Source: Malania oleifera (Eukaryota > Streptophyta > Magnoliopsida > Santalales > Ximeniaceae). From it: a DNA stretch of 64,000 nucleotides. The position numbers were made by a program, and so were the translations under genes. The notes beneath the pieces were generated by a model that was given only the letters and a program-made list of their open reading frames with translations, did no database searches and was not told where the DNA came from. This document shows positions 1 through 64,000 of the stretch, piece by piece. Where the stretch lies: the NCBI RefSeq assembly GCF_029873635.1, contig NC_080418.1:13185562-13249561 (forward strand). The letters run 5' to 3'. Position 1 is the stretch's first letter. Each line of letters opens with the position of its first letter.

Positions 1-559
1 AATGTCAACTGGGCTTAGCTAAATAGTCAAGTTATATATATTACAATGCATTTGCAAGATTATAACTTAGGTTTTATATTTGAATTTCTATGAATTTAAA
101 CATTCGTGAGACAAAAATATATTAATTTCTATACAAATTCATATAAATTCAAATTTCAGATTTTAAAAACCTTTAAATTAAAATTTCAAATTAGAATTAA
201 TTTGTAAAAATTTGAATAAAGTAATGTATATATTATTTTGAGATTTTTAAAAATAATTAAATAAGAGGGAATTTTCTTTGTAACAATATAAATTATTTCT
301 AAAAAACATCTAAAATGATTTTCGTAAAAAAATATCTAATTTTAATTATAGTCTGATTGGAAGAATAAGTCGAAATGTCAAAGAAAAAAAATTCGGGGTA
401 AAAAATATGTGGCCTTTCGTTCATACCGCATGCCACGTATGACTAAAGTGTGCAAGCCTACGTGGAAAAGAACCGATCCCTTATTGGCCACATATCAAGT
501 CAGCATTATCTAAAATAAATAAATAAAATAGAAAATAACTTTTTAATACCATAGATACG
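1..559. other. AT-rich DNA, nothing recognised
   Basis: This is AT-rich sequence without coding signal or identifiable repeat. Confidence 0.6.
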
Positions 560-1050
560 AACGGACGGACGCTGGTATAGAAACGCGACGGTGAGCGGGG
601 AATCAGTTCCGTCAGAGCCGGGGTTACGTGCCGGCCGGAGAGCCAGACGGCGTTAGATCCGGAGATAAGGCGTGGTGCATGTGGTGGGCCCGCGTAGAGT
701 GGTGGGCCCATTGGATTATTGAAGGTGTCAAGGAGGGGAAGAATGGTGGGCCCTTGTCCATTTGGGCTTTCCGCGACGGTTACACCGTCAGTGGTCGACA
801 CCTGTCACCCGAGAACACCGCCTCGCCAAGAACATGGTCACTCCCTCACTCTCAGGTTTAACCCCCCTACCACCTCGTCCGCGATACAAGTGGCGCTGCC
901 CCAGTGGCTTATAACCGCAAAACTTCTATTCCTCCGCCGTATCTTTAGCAAAATGGTAAGTACGTGCGCTAGTTGGTGGGTGAGACGCTAAAGTGCGATG
1001 CGTGTACGGACGCTTCGAATCGTGGCCGTCCACTTTTGAGACCCCGATCG
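560..1050 (+). promoter_or_regulatory. CpG-rich promoter-like island with four site II boxes and a possible one-codon first exon
   Basis: A GC- and CpG-rich island stands in very AT-rich surroundings. It carries TGGGCC at 684-689, 703-708 and 747-752 and TGGGCT at 763-768, the dense site II layout of ribosomal-protein and other housekeeping promoters. At 953 an ATG is followed at once by GTAAGT, a perfect 5' splice site, as in plant genes whose first coding exon is only the start codon. I found no second exon downstream before the transposon cluster, so the gene may be lost, very long-introned or imaginary. The frame 801-481 on the other strand overlaps the island and looks like chance. Confidence 0.35.
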
Positions 1051-4000
1051 GGGTCGTTGATGGAATCTGACGGTCGTAAATGGATGCATCTCGTGCGGAA
1101 ATTGTGAAAATTTAGCAGGAAGACACGTGTTCAAATATTAAAATAAATCACAATTTAGAATACTTATAACTTAGCACATATGTTTATTTAGGAGAGATTT
1201 CCTTGTATCTTTTTGCAATCCTTTCATCAATATTAACATATGTCAATAATATTTTTTTTATTATGAATGAATAAGTATCCTTTACTAAAAAATAATAAAT
1301 AAATAATAAGCACGCGTGCTAGGAATGCTACTTCAAATTTATATCTCACTAAAAAAATAAATGAGAATTTTTAATAACTTAATTATATGTGGGCTATGCT
1401 ATAATTTATCTAAATCTATATCTTACTATAAAGATGCATAGTAATTATCTCATTAACAAAATTAAGTTAAGAGAGATATGATTAGTCATTAGATTTAAAA
1501 AATGACCTGTATATATAATTTAGTTTCTTTTGTGATAGGCGAGGGTTATTTGCCGTTTTAATTAGACATCGACCCATGAAAATTTTTTATGAAGCAAATA
1601 TTTTTATTTTATGTAAGAAGATGATGTATTTTTTATACATTTAATGACAAAGGGCATGTTAAGAAATGTTTTTAGTAAAAATTATTACATTGAATGTGAA
1701 CAATTGCATTAAGGGGGTGTCTGGTGAATTAAAATTAGAAATGCTATCAAACCTATTGAAATCAAAGCATCATATTCATTAATGAAGATAAATCCAAATG
1801 GGACAATTCTATCCACATGTTTTGACAAATTAGCAAATTAGTAATGAAGTAGACGGCTATGTATATAACTCCTTGTTTGGTGCACTCAAACTTGAAATAT
1901 TAAACTGTCATATATATATATATATATATAATGGTAGTATCAGAGGTCCCCTAATCCACTATTAAGCGTTATTATTTTATTAAATTTAATATATTCTATA
2001 CATAAATTTTATAAAAATATAGTTAAAGTAATATTGGCATAAATCCTTAATTATCAATTGACATGAGGGGTTGGTGAAATCAAATGCACTGAAACAAAAA
2101 ATATATATATATATATATATATATTTTTTTTCATTAAGAAGAAACTGTATAGGTAATTTACGTTTTCTTTAAAAAAAAAAATGGTTTAGTCCGTAATCTT
2201 TTAGACACTTCATTAATCTATCGGAATAATGGTAACATCCCTCTATCGTTCTCTATTTAAATATTAAAGTACTATTTCAAATGAAAATTCATAACTCTCA
2301 AGAATTGGATCTTAACATTTTAATCGAGACCCTTAAATTTACCACTCAAGCCAACCTTGGAAGCATAATTAGTCATTCATATTATAAATGCATTTGGACA
2401 ATTCAAGATATATATTTTAAAATTTTTTTTAAAATTATACAAGAAACTAAAAATCTATAAATTAATAAAAATATATATTTCAAAATTTTATAAATATTTT
2501 AAAATTAAAATATATTTTTTTGCAGTTAAATTTAGAAAATAAAATTATTTTTCACACGTAAATGCTTGAACAAAACAAAAAACTTTATTCTGTTTTAATT
2601 TTTAATAAAAAATATTAAGAATTTTAAAAATAAAAATATTTTCTAATCAAATATGCCTTTGTTCTTTTTCCTATTGCCTTCCTATTGGGGTGCGTGCTGC
2701 ATTAGACGCCCGCTAATCTGACCAGTGACCAGTGACCAGTGACCACCATCATGTTGTCATTTTATTTTATTTTATTTTATTTTGATAGATCCTTCACGTT
2801 GCAATTATTAGTTTTACATAATTGGTTTTTAGAATGTCATTCCGGCGGTACTAAAGAGGGTAATTTATTGGTCCCACTCTCTCCCAATTTGCCCATCCTT
2901 TTGCATTTGTCAAATGGATAATCTTAAGCCATTAAGGCTTCAATTTCCCATATTTATAATATTTTTTTTTAACAAATTTTATTTCTAGTTAATTTTCAAT
3001 ATTCTTATCTCGTTGGATTTTCAATTATTAATTAGGTAGTTTCTAGAAGAATGAATCTCAAAGTTCGAATATCGATTTCTATGAATTTAAAAAATTTTAA
3101 TATAATTTTTTTGCTCAAATTTAAGGTTCAACGTTCACGTTCGTACATCCGAACATAAAATTAGCCTATTTTTTTTAATTCTTGGAGGAAAATTCAATTT
3201 CTAAATCCCAACCATCAAAGTATATAAAAGTGAGAAAAAAGTTTAAATCAATATAACTTTATTTTTTATTTTGTTCAAATCTCGTACTATCGAAAATAAA
3301 ATTAGATTTTTTTATACTAAAAAAAATTCAAAAAGTTTAAATCAATATAATTTTATATTATATTTGTTCAAATCTCGTACTACCGAAAATAAAATTAAAT
3401 TTTTTTATACTAAAAAAAAATTCTTGGAGGAGAATTCAATTCTTCAATCCCAATCATCAAAGTATAAAAAAGTGAGAAAAAATAGTTATTTTTAAGTTAA
3501 GTTACTACCTATACTATTTTAGTTTAAGGTTTTATTTTTCCTCCACGAAAATATGTTATTATATGGCAATAATTTATACGTTTAGTGAAATAAATTAGAC
3601 GTAGAATAAAATAAAAATTACGATGAGATGAACATACAAAAAAAAATAATCAATTTTATTATATTTCATTCAATTCTTATATACAAAATATAATGTAAAT
3701 TTCACATGCTAGCACTATCTAGTGTTGTGTTTGAAAGATTGAAAGAAAAAGAGAGAGGGAAATTAAATTGCAAATCAAGAAAAAGGAGAGGAAAGAAGTG
3801 TATGTTTCTCTTTATTGTTTGGTTTTAAATAATAAAAAAAATTAATAATGCTATATATTACAATTCATGACCATCATGAGTTCATGTGGCGCGAGCTGGG
3901 AGGCGGTAGATGGGCTTCATGTTGTGTGCTCTTCTTTGATTAGTCTCGTAAACCCATGAGATCACGAGCCTATAATGCTAAATAGTGTTTGGGAGTATGA

Positions 4001-5099
4001 AATTTGAGAATGGCTTTTGAAAACACTTAACACAATTTTATACTATATTTTGTTTAAATTTACACAAATTCAAATCAAAACTTTAACTTTTATGTTTCCA
4101 AATGAAAAAGAAGAATTTTCTAGTAAAAAACAAAGAATTGATATTAGCATAAAAAAGAAAAAGTAATCCTAACTAAGATGGTTTGAAAATGTTTAAAATG
4201 TTAAATTTTAATTTCTAATATTTTTAATTTAAGAATAATTAAATTGTTATGCACTAATAAAAAATTTCAATTAAATTTTAAAGGTTTTTGTTTGAATAGC
4301 TAACCATTCATCTCAATTTTAATTTTATAAAAAGCTACGCAACTAATAATTCACCATGATTTTGATTTTGTAAAATTGTTCTTTTGCCAAAAAAAAAAAA
4401 AAAACCAGGGGAGGGGGGAGGAGGAGAAAGGCATACGCTTAAGTTGGTAACTTAATTGCAATTAATTTTATGAGAATTCTGTGAAACCCGATTTTTTCTT
4501 CTTTATTTTCCAAATAAAAGGTTACAATTTCTTATTTCATTTTAATTTTCCAAATAAATTACTTAAAAATATTTTTTAACTAGCTATTATTTTTATAAAA
4601 ATATATATATATATTAAGCTCACCCTTGAAACAAATCAATTGTAATAACAAACTAGAAAATAAGCTTTTGTAGTTTATTATTGAGATTTTATACATTAAA
4701 AGCATTTTTTGATATTAAAATGTTTACATTAAAATTTTTACTATACATGTATTGTGAAAATTTAAATTTATTATCAAGTTGATTCCTAAAGCATACAAAT
4801 TAGGATAATATTTTATTATTATTTTGAAAATATTTCTATTTTTTTAAACGCTATTTAAAATTATTTTACTGATTTTACTTATTCTTATTAAACCGTTTTT
4901 CAAAAAAAAAAAAAAAAAAGCTTAAAATGCTTTTGAATATTTTTCTGTGCAGTTTCAAACTTTTGTTATTTAAATCAACGAGTAATTATATTAATTTTTC
5001 AAAAATAATGAAAATTTTGAAATATAAATAAATATGTATATATAAATATATAAAGAAAATTCTCCTTGTTGTTGAGAGTGAAGTGTCAAAATGTGTCCT
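1051..5099. other. AT-rich intergenic DNA with small simple repeats
   Basis: No gene is seen here. It holds (TA)n runs near 1913-1930 and 2101-2125, a short 7-bp tandem repeat of GACCAGT (about 2718-2743), an A-run at 4388-4403, and a duplicated block at 3181-3482 listed separately. Confidence 0.6.
3181..3482. repeat. Interleaved tandem duplication
   Basis: A unit starting TTTAAATCAATATAA and ending in an A-run occurs twice in tandem (about 3239-3336 and 3337-3418). A second unit starting CTTGGAGGA flanks the pair on both sides (3181-3239 and 3422-3482). The order Y-X-X-Y suggests a duplication followed by unequal exchange. It is AT-rich with no coding sense. Confidence 0.6.
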
Positions 5100-5880
5100 C
5101 TATAGTAAATGAAGTATATTATTATGTATTATATGTTATCAGAACTTGGATGATAGTTCAGTTTAATTACAAGAGCACGGTACCGTTGCTATACAGATCA
5201 GATATCTATGTTCAGACTTGTGCTAACCGCCCCACAAGAGGGTGAGAGATGGATAGTCGATGTGACTTTTAGTGTTTAGGCTGCACAACCCGTCATGGGG
5301 GGTAATACATGACATCAGCTAACTATACATCCTGAGTAAAATTTCAGTATTATCAGTTGTATCAGACATTTCATGATCAGTACGAATTATTAGAAATTAT
5401 GAAAGAATATGATTTTTCCGTATGTTATGATGAATGTTTTCAGGTATATGAAATGTATTGTATATGTATAATTGCATCAAATATTCATGTTGTCACACAG
5501 CTGTATTTAGTTTATTTTCCCTTACTGAGAAGTGTCTCACTACCGAACATTAAATAATTTTCAGGAAACTTAGAAGGACCAACGGATCAAGACCTCTGTT
5601 AAGTCTGTTGTGCTACCCCATTAGGAGGGTAAGTTTGAACTAGAATTAGGAGATTTTGATGTGGGATCTTAGAGAGATTTTTTGTATTTTTGGGAGATTG
5701 TATATAAACATAGTATTTTGGATTATGACTCTGGTATTATGTATTTTGTGGTTATGAGAATGTGATTTATATTTATTGCTGCTTAAGTTTCCACTGTGAA
5801 TGTCAGATGTGTCCCCGTGACCCACGGGTTAGGGTTGACCTTATTATTAAATATGTTTTATTATATGATTAGATAAGCAG
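5100..5880 (+). mobile_element. Gypsy-type LTR fragment
   Basis: The sequence has the texture of the neighbouring long LTRs, including a CTTACTGAGAAGTGTCTCAC block near 5521-5540 that recurs in related form near 8131-8150. It is broken and has no coding sequence. Its outer borders could not be fixed. Confidence 0.35.
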
Positions 5881-8800
5881 GTCGTTCGTTACAAGGTAAA
5901 CCCACTATCTCTCCTCAATTTCTTTCAACTCTTCAGCCTAATTAACGATCAGACTTCATTTCTAGGGCCTAGCATCGATCCTTGTCAATTTGACTGGAGC
6001 GAAATTTTGAATTGAGCTTTCTAAGCACCACTCCAAGGCTAAGGTGAAGAGTACAAATTATGTGGGCTGTTTAAAAATTTTAACCGATTAAATTATAACA
6101 TTTAGTTATTAAATTGCAATATTTAATTATATCAAATTTTTGGGAGTGTTTTGGGAATAAGTTAAATTGTAGGGAATTAATTAAATTAGATTTTTGGAAA
6201 TATTCCTACGATTAAATTAAACTGCAGGGTTTGATTATATTGGATTTTTTGGAGATATTCCTGAAATTAAATTAAATTGTAGGAATTTGATTAAATAGAA
6301 TTTTTGGGGAACATTTTGGAATTAAGTTAAATTGCTGGGATTGGGTTAAATTAGAATTCTAGGAATATTTTGGAATTAGATTAAATTACGGGGATTTGAT
6401 CATATTGGTATTTTTTTTAATATGTTAGAGATTAAATTTAAATATGGGAAGTGGATCATACCCCCGTTTTTAGAATTTAACTGGTTAACAGGAGTGTGTG
6501 AGCCTAGGAATATTAAAATAATTATTATTCCAAGACTTAACTGATTATATGGAAATATGTGGTTACAGGGTTTGTGCTCTAAAATGCCGTAGGCATCGGT
6601 TTTGGAATCTTACAGGTACAGTCTCCGTGAATTGGGAATAGATTAAGCCAGCAATTTTGTAATTCAACCGGTTAAAATGGAAATTATGTGTGTGTGTGTG
6701 TGTGTCTATATGATTATCGTGTGGGTTTGAAAAGCCACCGTTTGAACTGTGATTTTGAGCCTAAGGATGTGTTATTAGTTATTATTTGCGAAAATAGAAT
6801 GATTAAAGTAATGAATTTTTTGGATAAATTGTAAAGATAATTTAATATATTTTTTCAGTAAAACAGATGATGAACATGGGTTGACTTATTATTTCAAATG
6901 ATATAATTATGCATATTATTCAAATCGTGTGGCATGAGTAAAGTGAATATACTGTGTTGAATTATGATATATTTATGAGATGCTGGAAATACTAAAATGC
7001 GTTGAGAATATATATTGTGTGTGATTGTTTAAAACAGAGCTAAATATGAATGTTAAATTACAAGTTATGGTTTAAGAACTCCAGTGGACTATAGTAGGCA
7101 CAGTACTGTTGCGCGTGTTTCATGAGAGCTTAGTGCACCCACACATCTTAGACAGAGTGTGGAGACGGGATGGTCGATTGGGCTGAGAAGGGTAGAGTCC
7201 CCTTGGAGTCTAGACTAGTATGGGAACAACCAATCTAACTTACAGATTGAAGAGGTTGTTACTGATTTAACAATGGTGGGCGACGAAGGTTAAGTCCAGC
7301 CTACGGGCCGCACAACCCGTCATGGGAGGAAGCATGACATTGTTTATCCATATGGCAATGAGTTCTAAATGTATAATTGTAAATTTAACCAATGTATAAC
7401 ATGAGAATAGTGTATGTGAAAGCAGATTATGTGATGTGGAATGTGAATACATATTATGTGATGTGAAATGTGGGAATAGATTATGTGATGCGAGATATTA
7501 TGCGATGCAACATATTATGTGATGTGAAATATTATGTGATGTGAAATACTGAGAAATGTGAAAATTGAGATTATGAAAAGATAAGTATTATAGAGATAAT
7601 AGGGCGCAGAGTAATGTAACAAAGTATTAAGTGTATTAGATATTGTAGTATTATATGTATTTGGGGCGAGGTAAACTCTCCGTCTGAGGGCTTGCTGAGA
7701 AAGGCGAGCGCCCTAATAGGTATTAGATGTAGCCATATAGGGCTACATAACGCATTAGGGAAGAGGGAAGCTACTTGTATGGGTGGGTAATCTTCCTTAT
7801 CCTTGGGAACCTTCACTGATAAATAATTGTGCGAATGTGTGTGAATACGAGATAAACTATCCACCTGAGGGCTTACTGAGTAAGGTAAGAGCCCTGATGA
7901 GCATCAGTTGTAGCCATACCCGGTTACATAAGATATCAGAGCAAAGGGGTGCTACTTGTATGGACGAGTAATTACCCCAATCCTTAGGAAACTCTCATTG
8001 ATAAAATATGCTGCATAAGTGTGAGTAGGGATAGAGAATGATTTCATAATTGTGGATTAATTTGTAAATGATGATTATATTTTGTACACAAACCTCATGA
8101 TAGCCACACATTCGCATTAATCTATTCCGTCTTACTAAGATGTGTCTCACCCATTATACAATTCATCTTTTTTAGGACCTCCGCATGATCGAGCTTAGCG
8201 AGCTCAGGACTGGATTTGTTGGCATATCATTTTTGTGAGAGGGTACAGATCTTGGATATATTTTTGGGTTTATGTTTTTTTTTTTTAGTTTTATGAGATG
8301 AATATATATGGATATTGGATCTTGGGAAATTTTTGGGATGTTTATATAGAACTCTGGTATATTATTGAGGATGTTTATTTATTTTTCCGCTGCGTTATTG
8401 AGGTTATGGTATCAGACACAAGTAATTGGATTATATCATACCCTGGGCCCCACTTGGCAGGTTCGGGGTGTGATAGAGTGGTATAGGAGCTTTAGGTTGT
8501 TTGGTCCTATAGACTCTAGGACGGATTAATACCAGAGTATAGGTTCGAGTTAGGACGAGGATGGGAATGGGTAGATCCAGATATTATTAGGACTTTTGAG
8601 TTTTTGATTCGTAAGTTTGGGGGACAGAAATTCCTTGATGGTCTTCTGTGTTTTTCTGAAAAAGTAGCTAGCTTTAGAAAACTACGGTAAATCCATCGAC
8701 AGTGAAATTTCCAAATAGAGAGACTGGAACTTGAAATTAGAACTCGAAGGTTATGTTGATTGATTTGTGGAGAAAAGTCTTTGAAGGAGAATCTTGGTGA

Positions 8801-9014
8801 TTAGGTGTTGTGATTTGATGATTTGAGGTTAAGTTGGGTGTTTGATGCTTAAATTGAGGATTTGAATGTTAGGTAATAGGATTGATTAGCAAATTTCGAT
8901 GACGAAATTTTTACAAGGAGGGGAGAATGTAGTAACTTAGGAAAAAAATTAAGATTAATAATTAATTAATTAAATATTATTAAATTAAATTAATTAAATT
9001 AAGTAATAAGATGG

Positions 9015-9051
<37 letters not shown>

Positions 9052-11282
9052 TAAATATATAAGGATAAGTGATATATATATATATATATATATAAGAGTA
9101 TATAATATAATATATACATATAGGAAGCTTGAAGCTTCCTAAGATTTCAATTATTGAAATCTCTTCTTCCTGCAACCACAGAACCCCCCCCACTTCGTCT
9201 CTATTCTCTCTCCTCGCCTCTACTCTCTCTCTCTCGTCTCATTTTATCGACAAATACTCGGCCGATAAAAAACGGAAAATACCTCTGAGTTCCATTCTTC
9301 GCCATCATCAATTTAATTGGAGTAAATTTTTTCGTAAGAGCATTGTAGGCACCACTCTTGGGGTAACCCACTCTCTCTTCTCAATTTCTTTTAAATCTCC
9401 AACCTAATTGACGATCAGATGCCATTTCTAGGACCCAGCGTCAATCCTCATCAATTTGATTAGAGCGAAATTTTGAATTCGGCTTTCTAGACACCACTTC
9501 GAGGCTAAGGTGAGGAGTACAAATTATGTGGGTTGTTTTAAAAAATTGACCGATTAAATTATAGTATTTAATTGTTAAATTGTAGTATTTAATTATATCA
9601 GATTTTCGAAAATGTTTGGGGAATAAGTTAAATTGTAGGGAATTAATTAAATTAGATTTTTGGAAATATTTTTGGGATTAAATTAAACTATAGGATTGGA
9701 TTATATTGGATTTTTGGAGATATTCCTAAGATTAAATTAAACTGCAGGAATTTTGTTAAATATAATTTTTGGGGAACATGTTGGAATTAAGTTAAATTGT
9801 AGGGATTAGATTAAATTAGAATTTTGGGAATATTTTGGAATTAAATTAAACTGCGGGGATTTGATCATATTTGTATTTTTTTTAATATGTTAGAGATTAA
9901 ATTTAAATATAGGAAGTGGATCATACCCCCATTTGTAGAACGAGATTTGTGCTTTGAACGTCATAGGCATCGGTTTAGGAATCTTATAGGCATAGTCTCC
10001 ATGAATAAGGTAAGGGGAATAGATTAATCTAGTATTTTTGTAATTCAACAGATTAAAATGGAAATTATATGTATATATATGATTATCATGTGGGTTTTGA
10101 AAAGCCAACCGTTTGAATTGTGATTTTGAGCCTAAGATTGTGTTATTAGTTATTATTTGCGAAAATAGAATGATTAAAGTAATGATTTTTCTGGATAAAT
10201 TGTGAAGATAATTTAACTTGCATTTTTAGTAAAACAGATGATGAACATGAGTTGACTTATTATTTCAGATGATATAATTATGCATATTATTTAAATCGTG
10301 TGGCATAAGTAAAGTGAATATACTGTTTTGAATTATGATATATTTATAAGATGTTGGAAATACTGAAATGCGTTGAGAATATATATTGTGTGTGATTGTT
10401 TAAAATAGAGCTAAATGTGAATGTTAAATTGCAAGTTGTGGTTTGAGAACTCTGGTGGATCATAGTAGACACAGTACTATTGCGCGTGTTTCAAGAGAGT
10501 TTAGTGCACCCACATGTCTTAGAGAGAGCATGGAGACGAAATGATCAATTGTGCTGAGAAGGGTAAAGTCCCCCTGGAGTCTAGACTAGTATGAGAACAA
10601 CCAATCTGACTTATAGACTGAAGAGGTTGTTACTGACTTAACTCTGGTGGGCCGAAGAGGGTTAAGTCCAACTTACAGGCCACACAATCCGTCATAGGTG
10701 GAAGCATGACAGTGTTTATCCATATGTCAGTGAGTTCTAAATGAATAATTGTAAATTTAACCAATGTATAACATGAGAACAATGTATGTGAAAGCAAATT
10801 ATGTGATGTGAAATGTGAATACAGATTATGTGATGTGAAATGTGGGAACATATTAGGCGATGCGATATATTATGTGATGAAAAATATTATGTGATGTGAA
10901 ATACTGAGAAATATGAAAATTGAGATTATGAAGAGATAAGTATTACAAAGATAATAGGGCACAAAGTAATGTAATAAAGTAATAAGTGTATTACATATTG
11001 TAGCGTTATATGTATTTGGGGCGAGGTAAACTCTCCACCCGAGGGCTTTCTGAGAAAGGCGAGTGCTCTAATAGGTATTAGATGTAGCCATACCGGGCTG
11101 CATAACGTATTAGGGTAGAGGGAAGCTACTTGTATGGGCAGGTAATCTTCCCTATCCTCGGGAACCTTCGCTGATAAATAATTGTGCGAATGTATGTGAA
11201 TACAAGACAAACTATCCACATGAGGGCTTACTAAGTAAGGTAAGTGCCCTGATAAGCATCGGTTGTAGCCATACCCTGTTGC
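5881..11282 (+). mobile_element. Broken Ty3/Gypsy-type element: two long LTRs around a short internal part
   Basis: The block 5893-7930 is repeated at 9365-11282 with clear similarity throughout. The first LTR copy ends near 8475 and is followed by a primer-binding-site-like GAGTGGTATAGGAGC (initiator Met-tRNA type). A purine-rich tract AAGGAGGGGAGAATG (about 8914-8928) precedes the second LTR copy, which opens near 8926. Only about 450 bp lie between the LTRs and they hold no coding sequence. The element is broken and the second LTR is cut off at about 11282 by the next element. The LTR copies differ at many sites, so it is old. Confidence 0.55.
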
Positions 11283-12061
11283 ATTCGTCGACGAATTACA
11301 GAAGGACGTTAGTTGACGAAAGAAGGGGTTCGTTGACGAATCCTAAACCTGAAATTTTTGTCATTCGGGATTTCTTCCTTGACGATGCCTGAACTTCGTC
11401 GACAATGTTGCAACGTCCTGGAGCGCGTGTGCCCCGAGGTGGCGAAATAAAAATTGTGGTGTTTAAGTTTTTGAGAAAAACAGGAATGAAGTCGCCACTA
11501 ACCTTTTAGTGTGGTTAGAACACTTAATTACTACCCAGTTAAGGGTAAAATTGGTTTGCGTTACCAAAGCCGAGATCGAGAGTTCGGTTACGTGAAAGAA
11601 AGGTACGAGCTCCCCCTACGAAACCGTTCTTACGAACGGTACGTAATTAATTATGAATTATCCCAAAGTAAATTTAAAAAAACCTTTTATGTTACTCCTT
11701 TTGTGAATTTACAAAATATACGAGCAAAGAGATTAATCATATATATATATATATATATAAAATATGTGTTCCCTCATAACCAAAGGCACGTGACCCGAAA
11801 GCTTATACCCTCTCCTTAAAATCATAGGGATAAAAATCAAGAAAATATTTTAGAAAAATACACTCCAAAAATTTGAAATTGTATAGAATTTTTAATAGGA
11901 AAATACTAGTACGGGAGGTTTTGATAGTGATAATAGGATAATAAACTAGAATACTAAATGTAAATATATGGAATAAACAAAAATACTACAACACCACAAT
12001 ACACATAATAATAATGAGAATATTACCAATACCCAAAATAATACCATGATACTATATATAG

Positions 12062-12189
12062 TGGTGATATTTATTATAGTATCTTAATATATATAGTATT
12101 ATGGTATTTTTATTATTTAATATATATATATTAAATAATAAAAATACCAAAATACTATATATATTAAGATACTATAATAAATATCACCA
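12062..12189. repeat. 128-bp near-perfect palindrome
   Basis: The sequence from TGGTGATATTT (12062) to AAATATCACCA (12189) is self-complementary with arms of about 64 bp and, by eye, a single mismatch pair. It has almost no loop and would form a long hairpin or cruciform. Confidence 0.85.
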
Positions 12190-12339
12190 TATGTAAACAT
12201 AATAAAAATGCTATAATACTATCACTAAATATATTAAAATACCTAAAACACCACATATGCTAATATCCTAAAAATGCTAAAACTACCATAATAAACAATA
12301 TCCTATATACTAAAATGCTAATACTATATACCGAGCATG

Positions 12340-12700
12340 CAGGGGGTGTTTGGTGTGTGTGTGGGTTGTGTGCTGGGGTGTATTACAGTGTGTGTTAGTG
12401 TGTGTAACAGGTGTATGTGAAGGGGGCGCTGGTGTGTGTTTCAATGTGTGTTAGTGGGTGCTGTGTGCGTGAGTTAGGGTGTGTGTTTTGGCGTGTGTTG
12501 GTGTGTGTTCTGCTGTGTGTAAAAGTGTATGTTTTGGTGTGTGTTCTGCATTGTGTAAAAGTGTGTGTTGGTGTGTTTAATGGGTTTTAAAGGTGTGTGT
12601 TTCAACTGGGTGCTGTTGTGTGTGTTTAATGGGTGTTAAAGGTGTGTGTTTCAACTGGGTGCTGCTGTGTGTGTTTAATGGGTGTTAAAAGTGTGTGTTT
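12340..12700. repeat. GT-rich minisatellite
   Basis: Irregular TGTGTG-rich DNA passes into a tandem unit of about 56 bp (TGTGTTTAATGGGTGTTAAA...) repeated about 2.5 times at 12560-12690. The open frames starting in it reflect composition, not a gene. Confidence 0.6.
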
Positions 12701-13169
12701 TGCTGCTGTGGAGGGTCACGGCTCTCGGGTTTGCTGGTCTTCTCGGCCGTGGTCTGGCAGCAAGGCGGCTAGGTGGTGGCTGTGCTGCAGTGGAGGGTCA
12801 CGGCTCTCGGCTGCTACTGTTGTGGCCTGGAGCTGGTGTTGCAGAGGTCCGGCGGTGCAGCAGAGAGCCTTCGTTGATGGTTCGTGGAGCAGAGAAGGGT
12901 TGTGCCTGCTGAATGGTGTTGCAGAGGTCCGGCGGTTGTGGTGCTTGAAGGTTGGTGTCGGGTGGTTGTTGGGGAGAGAGGTGGTCGGGAATGGAGAGAT
13001 GGTCCGAGAGAGAGATGGGAGAAAAGGGTGAAGGCTGGGGGAGACGAGAGAGGTCCGGATGTAGATGGGCGTGAGAGAGAGATGAAGGTGTGAGAGAGAA
13101 AGGGAGTGCTGCGGTGCAGGAGCAAAGAGGGTGAAGAAAGCTAGTTTTTTTTTTTCTTTTCGTTTGGCT

Positions 13170-13203
13170 CCCCCCCCGCCCGCCCGCCCGCCCGCCCGCC
13201 CGC
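13170..13203. repeat. (CCCG)n microsatellite
   Basis: A run of Cs is followed by seven or so CCCG units, in a lone LTR. Sequence quality at such a run is worth checking. Confidence 0.85.
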
Positions 13204-13271
13204 GGGGGTGTGTCTGTCTTGTGCGCCCCCTCCCCTACTTTTATAAACTTTTTCCAAAACCCTAAACTATT

Positions 13272-13527
13272 CTTTTCTTTTTCTTTTTTTTTGTTTTGTA
13301 CTTTTATAATAATAATAATAATAATTAAAAACATAATAATAATAATAATAATAGTATTTAAAACTAATGATAGTACAAATAATAATAATAATAATAAATA
13401 TAAATAGTAAAAATAATAAAAATAATTATAGTAAAGTAATAATAAAATAGAAATAATAAGAATGATAAAAATAATTAAAAAAATAAAATAATAATAATAG
13501 TAAAGTAACAATAATAATAATAATAAT
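13272..13527. repeat. Low-complexity AT repeat rich in (ATA)n and (AAT)n
   Basis: Trinucleotide runs of ATA/AAT give long spurious open frames on the minus strand. No gene is supported. Confidence 0.7.
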
Positions 13528-13782
13528 CCCTTTGTTATATTTGGCTCGGAAAAAAATAGGGTGTCTACAGATGAGACACAGAAGGGTATTCGTCGACGAA
13601 AACAAGGGCTTCGTCGACGAACCCTACTTCTTTGCCCTTTTTAAATTACTTTTTTTCTTTTCTTATATTTTTCTTTTATTTTCTGGGTTCGGGTTTCTAC
13701 AAGATGGCTGGAGCTGATAAAAAATTATGACTGCACCATTAGTTACCACTCGAAAAAAACTAATGTGGTAGCTGATGCTCTA

Positions 13783-15649
13783 TGTAACCCCCTAACCCTT
13801 TATACGACCCCAGAGTGCTACTATACATACATATTTTTATACAAATTCTAATAACATACATAACTACCCGCCTTAAACAGGTACATATGAGTATTTCATA
13901 ATGATCTGTACTCTCATATAGTGCGGAAAAACATAAATATTCATATGAATTCTAATAAACATACCAGAGTATCTAACTATCCCTTACATACATTCACACG
14001 TACGTAAAACATAAATTGTATTACATTCCCAAAAGTCACTTTGAAAAAAAATCCAATACATAAACAAAACACTTACGTAACTAACAATAGTAGTTCGCTC
14101 CAAAGGCCCACTACCAACTAAAGCTAACGCCCTGTAGGACCTGAAACAAAGGTTGTATATTCGGGGTAAGACACTTCTCAGTGAGGAGGAAGATATTACA
14201 TCCGTGTGTGACTGTACAGTTTTATTCCTGTTTGAAAGCAATTACATAGATTACAAGCTCTCAATATTGTGGTATGTATAAGGTACAAATATATATATAT
14301 ATATATATATTCCCCAAGAAATAAATAACTCAGCATCATTACAAGTGAGAGTTCCCAAGGTTAGGGTAGGGTACAAGTCCATACACTGCACAGTCCCTCC
14401 ACCCGGTATTCAAACCTGTGACTTTGTCTATTAAAAATTTTAAATCATGTATATGCATATTTAGAACACTGTCCAACTTTGAAACTATCATAAATATGCC
14501 AATAACATCCCGTGGTAAGGGTTGGGCGATAAGAAAGCACTGATCAAGCCCTGTTCGTGCAGGCATTGTCAGATATCATAACATACTGTAGCCCGACTTG
14601 GCCATCACCACCATAATCCCTTTTGACCAGTGGCCCTTCATACCAAGCCGACTACTAGATACCCACACTGAAAACATGCGTGTGGTTGCACTGTATCTAT
14701 TTGGTTTAGCAACGGTACCGCGCTTACATAATATAAGCTTTTTAAGGCTTCATATACTATTGAGCTTCTTATGCTCTGAGTAACAAGTTGCAGTCCTAAT
14801 TATCATATATACAATTTACCATAAAATGTATTAACCTGTGCAATTCTAGTATTTTCACAATCTCATTCATGAAATCTTTCACATATACTATCTTTCATTC
14901 ATACTATGGTAAAAATCGGCACATACCCTCTCGGTTGTACCCTTTTTTTTTTTTTTATATATATGGAACGGTATCTAACCGGTACCTGTTTTCTACATTT
15001 TCTGATAACCTTTGGAACCTTAGCTCCCATAGTTCATATACATACGTCTCAACTCAGTATAGATTCAATTTATATCATACGTCACACTCATTTGGGTAAA
15101 AACATACTATAAACAATTATCAGTTCAAAATACCTTTTAGAAGGAAAACGTGGGTTCAAGCATCTCCTACTAGTAGTTTAGAGAAGTTAGGGAAGTTTTT
15201 GAGAAGTTTGGAGATCATATGCGAAAACCTTAAAATTTACCAAAAATCGTAAAATAATTAAACCGACACTTTTATCCGGCAGAATTTTGCAAATGAATAG
15301 TCATAACATACATAATACCATAGGCTACAGTTCTACCGGTTTACTTTTCAAAAACAACTGATGTAAAAAAATCCCCTTACCTTAATCCTCAAAACCAAAA
15401 TACGAACAAATCGATCCAAAACAATGACACGGGATCCCCGAAACCTAAAAATGGAAGAACAATACTTCACTATAATCCCAACTACTACATATCTACCGAA
15501 CCAAAAATGAAATAAGATCCTTACCTCGATTTCAGGGAAAAATATGAAAATCCTTAAAATGAAGATCTAATATGCTATAACTGTAGAGATTCTCCTCCTA
15601 ATCCATGTAAAAATGTCGGATCGTTGATTCCGACAACAGACGACACAAA

Positions 15650-15694
<45 letters not shown>

Positions 15695-15953
15695 GAGATA
15701 ACTCAGTAATGAAGCAATGAATATTCTATTTATAACTAGCTTGACCCAACCAACCTCATAGATGAGCCGAAGATTTCAAAACTTTCGAAAGTCCCTCGGT
15801 ATCTTCTCGTTGATGGGTCCCTGCGTCTCGTCGCCGAGCCACAGAAAAGACTTCGTCGATGAGAAAGGAGTCTCATCGACGAGCTCTGCTGTTTTATCCT
15901 TTTTAATTTTCCTTCTCTTTTCTTTTTTAATTTTCTAGATTCGGGTCCCTACA
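13783..15953 (-). mobile_element. Lone Gypsy-type LTR inserted in the pol relic
   Basis: A 2.17-kb block with TG...CA ends interrupts the pol relic within the VVADALSRK motif. The flanking five bases (CTCTA, CTTGG) agree at three positions, as expected of an old target duplication. An inverted GAAGTGTC-type block near 14165 shows it lies on the minus strand relative to the LTRs at 5881-11282. Confidence 0.6.
15655..15691. repeat. (GA)n microsatellite
   Basis: Uninterrupted AG repeat of about 18 units inside the lone LTR. Confidence 0.9.
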
Positions 15954-17218
15954 CTTGGAGCAGGAAATTAATGGGAGCAGCCGTGTTAGCGGGGATGATT
16001 TAGCATCTGATCCAGATGGATTTAGAAAGACTCGGTGTGGAGCTAGTGGAGGGTGATCACCAGACATTTATTGCCAATTTAGTATTACAACCCACCCTAT
16101 AGGAAAGAATTAAAGCTACTTAGAGGAGTGATGCAAAGTTAGTATAGCTTATAGATCAAGTGCAGAATGGACTTGGGGCAGAGTTCAGTATCTCAGATGA
16201 TGGAGCCTTGAGATTCCGCACTAGGCTGTGCGTACCTGCCAACCTTGAGATTAAGAGGATTATCTTAGAAGAAGCACATCGATCCCTTTATACAGTGCAC
16301 CCGGGAATCACTAAAATGTATAGGGATCTTTGGGAGTCATTTTGGTGGAGCAACATAAAGAAAGAGATAGCTGAGTATGTAGAGCTATGCTTGACATGCC
16401 AGCAGGTGACAGTTGAGCATCAAAGATCGACGAGATCATTCAGCTACTTTACATCCCCGAGTGGAAGTGGGAGCATATATAGATGGATTTTGTCACAGGA
16501 TTACCACCGAAATTGCATGAACAGGATTCCATCTAGGTAGTCGTAGACCGTTTGACAAAGATTGCTCATTTCCTTCCTCTTAGAGTTAACTACTCCATAA
16601 GCAGACTGGCAGAGTTGTATATACAAAAGATAGTTAGACTCCATGGCATGCTAATGTCCATAGTTTTAGGCCAAGACCCACAATTTACATCTCAGTTTTG
16701 AAGGAGTTTGCAAAAGGCCATGGGTTCTCAGTTGATGTTTAGCACAACATTTCATTCTCAGACAGATGGGTAAATGGAGAGGACGATACAAGTACTAGAG
16801 GATATGCTAAAAGCATGTGTGCTGAACTTCGGGGACAGTTGGATACAGTTTATGCCACAGGTCGAATTTGCTTATAATAACAACTATCAGGCTAGCATTG
16901 GTATGAAACCATATGAGGCGTTATATGGCAGGAGGTTCCAATCCTTATTATAGAGGGATAAGATTGGGGAAAGACAGATTTTGGGACCACAGTTGGTACA
17001 TCACACTCATGATAAAATCAAACTTATTAGAGATAGAATCAGGGTAGCAAAGAGTCAGCAGAAGAGTTATGTAGATGCTCGCCGATGAGAGTTAGAGTTT
17101 GATGCAGGAGATCATGTATTCCTGAAAGTGGCACCAATGAAAGGGGTTATGAGATTTGGGAGAAAGGGTAAACTGAGCCCTAGGTATATTGGACCATTCG
17201 AGATTATTCAGAAATTAT

Positions 17219-17534
17219 GATATGATAGATTTTATGTAGAAATATGAAATGAGATATGTTTCAGTTATATATTATACAAAATGTACTATATGATATCAGA
17301 ATCCCTAATGGACCAGAACCGATTACAGAGCATGGTACGTAGCTAGCTAGCTAGATTAAATAGTGTAACCCTTGTGTGCCGACCTGAGAAGTGTTGTGCA
17401 GAGTAGGATTGACTTAATCTATCCCCTTCCTTGGCTTACTGAGAAGCCCACCGACAACCCTAAATCCATGCCCCATGGCGTTCGAAACTCAAAACTCTGA
17501 AATTACATTTTCCCTAAATTAATCAACTCAACCC
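17219..17534. other. LTR-like debris
   Basis: Texture resembles the LTR blocks near 5100-5880 (GAGCATGGTAC, TTACTGAGAAG). No border or coding sequence is seen. Confidence 0.3.
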
Positions 17535-17925
17535 CCAGAATATTTCTTAACAAATGACTCTCGGTTTTGGAAATCAATTATGACCACCATTCCAGAAGTT
17601 ATGGATAATGTTAAAATTTTGGTGAGAGGTGGAAACTCTTCTTTTTGGTTCGACGGGTGGCTGTCATCAGGTCCATTATCTGTGAGCACTGATGATATTT
17701 TGAACAAGAAACTGTGCATTAAAGATTGCTGGCTAAATAATAATTAGAACTCTGATTTAGTATGGGAATTGGTTGGTGCTGATAAAACAAGAGAAATTTT
17801 GCACCAAGTGGCGGCGGGTAAAAGTGAGTAGGATATTTTTGTCTTGAAGCTTGCCCCAGACGGTAAGTTTTCTACAAAAACGGCTTGGGAGGCAGTGAGG
17901 AGCAAAAGTGATATATGTTGATACA
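17535..17925 (+). mobile_element. L1-type LINE fragment (C-terminal end of ORF2)
   Basis: The plus strand reads as the C-terminal region of a plant L1 reverse-transcriptase protein: SRFWKSIMTTIPEVMDNVKI, then VRGGNSSFWFDGWL, then LKLAPDGKFSTKTAWEAVR, the pattern just before and within the zf-RVT region. It has at least two in-frame stops and no 5' part, so it is a truncated dead copy. Confidence 0.75.
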
Positions 17926-18332
17926 ATAAAATAAATAATAATACAAATTTTTTTTAAAATTCATAATAAGAAATATACAGGAAATAATTAATAATTCTAA
18001 ATTTCCATGTGAATCTCGTGAATCATCAACATTTCTAAAAATATAACTATATTATATTTTATTTCCATGCGCGAAAGTACAGTTAATATGCAGTAGTGGA
18101 TGGAAGTCAATTAAGGTCAAATATTGGGAGAGGGGCGTAGGTATAGCGGCGGCCTTCTGGTTTGACTTTGTCGTAATATTTAACTTAATAGTAGAAAGCA
18201 GAAACCACGTCAGTACGCCGTCTGACGGTGAAGAGAGTTGAAGTTTAGGACAAGCAGCTTCTTCTGCTCACACGACTGGGCAAAATGGCCAATGCCCGTG
18301 CATGTACATATTCATATTCTTTACGTAAAAGC

Positions 18333-18381
<49 letters not shown>

Positions 18382-18860
18382 CTTCCTTTGTTCCGTAGCA
18401 GCTTCTAACACCTATTTTTTGGAGCTTTGAACAAATTTTTTTTAAAAAAACGAAAGAAGAAAAAAATTACTCGAAAAATGAGCAAGAATACAAATAAAAT
18501 CATCACAAAAGAATACACATTGAAAGAAACTAGGAGAAATGATTCGCAGATTATTTTATAAATTAATGGGATTTATCAGCTCCAAAGTTTGCTCTCTCTA
18601 CATTTTTCAACAAATATTGAAGATATATGTATCAATATAGTAAAAATTTATTATTAAAATCGGGAGAAAAAAACTAAACAAATGCTATTAATTATTAATA
18701 TTGGTATGAATTAACATTACTTAGTAATTATGAGTTTTGAAGAAGGATAGAAGGATGGATTCGAGTGTTCAAAGGATTTCAGATATAATTATTTTTTTTA
18801 AAAATGTGAGTTTTGCCTATACTGTTCGAATGGTTAATTTTAAGACCATTTGTTTTGTTC
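17926..18860. other. Intergenic DNA with a (CT)n run
   Basis: No gene is supported. A mixed-composition stretch (18100-18330) with a CCACGTCAG G-box-like motif near 18207 might be an old promoter, but no following exon is seen. Confidence 0.4.
18335..18377. repeat. (CT)n microsatellite
   Basis: Uninterrupted CT repeat of about 21 units. Confidence 0.9.
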
Positions 18861-19084
18861 TTTTTTTTTTTTTTTTGTTAATAACCCGGAGACTTTAGTC
18901 ACCATCACGCCACTTTGGATACTATGGTGCGACACCGAATCCCGGAGGGGTGAAAGCTATCTGCCCATTGACGCATCATTGATAATTCACCGGTATAATA
19001 CCTTAAGGGGGAATCGAACCCATGACCTTTGGGTCACCAAAGTCACAAATCGCCCTTACCACTTGAGTTGGGCCGGTTGAGTTC
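18861..19084 (-). mobile_element. tRNA-derived SINE with target-site duplication
   Basis: On the minus strand the head has an A-box-like AACTCAAGTGGTAAGGGC and a B box GGTTCGATTCC, and the tail is an A-run (plus-strand Ts at 18861-18876). GTTTTGTTC occurs directly on both sides (18852-18860 and 19085-19093) as a target duplication. It is about 220 bp long. Confidence 0.85.
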
Positions 19085-19093
19085 GTTTTGTTC

Positions 19094-21250
19094 CTTGTTT
19101 TCTTTATTTTAATTTATGAGGCCTTTCATTTATTTTAGAAAATGTTTTGCATACAAAATGAATAAAACATGTTAACTTTTTTTAAGTTAGAATCAAAACG
19201 TCTATTCCTAGTTTTGAAATCAAAGCACAGAAAGGTATGTAAAATAATATGTGTTTTTCCCGTGAAACACATTAAGAAGTAATCAACATGATTTTAGGTT
19301 GTGGTTAAAACTCACGACCAACTTCATATAGCTGGAGGTGTCAAGTTCAAGCCTTAAAGATGCAGAAAGAGAAACCAAACTGCTCACAAGTAATTTAGGA
19401 GTTCATGAAAAAAGAATACATTTAGACTTGTTTATTATATGAAATAACAATTGTGGAACTTAATTTTGAGGTTTCTATAATAAATGAGATGAACTTGAAC
19501 ATTAATGGATTTGACTTTTTTTGGTTGATGAGTTGCTTAATTATAAGCTTACTTTGGGTTTGTTTATTGAGCTTGGATTAGGTTCAAGTGTGGGTTCCTA
19601 TAATAAGTTAAAGGTTGAATTTTTAAGGCTTGATAGATTGTAGTGAATTTTGGAGTAGGGATTGTTTGGTATGGTCTTATTTAACACAAATTTCATAATG
19701 TGAATTTAGTGATACGACAAATGCTAAAGGCCAATAGTTAGGATGGCTCGATGGGGGGTAAAAAAAACTCTTAGGATAGTATTAGTAACGAACCTTTTTC
19801 TCACACTGAGAGAAAAAATTTAATATATTAATACTCATTTGAACTTAATTAACTCAAGTTTGAGGTTAGTTAAAAATTTAATATATAAGCTTGAGCATGG
19901 AAAGGATAGCTCGGCTTGTTTGTAGCTCAAGATATGAAATGGAAAATCGACTACGTTGTATGACCCAAGCACATTGTGGGTCTCTAAATTCTAATGTACC
20001 AAAAAATAATTTATTATTGTCCCCTATTTTCAAGTAGTCTAGAATTTGATACACAATTCACTCAATACACTTTTCAAGAAAATGCAAATGGTCAAATAAT
20101 TCTAATAAATTTTGGGATTCCATACTAACAAAAATTTCTCTTTACAATAATTTTCTTGAGAAGAGTAGCTAAACCCCTGAACTTATTTATCGAAATTTTA
20201 AGTAGTGTTGTGATGGTTAGATGGCAATAATAGGTCAGGATAAAAATAAAATATTTTTCAAATAGTAACTGGTCTATGTTCCATAAATGTCACTAAGCCA
20301 TATTTAGAAGGCAACAACTAGGTACATATCAGTTAAAAAATGTTTCTATATTGGGAACTATCGCACATGTCCTTACTTTAAAAAATTCAAACACATGTCG
20401 AAATATATATCACACAACTAAATTTATTTTTATTTTTATTTTTTAAAAATAGAAACAAAAAAAATGGCATTTTTAATTTCAAATTAAAACACCCAATAGA
20501 CTTATTGAGATTAACCACAATTACATCCAAAACAATTAACTGGCTAACCTAAATTTTTCAAAGCTACAAAGAAATCAAAGCCCACCCACAATTATTCCAT
20601 GTAAAACCAAAGGCCTATTTTCTATGGATGTGTAGGAGTTGCTTAACTCTTCAAAGGCCATAAGCCAGCTAGTGTGGTAATCCAGTTGGGAAAATAACTA
20701 AAATTGTTAGAATCGGGAAGTCTTGCTTGATATAGAGGGTGATCCAGCACTAATTCGATCCAAAAGTTTAAGTCCATTGAGTCTTGAGTCTAACCATATA
20801 TATAAGCATCCATCATCTACTTACTACTTAATTTATATTGGGTTGTCTTTGTGTTGATGGATCGATTCATATTGCCTTGACAATTCAAATTAACTCTGAC
20901 AATTTGTATTGCGATCTACATATCGCATACTATTCCTGTCACTGTATGTTGACCTTCCAACAAAATACTATTAATCTTGCTAATTTGATAGTTTATCCTA
21001 GAAGGCCATAATTCTTCACACATCCTTATGTTCTGATCTGATCAACTAAAAATAAAAATCAAAGATAACATGCATTTGTGTGCACATGCACACACCAGAA
21101 TCTATTCTTATCCCCTCCCAAGTAAAGATTAAATTTAAAAAATTTTGAACGTCCGTTAGATCGACAAAAGACAATACTTGCACACCAAAGCAAATACTTC
21201 TACTACCATCCTTTTCCTAGCTAAGAACTCCAAGCTGAAAAAGGATTTTG
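19094..21250. other. Intergenic DNA, no gene seen
   Basis: AT-rich sequence with only short chance frames. A stretch at about 20700-20830 might be debris of a small LTR but lacks clear ends. Confidence 0.5.
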
Positions 21251-21252
21251 GG

Positions 21253-21298
21253 TTTGTTTAATTAATAATATATATATATATATATTATTAATTAAACA

Positions 21299-21300
<2 letters not shown>
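21253..21300. repeat. 48-bp perfect palindrome
   Basis: TTTGTTTAATTAATAATA runs into an (AT)n centre and returns as its exact complement. A second (AT)n run follows at 21302-21331. Confidence 0.85.
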
Positions 21301-21333
<33 letters not shown>

Positions 21334-21894
21334 TGGCTTCTTCCAACCAAATTTTAGCAATCTAAAGACACTGTAATAAAGGATTCTTCATGAAAGTATA
21401 TCTATCAATTTCTTGATGGTCCTTAATTATCTGTCACTTTTTCTCATACTACGTTTTCCCATTTTTACATACTCATATCTCCCTAGGTTATCGTGTATTT
21501 TCTTTTATTTTATACTCTAAATTGGTTATTATGAGGAAAAACAGGAGCATGTTAGGGCTTTACAATGTCTCCCATTTTCACTCCTTTGAACACATGCATG
21601 TCAATCACCATCCTTACACAAAATTTTCAACCTACTGGTGCACCTACATACACTGTTCTGTAACGATCCAGAGATTTGTAGAACTTCCTTGTTTACAATT
21701 CTACAACAGACCAAATGTCTAAATTTTTACATGCACAACTGAATCAAGGCAAAGACTTCTTACCTGTTATTAGTAAGGGGATGCTGAGTAAGGAAAGGGC
21801 AGATCTAAGCCCTGAATCTTTCTTGCACGCAAGAAAAAAAGACAGCAGTAGTTGAGCATGGACCTGGACCGTGAAATGGTACATCAGAGTCTAA

Positions 21895-22600
21895 GAAGGT
21901 AGCTGCCTGCAAAAAACAAAGCAGAACAGCACAATGCAAAAACAAGTAGCTAGACACTGCTACAAGTTCTTCCTTAACACTCAAGAATTGACTGAATTTA
22001 TGGTGCTCAAATGGAGTAAAGACTCCATTGATTCAAAAGGGGAAACAAGAAAGAGTCTACAAAGCTAGCTGCCTGCAAAAAGCCAGCGCAATGTAAAAAC
22101 AAGAAGCTAGTGTTGAGAATTCCCCTTGTGAGTTTGTCCCATATTGAAAAATTTGAGTGGATGATGGGTGCTTATATACATGGTTAGACCCAAGACACAA
22201 AAGGCTTAAACTTTTGGGTCAAGTTGATGTTCACTCATATGTATCAAACCTACCCATGGGTTCCTTCGGCCCTAACAGCTAGATACTGCAACAAGTTCTT
22301 CCTTAACACTTAAAGAATCGGCAGAATGACGGTTTCCATTCAAGGGGGAGTAGTTGGATGATGGGTGCTTATATACATGGTTGGGTCCAAGACCCAAAAG
22401 GCTTAAGCTTTTGGGTCAATTTGATGTTCACCCATGTGTATCAAGCCCACCCATTGGCTCCTTCAGTCTTAACAGGTAGCCACTACAGCAAGTTTTTCCT
22501 TAACACTTGAAGAATCGGCAGAATTTATGTTACTCAAATGGAGTAAAAAGACTCCATTGATTCAGAAGGGGAAACATGAAAGACTCCATTGTCATGCATC
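21895..22600. repeat. Triplicated unit carrying a small LTR
   Basis: A unit with CTGCAAAAA, a GCTAGATACTGC-like stretch, AAGTTCTTCCTTAACACT and TGGAGTAAAGACTCCATTGA occurs three times (about 21900-22070, 22075-22350 and 22470-22590), each diverged. The second unit holds a lone LTR and a partial copy of the same LTR lies between the second and third (about 22353-22472). Confidence 0.65.
22111..22277 (+). mobile_element. Small lone LTR (TRIM-like) with 5-bp target duplication
   Basis: A 167-bp sequence opens TGTTGAGAATTCC and ends CCCTAACA, flanked on both sides by GCTAG (22106-22110, 22278-22282). It looks whole as a lone LTR. A second, shorter copy follows at about 22353-22472. Confidence 0.7.
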
Positions 22601-23752
22601 CTTTTAGTGAAGCAAAAACTCAAATTAATTATAATCCTTCAATGAAAAATTGGAATACATCAATGTGCCGGAATGCTCCACTTGACACATTTGTAAATAA
22701 ATAATATTATCTACTGTATTAACAGTGACCCTGTTTGAAATTTTTGAATGGTGAATTGGTATCAGATATTTGGGAGTAGGAGCCATCTGTTTGGACTTTC
22801 AAACAGAAGTGAAGGCAGAAACGTTGAAGGTCAAGAGAATTCAGCTTTATGAAATGAAATCTCAGACTATTATCATATTTAGATTTAGTCTTTCGCACAG
22901 TTCTTTGAAGAGAGACTAATATAATTCATGCATTCAACTGGTTTGAAAATTGAATCTAAACAACGCGGATCGAGAATGGATAGCAAGAATGTAAAAGTAA
23001 AACCAACTACGAAACGCAACAGCCAAGGATATGTTTGGAAAAGTGTTGCTGTCTTGTTTTGTTTTTTTGTTTCCCATTCTATTGTGAGCTACTTAATCTA
23101 TTTTTTGCATTCAAGATAGAGGAAACGAATTTTTCGTGTTGAGAATCCAAACGCGGATTCCTATATTTGGAATTAAACCCCAAATCGTATATTAGGTGAC
23201 TACTTTTTGTAAGTAAACGTAAAAACAAAAATCCTACCTAAAATACACCAAGCAAAGCAAAGCAAATTTGACAGAATAATTTATGGCAAATTAAGCAAAT
23301 TATCCGGTGAGATACTAAAATTCATATCTGACTTAATTAAGTTGAGAAGTTATGGCAGCTTAGATTGAATAATCCGTCACAAATAACAAATAATCCATCA
23401 TTCCCATCCTAATATAACTTCTTCTTACGATCCGATCAAAAAATCATTTTGTAATATAATAACTAGAGTTATTTTTAAAATTATAATTTAATAATTATTG
23501 AACATTAAAAAACAATCACAAAATTATATATATTTTTTAATTTTTTCAGAAGACTTATTTTGATTAGGTGGAAATAAGCATTTGAACTTGAATTTAAATG
23601 AGGGCATACAACATATCCAAAGTATATACAATAAAATAATACAAAAGTCGAAAGTAAAACTTAGTTTTTAACAACAAAGTTTATATTATTTAAATTGATG
23701 CCTAATAATCATGAGCATATGAAATTATCAATAAATTTAAAGATTGGTTATT

Positions 23753-23787
<35 letters not shown>

Positions 23788-24289
23788 CAAACAAAACCTT
23801 AATTCTACCACTGATTCTAAATAGAGGTAGATAAAAAAATTTCAACCATATTCAACTTACAAACCAATTATATATTAATTTCACCACGTCAATTTCAATT
23901 CTAATTAACTTGTTTTTATTTATTTAACCCAAAGGTACAAAAGACTTATTTTTCTGCCCTTTATTATTATTATTATTATTTTAGTAAGCACGATAAAATA
24001 TCTTCAAGAATATGTCAAAATTTGAAACTTCTACCTCAATTTTTTTAAAAAAAAAATAATATAAGAGATGATTTACCTCCTATTAATAAATAGGAAACTA
24101 GCAATAGTCTTCTATATTCCATTAATGACTTTAACTGACTCGTCGAAAGAAAACTTCAACGAGTTGTCCACTGCTTCACGGGATTAAGTTTAGAAGGGGA
24201 AAAAAAAAATAGAAAGAATAGTATATGATGTTGTTTCAAGGCTACAAATAAAACTAATATCACCCACAACTCCAGTCGCTGACAGCACA
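22601..24289. other. Intergenic DNA downstream of ORP3
   Basis: AT-rich, with a (TA)n run at about 23755-23782. No gene or identifiable transposon is seen. Confidence 0.5.
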
Positions 24290-24883
24290 GCTAGCCTAAT
24301 TTCCTCAAAGCTGGAAAGAGAACAGACTACACCCCGTACATTTCCAAAGCCGCTGCCCTATTTTCCATCAAATCATGATAGTCATTCAGGAAGGAAAATC
24401 ATAGGGCCAGTTGCCCCAATGGACTTGAAGAGAAAAAAAAAAAAAAAGGAGGTGGATTCATGCCCACAAATTGAACTCCAACACCCCCCCTTCCTGCTTC
24501 CTCTCTCCTCCACATAAAGATCCCAGTTGGCAATGGACGCGCCATGTGGATACTCACCCCTGTATCCACAGAAAGCAGCTGCTCCTTCATCATACTGATG
24601 TCCTTCGATCAGGCATTTTAAAAAAAGAAAGTCGAAAAAAGGGGCCTTCAACTCTGCTAAAATTCTTCCCAAGGAAAAGAGGTGAAAGCAATCACACGAG
24701 GCAGGCAAATGTGATGAAAACTGAGACCTATCAAGCACAATCTATATAAAATTATGAACTGGGATTACAATGTACAATGGCCAACAACCTTAGGTTCCCA
24801 CCGTATCACACCACCAAAAGGTTCCATAAACTTAGCAGCAGAATCGATGCAACATAATCAATGTAATAATGGGATGGAGTACC
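24290..24883 (-). other. Probable 3' UTR and end of the ORP3 gene
   Basis: This sequence lies directly downstream of the ORP3 stop codon (24886-24884) in transcript direction. It is more balanced in base composition than the AT-rich DNA beyond 24290. Short open frames on both strands here (24382-24749) match nothing recognised and are read as chance. The polyadenylation site cannot be fixed from sequence alone. Confidence 0.45.
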
Positions 24884-27800
24884 TCATTCCAGACTCAGAT
24901 TACCATACTGCCACGGATTGAACTCCGTTGATCTAACATCATCTTCATTAACAAAATCCGATCCATCAACAGCTGCTCGGTGTTCAATGTATTTACCATT
25001 GAATTGATAGATTTCCAAGTCACCCCAAGGTGTAGTTGTAACCTCATCCGTCAAGTCAAACCATCTTGGTGTAAACTGATGCCCCTTGGCCTCCCGGTTT
25101 CTCTTCTCAGTTCGCTGCCTTTCTTCCAGACTGAACAAGTGAGATAAAGTCCAAATTTAAAAGCAACACCATTTCAAACATAGCTTCTTTTTTAACTGAT
25201 AAGAAACTAAAATGCACATCTATGTTCTATTTATGGGCACCACAAAGAAATGCTTAAGATCATTGGTACAATATAGTGAGTGGGAGCAAGAGAAGTGAGA
25301 CCTGCTCTTTTCAGCACCAGCTTTTGATAAATCACCCTTCTCAAGTGCATATCTATCAGGACGCAAACGAGAATCTGATGCCAACAATTTCTTAGGGGCA
25401 GTGTCAAAGCTGTTTATTTTATGTGCAAAATATGTGTACTGAAATTTGTCATTCTCTGGAGTATCAGCAACATGCCAAGCCTAAGAACAAAAGCACCAGA
25501 ATAGCAGCCAGTAAGTTCAATTACCAGTAGAGACAAAATTAGCCACCAATTATAGGAATTAAAAAGGATGCACACAATTGCAAATAATATATCATGCCTC
25601 TTTTGCCATTTATCCCTGGTGCTAAATACATGCATCTACATGAGTATTATACTCCGACATTTATGGGATATAAAAAATAAGCGCACGACATCTCCGAATC
25701 AAAAATAAGGACGAGTTTGTCCATGCATATGTAAAGCGTGAATGGCAATAAAAGAACAGATAGAAAACTAGAGAAACTTTGAGAAGTTTTGGTCATGTCA
25801 CATCTGCAACAAAGACCAATGAATGCACCAGCCAATATGAATGCGGAAAAATTGTCAGTGGCACCAATCAAAGATCATAGGCAGCAAGGAACTTATCAAA
25901 GATGCAACTAATAATACAGTAGCACCATAGACACAAATACTATGTTGTTTCAACAATGCAGTTCAAAAGTTGCAGTTCAAAATATATCAACATTCCAACA
26001 TGTCAAAGAAATGCAGACCTGATACATTAAGATACATGAACGAAAGAAGTTAAAAAACTATATGTACTAAATGAACAGAAAACAAAAAATGAACCTCAGT
26101 TCCATGTTTGAGGTAATTATATATATAATAAAAACAGAGTTTAAATGAGAGCAACCTCTTTCAGTTCTGTGCCTGGAAGAGGTTCCCCTTCCAAATCGCA
26201 AGGTTGATAACTCATAAACTCATTCCATTTCCCTGTCATCAATATTTTAGGTTCCTCATTAGCATTATATACATATCCATCGACTTCATAGCGACCAGCC
26301 CTGCAATTGCAAACAGGTTCTAGTTAAATAACACCAGCAGCAAGCAAATGGATTGCAGGTAAACATGATACAATTAAAACATTTCAGAAACTTATTTTGG
26401 ATCAATCAGTGAGTGTGACAAAACATACCCCACGTCGATTGTATAGTGGGTATACACTGGATGTGCAAGGTAGAGGGCTGCGCATCTAACAGAGCAACCC
26501 AACCCAACAACTAAACAAACCAGCCTGAGTTGAATTTTGTTAGATGCCACGAAAATACTTGGGAGAAAACAATAGTGTTGGTTCAGATGACAGGTTGACG
26601 GGGTAAAAAATGGTGATCACCCAAACCAACTATACAATAACTTGTTGTACATGGAAGAGGGCTGTGCATCTAACAGAGCAACCCAAACCAACCAGCCCCA
26701 GTGGATTTTGGTTAGTTGCCACGAAAATACTTAAGAGAAAACAATAGCGTCGGCTCAGATGGCATGTTGATGGGGTAAAAATTGATGATTGCCCAAACCA
26801 ACTGTACAATAACAAACAGAAGTCCCACTAGGAAGAATTGACTGCATGAGTTTTCTTCTCCCATTCTGCAAGATCTAAGGCAGTATGCTCATGAAGTTGA
26901 AATGTTGTCAAATCCTTCTCAAAACATCTCCAAGTTATTCTAGAGCTAGCACTCCCCCCTTCAATTATCTAGGGGTGTAGGTGAGTCGAGGCTCACAAGC
27001 TAGTTTGGCTCGACTAACTCTATAACTCAACTTGGATCAATTCTACACAATTTTGAGTTGAGCTTGAACTACTTGAGTAGTTTAACGAGGTTCAAGTTTC
27101 AGAATTCTAACTGCAAGCTTAATCAAGTTAATTTTATATTGTGCAAGTAATCATATAAATTTATATATAGTGAAAGCAAGCCCTCAAGCCAAAAGGCTCC
27201 TCGCTTTGTGAGAGTAGGGGGAAGGTCATCACAATCTATGCAACCTTACCCCTACTTTTATGCAAAGAAGCTATTTCCTTAGACTTGAACCCGGTACAAC
27301 CTGGTCACAAAGTAACAACCTTGTCATTGGTCCATGCTCGCCCTCATTATATCCAACCTCATTGGAACATTATTCAGTCTACATTTCAAATGTCCAAAGT
27401 CCTAGAGCTTAACATGAATGTCTTCATTCCTTGTTTTGTCATTTAAAGTTATGCAATACCACTCACACATCTTACCATTCTCATTTGTGTAGCTTATACA
27501 TTTTGGATATGTTGTTTCTTTAATACCCAACATTCTAATCCATGGCTGGTCTTATAGCTGTTCAATAGAATTTCCTTTTCAATTTTAAAGGTACTCTACC
27601 ATCATGTACCTCTCCAATTTACCTCACATGCTCCACCTCAATGTATTACATCCTTAATTTCTCCCTCAACTTGCATAATAGATCCGATATACTGAAATCT
27701 AGTTCTACTAGGAATTTTTTAACTATCAAGTTTAATATTTTCCTACTATTTGATGTAGGACAAGAAGCAACACCTTGGAAAGATCCTCGTTGGAGAATAA

Positions 27801-30800
27801 TTAAGAAGAATTGGGTAAAGGGATTGGTGTTTAGGTAGTAGTTAATTGTGTTAGTTAATTAGTTATTAGTACAAAATTATGTGTCTTTGGGAGCTTGTAT
27901 GTAATATTTGTGTATTCCAAGGATATGTGTGTAATGTAATGTAGTTTTAGGGTTATATGAAATTTCATGTGTTAGAGACTTTCTTCTAAATAGGGTGTGA
28001 AAGCCATATTGTAAGAGCCCCTAGTAACTCCTCTCCCCTCTCTTCCTTCTTCCTTCTTCCCCTTTCCTTCCTTCTCTCTCATGGTTGCAGATCATTGATG
28101 CTGCCCCTGATCTTTCTCTGGTTTAGACCCTTTGTTCTGTTCCTAATCGCCAGTTGCCCAGCAGTATCTGCCCTCTTCTTATTCTGTTCTTCGACCCCTT
28201 TACTTCTTTTCTCTTCTTGTTCTAGCTCTATCCCAAAATCTCTTCTGTTCTTCGATACCTTCTCTTCTTTTCTCCTCTTCTTCTAATTCTATCCCAAGAA
28301 GAAGCCCTCTTCTTCTTCTGTTCTTTTCTTCAACCCCTCTTCTCTCCACTTCTTCTAGTTCTATCCCAAGAAGATGCCTTCTTCTCCTGTTCTGTTCTTC
28401 GATCCCTTCTCTTCTTTTCTCCTCTTCTTCTAGTTCTATCCCAAGAAGATGCCCTCTTCTTTCTCCTGTTCTGTTCTTTGACCCCTTCTCTTCTTTTCTC
28501 CTCTTCTTCTAGTTCTATCCAATGAGCTCTTCTTCTTCTTAATTCTTTCCATCTCTCTCTATTTCTAGCTTTCTACCCATCCTTCATAATCTCCAGTCCT
28601 AGATTTCACCCCCCCACAAAAAAAAAAGAAAAAAAAACCTGAAAAGCAGTTCTGAACTATTCAAAAAATTCCAGTTGTGCCCCCATTTGTTCGAACACCA
28701 CTTTCCAAACACCCATCCCATTGAAAACAGAACCCCCTGAAACCCTTCCCCTCAAATTTTTATCACCACCCAACCAGCGATGTGTCCCCACATGCCAGCA
28801 GAAAGTTTTCTTGCTGTTGGCCCTCTTAAATCCCTAATTTACTGGGATTCTTTCTGCTACCATCATCACCATTGCAATGCCCATTGCCTGTTCTATCTTT
28901 CCGATTTTCATTTCCGAAATTCACTGCTGGCAACTCACGCGCCAGCGAAGAGCATGAGAAAAATTTCCACCTAACTTGCAATTGCCAGTCCCACGAGAAA
29001 TTGGTCCATCAACGATATTTTGATCTGTGTCAAGATATTTTGATTATGGATCTTATATTTTGCGAGCAAGCGTGATGATTTGTTACAAGAAACGAGAAAT
29101 TGTTGCATCTAGGATCAAAAATCAAGTTTATTGCTGCATTTTGTGAATTTTCTAAGTGAATTTGGTTTCATTTCAGCACAACAATCAAGACTACACATGA
29201 ATTGAATAAGGTTCTTGAGAAATTAGGAGTCAAGTTTAGGGGTGAGCAAACGGTCGATTCAACCAAATTCGGGCAATTAAACGAATTAACCGAAAATTTC
29301 AGTTAATAAATGTTGTTAACCAAACCGACCGAACTGCCAAACCTTGCCTCACCGAACTCGACCAAATTTAACCGAAATTATTTGTAATTAATTGCTAAAA
29401 ACAGTATAAAATTATAATTAATTGCGAAAAAAAAAATGTGTGAACATGTTGGGGAACTGATTTCCTTTTACCACAGGGACCAAAATAACCAGGGAATGCT
29501 CCAAAATCCAGTAACTCTACAACCATGAAAAATCTTTCTTCCAACTCACCTCATTGCTGTTGAAGTAAATCCCATCCTCCTTCACCAGCCAAAAGCATTT
29601 CTTGAGATCGAAACACCGGTGGTCGTCCCGGTGAACCTACAACGCCTCGAACCTCTTCCTCCGGCGATCCCATTTGACGGTGCATGAGAATTGGACAATT
29701 CCCTAGGAGTCGATCCGGAGTCCCCAACTGAACTCTTCCCCCTCCTACAGTGCTCGCCCCCCAAGATCATCCTCTTCCGACGAACACCATATCACCAGCG
29801 AAGTTAAAGAGTTGGTCCTGAACCCATTGGTCACGTGAATCTCGTACTCCGTGCCTTGGAAATACTCTGGCTGCCTCAGCGCCATGAAAACGATGCACAG
29901 CATCAAGCAAAAACCCTAGCCCTCAGCTCCACCTTTTTTCCCCCCAAGTCGAGCCCCATCCCTTTAACATATAATAATTTATATATAAAATTAGTTAATT
30001 AATAAATCGGTTAATCGGTTAACTAAATTAATATGTTTTGTTAATCGAACCGAAACCCGATTCACCGAATTTTGGTAAAGCCCAACTGAACCAACCAAAT
30101 CGGCTTTTTTACCCGAACTGAACCGACCAATTTCAGCCTGTTAAATCGGTTAATTCGGTTTTCTACAAATTATGCTCACCCCTAGTCAAGTTTGTGGGTG
30201 AATTGTGTTGAGGGCTTTTGGTGATATATAGTTGCAATATATATGAAAATAGAATGTAATTTCTGTATTTCTTGAATTCAATATTTTGTACATCCCAATT
30301 TACAATATATAATACAATCAAAGGCTCTAAATATGGACATGATCTCTCTATAGAATCATTCTCAATAATATACAATCTTCTATATTTACCTACTCTCCTA
30401 ATTTACTCAATATACCCAATGATACTTGGGATTTCAACACTCCCCCTCAAGTTGGATCATAGATATTGATCATATCAAACTTGCCAATGAAATCATCAAA
30501 GTTCCGCTATGCTAACCCTTTAGTAAAGATGTCTGCAGTTTGTTCCTTGGTAGGTACACAAGTCATACAGATGGTTCCTTCTTCAACCTTCTCTTTGATA
30601 AAATGTCAGTCCACTTCCACATGCTTAGTCTTGTCATGTTGAACTGGATTGAAAGAGATACTGATGGCTGCTTTGTTGTCACAATAGAGTTTGATAGGGA
30701 ATTTCATCGTAATTTGTAATTCTTCCAAGAGTTTCCGTAACCACAATCCCTCACATATTCCTTGTGCAACTGCCCTGAATTTAGCTTCAGCGTTGCTTCG

Positions 30801-33800
30801 AGCCACTAATTTCTGTTTTTTGCTCCTCCAAGTTACCAAATTTTCCCATACAAAGGTGCAATATCCAGTGGTAGACCTTCTGTCTTTCGCTGATTCTGCC
30901 CAATCCACATCTGTAAAGATCTCTACTTCCTTGCTTTCACATTTCTTGAAGAAAAGTCCTTTGCCCAAAGAAACCCTTGAGGTACCTAAGGATCTTATAC
31001 ACAACATCTAGGTAAGTTTTTTTCGGTGAATGCATGTGTTGGCTTACCACACTTACCACAAATGCAATGTCGGGTTTGACATTCGATAGGTAGATTAGTT
31101 TACCAACCAATCTCTGATACCTTTCTTTTTCAACTGGTATTCCACATTCTTCGACCCTTTTCATAGCTTCAATCGGAGTTTCACTAGGTTTGCAACCAAG
31201 CATGCCAATTTCGGTTAGGAGACCAAGGATAAACTTTCGCTTGATACCTTTTTTTGATCTAGCAATTTCCATTCCCAAGAAGTACCGCATTTGTTCCAAG
31301 TCTTTAACTTCAAACTCAGTAGCTAGGACTTTCTTTCACCTTTCCATCTCCACTGTATCATCCCCTATTAGGATTATATCATCAACATATCTATCAGAAT
31401 TGTTTTCTTACCACTTTCAGACTGTTGGAAGAACATAGTGTGATCTGATTGCCTTTGTCAATATCCCTAAATTTTAATCACTTTTGCAAATCTGTCGAAC
31501 CATGCTTTGGGAGATTGCTTGAGTCCATGCAAGGACTTCTTGAGTTTACATACTCTGTTTTCTTCACCTTTCTTACTAAAACCTGGCGGTATCGTCATGT
31601 AAACTTCTTCTAACTCGCCATTTAGAAATGCATTCTTAATGTCGAGTTGCTGTGGTGGCCACTCTAAGTTAGCTGCCAATGAGGAGAGGACCTGAACTGT
31701 ATTCAATTTTGACACTAGTGCAAATGTCTCCATGTAGTCAATGACATAAGTCTGTGTAAATCCTTTTGCAACAAGTCTGACTTTATATCGTTTAACTGTC
31801 TCATCAGCTTTATATTTCACTGTGAAGACCCATTTACAACCAACTGGCTTCTTCCCTCTCGGCAAATTCATAACATCCCAAGTTTCATTTTTCTCAAGGG
31901 CCCACATTTCCTCCATGACAGCCTCCCTCCATTCAGGAATTTCCAGGGCTTCCTGAATATTCTTTGGAATTTTCATCCTGTCAAGGTTAGAGGTAAAAGC
32001 ACGATATCCTGTAGACAGACTTTTATAAGGCGTCTTTTGACCAGGGATAAAGAGTACATGACCTAGTTTGTTTTTTGACTGCAATGGGTAAATTGATGTC
32101 ATCAGGTGCAGACTCATCAGAAGAAAGCTCATGGCCATTGATTACCTGACCGGGACTGGGCGTGGACTCATGGTTGTTCGAAGTTATCACCGGTTCCAAC
32201 TCTTTTGGTGCCTTAGGCATGAGATTCTCCCTGTTCTTTGTTTTCGGCTTTCTTGACTAAACAAGTGTTTCCTTATTAGTTTGTTTTTCTGCATCTCCCC
32301 TTGAGTTTAAGTGATCATTTGCATATGACAGGCTAGGAAATGATGCAATTGGAGACTCAGTAGATGGGTCAGGGAATGATGTAATGGGAAGACTCAGTAG
32401 ATGGCACGGATTCAGTAGTATAGAAATCAAAGAACCGATCTTCACTCCACGTCTCTCCCTGAAGAGAGGGCTTTTGGAAAGAAGGAGTAGTTTCAAAGAA
32501 CATGACATCAAGGCTAACAAACATTCTTTTGGAGACAGGGTCATAATATTTGTAGCCTTTCTAAGTAGGAGAGTAACCAATAAAGACGCATTTAATGGCA
32601 CGAGGTTCCAATTTATCCCGATTGTGAGCATGAAGATGAACAAATGCAGTACAACCAAAGATTTTCAGAGCAAGATTGGAGCGGAGTCGAGAGTTGGGGA
32701 AATATTCCTGGAATTTCTGGAGAGGAGTGGCAAAAGAAAGGACCCGACTCGGCATTCGACTAATGAGATATGTAGTTGTTAATGGCATCACCCCAAAAAT
32801 AGTTTTTCATATTTGTAGTGAACATCAATGCCCGAGCTACTTCAAGTATATGTCTATTTTTGTGTTCAGCAACCCCATTTTGTTGAGGGGTATCCACACA
32901 CAAACTTTGATGAACAATTCCATTTTCTTGAAGATAATGTCCCAAGATAGCATTGAAATATTCCGTACCATTATCAGTACGCAAAATTTGGATGTGAGTT
33001 TGGAATTGTGTTTGAATCATGGAGTGGAAACTGACGAAAATAGAACGGACTTCATATTTATCTTTCAACAAGTAAACCCAAAAAATACAAGTATGATCAT
33101 CAATAAAAGTAACAAACCATCTCGTGTGAGTGTGATTAAGAGAGCGTGAGGGCCTCCCATAAATCATTGTGAATCATAGTAAAGGGTCGGGATGGTTTGT
33201 ATGTGAATTTTGGAAAGGAATTATGCTAGTGTTGTACAAGTTCACAAATCTCACACTGAAATTCATAAGACGTTTTATTTGAAAAAATGGAAGGAAATAA
33301 ATGTCTTAGATACTGAAAATTTGGATGATTCATCCTAAAATGCCATAACAAAATTTCACTATCACTAGAAATAGATGCAGGATCACAAATAGTAGTTTTA
33401 ACCTCCTCAAAGTAGTAGAGTCCCTCACACTCTTTAGCACTACCAATTGTCTTCCCCGATGATAGGTCCTAAAAAACACAATGAGAGGGAAGAAATTTAG
33501 CATAACAATTGGAATTTTTATTCAGCTGGATAATGCATAGTAAGTTGCAGAATAAATTAGGAACATGAAGAATGGACTCTAGTGTGATGGAGTCAGAGAG
33601 TCGGATATTTCCTTTGCTTGCAACAGACGAGAGTGATCCATCTGCAATTTTAACTTTCAAATTTCCATGACAGGGTGAATATGATGAAAAAAGATTATAG
33701 GCATCAGTCATGTGGTCAGAAGCACCAGAATCAATTATCTAAGGAGTTTTGGATCTAGAGGTTTAAGGCTTGCAAAAAATTACCTCTTTGGGCTAAAGAA

Positions 33801-36800
33801 CCTGAAGAAAGGATCGATGGTGTTCAGTTGAGTGAAGGGTCTGAGTCTCGATGGAAGAAAGTTGGGGTTTTGAAAAAAGATGCTCCTTTGAAAGATGAGC
33901 TTTTCACTGAGACTCCCATAAAAAAACTATAATTTTCTAAGGACCCAAAATTCGAGTCCTTCACCAAATCAAATGCCCCATTACTGCCCGTAGTTGCAGA
34001 ATCACCATCGCGAGCACCGTCGATAACCTTATCAGTGCGATGATCAACAGCCATACGTCTTTGCGCATCGAAGTTACTGAGGTGAACCAGGGACTCTTCA
34101 TCAAGAGGGGTATCGAAGTCGTCGCAAGTCGTGTCTTCGTCCTTCAAATTATCTGACACCGAAACCATCAGGATTCTAGTGGACTCCATAGGAATCCCGC
34201 CAAAGCCCGACGAATCGACAATGATATTATCCTTTGATTTGCCATCGGAATGGGAGGCGGCGAAGATGCTCTTCTTGAGGACTTGAATACTCGCAAGATT
34301 GGAGCAAAGAACAGAAGGCCTCCTCCATGGATTCCTCTTCGTCGCTGCATCTAAGGTTGTCGATCCCCGACGGTGAGAGCCCAAGAAGTTCGGTGGGGTC
34401 TTCCCATCTTGAGAAACCCACGATGGAGGTGGCTTCAGAATTGCCGTCGAGAGTTTCAGAGGAGCTTGACCCTTTGCTGTTCACGGCTCCGTCGACCATT
34501 GCTAACTAAGGTTTAGAAACCCTAGCTCTAATACCATGAAAATAGAATGTAATTTCTATATTCCTTGAATTCAATATTTTGTACATCCCAAATTACAATA
34601 TATAATACAATCGAAGGTTCTAAATATGGAAACAATCTCCCTATAGAATCACTCTCAATAATATACAATCTTCTATATTTACCTACTCTCCTAATTTACT
34701 CAATATACCCAATGATACTCAGGATTTCAACAATATATAAAAATAAAAATAAAAATCCAGCACCATGGCAATAGTTTAGTGGAAAAATGAATGTATCACT
34801 TGTATGCAACTTTATTTGGGACCTCATCCAGAGCCTTATGAGATATCTTGGGTTAATATCTCTGCTTTACATGTTTGTGAAAGAAGTTTGGTTCCTATCC
34901 AAATGGGTGAATATCTTGCTAATGTTTGCTATGATATCATCATACCCATGAATATTGGTCATGTACTCCTAGGTTGGATGATTTGGGTGTGACTCAAGGA
35001 CTTGAGAACAAATATGCCTTCCACTATAATGGTGAGAAGATCATTTTGAAGCCCGCTTTACCAATCAACCAAGAATTCACCAGAGTTGCTCAACTTGAAA
35101 GACACTGCAAGGAAGGAAAATGCATGTGTTTGAAGGCATCCAAAGTCTTTCAAACATTCCTATTGTAGAGTTTGTCATCCTTGATGAGTTCGTTAATGCA
35201 AATTCTCAATTCAAGTCTATGGTGCTGTCAATGGAGCGAGGTTTCTTGTACCACTCAAGTGTTGGCTTTCGAAGGGTCCAAGTTTGCTTCTTACTTCTAA
35301 TCCTCCAACATTTCAAAATTCTAGGTTGAGTTTTGTTTTTTGGTTTGTTTGATTTTTTTTAATAGGGGGGAGATTTGAAGTAAGACAAGACGCAAGACCT
35401 TGAGAAAATCCTTGTTCGTAATGGGTCAAGGGATAGTTGATATTAGTTGTGTGTTTGGTTTAATTAGCATAGGATTATGTGTATTTTTGGGGGCTTGTTT
35501 GTAATATTTGTGAATTATGGGGGCATGTCTGTAATGTAATGTAGTTTTTGTGGAATATGTGTAATTTCATGTGTTAAGAGGCTTTCTCATAAATAGTATG
35601 TGAAAGCCATGTTATAGGAGGCCGTTGAATTTGAATTGAAAAAGTGAAAGTGTGTTTTCCCCCTTGTATGTCCTCTCCTCTCTTCCCCTTCCTTTTTCCC
35701 CTTTCCTCCCTTCTATCTCTCATGGTTGGAGATCATTGGTGCTGCCCCTGCATCACCATCCCTCCAAAAAAATGACCAAAATTACATTTAAAGTATTTTG
35801 TCTTACTTCAAACGTTAACATTCTAAAGCTTCTCCCCAAGATTCCAGCTTAGATTATACTTCTCTAGTTTCAACAATCAGTACAATATCATTTGCAAACA
35901 AGCTGCACAGAATCTCATTTTGGATGTAGGTCGAGCAAGCCCATCCATAACAAAAATAAAAAGATAAAGACTCCAGGTAAGACACACTTTATACACCTAT
36001 TGTGGTTTGTAAATTTTCAACCTCTCCTCGTAAGAGTCTTAAGACTAGTGATTATCTTGTTGTACGTATCTAAATGACATTTTATATACCTACCAACTCC
36101 TTTTTTTTTTTCTAGAACACGCAATATAGCTTCCCTAAGTACCACATTATAAGCTTTCTCTAGATCAATAAAAACCATGAGCAAGTCCTTGTTCTTTTCC
36201 CTAAAATTTTCCATTTATCTTCTTATATATATATAGCCTCTATGACTGGTCTCCTGAGCATAAAACCAAACAATTATTTATTTATTTATTTTAAATCCTC
36301 ATTTCTAGCTTTAGTCTTTATTCACTTACCTTTTCCCGAAGTTTCATTTTATAACTCATAAATATAACTCCACAATATTATTACAATTTTTAATATCTCC
36401 TTTATGTTCATGTATTTAGAGTGCTTTTCTTCCATTCACCTGACATTCTTTTAATCCTCATAATTTTGTTCAAAAAATTAGTTAACCATATTAATCTATT
36501 ATCAAGTTAGCATTTCCAAACTTCAATAAAGAAGTCATCAAATGCTATAATTTATATTATTTTAATGTTCTTTAATGCAACCTTAAACTTCATTTTCATT
36601 AAATATTTTATTAAAATAAGTTTGACATCTTTCTTTCATATCTTCTTCCTTAATGAAAACACTATCGTCCTGATTTTTAATACATTTCTCCAGCTCTAAC
36701 AATTTTGAATGTTGTGCCCGTATCTTTCATACTTAGTATGATATTGAAACTGTCATATACTCTAAGTTCATCTTCACTCACAATGTTTTCTCATCTTTTC

Positions 36801-39800
36801 TTGCGTCATTTTACCTTTCAAAGTTCTCTACATTTCAGCACTTCTGCCTAGGGGTGTACAAAAATTACCGAAAAACCAAAACCGGACCGAAATCACAAGC
36901 AGTTTGGTTTTTCTGTATTCGGTTTCAGTGTCAGTTTTTGAAGTTATAAATTTTCGGTTTCGGTTTTGGTTTCAAAATATAACCAAACAGTAAAACTGAA
37001 AAAAAAAACCGTTTTAAATTAATATATATAATATAATTATTAATACACACACACACACACACATATATGGGCTTGGGAGTCGTAAGGGACTAGGGTTTCA
37101 GTATACTCACACTGCTCTGAGTGCTCCCTGCAACTCTGCCTGACTGCCTCTCTCTCAGACTCTCAGTCTCTCTCCATCAGTCTGTCTCACGACTCTCAGT
37201 CTCTCTCTCTCTGTCTCACACTTGAAGTCGACGCCAGGCAGCGCAGCTGTGCTGCACCACTGTCGTCGACGGCTGGCGGCCTCTGCAGCTCTGCCTCCGT
37301 CCCCTGTCATCTCAACTCTCGAGCAGCTGAGTACCTAAGGTACGGTTTGCCTCTGCACTCGCAGATCCCCTTGCTGATTTTAAATTTTCTCTTTTATTTT
37401 GTGGATTTTTTTCCATTGATGCAGCCATTCATCATAACAGGAATTAGTAAAGTTTTGAAATGCCTAATTCGTTGCCAATTTACTGGAATATTTATGCTTC
37501 TTTTTATGATTGCCTCCGGTGTTCAGGTTTGAATCTGTTCCATCAATCAGTCTATTATCTCTTAACAGTCTATATTGCACCTTTTTGAGGCACCTGTTAG
37601 ATTGCCCATGTTGGGGCACCGTGAGTTGCGGTTTGGTTGCTAGGTCGACAAACCAAACTGTTGGATTGGTTCATTGGGGCAAATCTAAGCAATTAATTCA
37701 ACCTACGAGATTGTAATATGACCCGCCTGCATAAATTTAAGCACCTTTATTGTGTCTTGTACAGATGAAGCAGGCTATCAGAGGCTCAGAGCGCCACATT
37801 GTGAAAAGTAATTGTTAAATATTTAGAAAATTGGTTAAAAACCGAAAAAATCATAACTGAACTGCCGTTGTTCAGTTCTCTGAGGGATAACACATTCGGT
37901 TCGATTTTTGGTTTCGGTTCAGGAAGTTCAAAAACCACACAGTTCGGTTCGGTTTTCGGTTTGGCCCATAACCGAACCGAACCAAACCGATTGCACCCCT
38001 ACTTCTGCCATGCTTTAACCACACTCTTCATGTTTTAATCGTTTTCAAGACATCCTCATCTCACAACCAACTCCATTTAATGGCCATGCTTTTTCCTCAA
38101 ACCCCCCCAAACCTCTTTTGCTATGTCCCTAATAGAATAAGCCATCCTACACCAAAGGTGTTCCTATATAAGTTATTTTTTATTGTAGAGTTGCCTTCAT
38201 TTATCATTTTTTCTTTAAATTTTATTATGTTTTCTCCGTATAGGTTTCATGCTTTAGTTCTCTTATATCTATTTTATCCTTCTCTCTTCCATTTTCTAAT
38301 GCATATATTTAGTACTGAAATTCTATGTTTTGTAGTTAAACTTGCACTTGGAAAGACTTTATAGTTCTTACATGATAAATTATCTCGCCTCCTAGCTAAG
38401 AAAAATGTTACTTGATTTATATTTTTTTGTCACTCTTGGGTAGCTTTTTGTTCATAGTTTGAATCGGAATCGGAATCGGAATCGGAATTGGAATTCACTA
38501 GAATCAAAAACATAATGTAGAATTCCTCTCTCATGTTTGGTTCGACACAAAATTGAAATCAAAATTGTATTAGAATATTCGGTACATATAGACAAAGGAA
38601 TCTAAAATGAATACAGTTTATCAATTATAACATTATGATATAAAAATTTATTTAACTAATTTATATGAAATAATAATATTATAAATGATTTTTTACAATA
38701 AAATCATTTTGATAATCATATACTTGATTATCCTTTGCATACTATATTTTATCATATTTTTTTATTAGTATTTTGTTTAACTATATTATTAATATTACAT
38801 TTTATCTTATATTTTATAATTATCATATTTTAATATGTAATCTAACATATATAAATAAAAATTCACACATTATAATATTATAACAAAATTTATTTTTTAG
38901 CATAAAATAATAATATACTAAGCAATAGTCGTAGCATTATATTTTATTACACAATAGTATTATACTCTTTTGTATATTTTATCATTATTATTTTACTATT
39001 ATATATTAGTATTAATGATATTAATAATTAATATTTCATCTTATTTTAAGATTATATACAATAATATAATAAAAAATAATCATACTACAATTATTTCATA
39101 GTACTTCATAATTTAATACTATTCTATTATTTTTTAGTGTTATAACTTTATTATATATATTAAATAATATAAATATTAATAATAATGATTATAATATTTT
39201 ATATTAAATTTTTAATATATATATATTTTTAAGGATATTGCAATAATAATATTATTTTTTAGATTTATGCAATATATATTATTCTATTATATATAATATT
39301 AATATTATTTTTAAATTTATGTAATATATATTATATTATATTTTAATAAATACGTGCGCATGTATATTTATTATAAAATACTATTATATTCTTTTGAATA
39401 CTATATCATTGATAAAAATAAATATTTTATTTTATTTATTTTTAAGATCATAAATAATAATATAATAAATCAATAATCACACTGCAATTACATCACAATA
39501 TTTTAATATTTAACACTAATTTAATAAATTTTATATGTTATAATATTGTTAAATATAATAATAAATATTAATAATGATGGTTTAATATTTCTATTAAAAT
39601 ATGTTATTACATATTTATATTTAATAAAAACATTTATATATTTACATAGTATAAAATATTACATTACATAAAACATCAGATTTGTAATATGTAGGGGCGC
39701 GTGTATGTATGCATATATATATGCGAATTTTAATGAGTTAAATAATAAATATTGTATTTTCAGGAATCAAAATTTGATTCCGGAGTAAGAGACATTAATC

Positions 39801-42800
39801 AAAAAGTAAGCAAAAGGGGAATCTCATTCCTGAATGGAATGGAAATAGGAATAGGAATGAGATTACTACAAAACAAATATTAGGAATGGAAACCAACCAT
39901 TCCAATTCTGATTTGGATGGCTAAAGTTGATTCCCAATTACCAAATACCACCTTGAAGGATATTAAGTGTTATCTCTTTCTTTCTCAAATCACACATTCA
40001 TTGTTATAAGGCCATATGACATAGCAACCCTTCAAAATTCAAATTATATCACCGGACTCATTTTTACCTCCATATGCACATCTGCTATGTATCCTTGCAT
40101 AACCTTTCATGTATGACCATTCAAATCCACACCTATGAGAATTTTCTTACTGCCTAATATCACTCTTAAAATATTATCCACAACTTCCCAAAATTGCCTA
40201 TAAGGGTTTTTGCTAAGCCTGCCTTGAAGGGCATAAGCATTGGTGTCCTTTATTATCTCTTATCCTAAAACCATATTAATTTTTATAATTCTAGTCCCCA
40301 GTCTTTTAACATCTACAGCACTACTTTTTAGGTCTATGTCCACACCTTATGTTCTTTTCCTCCTAGAGGAGACAAGCTTAAGTTCAATTTTTTAGTTTCT
40401 CCAGATCATCCCCCCCTCCCCCTGGTTTTCACCCACTTAGTTTCTCAAAGGAAAATTATATTAATTTTTCTTTTACCATTGTGTCATTCTACTCATCACA
40501 AGTCTCGTCTGAGTCTCAATTTCTAGCCCTACTCTGTCAAAGTATCCACATGAACATGTCCCTCCCTATCTGCCTCTATGTCTGTGTGTGCCACTTTTCA
40601 TGATCATCGACTCTCATTAACAGTCTTTGACTTCAATACAAGCTTTTGATTAATTATTTACTTCTTATTTACTTTGATCAGATCAATGACTCCACAGCCA
40701 ACAGAAATATGTAACACCTAGAGAGCAACACCATGCACATGCTGATAATTAGAAGTAACTCAAGTTATCACTTACTTCTTTTAAGGGAGAGTACATGAAG
40801 TTACAAACGATATACAAGCTGCCCTAGGCCAGCCACAGTGTTTGGAGACTCGGCCAATGTATTACATGGGATTGGACCTAACCATGCCTTACATGGGATT
40901 GGTCCCTCCCCCAAAGGAAGAACATCAGAGACTAAATGGAGGAAATTGTCACAAGCCACAGCCAACATCAGTAGTGCACTTTGGAGATCTTGTATATGAA
41001 TAAGGTCTAGGAAAATCACATATAATCAAAACTAGCTTTTCTAAGGGAGGGCCTAGGGTGTTACACAAACCGAGAAATTAATCATTTTGAAACTTTTACA
41101 TAAGTTCTTAAGAAAAATGAGGAAAAATAATAAGTATGCTGACACTAGGGATGTGGTAGGCATAAGAAGCAACCTTACACAGATTTATGAGGAAATAGGA
41201 ACAAGCATCAATGGCAAGAAGAAACAATCAAAAATACCAAAAAAAAAAAAAGTGTTCTCAAGAGAATCAAAGTCATAAATGTATCTCAGATTTCTTTACA
41301 TAACAGCGTATCTCAAAAGTTCTCAAATAACAATACCATCAAATTCACCCAAGTCTATATACAGAAACACAGATATTGTAGTAAGGATCCAAAAAGATTT
41401 CGTTAAAAGAACTATTGACATACCCAAACCAGCCACATGGTTGAAAGTATAGCACGACTTTGTCTCCAGTTGTCAAATTTATCATGATCATCTCCCCTGG
41501 AGAATCAACCCAAGTCCGTCCAAAAATCAGATTGTTTACCACTGTGGGAGGAGGCACCAAATCTATGACTACACCATCTCTTTTAAGAGTCACCCGCGTT
41601 CTGCATACAATAAAAACCATATGATGATACATTCTGTTTATGAGCTTTACAAATTAAATCTTGATAATGAAAATGAGAAGATTAAAATATATGATAACTA
41701 AAAAGAACCTGAAAACAGCCACAAAGACTTGAAAACCAACCACAAAAATTAATCAAACATATAATAAAATGTAACTGACACAATTCTTTATAATAAAAAT
41801 TCAAGGAAGTTCATCTAATCTTCTGATGTATTATTTGATGATCAAAATTAAATGCAGCAGCATCTAAATATCCCAAGCATCTTGGACTCCCTGCCAATTA
41901 GATGAAGCATAAACTAAAAGAAACATAATATTAGTGACAAACAGACACACGTCTCACCTTCCAACAGGGTAGACATCAACGGAGTTTCCTAAAAATTTGG
42001 TTTTTAACTTTGATGTCACATCATATGTAAAATGCTCATTTTCAGCATGCCCAGCACTCATTGGGGGATGATGACTCACCTGAAATGAAAATGAGAAATA
42101 TTAAAACTAAGCATGATGCTTGGAACTTGGAAGTCATAATCTTTAGAGGCTCACCTGCTCTGAAATAAATGTAATCCCACCATGATTAGCCATTTCATAA
42201 GTCTCACCAAGAATTGGATTAAAAGGCTTCCAAGTTCGCTGGTAAGCATAATACACAGATATGGCCCAAGATGCTGCAATTGATTTTTTAAAGAAAAGGT
42301 CCATTACATCAGATAATGCTTGTACATTAATTACAAAAAACAAGAAGGCAAGATCATACTTACAAGCATACACCAACCGCATGTATGGATCCTCACATTC
42401 ATCTGCTCGATCTAAAAGGTGGGAGTACTCCATTAACTGCCAGGGCCATTGCACATTTTAGACCATGGCATAGGCTTCGCACAAGATATGAAAAGCAAAC
42501 CCATGAACAATATGCAAGTAAAATCAAACAAACCTCTGCCATTTTCTGAAGCATTGTCATCGGCTCAAAAATAAGTACTGGAAGTGTCACCATTGATGTA
42601 ACATCTGAACCTATATACTTGTGCATCATCTTCCAATAACTATCTCGTTCCTATAAGACCAGAAGAACAAGACAACTGTGAAAATTACAATTCCACATCT
42701 GTAAACATGACAGAGAGAGTGAGACAAAAGAGTAACCTGTGAACTGTGAAGAAATAAAAGAACAATTTCATTGTCAATGACAATGTAACATGGTTTCAAA

Positions 42801-44811
42801 CTAGAAAAATCTTTCAGAAGTACACGGGTATGGGTAAACCATACAACCATGGGGAAAAGCACATGCCATATATCCATGCTCTATAGGCAATGCCAATGTT
42901 ACTTCTGGAATCGAAATGGAATCGCAGTACAACACATGCTCTAAAATGTGGTACAATGTGGATATATAACATAGGTGTACACAGAAAAAATGTGTAATAT
43001 TACTTACATATATTTAAGAGATGATGTTGATGTGTTTCTAAATTTAAAATAGGTTTTCTTCAGCGAAGGAGATCAAAAGTGATGGAAAAAAAATTCATAA
43101 TATGACAGTACAACACATGCTCTAAAATTTGGTACAATATAGATATATAACATAGATGCATACAGAAAAAATGTGTGATATTTTTTGCATATTTAAGAGA
43201 GGATGTTGAGGTGTTCCTAAATTTAAAATAGGTTTTCTTCAGCGAAGGAGATCAACAGTGATGGAAAAGAAACTCCTAATGTGACAATCAACAATTATCC
43301 ACTTTCAATAATAAATATATGTCATACGGAAATATCCAGTATGAACCATGGGTTGCTAGATTTAGGGTTCCAGAACAACACAGTACCATGTTTTGAACAT
43401 TTGTACAAATTTACAGTTCGGTGGGTATTAGCACTAGTAAGTATGGGCAAGGCTAAAAATAACCTTGCAATTATTCCACTAAATATACACAGCACATTAA
43501 ATGATTGTATTTAGAGTTGCCCATTTTCATTGTTAATACATGGAATATTTTGTCTGAAACATGGGGAATAGGCTCTAAATGGGACCTGCTCACTTTAAAA
43601 AACTTTAAATTAAAGATCAATATGGTTGCACATCTGAATACCCTTTAGGTAGCATTTGGTTCACAATTGAATCAGAATTGGAATCCATTGGAATTAGAAA
43701 CAAAATATCAAATTCATCTCTCATGTTTGGATTGAACAAACTTGGAATCAAAATTGAATTATAGTGTTTGATATATATACATAGGAATCAGAAATGAGTC
43801 TAGTTTAGCAAATATGACATTATAATATAAAAAGTTATTCAATTAATTTAGTATGGAATAACAATATTATAAATATATATTTATTGTATAAAATAATTTA
43901 TTAAATTATGCAGTAAATAAATCTTTACAGTAAAATCATTTTGATAATCATGTACTCGATTATATTTTGCATACCATATTTTACCATATTTTTTTATTAA
44001 TATTTTTTTCACTATATTAGTAATAGTACAATTTATCTTTTATTTTATAATTATCATATTTTAATATGTAATTTAATATATGTAAATAAAAATCTCATAC
44101 ATTATAATATTATAACATAATTTATTATTTAATATAAAATAATAATATGATGAAACAATAGCAGTAGCATTATATTCTATAACGGAATAGTATTATATTC
44201 TTTTATATATTATATCATTATTAAATTTTACTTTTATATATTTGTATTTAATGATATTAATAATAAATATTTTATCTTATTTCAAGATTTCATACAATAA
44301 TATAATAAATAATCATAATTTACTATTCTATAATCTTTTTACGATTTATAATTTTATTATATATAATACAAATACTAATAATAATGGTTATAATATTTTA
44401 TGTTAAAAAAATTATTATATATTTATATTTACAGATATCATTATATTTAATGATATCATAATATTGAAATTATTTTTTAGATTTGTGTAACATATATTAT
44501 ATTATAATAAATATGCGCTCATGTATATTTATAAAAATAGTATTATATTCTTTTGTATACTATATCATTATTAAATTATATTATTATATATTTATAATTG
44601 ATGATAATAGTAAATATTTTGTTTCATTTTATTTTTTAAATTATAAATAATAATATAATAAATCAATAATCATACCGCAATTATATCATAATATTAATAG
44701 TATTTTTAAAATTTACATAATATAAATTATACTATATTAGTATATTATATAAAATATCATATTACAATATGTAGCACCGCATGTATGTATGTATGTATGT
44801 ATGTATGTATG

Positions 44812-44842
<31 letters not shown>

Positions 44843-47800
44843 GCATTATAATGAGTACGGTAATAAATATTGAATTTTCAGGAATTAAAATTTGATTCTA
44901 GAGTAAGAGACAACAGAAATCAAAAAGTAAGCAAAAGGGGGAATCCTGTTCCTGCATACAATGGGAATCGGAATGAGAATACCGCAGAATAAATGCTAGG
45001 AATGAGAATCAACCACTCCAATTCTGATTCCTACAGTTGCTTCCCAATTACCAAACACCACCTTAATTGCATCTTATTCAATCAAAAAAAAAAAATTATG
45101 CTTAACACAATTGAGAGACCACCCATCTTCTACTCTACCCTCCTCACTTCCTCTCTGTCAATGATCACCTACCCTCTACTACCAAGGGGCTTATCTCTCC
45201 CTAACACTGAGGAGCAAAAGTTAAGAAGCTTTTGTAGAACCAGCGGTGACCAGCCCCCCCGCGCCTCCAAAACTAAAAAAACCCTTGAGATTCTAGACAA
45301 GCAGTGAGCAGGACAGCTCTTAACTTTTAGTAATTTTTACCTAATATATCTGTAGTTTTTTCTATGATCTCTTTCTTTGGACTGTTGAGATGCCGGCATA
45401 AAAGCAGAGGAAGAATATCACAATCGATTGGATGGGTTTTTTTTGTTTTATATACGACATATCTATGTTACATGCATGAAATGCAATTTGCACCTGTCCT
45501 TTGTTTGCTATGGCCACACTGTATCTTTCAAAAGGCATGCAAAAACTCAACTACAAATACATGACATGGCAAAAGGGTCTCAGGTAGCTTGCTTTAAACA
45601 AAAAACTTCATTTCCACTGCCCAAAAGATTGGACATGATGAATAGTGCTTTAGCTGAAGGAATCCTGCTGCCATAATACAAAAACCATATGAGGCACCAT
45701 TTACAGCTGTCTGGTCTCACTTGTCATTAACACACTGCCATTCCCATTCTAAGTTAAAATACTTTAATGATGATGTTGAAATCTTCTGTTTTATCCTAGC
45801 CTCCCCCTCCACCCTGGGGCGCCCCGCCCCGCCCCGCCGCCCAAAACAAAATCAAAGACCAACCAAAAGAAGGGAACTTAAACATTTAACTAAAGCTCAA
45901 AATCAAATCACGTAATGAGGGCCATGGGCCGAAATCAACGAATTCATGCATCCATTAATATATCTGGAATTATTTCAGCTTTGTGGATATACCTAAGAGT
46001 TCAAAAGGAGAAAATGGAAGCATTAATTACCTAAAATATATTACAAATTTTCAGTCAGATGGACTTTAACCTACAAAAAATGGTGTAATTTCACAATAAA
46101 ACTGAGCTAAACAGAGGGGTAAACATAATGTAGCATTACCAGCAGACAATTGTGACTCATAACAGTTAACACATTCAGCCGTGAAGCCATGATATCTCAG
46201 GAACAGAGTTCTCCTAACTTTATAGAAGCATATAATAATAAGCAAGATACTCAAAAATAAATAAATAAATAAATAAAAGCCCACATAAATACGACAAATA
46301 AAAATGGAGAATGAGTTTAGTGTGCCGCTTTTCCAAAATCCAACCTCAACCCCCTGGCGCCAAAAAAAAAATCCGAAAAGAAAGAAAGAGAGGAAGGACG
46401 CAAACAAACCTCTTTCTTCCATCTCCCTCTTTGGGCCTCCTCCTCAGCATCTTCTTTGCCTCCCTCTGGATTTATAACCTCAACCCCCTCATAACCAAGC
46501 AACCTGAAGGAGGAAAGAAATAATTGCATCATTTAGAAGTCATATTCCTAGTCATGAAACAAATAGAGGTTGCCCATTGCAACAGATGGGTGACAATTTA
46601 AAAATTCTCATTCAAGTGGTACGAAGGCAAAATCTAAATTAAAAAATTAATCAGCTCCAGCATAACTGATTAACATGCATCTTAGCATTTAGCAACAAAA
46701 AAATAACATGTTATATTAAATTGACAATGAAGAAGCAGCTACAAGCCTATGATCATTTTCAATGAAAATCAATCAGAACTAAACTTAAGCAGAGGACCAA
46801 GATACTATAAACAAAAACGAGAGATCCACCACGAGGTGCTTGCTACTTAAATCTTCTTCTGAGATTTTGATCAATTTAAGGTCATATTTTCTAATAGATG
46901 GAGGATTGTCAAATCATTACTATCTCAAACTAAAGTAATTCTAGGTCTAAACCACTCCCCCTCCCCCAGTGGCACCAAATTACCACTAAAATTCAGTAAT
47001 TAACTAGCTCACTCCTCACTATTCCATTACTTGTCCTATGTTGCAAGTGCTCAAACAATCCTCCTCATTGTGCTTCCCATATCTTATCTTTCTTATCACA
47101 AATATCTTCGTTCCTTAATTTATCTTTTAGGGTAATAACACGCATCCACCAGAGAATCCTGATTTCATCAACTTTCACATTTTGGATTTTCTTTTGTGTT
47201 TTTGCTAGTCACTTTTTGGATATGTTGTTTTTCAGTTGCCTAATCTAGTCGTGCACCTGAAAATTTTAAATTACCTGTTCCTATAATCCTGAGAACACCA
47301 CAAAGAAGCCCATTTTTTACACATTACTGCAGAGGCAGGGACAAGTGTAACGCTAATTTCATTTCTCTTTCTTGGGTAAAAATAATTTTTTAATGAAAAG
47401 AACATCTGTCAAAAAGGGTGTGATGTCCTTACAAACTTGGTAGACTATCCTGGTGCCCAAGTGCCCCCCACAGCCCCTCCCCTCCCCTCCCCTCCCCCTC
47501 AAGGTAAATGCTACACACAGCAACTTGGGAATTATTATTGCTAAATCATCTACAAATTACACATTTACAATTTTTCTTTAAAATAAGATTTTGTAGCCTA
47601 CAAATAAATTGCTTGAGTAAGAATAAACTTATTGCAGGGAATTAGACTAATAATGTTGTTTTCCTGGAAATAAAAAAAACAACAATTATTAATTTTTCAA
47701 GTAACAAGCACTAAACCTCAAAATGAATCCATAAATATTGACACCCCCCCCCCCTCAATCAAAAAGGGAAAATATTAAAAGAACATTTTAGAATTTTTTT

Positions 47801-48645
47801 TGCCAACCGTGAAAGCAATCTGTCCACAATCCCCACATGTAAAATTGTATAACCAAAACAGTTTTGTATGAATATTCACTGCATGAAACACTGGGGAGTG
47901 CCCAGCCTAGTAAAAACAACCAGACACACAATTGCTCAGCTCTTCACAGCCAAGGAAGCCAGAAATAATTTCCATAATTTTGGTATTCTAAAGCCTCCTA
48001 TTTCTAGAACTCTTATTTCAACTTGCCCCCACCCTCTTTTGTTTTGTATAAAGAGAAAACTATCATTAAAAGCATCAAGGCTGCAACAACCGCAAATCAA
48101 ATTTCTATAGTACTTCAGAAACTCAGCCAGCCCCATATTCTCTATTTCTACCATAAATTTGACAAATCAGAAACTCTTTTCAGCTAAACAATAGAACCAT
48201 TTCTCTTTTCAAATATCAATTACGTTATATTTAGCCTGTCATGTTTTTAGTTTCAAAACTGTAGGGCGCAAAAAGCATAAAAAAAAATCAAAGCAGAAAT
48301 AGCAAATTACGCTACACCATGTCACCAACAGATCACGAACGCTTGTTCAAACATAGCAACAACTTAACGCAGTTCCATCAGAGCAGGCATAAAGCTCAAG
48401 CCCACAAATAACATGACAAGCGAAATAGAGATCCACAAGGCAAAATTAAACATGAAGAATGAATCTACGAAGCAATAAGATGAAAAATAGAAATGACTCA
48501 AAATGGAATAATTATAATTATAATTATAATTATATAAAGGGAAGTACCCGTTGACAGATCTGTGCATAGCGCTACCAAACATGGACAAGCCAGAAGTCAT
48601 GGCAGCGAAGAAACCCTTACTTTCATTCTTCTTAGGGCTACCCAT
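24884..48645 (-). CDS. ORP3: Oxysterol-binding-protein-related protein, ORP3 group (10 exons)
   Basis: This gene encodes a 456-residue short ORP (OSBP domain only, no PH domain) that should move sterols or phosphoinositides between ER and other membranes. Exons on the minus strand are 48645-48548, 46503-46410, 42650-42534, 42436-42364, 42273-42155, 42079-41958, 41600-41424, 26300-26156, 25480-25302 and 25130-24884. They total 1371 nt, every junction is GT-AG and phases match. The start [13 protein letters not shown] fits the family. The OSBP fingerprint EQVSHHPP is at residues 166-173, split by intron 5; GETYEM lies just upstream and [12 protein letters not shown] downstream. RWFDLTDE (W398) lies near the C-terminus; a WFD-type motif has been implicated in VAP/PVA12 binding of Arabidopsis ORP3a, which is family knowledge and unproven here. 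Length equals that of Arabidopsis ORP3 proteins. Intron 7 is 15.1 kb of nested transposons and introns 1 and 2 are 2.0 and 3.8 kb, yet the coding sequence has no break. Confidence 0.96.
26465..26815. repeat. Two-copy tandem duplication of about 175 bp in ORP3 intron 7
   Basis: The block with AGAGGGCTG..GCATCTAACAGAGCAACCCAA and CACCCAAACCAACTATACAATAAC is followed at once by a diverged second copy (junction near 26640). Confidence 0.75.
26966..27175 (+). mobile_element. hAT-type element fragment
   Basis: It opens TAGGGGTGTAGGTGAGTCGAGG, a terminal sequence of the kind seen at the two hAT elements further on. No matching right end is seen before the SINE at 27183, so it is truncated. Confidence 0.4.
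27183..27349 (-). mobile_element. Au-type SINE
   Basis: Read on the minus strand it opens GGGCGAGCATGG, has the B box GGGTTCAAGTC, then TAGGGGTAAGGTTGCATAGA and a GCGAGGAGCCTTTTGGCTTGAG end, the layout of plant Au SINEs. It differs from the family pattern at many sites, so it is old. No clear target duplication was found. Confidence 0.8.
27355..27750 (-). mobile_element. RTE-type LINE, 3' part (left segment)
   Basis: This segment matches the order of the second RTE LINE at 53560-53930 (TTTTGGATATGTTGTTTCTT, then TTGCATAATAGAT, then TATCAAGTTTAAT). It is the downstream end of a minus-strand LINE whose remainder resumes at 35753 after an inserted Gypsy element. Confidence 0.7.
28000..28570 (+). 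repeat. Pyrimidine-rich repeats with a TCTTCTTCTAGTTCTATCCC unit
   Basis: A unit of about 70 bp built on TTCTCCTCTTCTTCTAGTTCTATCCCAAGAAG is repeated some four times at about 28180-28520, partly overlapping the end of the left LTR and the start of the Gypsy internal region. Confidence 0.6.
29237..30184. mobile_element. hAT-type element carrying a captured host gene
   Basis: The ends are inverted: TAGGGGTGAGCA (29237) and TGCTCACCCCTA (ending 30184). The 8-bp target duplication GTCAAGTT is perfect (29229-29236 and 30185-30192), the hallmark of hAT transposition. The subterminal parts are rich in AACCGAA-type repeats (for example TTAACCGAAATT). The centre (29517-29903) is GC-richer and is an S1-family pseudogene on the minus strand. 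No transposase is present, so it is non-autonomous. Confidence 0.9.
29517..29903 (-). pseudogene. Self-incompatibility S1 (S-protein homologue, SPH) family pseudogene
   Basis: Minus strand from ATG 29903 to a TAG at 29517, 129 codons, is the full length of a small secreted SPH protein. A short hydrophobic start [17 protein letters not shown] could be a clipped signal peptide. Then come [50 protein letters not shown] and [18 protein letters not shown], in the order of the S1 domain; four cysteines match the family's usual four. About three in-frame stops interrupt it, so it is dead. SPH proteins are secreted signalling proteins, known from poppy self-incompatibility (PrsS); most family members have no known role. 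It lies wholly inside the hAT element and was most likely captured from a host gene. Confidence 0.85.
30244..34732 (-). mobile_element. Ty1/Copia element with both LTRs, broken
   Basis: LTRs of 196 bp lie at 30244-30439 and 34537-34732, with TG...CA ends and the 5-bp target duplication ATATA (30239-30243, 34733-34737). Inside, read on the minus strand, come a primer site TGGTATTAGAGC next to the right LTR, gag, protease-side, integrase (about 33170-32760), reverse transcriptase (about 32140-31470) and RNase H regions (about 31300-30600), then a purine tract next to the left LTR. The coding region is broken in several places. The LTRs differ at about 12 of 196 sites, about 6%, which suggests a few million years at usual plant rates. 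Confidence 0.93.
35753..36840 (-). mobile_element. RTE-type LINE, reverse-transcriptase part (middle segment)
   Basis: This continues the LINE of 27355-27750 after the Gypsy insertion. On the minus strand 36214-36017 reads [20 protein letters not shown], then AYNVVLREA, the finger-palm region typical of plant RTE reverse transcriptases. Several stops and frameshifts make it a dead copy. It is cut at 36841 by an hAT element. Confidence 0.8.
36849..38001. mobile_element. hAT-type element with a gene-like GC-rich core
   Basis: The ends are inverted: TAGGGGTGTACAAAA (36849) and TTGCACCCCTA (ending 38001). The 8-bp target duplication CTTCTGCC is perfect (36841-36848 and 38002-38009). Subterminal parts are rich in CGGTTTTCGGTT-type repeats. 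The core (about 37060-37830) is richer in GC, with a CT-rich, leader-like stretch and a donor-like CTAAG|GTACGG near 37339. No transposase is seen. It interrupts the RTE LINE. Confidence 0.88.
38010..38438 (-). mobile_element. RTE-type LINE segment between two insertions
   Basis: It resembles the upstream part of the second RTE LINE (compare ACCTCTTTTGCTATGTCCCTAA with 55218 onward) and lies between the hAT and PIF/Harbinger insertions. Confidence 0.55.
38439..39952. mobile_element. PIF/Harbinger-type non-autonomous element, copy 1
   Basis: It is a 1514-bp AT-rich element with imperfect inverted ends GGTAGCTTTTTG... and ...CCAAATACCACC, flanked by the 3-bp duplication TTG (38436-38438, 39953-39955). 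A subterminal CGGAATCGGAATC repeat lies at the left end. The interior parallels the element at 43648-45062 along its length. It has no transposase frame. Confidence 0.75.
39953..40690 (-). mobile_element. RTE-type LINE, upstream part (right segment)
   Basis: The sequence resumes after the PIF/Harbinger insertion and shows the texture of a plant RTE LINE upstream region read on the minus strand. The recognition is weaker than for the reverse-transcriptase segment, and the 5' limit near 40690 is approximate. Confidence 0.4.
42925..43286. repeat. Two-copy tandem duplication of 181 bp in ORP3 intron 2
   Basis: CAGTACAACACATGCTCTAA starts at 42925 and again at 43106. The copies run in parallel through GGTTTTCTTCAGCGAAGGAG and differ at modest frequency. 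Confidence 0.88.
43648..45062. mobile_element. PIF/Harbinger-type non-autonomous element, copy 2
   Basis: It is a 1415-bp AT-rich element with ends GGTAGCATTTGGTTC... and ...CCAAACACCACC, flanked by TTA on both sides (43645-43647, 45063-45065), the preferred PIF/Harbinger target. The AATCAGAATTGG block occurs inverted near both ends. A (TATG)n/(TA)n run lies at 44781-44842. Its order matches the element at 38439-39952, in the same orientation. Confidence 0.8.
44781..44842. repeat. (TATG)n then (TA)n microsatellite
   Basis: About eight ATGT units pass into an AT run, inside the PIF/Harbinger element. Confidence 0.85.
46930..47290 (-). mobile_element. RTE-type LINE fragment in ORP3 intron 1
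   Basis: CGTTCCTTAATTTATCTTTT (from 47110) and TTTTGGATATGTTGTTTTTC (about 47214) match the order of the 3' coding part of the LINE at 53570-53680. It is short, truncated and dead. Confidence 0.55.
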
Positions 48646-48771
48646 CCCTAGAACAATTAAACAACCCTAATTCGATCCACCTGTTAGGAGATCCACCAAA
48701 GGCCTCCCTCCCTGAACAATCAATCAAGCGCGAGGGCCAAGCAACCGACGAATTGCAGAGAACTCAAACCC

Positions 48772-48818
<47 letters not shown>

Positions 48819-49130
48819 GGTGGCAAGGCCTGCGAGAAGAGAGGGGAATGTGTTTGGCAGTTCTACGGTTCTACCTGGTTTTGAAGTCTTTTCGGAGTGT
48901 CCCTCCTTTGGAGCAGAAGACTTCTGCTCCAGGTGTCTTGCGCTACTCGCTCGGGGGCGTCGAGTGAAATGTCCATTTTGCCACTGCACGCTGGCGCGTG
49001 TCCTCACGTACTTCGTGGGCGGGCGGGGTTTGGGAATCTTTCTGATCTGAATACTGCCAGCACAGCAATCTGACTGTTGGGCCTGGGGTGTGGTTGGCTG
49101 GGCCAGGCCAGGGCCCATCCCAACAGGCTC
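48646..49130 (-). promoter_or_regulatory. ORP3 5' UTR and promoter with three site II boxes
   Basis: Upstream of the ORP3 ATG is a CT-rich leader (as read on the minus strand) made largely by the (GA)n run at 48773-48815, with a telo-box-like AAACCCTA on the plus strand just before it (48766-48773). Further upstream are three TGGGCC site II elements, two on the plus strand (49078-49083, 49099-49104) and one on the minus strand (49112-49117). Site II boxes bind TCP factors and are common in plant housekeeping promoters. The transcription start is not fixed. Confidence 0.55.
48773..48815. repeat. (AG)n microsatellite in the ORP3 5' UTR
   Basis: About 21 AG units. In the ORP3 transcript this reads (CT)n, a common feature of plant 5' leaders. 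Confidence 0.9.
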
Positions 49131-49140
49131 GGCCTGACCT

Positions 49141-50640
49141 TCCTTTTAGCGAACATATCAACTTTTTTTTCAAACAAAATTTCTTTTTCCTTCTTGGCGT
49201 TCGTTAATTAATGAATTTTGATTGATTAATAAAATGATTACATGGGCCTCCGTATCATATGGAGTAAAATATATAAAATTTACAAATTAAAAAAAAGTAT
49301 ATCAAATATATATTTTTATTTATAGAAATTTTAAAAAATTTATCTATATTAAATAAAGTATTTCTCACTTTAAACTTTAACTTTTATAATTAATTTCCAT
49401 ATAATTACAATAGCTAATCTTGTATTTAACATTATTAATTGAAATTATATACTTGCCGTAAAACCTGATTTAGAAATTATTATTATTTATTGTGCACATA
49501 ATCTTTTAAAATAACTCATCAATGTTAAAAGTGTTTTTTTTTTTTTGGATTGTTTATGATCTTTTAATTTTTTTTATTATTTTTTTGAAGTCAAGTTTAC
49601 TTTGTACAGTATCAAAAACAAAATTGTACAATACTCTTTTTATTTTTTTGAATAAAACATATACTTTGTTTTTTGAAATTAATGCATATAACAAAAAATA
49701 TTTTTTTTATAAACAAATTTTTGAAACAATGAAAATAGAAAAAAAAAAAAAAATCGAAAGCCAAAGGAATTTCATGTGTAACTAATACCATTTTTATTTC
49801 ATGAATTTTTGTGCTACATTTATCTTAAATTAATTATTTTTAATTAAAAACTCAAAGTTTGTAATCATATCTTAAAAAACTTCTAAATGCATTCTTAAAC
49901 CATGTGGCTCTTTATTATTTTATTAATTATCAATATCAGTGAAAAAACGTATAATAAATTATTAAATGCAATTTTATTATTATTATCATTATTATTATAT
50001 ATATATATATATAATAAAATATGATTTTATTTGTTTGTCCCATGAAAAATTCATTTAAAGAGACTTATAAATATTAAGATCCCTAAGTTTTAAATTCACA
50101 CATGTTTCTAAATGCTATCTTAAATACTAAATACCACTCAATATTTCACTCTCATTCTACCAATTACATAAATAAAATCTAATAATCTCTTTAGTCTTCA
50201 CCATAATATTTAATTCTAAATAAGTTAGCATCTAAAATATAAAATAAGAAGAATTTTTTTTATAGCAATAAAAGTTTTCCAAATACTAATAAAACATATT
50301 CAAACGCCATTTTCAAGAAATATAAAAATTTAATATTCATTATATAAAATAACACAATATTTTTAAAATTTTTATAATCAAATAATTTTAGCAAAGTATG
50401 TTTATATCACTTATGAAGAAATTTCTCAATAAATATGTTGAAATTATTATAATTAAAATAATTTATAAAATATAAAAATAAATACAAATAATGAAAATAT
50501 ATTTTATGAAATTAAAAATTCACTGTTTATGAAAAAAATTATTATAAAATTTTTTAAAAAATTTACACTCAATTAATTTTCAATTTCATCATTTTTTTTG
50601 TGAAAAAGCCTTTCCATAATTAAGAGTTTTCTATTAAAAA
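49141..50640. other. AT-rich intergenic spacer between the divergent genes
   Basis: This is AT-rich DNA with A and T runs and a short (TA)n near 49996. I see no coding sequence or recognisable transposon. It separates the two head-to-head promoters. Confidence 0.6.
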
Positions 50641-50659
50641 AATCCAAATATTTAATTCA

Positions 50660-51129
50660 AAGGAAAGGCCTGATAATGGGCCTAGACAAAGCTGGGCCAG
50701 ATCCAATCCGAAAGTTCCGTGGACCGAGGCGAGGTTAAAGATTACTGTCATGTGCAGTCCACCTGGACTCCTAATCATACTCATAAGCAATTCCTACTTT
50801 CGTATTTCACACCATCTCCGTCTCTCTCTCTCTCTCTCTCTCGTGCGCTAAAGTATCCCCCCCATCCGCCTCAGATCTACAGCGCAGCTTGCTCCAGTAT
50901 CTACTGTCTTCCACTGATCGATTCCAGCCACGCTCTAGTTTGTCTTCTCTTTGTTCCTCTTGCGGCCGAATTCAAAACCCTAGCATTCTCTGATTCCCTC
51001 TTTTGTTCGAGTACAAACCCCAATTAACAGCATTAATCATCTCATTTCGCCGTCGGTCGGTGTAAGGAATCGTTCGTTATTGTTTCTGGTTCTGAAAGTT
51101 TTCTCGTGAATTATTCCCCAATTTTCGTC
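50660..51129 (+). promoter_or_regulatory. RAB5IF-like gene promoter and 5' UTR
   Basis: Two TGGGCC site II boxes (50677-50682, 50693-50698) lie about 440 bp upstream of the ATG. They are followed by a CT-rich leader with a (CT)n run near 50822-50842 and a telo-box-like AAACCCTA near 50976. This arrangement is typical of plant housekeeping genes. Small ATG-led frames in the leader are taken as untranslated or chance. Confidence 0.55.
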
Positions 51130-54100
51130 ATGAAAGAAGGGAAATCACTGAAGTTAAATCTTCAGCAGCAACAGCAGCATCAGAACGGGCACTTGTCTCC
51201 GTTTAAGTTCGCCAAGTTGCTTGATCCAGAAGCTTCCTGGGACAAGGTGAAGAATTTGACTTCCTATTGTTCGTTTTCGTGTTATTGCTTCGAATTTAGG
51301 GCGTCTGTGGTGGATTCGAGATTGGGATATGCTGAAGAATTAATAGGATTTTGTTGTGTTTCAATTCGAAGGGAAGGGGTAAAGTTTTTGGGGTGAGGAG
51401 TGTGGGAATAAGTTTAGATTCATTTCAATGATTTTAAATAGGAGTGGTTTCTTTTTGGATTCTAGGCTCACAATAAATTTCATGATTTTACGACTGTTGG
51501 ACGGTCAAAGTTATATTAATGCATTGACGACGTAATTGGCCGAAATCTATTATTAAGTTCCAATGTGATTATTATTAAATTTTGGCTGAGTTTCTAATTA
51601 GTCATTTCATCATGTGTTGAAGTGCCAACTTCTCTGAAATTATGCTCCGGGCTGTTATTGCAATAATTTGAAGTCTTCTAATTGATATACTTCTCTTTGT
51701 GCTTCAGGATCAGTTGGGGGATGTGTTGCATTGGATTCGGCAAGTGGTGGCCCTGCTATGTGGGTTCCTATGGGGCGCTGTTCCTTTGGTTGGGGGCATA
51801 TGGATTATTGTGTAAGTTGGAGGCACACCTTTTTTCAGCTCTTTTCTTGTTGATTTTTTTTTTTTTTTTAACATTTCATTTTCACTTAAATTTTGTTATC
51901 TCTAGAATCAGGTATTAGATGTAGGATAGGATATACCCATAAATGATATGTTAAATTGTTAATGAGTTATGACATTCATTCATGTGGTTAGAAATAGTGT
52001 TTGCATACTCAAGTTATGTTAAGTTAGAGGAATGGATCAAGGTGGACTGGAGTTTGTATCATATTATAATAGTGCACATAAAAGGTCAATGTTATTCTAA
52101 ATTAAACAACAACAACAGTAACCAGCCTTAAGTCCTGCTATGTTGGGTCTGCAAATTGAATAATTTTCTGTCAATTCACACGATTAAGGGAATTTTCCTT
52201 AACTAATGTAAAAGTTGTTTACCTCATTTCAAGTTATTTTAGGTCTACCCCTAGTCCCCTACTTCTTCTAGTACCATTCACAGTAACTAGCTCACTCCTC
52301 CTAACTAGTGCATTATTTGACACTGTTTTAAATTCCAAACCATTTAAGATGCCCCTCCCTTAGCTTATTTTCTATCTATTGTTCTAAAGGCAACTCAAGA
52401 AAGGCAGGGGGGGTGTGGTGGAATTGGGTTATATAAAAATTAAATGTTTGTTACCAAATTTAAAGAAAATTAAACAAATTAAGAAAATACACAATTATTA
52501 ATGCAATTAAGTAAATATAGTAGGAAAAGAGAGATGCAAACTATTTTTATATTGGTTTGGCTATCCTCGCCTACACCCACTCTTTTTAGGCTAACCACCT
52601 TGAGATTCCACTAATCATCTTGCTTTAATGGTGGTAAGGACATCAATTACACCCTTTGTTACTTGGAAACCAATTACATTAGTTGCTTACAATAGAAATT
52701 ATCCTCACAAGGATTGATTTTCAATTTGAAGTACAAAAAATGAACTCTTAAGGAATATGCAAAGGATGGTACAAGAGTTCTTTATGTTTCTCTTAAGACG
52801 AGCTAGTTTTAAGCACAAGAATGATATAAGAGAGAAGAAAGAGTTTGGGCACTTGGAAATTCAATATAGGTATATTTTTTCTAATGTTTTTTGGGCTTTA
52901 GAGGCATATTTATAGTGTTTGGAATCAAATTAGCCATTTTCTGCCTGCTAGAGTTAGTTTTTTATTTTGACCAGTCTACTTGTGTTATAGGTTGTTAGAT
53001 TGAGCACTAGCCGTTAGAGAGAAAAAATGACTAATGGAGTCTCTAAAAGCAAGACCGGCCAATCAATTTCTTGGGCTAGTCAACTGCTTGAGCTTTTTGC
53101 CTAGGCCAGTCAACTGCTTGAGCTTTCTGCCTAGGTCAATCAACTGTTCAAGTTTTCTGCCTAGGCGGGTCAACCTATCACTAGGGGCAATTGACCTGCC
53201 ACTATGGGTAGTCGACCGTCTGAGCATTCTTCTTGGACCAATCAATCACCTTTCTTGGCCAGTAGACTGCCTTGGTAGGACAATGCGAAACATTTTATCA
53301 ATTTTATTTGTTTTTACCAGTTTAAGTGCCTTAGTGTAATGATTTTGATATGCGTAGAGATATACAAAATAAAAAATATTACAATATGAGAGAAATGGAT
53401 ACAAATAAAACAAATAAAGTCTTCAAATCTTCTCATTTCTTCAATTTTAATAACTTGAAATTTTGCTAAAAATAACTTAAACACAAAGTCATTAGTACAA
53501 AATAGTTTGTTATCATTAAAACTAGTTTCATGATACCTTGGGGCTAACACTATTGGTGCTATGCCTTTGCGAATTTGTTCATTCCTTAGTTTATCCTTTA
53601 ATATTATACCACTCATCCGCCTTAATATTCGTATTTCGACAACTTTTACTTTTTGGATATATTGTTTCTTAGTTGCTCAACATTCTAATTCATATAGCAA
53701 GGTTGGTCTTGGCTGTCCAATAGAACTTTCCTTCTAATTTTAATGGTATTCTACGATCACAGTTACACAACACACTCGGAGCATTGCTCTATATTATCCA
53801 ACATGCTTTAACTCTATGTACTATGTCCTAATCAATTTCTCCTTCTGCTTGCATAATAGATGTAAGATATTAGAATCTACTAATCCTATTGATTGCTTGA
53901 TTATCAAGTTTAATCTTACTTCAATACTCCTCCTTACATGGCTAAAATTACATTTTATATATTTAATTTATTTCTACGTATCCTAAAATCTCTAAACCCT
54001 AAAATTGTTCTCCATAATTCTAATGTACTTCTACTTTCATCAATCGAAATAGTATCATTTGCAAACAACATACACTATGGGATCCAGTTTTAGATGCTCC

Positions 54101-57100
54101 TTATGAATTCATCAATCACAAAAGCAAACATATAGGAGCTCAAGTTGAACCTTGATGTACACCTATTGTGATTGGAAATTCTTTAGACCCTCCTCCTATT
54201 GTCCTAATGTTAGTCGTTACTCTTTCATGCATATCCTTAATAACATCAGTATATCCACTGCATTCTCCTTTTCTAAAACCCACCATAGGACCTCCTAGGT
54301 ACTCTATCATATGCTTTCTCTAAATCAATAAAAATCATATGTAACTCCCTCTTCTTTTTCCCTAGACTTTTCCATTAATCTTCTTAGAAGATAAATACAT
54401 CATGTTGTCGATCTCCCAAGCATTAAACCAAATTGATTCTCTGAGATCCTCATGTCTATTCTTATTCTTTGTTCAATTACTCTTCCCCGCGGTTTCATCA
54501 TACGAATCATGAGTTCAATTGTGCTATAATTATTATAGTTTTGAATATCACCTTTGTTTTGTATATAGGTCTTAACATGCTTTTCCTCCATTCCTTTGGT
54601 ATTTTCCTGGTTATAATAATAGTATTGAATAGATTAATCATATACTTCCTTTATCTCCTAGACATTTTCAAACTTCAATTGGGATGTTATCTGGCCCTAT
54701 ATATTTCCCACTTCTCTTTTTTAAAGCCATGTCAACTTTAATGACTCTAATTTTGTGAATAAATATCAAGTTTTTAGTATATTCTTCATTTGTTACTTCT
54801 ATGTTTAAGCTTCCAATTTGGATTTCATTAAACAACTTATTAAAGTACCTTTGCAATCTCTCTTTTATGTTGTTTTTTTTTTTTTTTTTTGCCAAAAAAT
54901 TATCATTCTTGTCCTTTTATACATTTTACATTATCTAAGTCTTTGCACTTTCTTTCTCTAGCTCTGGCTAGTTTATATATGTCTCTTCCCCTTTCTTTAG
55001 TGTCTACTGTCTAATCTAGCATATAAGTGATCAAAGGCTCTATGTTTAACTTTACTAATGACCTTTTTTGCTTCTTTGCACTTTTCAAAGATTTTCCTAT
55101 ATTTTGACAACTTTGCCATGTTTTATATCAAATTCTTTTTGTCTTTATGGCTTTTTGTACATCATAATCCCATGACTAGTTTTCTTTGCTACCCAAGAAT
55201 CTTCCTTTGGATTCACCTAAAACCTCTTTTCCTATCTTTTTAATAGAGTTAGCCATTCTATTCCACATAGTGTTCACATCTACTTTGTCCCCTAGTATTC
55301 AACTACCCTCATTGATCATCGTATCTACAAATTTTTCTATATTTTCTCCCTTCAAACTCCACCACCTAATCCTCTTGCATTGTCGCTTTCTCTCCCAATT
55401 CTTTTATACAAATATCTAATACCACACAAAAGTTGGTGTTGTTCCAACCCATATGGAATGGACTAAGAATAATGACTCCAAAATTTCACTAATATTTATG
55501 CTGTTCTATGTTAATTGAAATGACACCAGCATTTGCATAGTTGTCTTAGAATAGCACCATCTCATTAGTTTCTATTTTCAACAATTACATTCCTATTTAT
55601 TAGCAATTTCATTCCGTTCCTATTCCATTTTGCTAACAAAGAGTAAGATAAATGAGTGTTGTGCTACATTTTGGGCAGAGTTACATAATCGTAATTGGTT
55701 CTTTGTAAAATGTAAGACGACAACAACAACAAAAAAACCAAGCCTTAAGTGCCACTACCACTAGGGGGGGTCGGCTATATGAATCCTTTTCCGCAACTTA
55801 TGCGATCATAGACCATTTCTTTGTAAAATGTAAGACCTTCATTAGAATTGCTGTCCAGATTTATTCTAATGAAAGCAATTGTTTGAATTCCCTATCTAGT
55901 TGCGTGCAATCTTGGTTAAACATGAATGTGTGTTGTACGAATTTGTCAACTTTTTTTGCCTTATTGTGTACGAATATGTAAGCATTGCTGCTGTCCTAGT
56001 TGCTTATTTTGAAATACAGCAGTTTTATTGCACATGGATAAGTTGAACTATAGGAGTGAATTTAAAGTAAGATGTGTTTGTGTCGGACTTGCTTTTGAAG
56101 ATTTACCTCAAAAGCTAACGTAGATCAGCAACATAATTATGAGCCTCAATTCTTAGAATACTTGGCAAGTGGCACCCACTGTGTGGGTACAACAAATTAT
56201 ATCTTAGGAAAATGTCAGAAAATAATACGAGAATAGTGTAGAAAGATTGCAGGGAAGTAGAGTTTAGTGGAAATTTTAAAATATAAGTTTGAACTTGAAA
56301 TCAAGTTCCAATGTAACTTTTTTATTGAATTTGATGATGGGCATGTTTGGAAAGAATGAAGGGAACATCAAAAAGAAAGGTTGCCTTTATAATTGTAATA
56401 GCTTAAAACAAAGTCATGTCATAAAGGGTATTTATTTTCCTTTTATGGCGCACATGAAATCATTAGATGCATTTTTGCATTTTTTCCCCTTCTTGGAAGA
56501 CATTTCCTGCCATAAATTTAGATTGTTATTGATCTAGGCATATTTTGAAAATCTGTTACTGGTAATCTTGAGTTAAAGCACTTAATTTTCGCAAGCATAT
56601 CATTGAGATTGTTTTAGTTAGTTCTAGTCTTAAGGTTAATTGGAAGGGGAGTTTCGCTTCTGTGGTGCTTAGGTGTAGAAGTTGTCTAAGATATTTTGAG
56701 CTGTCAATTGCTGAATAATTCTCATTAAAAATTTATACACTAGAGGCTATAATAAGGGCCAGAACTGTTTTTTGCATCTACATCCATGCTCATGATTGAT
56801 CTAGAAAAGAGTTCACCATGCGAAGCCTTATATTCTATGCACCATTAGTGAACCTTCATAAATTCAAGCATTGCTGATTGCATAGTGCTGTTCTTGGGCT
56901 GATGCAACAAAGATTACTTAATGCATCTGTATGGAGTGATATGATCCAATTACAAGTTGCTGTAAGAAAAGGTTAGAAAGCCTTTTGAAGACATGAAAAT
57001 CCAACCCCAACTCTTGGGATTGCCTTCTTTTTCTCTCTTCTCTTCCTATTCTAACTAGTGTACCAATCTAACGTCCTTTACTTTTTGAAATACCTTTAAG

Positions 57101-60100
57101 CTTGAAGAGTGAAGAATCATTATAATTGGATGATTAAGGTGATCAATTATGGCTTGTCTAGGGAGAGGGAATGTGTGGCATAAGTGATGAGTGATGGTTG
57201 ATGATGGCAAATGTACAAGACATAGTTAACCCTCTGATATTTTAGAATGAGATATAGTAAGAGTCAAGAACTGATTCATGTATTCTTGGTCACATATTGC
57301 CAGCCCCCAAAGCCTTCAGAAGTGCTTGTGGTTTCTCCTCACAGAATAGCAATGGAAGAGATTGCATACATGATTGTTGATCTGGCACTGAACTAATTAT
57401 CATGCAGATTATAGGAATCTAACCAATGTGGCTACCTCTCCCACCATATTGCAAACGATATGTAAAACTGTTTGTTTGTACTGTTTGGAGTTATAAATTT
57501 GAAATTGCATTTCATTCAAGGAATGCACCTCAACTGCCACATTAAAAGGTATAAGTTTCTTAGAAATTCATAGAAGCTATTATTTTTGGAAAGGGAAGAT
57601 ACATGAAACATCTTAGCATCTCTTGATTGCTATTGGTGCCAAGTTTCATGATCAAGTTAGTTTAAGTCTGTTTACCCAATGACAGATGATTTGCAAAGAA
57701 TTTAACAAATTGTTTTCATGATTAGATTGGATACTCTCTCGAGGGATTGGGTATGCGTTTACTGAATAAAATACTAATATTGATGGAGGGATATGTGCAG
57801 CTCTATCTGAAATTATTGCATGTTATGGACATCATTTGCTGTCCAAAACATTTGTATATAGTAAGCTAAATTATGGCGATCCTTTATTTTATCTCTGCTT
57901 CATTCACTCCTTAGATTCTTTGAAGATGATTGGGGGAATTTCTCGAGAACTTTGTAGATATATTGCTTTCTTATAATATTTTTTTCCCCCTTCTTTCTTT
58001 TGCCATTTCCATGGTTAAGAGAAGTTTTGGGTTGGTTGAGATGTTTCTGCTCACATCATTTGTGACACATTGATGCAATTTGAGCCTTGAGAACACAAAT
58101 TCAACATGTTTGGGATTTTAAAGTTTTTTGGGGGAAATCTTGTAATTTATTATTTTTCTGAAAATTTCTCTATTTTCATAAAATTTTATAGTATTATTTC
58201 ATTAGGTATGGTAGTGATTGTAAATTAATTGTATTCAGCATGTGAGGGTTTATCCCTTATACTATGAGGACGAAGATGTGGTCCTGCACCAATTGCAATT
58301 GGTGTAAGAGCCAACCTGGTGCTTTAATGCCCCCATCATCCACCGATCCATCCTCCCGCCTCAATGATGGCCCCCTTTTTGTCTGTTGTCAGCTACAGAA
58401 AAGTTCACTGTTAATCGTGAAGTTCACCATTGATCCTCCTTCAACAACAGCACCCTTGCTGTCTGTTGTGTTACCACCAGTGGCAGCGGAGTTCACCATT
58501 GATCCTCCTTCCTTGCAGACCTGCACCACCTCATCGCCAATGTGACCAGTGGAACTCATCACAGTCCTCTTCGTCATCCGCACAGATAACCTTCATCATC
58601 TTGTTTCTCTGAAGGATCCTCCTGCAGCGCAACCTGCTTTCATGGGCACTGAAGAGCTTCAAGCCTCACCAGCAATGGGGAGCAGTGCATTCATGTATGG
58701 AAGCTTTTTCTTTTGCTTGTGTTTCTTGTGTAAGGACATGAGGTCCTAAACCACACTTGTAGGGGGCGGAGGAGGGCATGTATTTTTCTAAGACATCTAT
58801 ATCTGTACCTATATATTTTAAAGGAGAGAACAATCATCAATAGTGTGATTTATTCACCTCTATGGCTTGTGGCTTCTGGTGTTTCACTCTGTCTAGAAGT
58901 CATAAGAGTTGTTATTGGTGTTACTAAATGTTGATTGATGGTTTCCTTTAAGTAAATGTCTCACATGCTTGTAGCAAAGAATATATCATGGCATATAGGG
59001 AATTTGGATAACCTAGTTTGTTGCTTTGAGGAAGATATTTGATTGGGTAGTAATAGCCGATGTGTAGAGGGGTTGGAATCCATCAATATTTGCCATTCAA
59101 GAAATTTAGGAAAGTATATTTCTTTTTGTATTGAAAAGGTAGATTATAGGACTCTATATGTGGGTATAATCCTGTTAAAGGTTAGCTTAGGAATTTTGAG
59201 AAATTGAATATTTGACTTCTAGGGTTTTTACCTGCGAGTTTCTTGGAGTGCCATTTGGCCTCAATTTGCTATCGGAGAGCTCAACAGCTGTTGTTTGTAA
59301 AACCGGAGTACTATCACATGTGTTTTTTTTTTTCCCCCAATGATTATTAATCTCCGTCACCAAAGAAACTCTTTTTAACATTTAGATATTTGATACAAAT
59401 GTCATTACACATTTTTGACCAATGTATTTATGTAAGTTTACCCCTAACATTCCACATTTTAGAGCATGTTCCTTGTAGTGATCCAATTCATGATCTAGAA
59501 ATAGGAACATTCTGCGTTCTTGGTAAAATTGAGAGAGGGCCTGTCCAGCCTTCTCCCATGTCATTGTCAAAGTCAACCATCAACGATTCACCATCATCTT
59601 TAGGAGAGAATGTAGCCCCCTCACCAATTGCCGTGGAATTCCCTTGTTAACAATCACCATTTGATTGGCCTTTGATTAAAAGAGGCCTTGCAATGGTCAT
59701 GGGAAAAAATTGACAAAGGATAAGTGATTAATTTTTATTAAACCAGTTCTCTGAAGCAGTTAAGTCATGAAATGGGTAGACAAGCCAAACTGCCCTTAAC
59801 TTGAAGTGCATGGTCTAAATTGGTTTGATTGAATCAACTTGGTGCAACGAATGCAGAAAAAAAAGGTTAATGACATCCTGTTTGAGCATGTGCAAATGCA
59901 ATGTTGCTAACCTCAATGATTGAGGGGATAATATGCATGTTATGATGTAAAGATTGAATGTGAGTCAAGACTGACAGGACCGGACATTTGCAAATTTGGG
60001 CGAACAATTGAGCACTATTATGTCCCAGTTTGATATCGTAGTGTGACAGAAAAAAGAGGATTGCAAATGCAAGTGCCTCTTCTAGCTTTATTGTTCATCT

Positions 60101-63100
60101 CAACTGAGCACACATTAGAGTTCCATCTATAAGTTGTCCCATGCCTATCTACCTGACTACAGTATGAAAATCACTTTACCTAAACCTTCACCTTTACTAG
60201 GAGGCAAACCGATGATCTGTGTGGTTGGTTTAATCAATTGGAAAATACCAGAGGAGTGAGGATTGAATACTAGGCAAATCTAGCTATTACTTGTCTTGGG
60301 GGGGCTAGCAAGTACATGGTTGTGAAATATTGAACCATTGCATGGGAACCACTTGGAAGAGCCTACAATAGATTGAAAATTTGGAACCAAAGAAAATAAG
60401 TTATCATCCACAAATCATGCCGTTAACAATGCTTAGGTATATTGGGCCAAGTGGCAACCCAAGAATGGTTGGGGTGAACTAGGTTTAATAAAATTAAGTG
60501 TTTGATTACTGAATTTAAGGCAATTTAGACAAATCAAGCAAACACACAAATAAAGCAATTAAATTAAGGAGAGTAGGGAAGAAAGATTTAAACACTCCAT
60601 CCTATGGCCACTCTTTCAAGGCCAACCACCTTGAGGTTCCACTGCAACCGTTGCTATAATGGTGGCAAGGTCACCATTTTACACTGCTCCTTACTTTGAC
60701 AAAGGCAAGGTCACCAATTAATGAAGAAATTTTGAACTACAACAGAGAATATCTCGCAAGGAAAGATTTACATTTTGAAGCACAACTAACACTTAAAGAA
60801 TGTTCAAAAGATTAGGACAAGAGTTTTCATAGAGTTCTAAGATGACCAAGTTTTGAGCACAAGAGTGATTGAGAGAGACAAGGGAGTTTAAGCAATTGAT
60901 AAAGCAATATGGAAATGCTCACTTGTGTTCCTAGGGCTTATAGAGCATATTTATGGAGTTTAGGGCAAAACTAGTCATTTTCTACCCATCAAAGTCGGTT
61001 CTCTGCTCAAGCTAGTCAACTGGGCACTAGTTGTTAGACTGCAAAATTGACTATTGGAGTCTCTAAAAAGCTGAATCCGTCAATTGCTCACTTCGGCCAG
61101 TCAATCACTCGACCTCTCTGCCTAGGCTGGTCAACCTACCACTTGGACTGGTCGACCACCCCATATAGGCTGGTTGCCCACCCCTGGTAGCAGCTCAGAA
61201 CAATTTCCTGTTTTTGTTTGCTTTTTTCCAGTTTAAGTTCTTGACTGCCATGTCCATAGTATTCTAATAGATATAAAAAATTGAAACACTTTACATTTGA
61301 GAGAAATGAATACAAATGATCAAGAAATAACAGCTTCAAGTCTTCTCTTAATTCTTCACACCTAATGGCTTAACCTATTGACTTACAACTTTAAACACAA
61401 AGTGGTTAGTGCAAAATATTTTGTTATCATCAAAACCGAGACAATGAAACGTTGTGGCTAATAAGGCAGTCTATTTTAGATAACTCACTTTTCCCCAGCA
61501 TGGAAAAGATTTTGAAATAGTTTCACAAATTTATAGCAGGGTGCCAGTTTGAGGAAAGTGAGTTGTCCAATGGATTGATGGATTACAACATGGGATCTGG
61601 ATAAAGCACAACGATAGTCAACATTTTTTTACTCCATTTGATCAAGCTGTGACCTGCAGCTTATGTGGAGGATGTGAAAAAATGAAGTTGCTTGCCTGAA
61701 GAATGACCAGAAGAATGGGCACTCTGTGTTGGCCTAATAAACACTAGTGGGAGTTTTATGAGCGTGGCAAGAAGGGTCATTGTTACCATTGATGCCCCCA
61801 AAAGAAGCATTTGAATGTGGTGGAAGAGATGCTTGAACAGAAAGAAACTATGTATACAACCACTGAAGCCAGCTTAGTGATGAGGTGGTGTTAACAGTGA
61901 ACAGTCACCTGCAGTATGAGTTTTGTTAGGGTTTGAGGGAGGCCAGCACAGAGCTCTCATAAGCTAAATGAGCTCTTAGTGTTGTTGCCTGCAATGGAGC
62001 TTAGCAGCCAGTGCACACTTTTTTGGATGCTGCCACACTGGAGTCAAAATAATTTTGATCCCTTGTCATTGTAAGGTGGGTTTGCAACTCTTTAGGACCC
62101 ACACAATGCAGGCATTTGGTTAACGGACATGGTTTAGGATGGTGTTTCTTCATATGTGGATGTAGCTTTAGTGTTGAGTGGAGTTACTTTCCAGCTCCAT
62201 TGTTATCTTTGTGACTTCCATTCATTTGACATGTTATTGTGAGAGCATGGCAGTTTCAGACTTTCAGTATCATGTGATTTAAAATGGGCAGGGAAATGCT
62301 ATGAGCGTCAATGTGGATTCATTCTTCTACGAACTGCATTCCCAGCTTTTCCCCAAATATCCAGATCCATTTGGAGTACGGGCCACAATGTTTCTATGCA
62401 CCAAGTCCTTCCAGCAGTCAATGCTCAAGGATGAAAACTTTTCTATGGTGGGAAAAATGGGGGCAGCAATGGCCTAACATGGAGAGGGACTCTAGCATAG
62501 AAATTGTATTCATTATTCATGAAATTTAGGAGATTTTGATTGATTTTATTTTCAGTTATTTATTTTAGGAAAGTATATTTATTTTAATTATGAAAAGTAG
62601 ATTTTAGGACCCTATATATACAGATGTAATCATTCATATTGAAGGTTGGCATTGGAAGAAACTGAATATTTGAGGGGTGAATTTCTTGTGGTGCGTCCTG
62701 CAGCAAGATCTCATTCCAAAATGCAGCCTTGCTGGTTGTGAAAATTTCATGTGTGCTTTGTTGGGGCCATTTTCTAGTTGTATTAGAACTGTTTATTTGC
62801 TGAAGCTGAAGTGAAAATGCATGATAATAGTGAGTAATCATTTATTACAACATATGAAGCTGTTTTTCGCTTTGTAGATTCCTGGCGCTATCCTCCGGTA
62901 TTATATATGGTTACTATGCAATGATTCTAAAGATTGATGAAGAAGAATTTGGCGGTCATGGAGCCCTACTTCAAGAGGGACTTTTTGCTTCTATAACACT
63001 CTTTTTGGTAATTTGGACACTTTCATTTTTCTTTCCAGTCTAGGAATCCCAGTGTTACAGGAGTTAAACAATGGGGGTCTTGGCTGTTTCACTGGCTTGC

Positions 63101-63165
63101 TTACCCTTTTCTTTTTTGTTGTCCAGCTTGCATGGATTCTAGTATACAGTTTGGTGCACTTCTGA
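51130..63165 (+). CDS. RAB5IF: RAB5IF/OPTI-like (Rab5-interacting family) ER membrane protein (4 exons)
   Basis: This is a complete gene for a 129-residue small membrane protein of the EMC6/Rab5-interacting family. Exons are 51130-51246, 51708-51811, 62878-63007 and 63127-63165; they total 390 nt, phases match and all junctions are GT-AG. The N-terminus is glutamine-rich (residues 11-15), followed by the family hallmark SPFKFAKLLDPEASWDKDQL (23-42). Hydrophobic segments lie at about 52-74, 75-92 and 108-127, with an acidic loop KIDEEEFGGH (92-101) between the last two. The first in-frame ATG is 51130; reading upstream meets only a GTG. In mammals RAB5IF (OPTI/C20orf24) is the partner of TMCO1 in the GEL part of the multipass translocon and was also named a respirasome assembly factor; the plant role is inferred by homology. 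Intron 2 (11,066 bp) is filled with transposons. The last exon encodes only 12 residues. Confidence 0.95.
51812..52079 (+). other. Start of RAB5IF-like intron 2
   Basis: Intron sequence following the GTAAGT donor (51812). Nothing else is seen before the LINE end at about 52083. Confidence 0.6.
52380..53549. mobile_element. Lone LTR, family D, copy 1
   Basis: It is a 1.17-kb block with TG...CA ends (ending GGGGCTAACA) inside the RTE LINE, with CTAT just outside each end. It matches 60443-61463 in order along its length. It includes three tandem copies of a 30-bp unit CCAGTCAACTGCTTGAGC.. at 53074-53166. No coding core was found. Confidence 0.6.
53074..53166. repeat. 30-bp tandem repeat, three copies
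   Basis: The unit begins CCAGTCAACTGCTTGAGC and ends TGCCTAGG. It accounts for the open frames seen here on both strands. Confidence 0.85.
55719..55816 (-). mobile_element. 98-bp RTE LINE 3'-end insertion with 20-bp target duplication
   Basis: A short insert opens with (CAA)n and CCAAGCCTTAAGTGCCACTA and contains GGTCGGCTATATGAATCC, the 3' end of the local RTE LINE family. It is flanked by a perfect 20-bp direct repeat, TTCTTTGTAAAATGTAAGAC, at 55699-55718 and 55817-55836. This is a severely 5'-truncated target-primed insertion. Confidence 0.88.
55837..58200 (+). other. Intron 2 sequence of the RAB5IF-like gene, nothing recognised
   Basis: Mixed-composition intronic DNA without a convincing exon or transposon. 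Short frames here are chance. Confidence 0.5.
58260..58880. other. GC-richer stretch of unknown origin in intron 2
   Basis: The segment holds a GTTCACCATTGATCCTCCTTC block repeated about twice and open frames on both strands (58264-58749). It may belong to the upstream end of the Gypsy relic that follows, but no domain was recognised. Confidence 0.3.
59085..62870 (+). mobile_element. Ty3/Gypsy-type relic, broken
   Basis: Similar blocks of about 200 bp (TTTAGGAAAGTATATTT... to ...TGAATATTTGA) at about 59100-59220 and 62560-62680 look like the two LTRs. Between them, at 61730-62280, the plus strand shows a gag zinc-knuckle-like region (GKKGHCYH, then CPQKKHLNVVEEM) and protease-side remnants. 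It is heavily broken and old. A lone LTR (60443-61463) lies inside. The right end comes within a few bases of exon 3 of the RAB5IF-like gene. Confidence 0.5.
60443..61463. mobile_element. Lone LTR, family D, copy 2
   Basis: It runs in parallel with 52380-53549: GGCCAACCACCTTGAGGTTC, then ATAATGGTGGCAAGG, then AAAATATTTTGTTATCATC, ending GGCTAATA. It is in the same orientation and same intron as copy 1, and lies within the Gypsy relic. No coding core. Confidence 0.6.
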
Positions 63166-63188
63166 CGATCGACCATCCTGGCTTACCA

Positions 63189-63263
<75 letters not shown>

Positions 63264-64000
63264 AAGTTCAATCAGGCTCAGTTGCGTGATGCATCAATTG
63301 CTTATGCACTTGAAACAATTTTCTTTATCGTGCAAACGTGCAGATATTGCAGAGCATGGACATTCTAGGTTTAAATTAATGGCAGATAGATGATTCATTT
63401 TCTTCATTATCCTCCTGGACAATGTTACACAATAGGGTCTGGTCTGGGATTACCCCCCATGTTAAAAATTATGCTTCATATCTGTAATGATTCATGCATC
63501 CCATAAATCATAATTTCAGAAACTAATAAGCCCATTCAGGAAAGATAGTGTAGACACTTCTTGGCAACTGTTTTTGTAGCTTGTAATGATTGTTACGTCC
63601 TTAATCTGTAGTCATGGTGTGGCCTGTCGATGCTGCAAAAGCAGCTGAGAGTTGAAGTTTTGGCTTCTAACATATTTTTTTCCCCATTTTTGTATGACAT
63701 TCAGTTTTTCAAATTCATTGCATTAACATTGTTGTATGTTGAAAAAATATCTTGTGGATTAGGATGCCTAGGCAGCAGCTAGTTTTTTTAATTTATTTAT
63801 TTATTGATGATAGTGTCAAAAAGTGAACCCATACTTAAAAATTATTGGAGGTTACATCACTTGTGTTTTCTAGATGAATAGCAAAATTCTATGTTTATAT
63901 ATGCATGATATGTTGGCAGGTTTCCTCAAAAAATGCAGGGAAGAACTCATGAGTTCTGCTGGTTGCTGAATTTTTGTGGATTAATTACCCCCAATGATTT
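63166..64000 (+). other. 3' UTR and downstream flank of the RAB5IF-like gene
   Basis: It includes the (CT)n run. The polyadenylation site is not fixed. No further gene is recognised up to the window end. Confidence 0.45.
63191..63259 (+). repeat. (CT)n microsatellite in the RAB5IF-like 3' UTR
   Basis: An uninterrupted 69-bp TC repeat begins 26 bp after the stop codon (63163-63165). Confidence 0.93.

Follow-up and report, generated by a model that had tools for sequence, protein, structure and literature searches.

The window (the whole stretch of DNA that was analysed, 64 kb in length) harbors a hAT element at 29237-30184, whose 12-bp inverted ends and 8-bp target-site duplication are both exact, and whose arms enclose a segment related to SPH genes of the self-incompatibility S1 family (Table 1). 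Pieces of an oxysterol-binding-protein gene were found on the minus strand at ~42.1-42.5, 41.3-41.7, 26.15-26.28, 25.2-25.5 and 24.9-25.2 kb, and the element is placed within the ~15 kb stretch 26284-41348, with its cargo in the sense of this gene. The window copy thus sits inside the oxysterol-binding-protein gene, an intron being its most likely place. An exon joined across the empty site, to the left of the element, was considered and rejected, as a six-frame Pfam search found nothing there. A copia-type LTR element starts ~50 bp to the right of the hAT element. Elsewhere in the window, the open frame at 16148-16537 contains an integrase zinc-binding domain (PF17921) and is probably a retroelement remnant.

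Table 1. Coordinates of the features in the window and in related elements
Feature	Position	Strand	Remark
8-bp target-site duplication, left	29229..29236		GTCAAGTT
12-bp terminal inverted repeat	29237..29248	+	TAGGGGTGAGCA
Left arm of hAT element	29237..29419		common to seven elements without SPH and to the transposase-bearing relative
Captured segment	29427..29909	-	donor SPH codon 12 to ~90 bp beyond stop; 93% identity to C3 donor locus
Reading frame with Self-incomp_S1 domain	29517..29903	-	ATG not the donor's start
Premature TAG, codon 89	29637..29639	-	donor CGG
Premature TAG, codon 67	29703..29705	-	donor TGG
Premature TAG, codon 53	29745..29747	-	donor CAG
Right arm of hAT element	29911..30184		common to elements without SPH
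12-bp terminal inverted repeat	30173..30184	-	exact complement of left TIR TAGGGGTGAGCA
8-bp target-site duplication, right	30185..30192		GTCAAGTT
Copia-type LTR element	30244-34732	-	LTRs 94% identity, duplication ATATA, broken frames
Oxysterol-binding-protein exon piece	26153..26284	-	found by a motif match
Open frame with upstream oxysterol-binding-protein exon	41348..41653	-	profile 142-202
Elements with other segment	L047:890-1911, L048:754-1841, L049		SPH 3' flank kept

Ends of the element and nature of its cargo

The earlier note on this DNA had described matching 12-bp inverted ends and a perfect 8-bp duplication, and both proved exact. Among inverted pairs spaced 60-2500 bp in the 64-kb window, an exact 12-bp pair accompanied by an exact 8-bp duplication was unique, AT-repeat pairs aside, and none was obtained in 30 mononucleotide shuffles. 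The TIR motif alone, with up to two mismatches, occurred six times in the window versus 2.5 expected, so that the motif by itself proves little. The sequence TAGGGGTGAGCA, present on both ends, is a short TIR of the YARGG type, as in the hAT superfamily, and the 8-bp duplication was found with no or one mismatch in 17 of the 21 cargo elements described below. A segment of ~30 bp at 29360, palindromic in character, is absent from the window copy and present in most others.

The translated minus strand of 29517-29903, with stops read as X, matched PF05938 (Self-incomp_S1) across the profile (positions 2-104 of 104, E = 1.8e-20, 73.9 bits versus a curated cut-off of 24), which bore out the S1 identity proposed for the centre. 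In a six-frame scan of 26.0-31.0 kb, this domain was recovered at E = 3.1e-18 and no Pfam domain besides S1 was found at E up to 0.01; the element thereby showed host gene DNA between its arms and no transposase. No further S1 sequence was found in the window, where the next-best tblastn match reached E 0.56, and a phmmer comparison of the cargo with solved structures returned no match at E up to 1. The frame comprises 128 codons and a final stop, and exactly three of these codons (53, 67 and 89) are TAG, in line with the about three in-frame stops that had been announced. The ATG at 29903, at which the 129-codon S1 frame put forward earlier begins, is not the gene start, as it corresponds to GCG (Ala14) at codon 14 of the likely donor presented below. 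All four domain cysteines of this donor (positions 53, 87, 110 and 116) are retained, as had been claimed, and the window copy shows no reading-frame indel against it. The description of the gene as full-length had to be abandoned, since the donor promoter, the start codon and the first 11 codons are missing; donor codon 12 is the first one present in the cargo, and a complete open frame with its own start is absent (11 codons lacking, three TAG). The captured gene is thus 5'-truncated and without its own promoter.

Donor locus, sister elements and transposase-bearing relative

An open SPH gene of 141 codons, outside any element, was found at C3:43199175-43199613, displaying 93% identity to the window cargo over 29427-29909. 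Its coding frame is intronless and uninterrupted, and no TIR-like site (up to two mismatches) was found in the 9 kb around it (L052). A likely intact donor gene, which the earlier note had proposed to seek, was thus recovered as an open frame; the same note had held that finding this centre outside any element would speak against a capture, and it was so found only in the way that a donor would lead one to expect. A genome search with PF05938 (34/34 candidates scored) gave 16 matches above the cut-off, comprising seven of the 21 cargo copies and nine stop-free frames at other loci, of which six lie at C3:43.199-43.281 Mb. The C3 gene is the likely donor of the cargo. At ten sites, however, at least 70% of the copies depart from it, so that it may have diverged after the capture, or may instead be closely related to the true donor.

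Seven elements (L024-L030) carry sequences corresponding to about 29237-29419 and 29911-30184, without SPH. The cargo is consequently bracketed twice, by the donor homology (29427-29909) and by the sister arms, which end near 29419 and resume at 29911, and the earlier statement that the centre is not transposon sequence held for 29427-29909. Among these sisters, L024, L025 and L027-L030 possess one common interior of about 650-700 bp, for which 46 genome matches, many of them partial, were obtained (40 of 482 candidates scored), and the L026 interior showed no match to the other six. Their 8-bp duplication was exact in L026, had one mismatch in L028 and two or three in L024, L025 and L029, and was not found in L027 and L030. 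Other elements (L047-L049, the last without paired ends) kept the SPH 3' flank and carry a different segment, for which the nearest counterpart beyond this group is C10:88988803-88989296 (93% identity); no TIR-like site was found in 2.9 kb at that place, and the segment perhaps corresponds to a second capture in the same lineage. Taken together, L024-L030 and L047-L049 indicate that the arms of this family carry several interiors. For the right arm (29911-30184), 1579 candidates were found in the genome, 40 of which were scored.

A 4.94-kb relative (L084, C1:43.71 Mb) has TIRs that differ at one base, the duplication GTCCATAG in exact form, and arms with 84% identity over 221 and 73% over 211 positions to those of the window element. 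It holds the hAT transposase domains PF05699 and PF14372, in a frame consisting of several open pieces (introns or damage). PF05699 has at least 150 matches in the genome (150 of 1711 candidates scored). The hAT membership of the window element was upheld by the arms, the near-identical TIRs and the transposase domains of this relative, and the proposal of an SPH gene captured by a hAT element was borne out by the relative together with the likely donor locus.

Copies of the element, their decay and their insertion blocks

A genome search with 29470-29991 (40/40 candidates scored) returned 43 matches, among which 21 elements with SPH cargo were counted, the window's included (L001-L003, L005-L021, and L050, an interrupted element made up of rows L022 and L023); the remaining matches were L004, which is the SPH locus without ends, and 20 rows of short matches. 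The 8-bp duplication was exact in 12 of the 21, presented one mismatch in five and two in one, and could not be paired in three (L006, L019 and L021). A left flank is common to L014 and L021 at 99.5%, and a right flank to L002 and L019 at 96.5%. These two pairs were interpreted as segmental duplicates, so that the independent sites number 19 at most, and the expectation that other copies of the element bear the same cargo was confirmed to this extent. In L012 and L016, a common unrelated segment (93% identity over 328 bp between the two) takes the place of the SPH 3' end and of some of the left interior. An insert of ~2 kb (L050:1965-3941), bounded by TGTA...TACA and a 5-bp duplication CCATA, lies inside the cargo of L050 and looks like an LTR. 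Whether it represents a visiting element not yet excised was considered: an exact 8-bp match ACACCATA is also possible there, but its ends then match at only 4/12 positions.

Relative to the donor, every one of the 21 copies is damaged by a premature stop, indel or truncation, and at least one reading-frame indel was found in each of the 20 copies other than the window's, that of L006 being only a truncation gap. Against a donor-like reference, 236 distinct changes were counted in the cargo over all 21 copies (139 nonsynonymous, 76 synonymous and 21 stop), and 142/75/18 are expected when these changes are themselves placed at random along the sequence. The copies thus appear to decay as if neutral, with no detectable selection in this comparison. 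In single-copy tests, two of 21 showed a synonymous excess with P just under 0.05 (L005, 0.048; L050, 0.046), which weighs against neutrality, yet about one such result is expected by chance. Naive dN/dS values against the donor fall below 1 (0.048/0.138 for L001) by a method that ignores the C-to-T bias. Distinct C-to-T and G-to-A changes numbered 47 in CG, 41 in CHG and 47 in CHH contexts, where 50, 44 and 120 sites, respectively, are available. The decay is largely C-to-T/G-to-A, leaning to CG and CHG, as expected of methylated DNA.

Besides point changes, 13 of the 21 copies (L007-L011, L013-L015, L017, L018, L020, L021 and L050) differ from the window copy by 9-11 short inserted blocks, mostly of 6-8, 12 or 15 bp, at 29454-29962 in window terms, a count that leaves out the 30-bp palindrome at 29360 and the poly-A run. 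Two of these sites are found in L003 and L005, two plus their own in L012 and L016, and a different one in L002 and L019, and the blocks are partly nested along the family tree. Since the donor lacks them in the cargo, they are gains there; the arm block at 29962 may be a gain or a loss. Twelve simple events, selected by length (6-8 bp), were tested; the compound blocks at position 29579, the run-of-C block at 29762, the 9-bp arm insertion of L019 and the L012/L016 events did not enter the test. In 10 of the 12, the inserted unit is a copy of the adjacent sequence but for one or two differences, and a near-duplicate of neighbouring sequence is the form expected of hAT excision. P ranged from 0.0066 to 0.66 in the single-copy version of this footprint test and from 0.016 to 0.66 in the majority-string version, for which Fisher's combination gave 8e-6 if the events are independent. 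The arm events at 29962 and 30138, with P 0.23 and 0.66, did not support the footprint reading. Of the 12 events, ten lie in the cargo (483 bp) versus the arms (457 bp), with P 0.039, and no visiting hAT still in place was found, the L050 insert having been examined. Altogether, the blocks resemble hAT excision footprints, with moderate statistical support. It is possible, if not quite probable, that the captured gene served as a repeated landing site for other hAT elements, whose visits and excisions at about ten sites would have left 6-8-bp scars and remodelled the cargo of one source copy, which later spread to 13 of the 21 copies.

Origin of the cargo and its significance

These observations are very probably explained by a non-autonomous hAT element (a Pack-hAT) that captured a partial SPH gene, was spread by a transposase acting in trans, and bears the gene as a neutrally decaying passenger. 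A precursor with arms like 29237-29419 and 29911-30184 would have acquired part of an SPH gene as a DNA copy, the captured span running from codon 12 to ~90 bp beyond the stop; the intact gene most closely related to this source is that at C3:43.199 Mb. In donor and element alike, GCG precedes the poly-A run at which the left junction is placed, and this one shared run suggests that the capture probably proceeded via template switching while a break within the element was being repaired. A hAT transposase, of which L084 or a relative may have been the source, would then have moved the element to up to 19 sites, moves that are shown by the distinct 8-bp duplications. Without the donor promoter and start codon, the cargo would be a decaying passenger; a gene fragment would thus be duplicated by transposition, as in any Pack-TYPE element, and no protein product is expected.

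Three other readings were rejected. That the cargo derives from an SPH mRNA by retroposition, instead of genomic DNA, is very unlikely: the donor frame is intronless, so introns cannot discriminate, but the homology extends ~90 bp past the stop, and the terminal run, which the donor locus shares, reads as T on the sense strand and hence is not an added poly-A tail. The donor frame is also short and uninterrupted, and the domain is complete in the window copy, which would suit a working mobile SPH gene of which this copy is merely a dead member. Such a gene is highly improbable, given that the donor start codon is missing from the captured segment, that not one of the 21 copies has kept the donor frame undamaged, and that a synonymous excess is absent over all copies. 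Right-arm elements are abundant, as their 1579 candidates (40 scored) indicate, and two separate miniature elements could in principle flank an ordinary SPH pseudogene by chance; the duplication, however, is matched across the outermost ends, and elements ordered as arm, cargo and arm are found at up to 19 sites whose duplications differ, so that a coincidence is extremely unlikely.

A further proposal, compatible with the capture and passenger decay preferred here, is that the cargo family acts in trans, with transcripts reading through copies, or 24-nt RNAs made from silenced copies, repressing the donor gene. Each of 240/459 donor 21-mers and 198/456 donor 24-mers has an exact counterpart in one or more of the 21 copies, of which two are partial; the window copy contains 92 and 68, respectively, and lies in sense within the oxysterol-binding-protein gene, and the C-to-T/G-to-A changes favour CG and CHG contexts. 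However, shared k-mers are expected of any recent duplicate and constitute a sequence precondition at most, and the donor frame remains open, so that this activity is considered unlikely.

Gene capture by hAT elements has already been published (PMC8903248, PMC3260210 and PMC2528002, in the portions available). According to the accessible text of PMC8903248, the Pack-hAT elements of maize and rice likewise combine hAT ends, 8-bp duplications, captured coding DNA and multi-copy clusters, and an internal capture between conserved ends was proposed for them. The element described here differs from them in plant and TIRs, and in that the donor, both junctions and the amplification series are laid out; an SPH cargo is not mentioned in that accessible text. 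Maize Ds2 and Ds-l4, as far as presented in the available part of PMC3260210, are also hAT elements with sometimes gene-derived filler, Ds-l4 having a modal length of ~1 kb, but gene fragments are rare in them (two Ds2 and nine Ds-l4), unlike the 21 copies of one cargo found here. In the excerpted text of PMC2528002, grapevine Hatvine-6 resembles the present family in its common TIRs and variable, often gene-derived interior, and differs in that its members share transposase coding sequence, none having been found in the window element. Animal hAT Pack-TIRs also capture genic DNA, with junction microhomology and gap-filling proposed, but are mostly single-copy (four multicopy, 1.4%), in contrast to the multi-copy elements here (PMC8277862, from the sections available). 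Seven self-incompatibility-related genes were listed among transposed Arabidopsis genes with flanking repeats in the accessible portion of PMC2869330, which is a process different from the hAT capture described here. Within the SPH family (PF05938), the cargo shares the domain and the four cysteines, and differs in being, in the window copy, a pseudogene that is 5'-truncated and enclosed in an element. No report of an SPH cargo in a hAT element was found among the matches listed in the open-licence literature. The SPH cargo and its copy history are what is new here, as hAT capture as such was already known.

The family offers a complete case, in which a likely donor, the two junctions, sister elements lacking SPH, a relative with transposase domains and a graded series of 21 copies are all placed. 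As the 21 cargo elements outnumber the nine open SPH genes found with Pfam, and seven copies remain above the cut-off, SPH annotation may count pseudogenes. The footprint-like series provides a means of studying the frequency with which cut-and-paste elements visit each other, and, if the footprint reading is true, footprints would have shaped the cargo as much as point mutations, and would mark its family tree.
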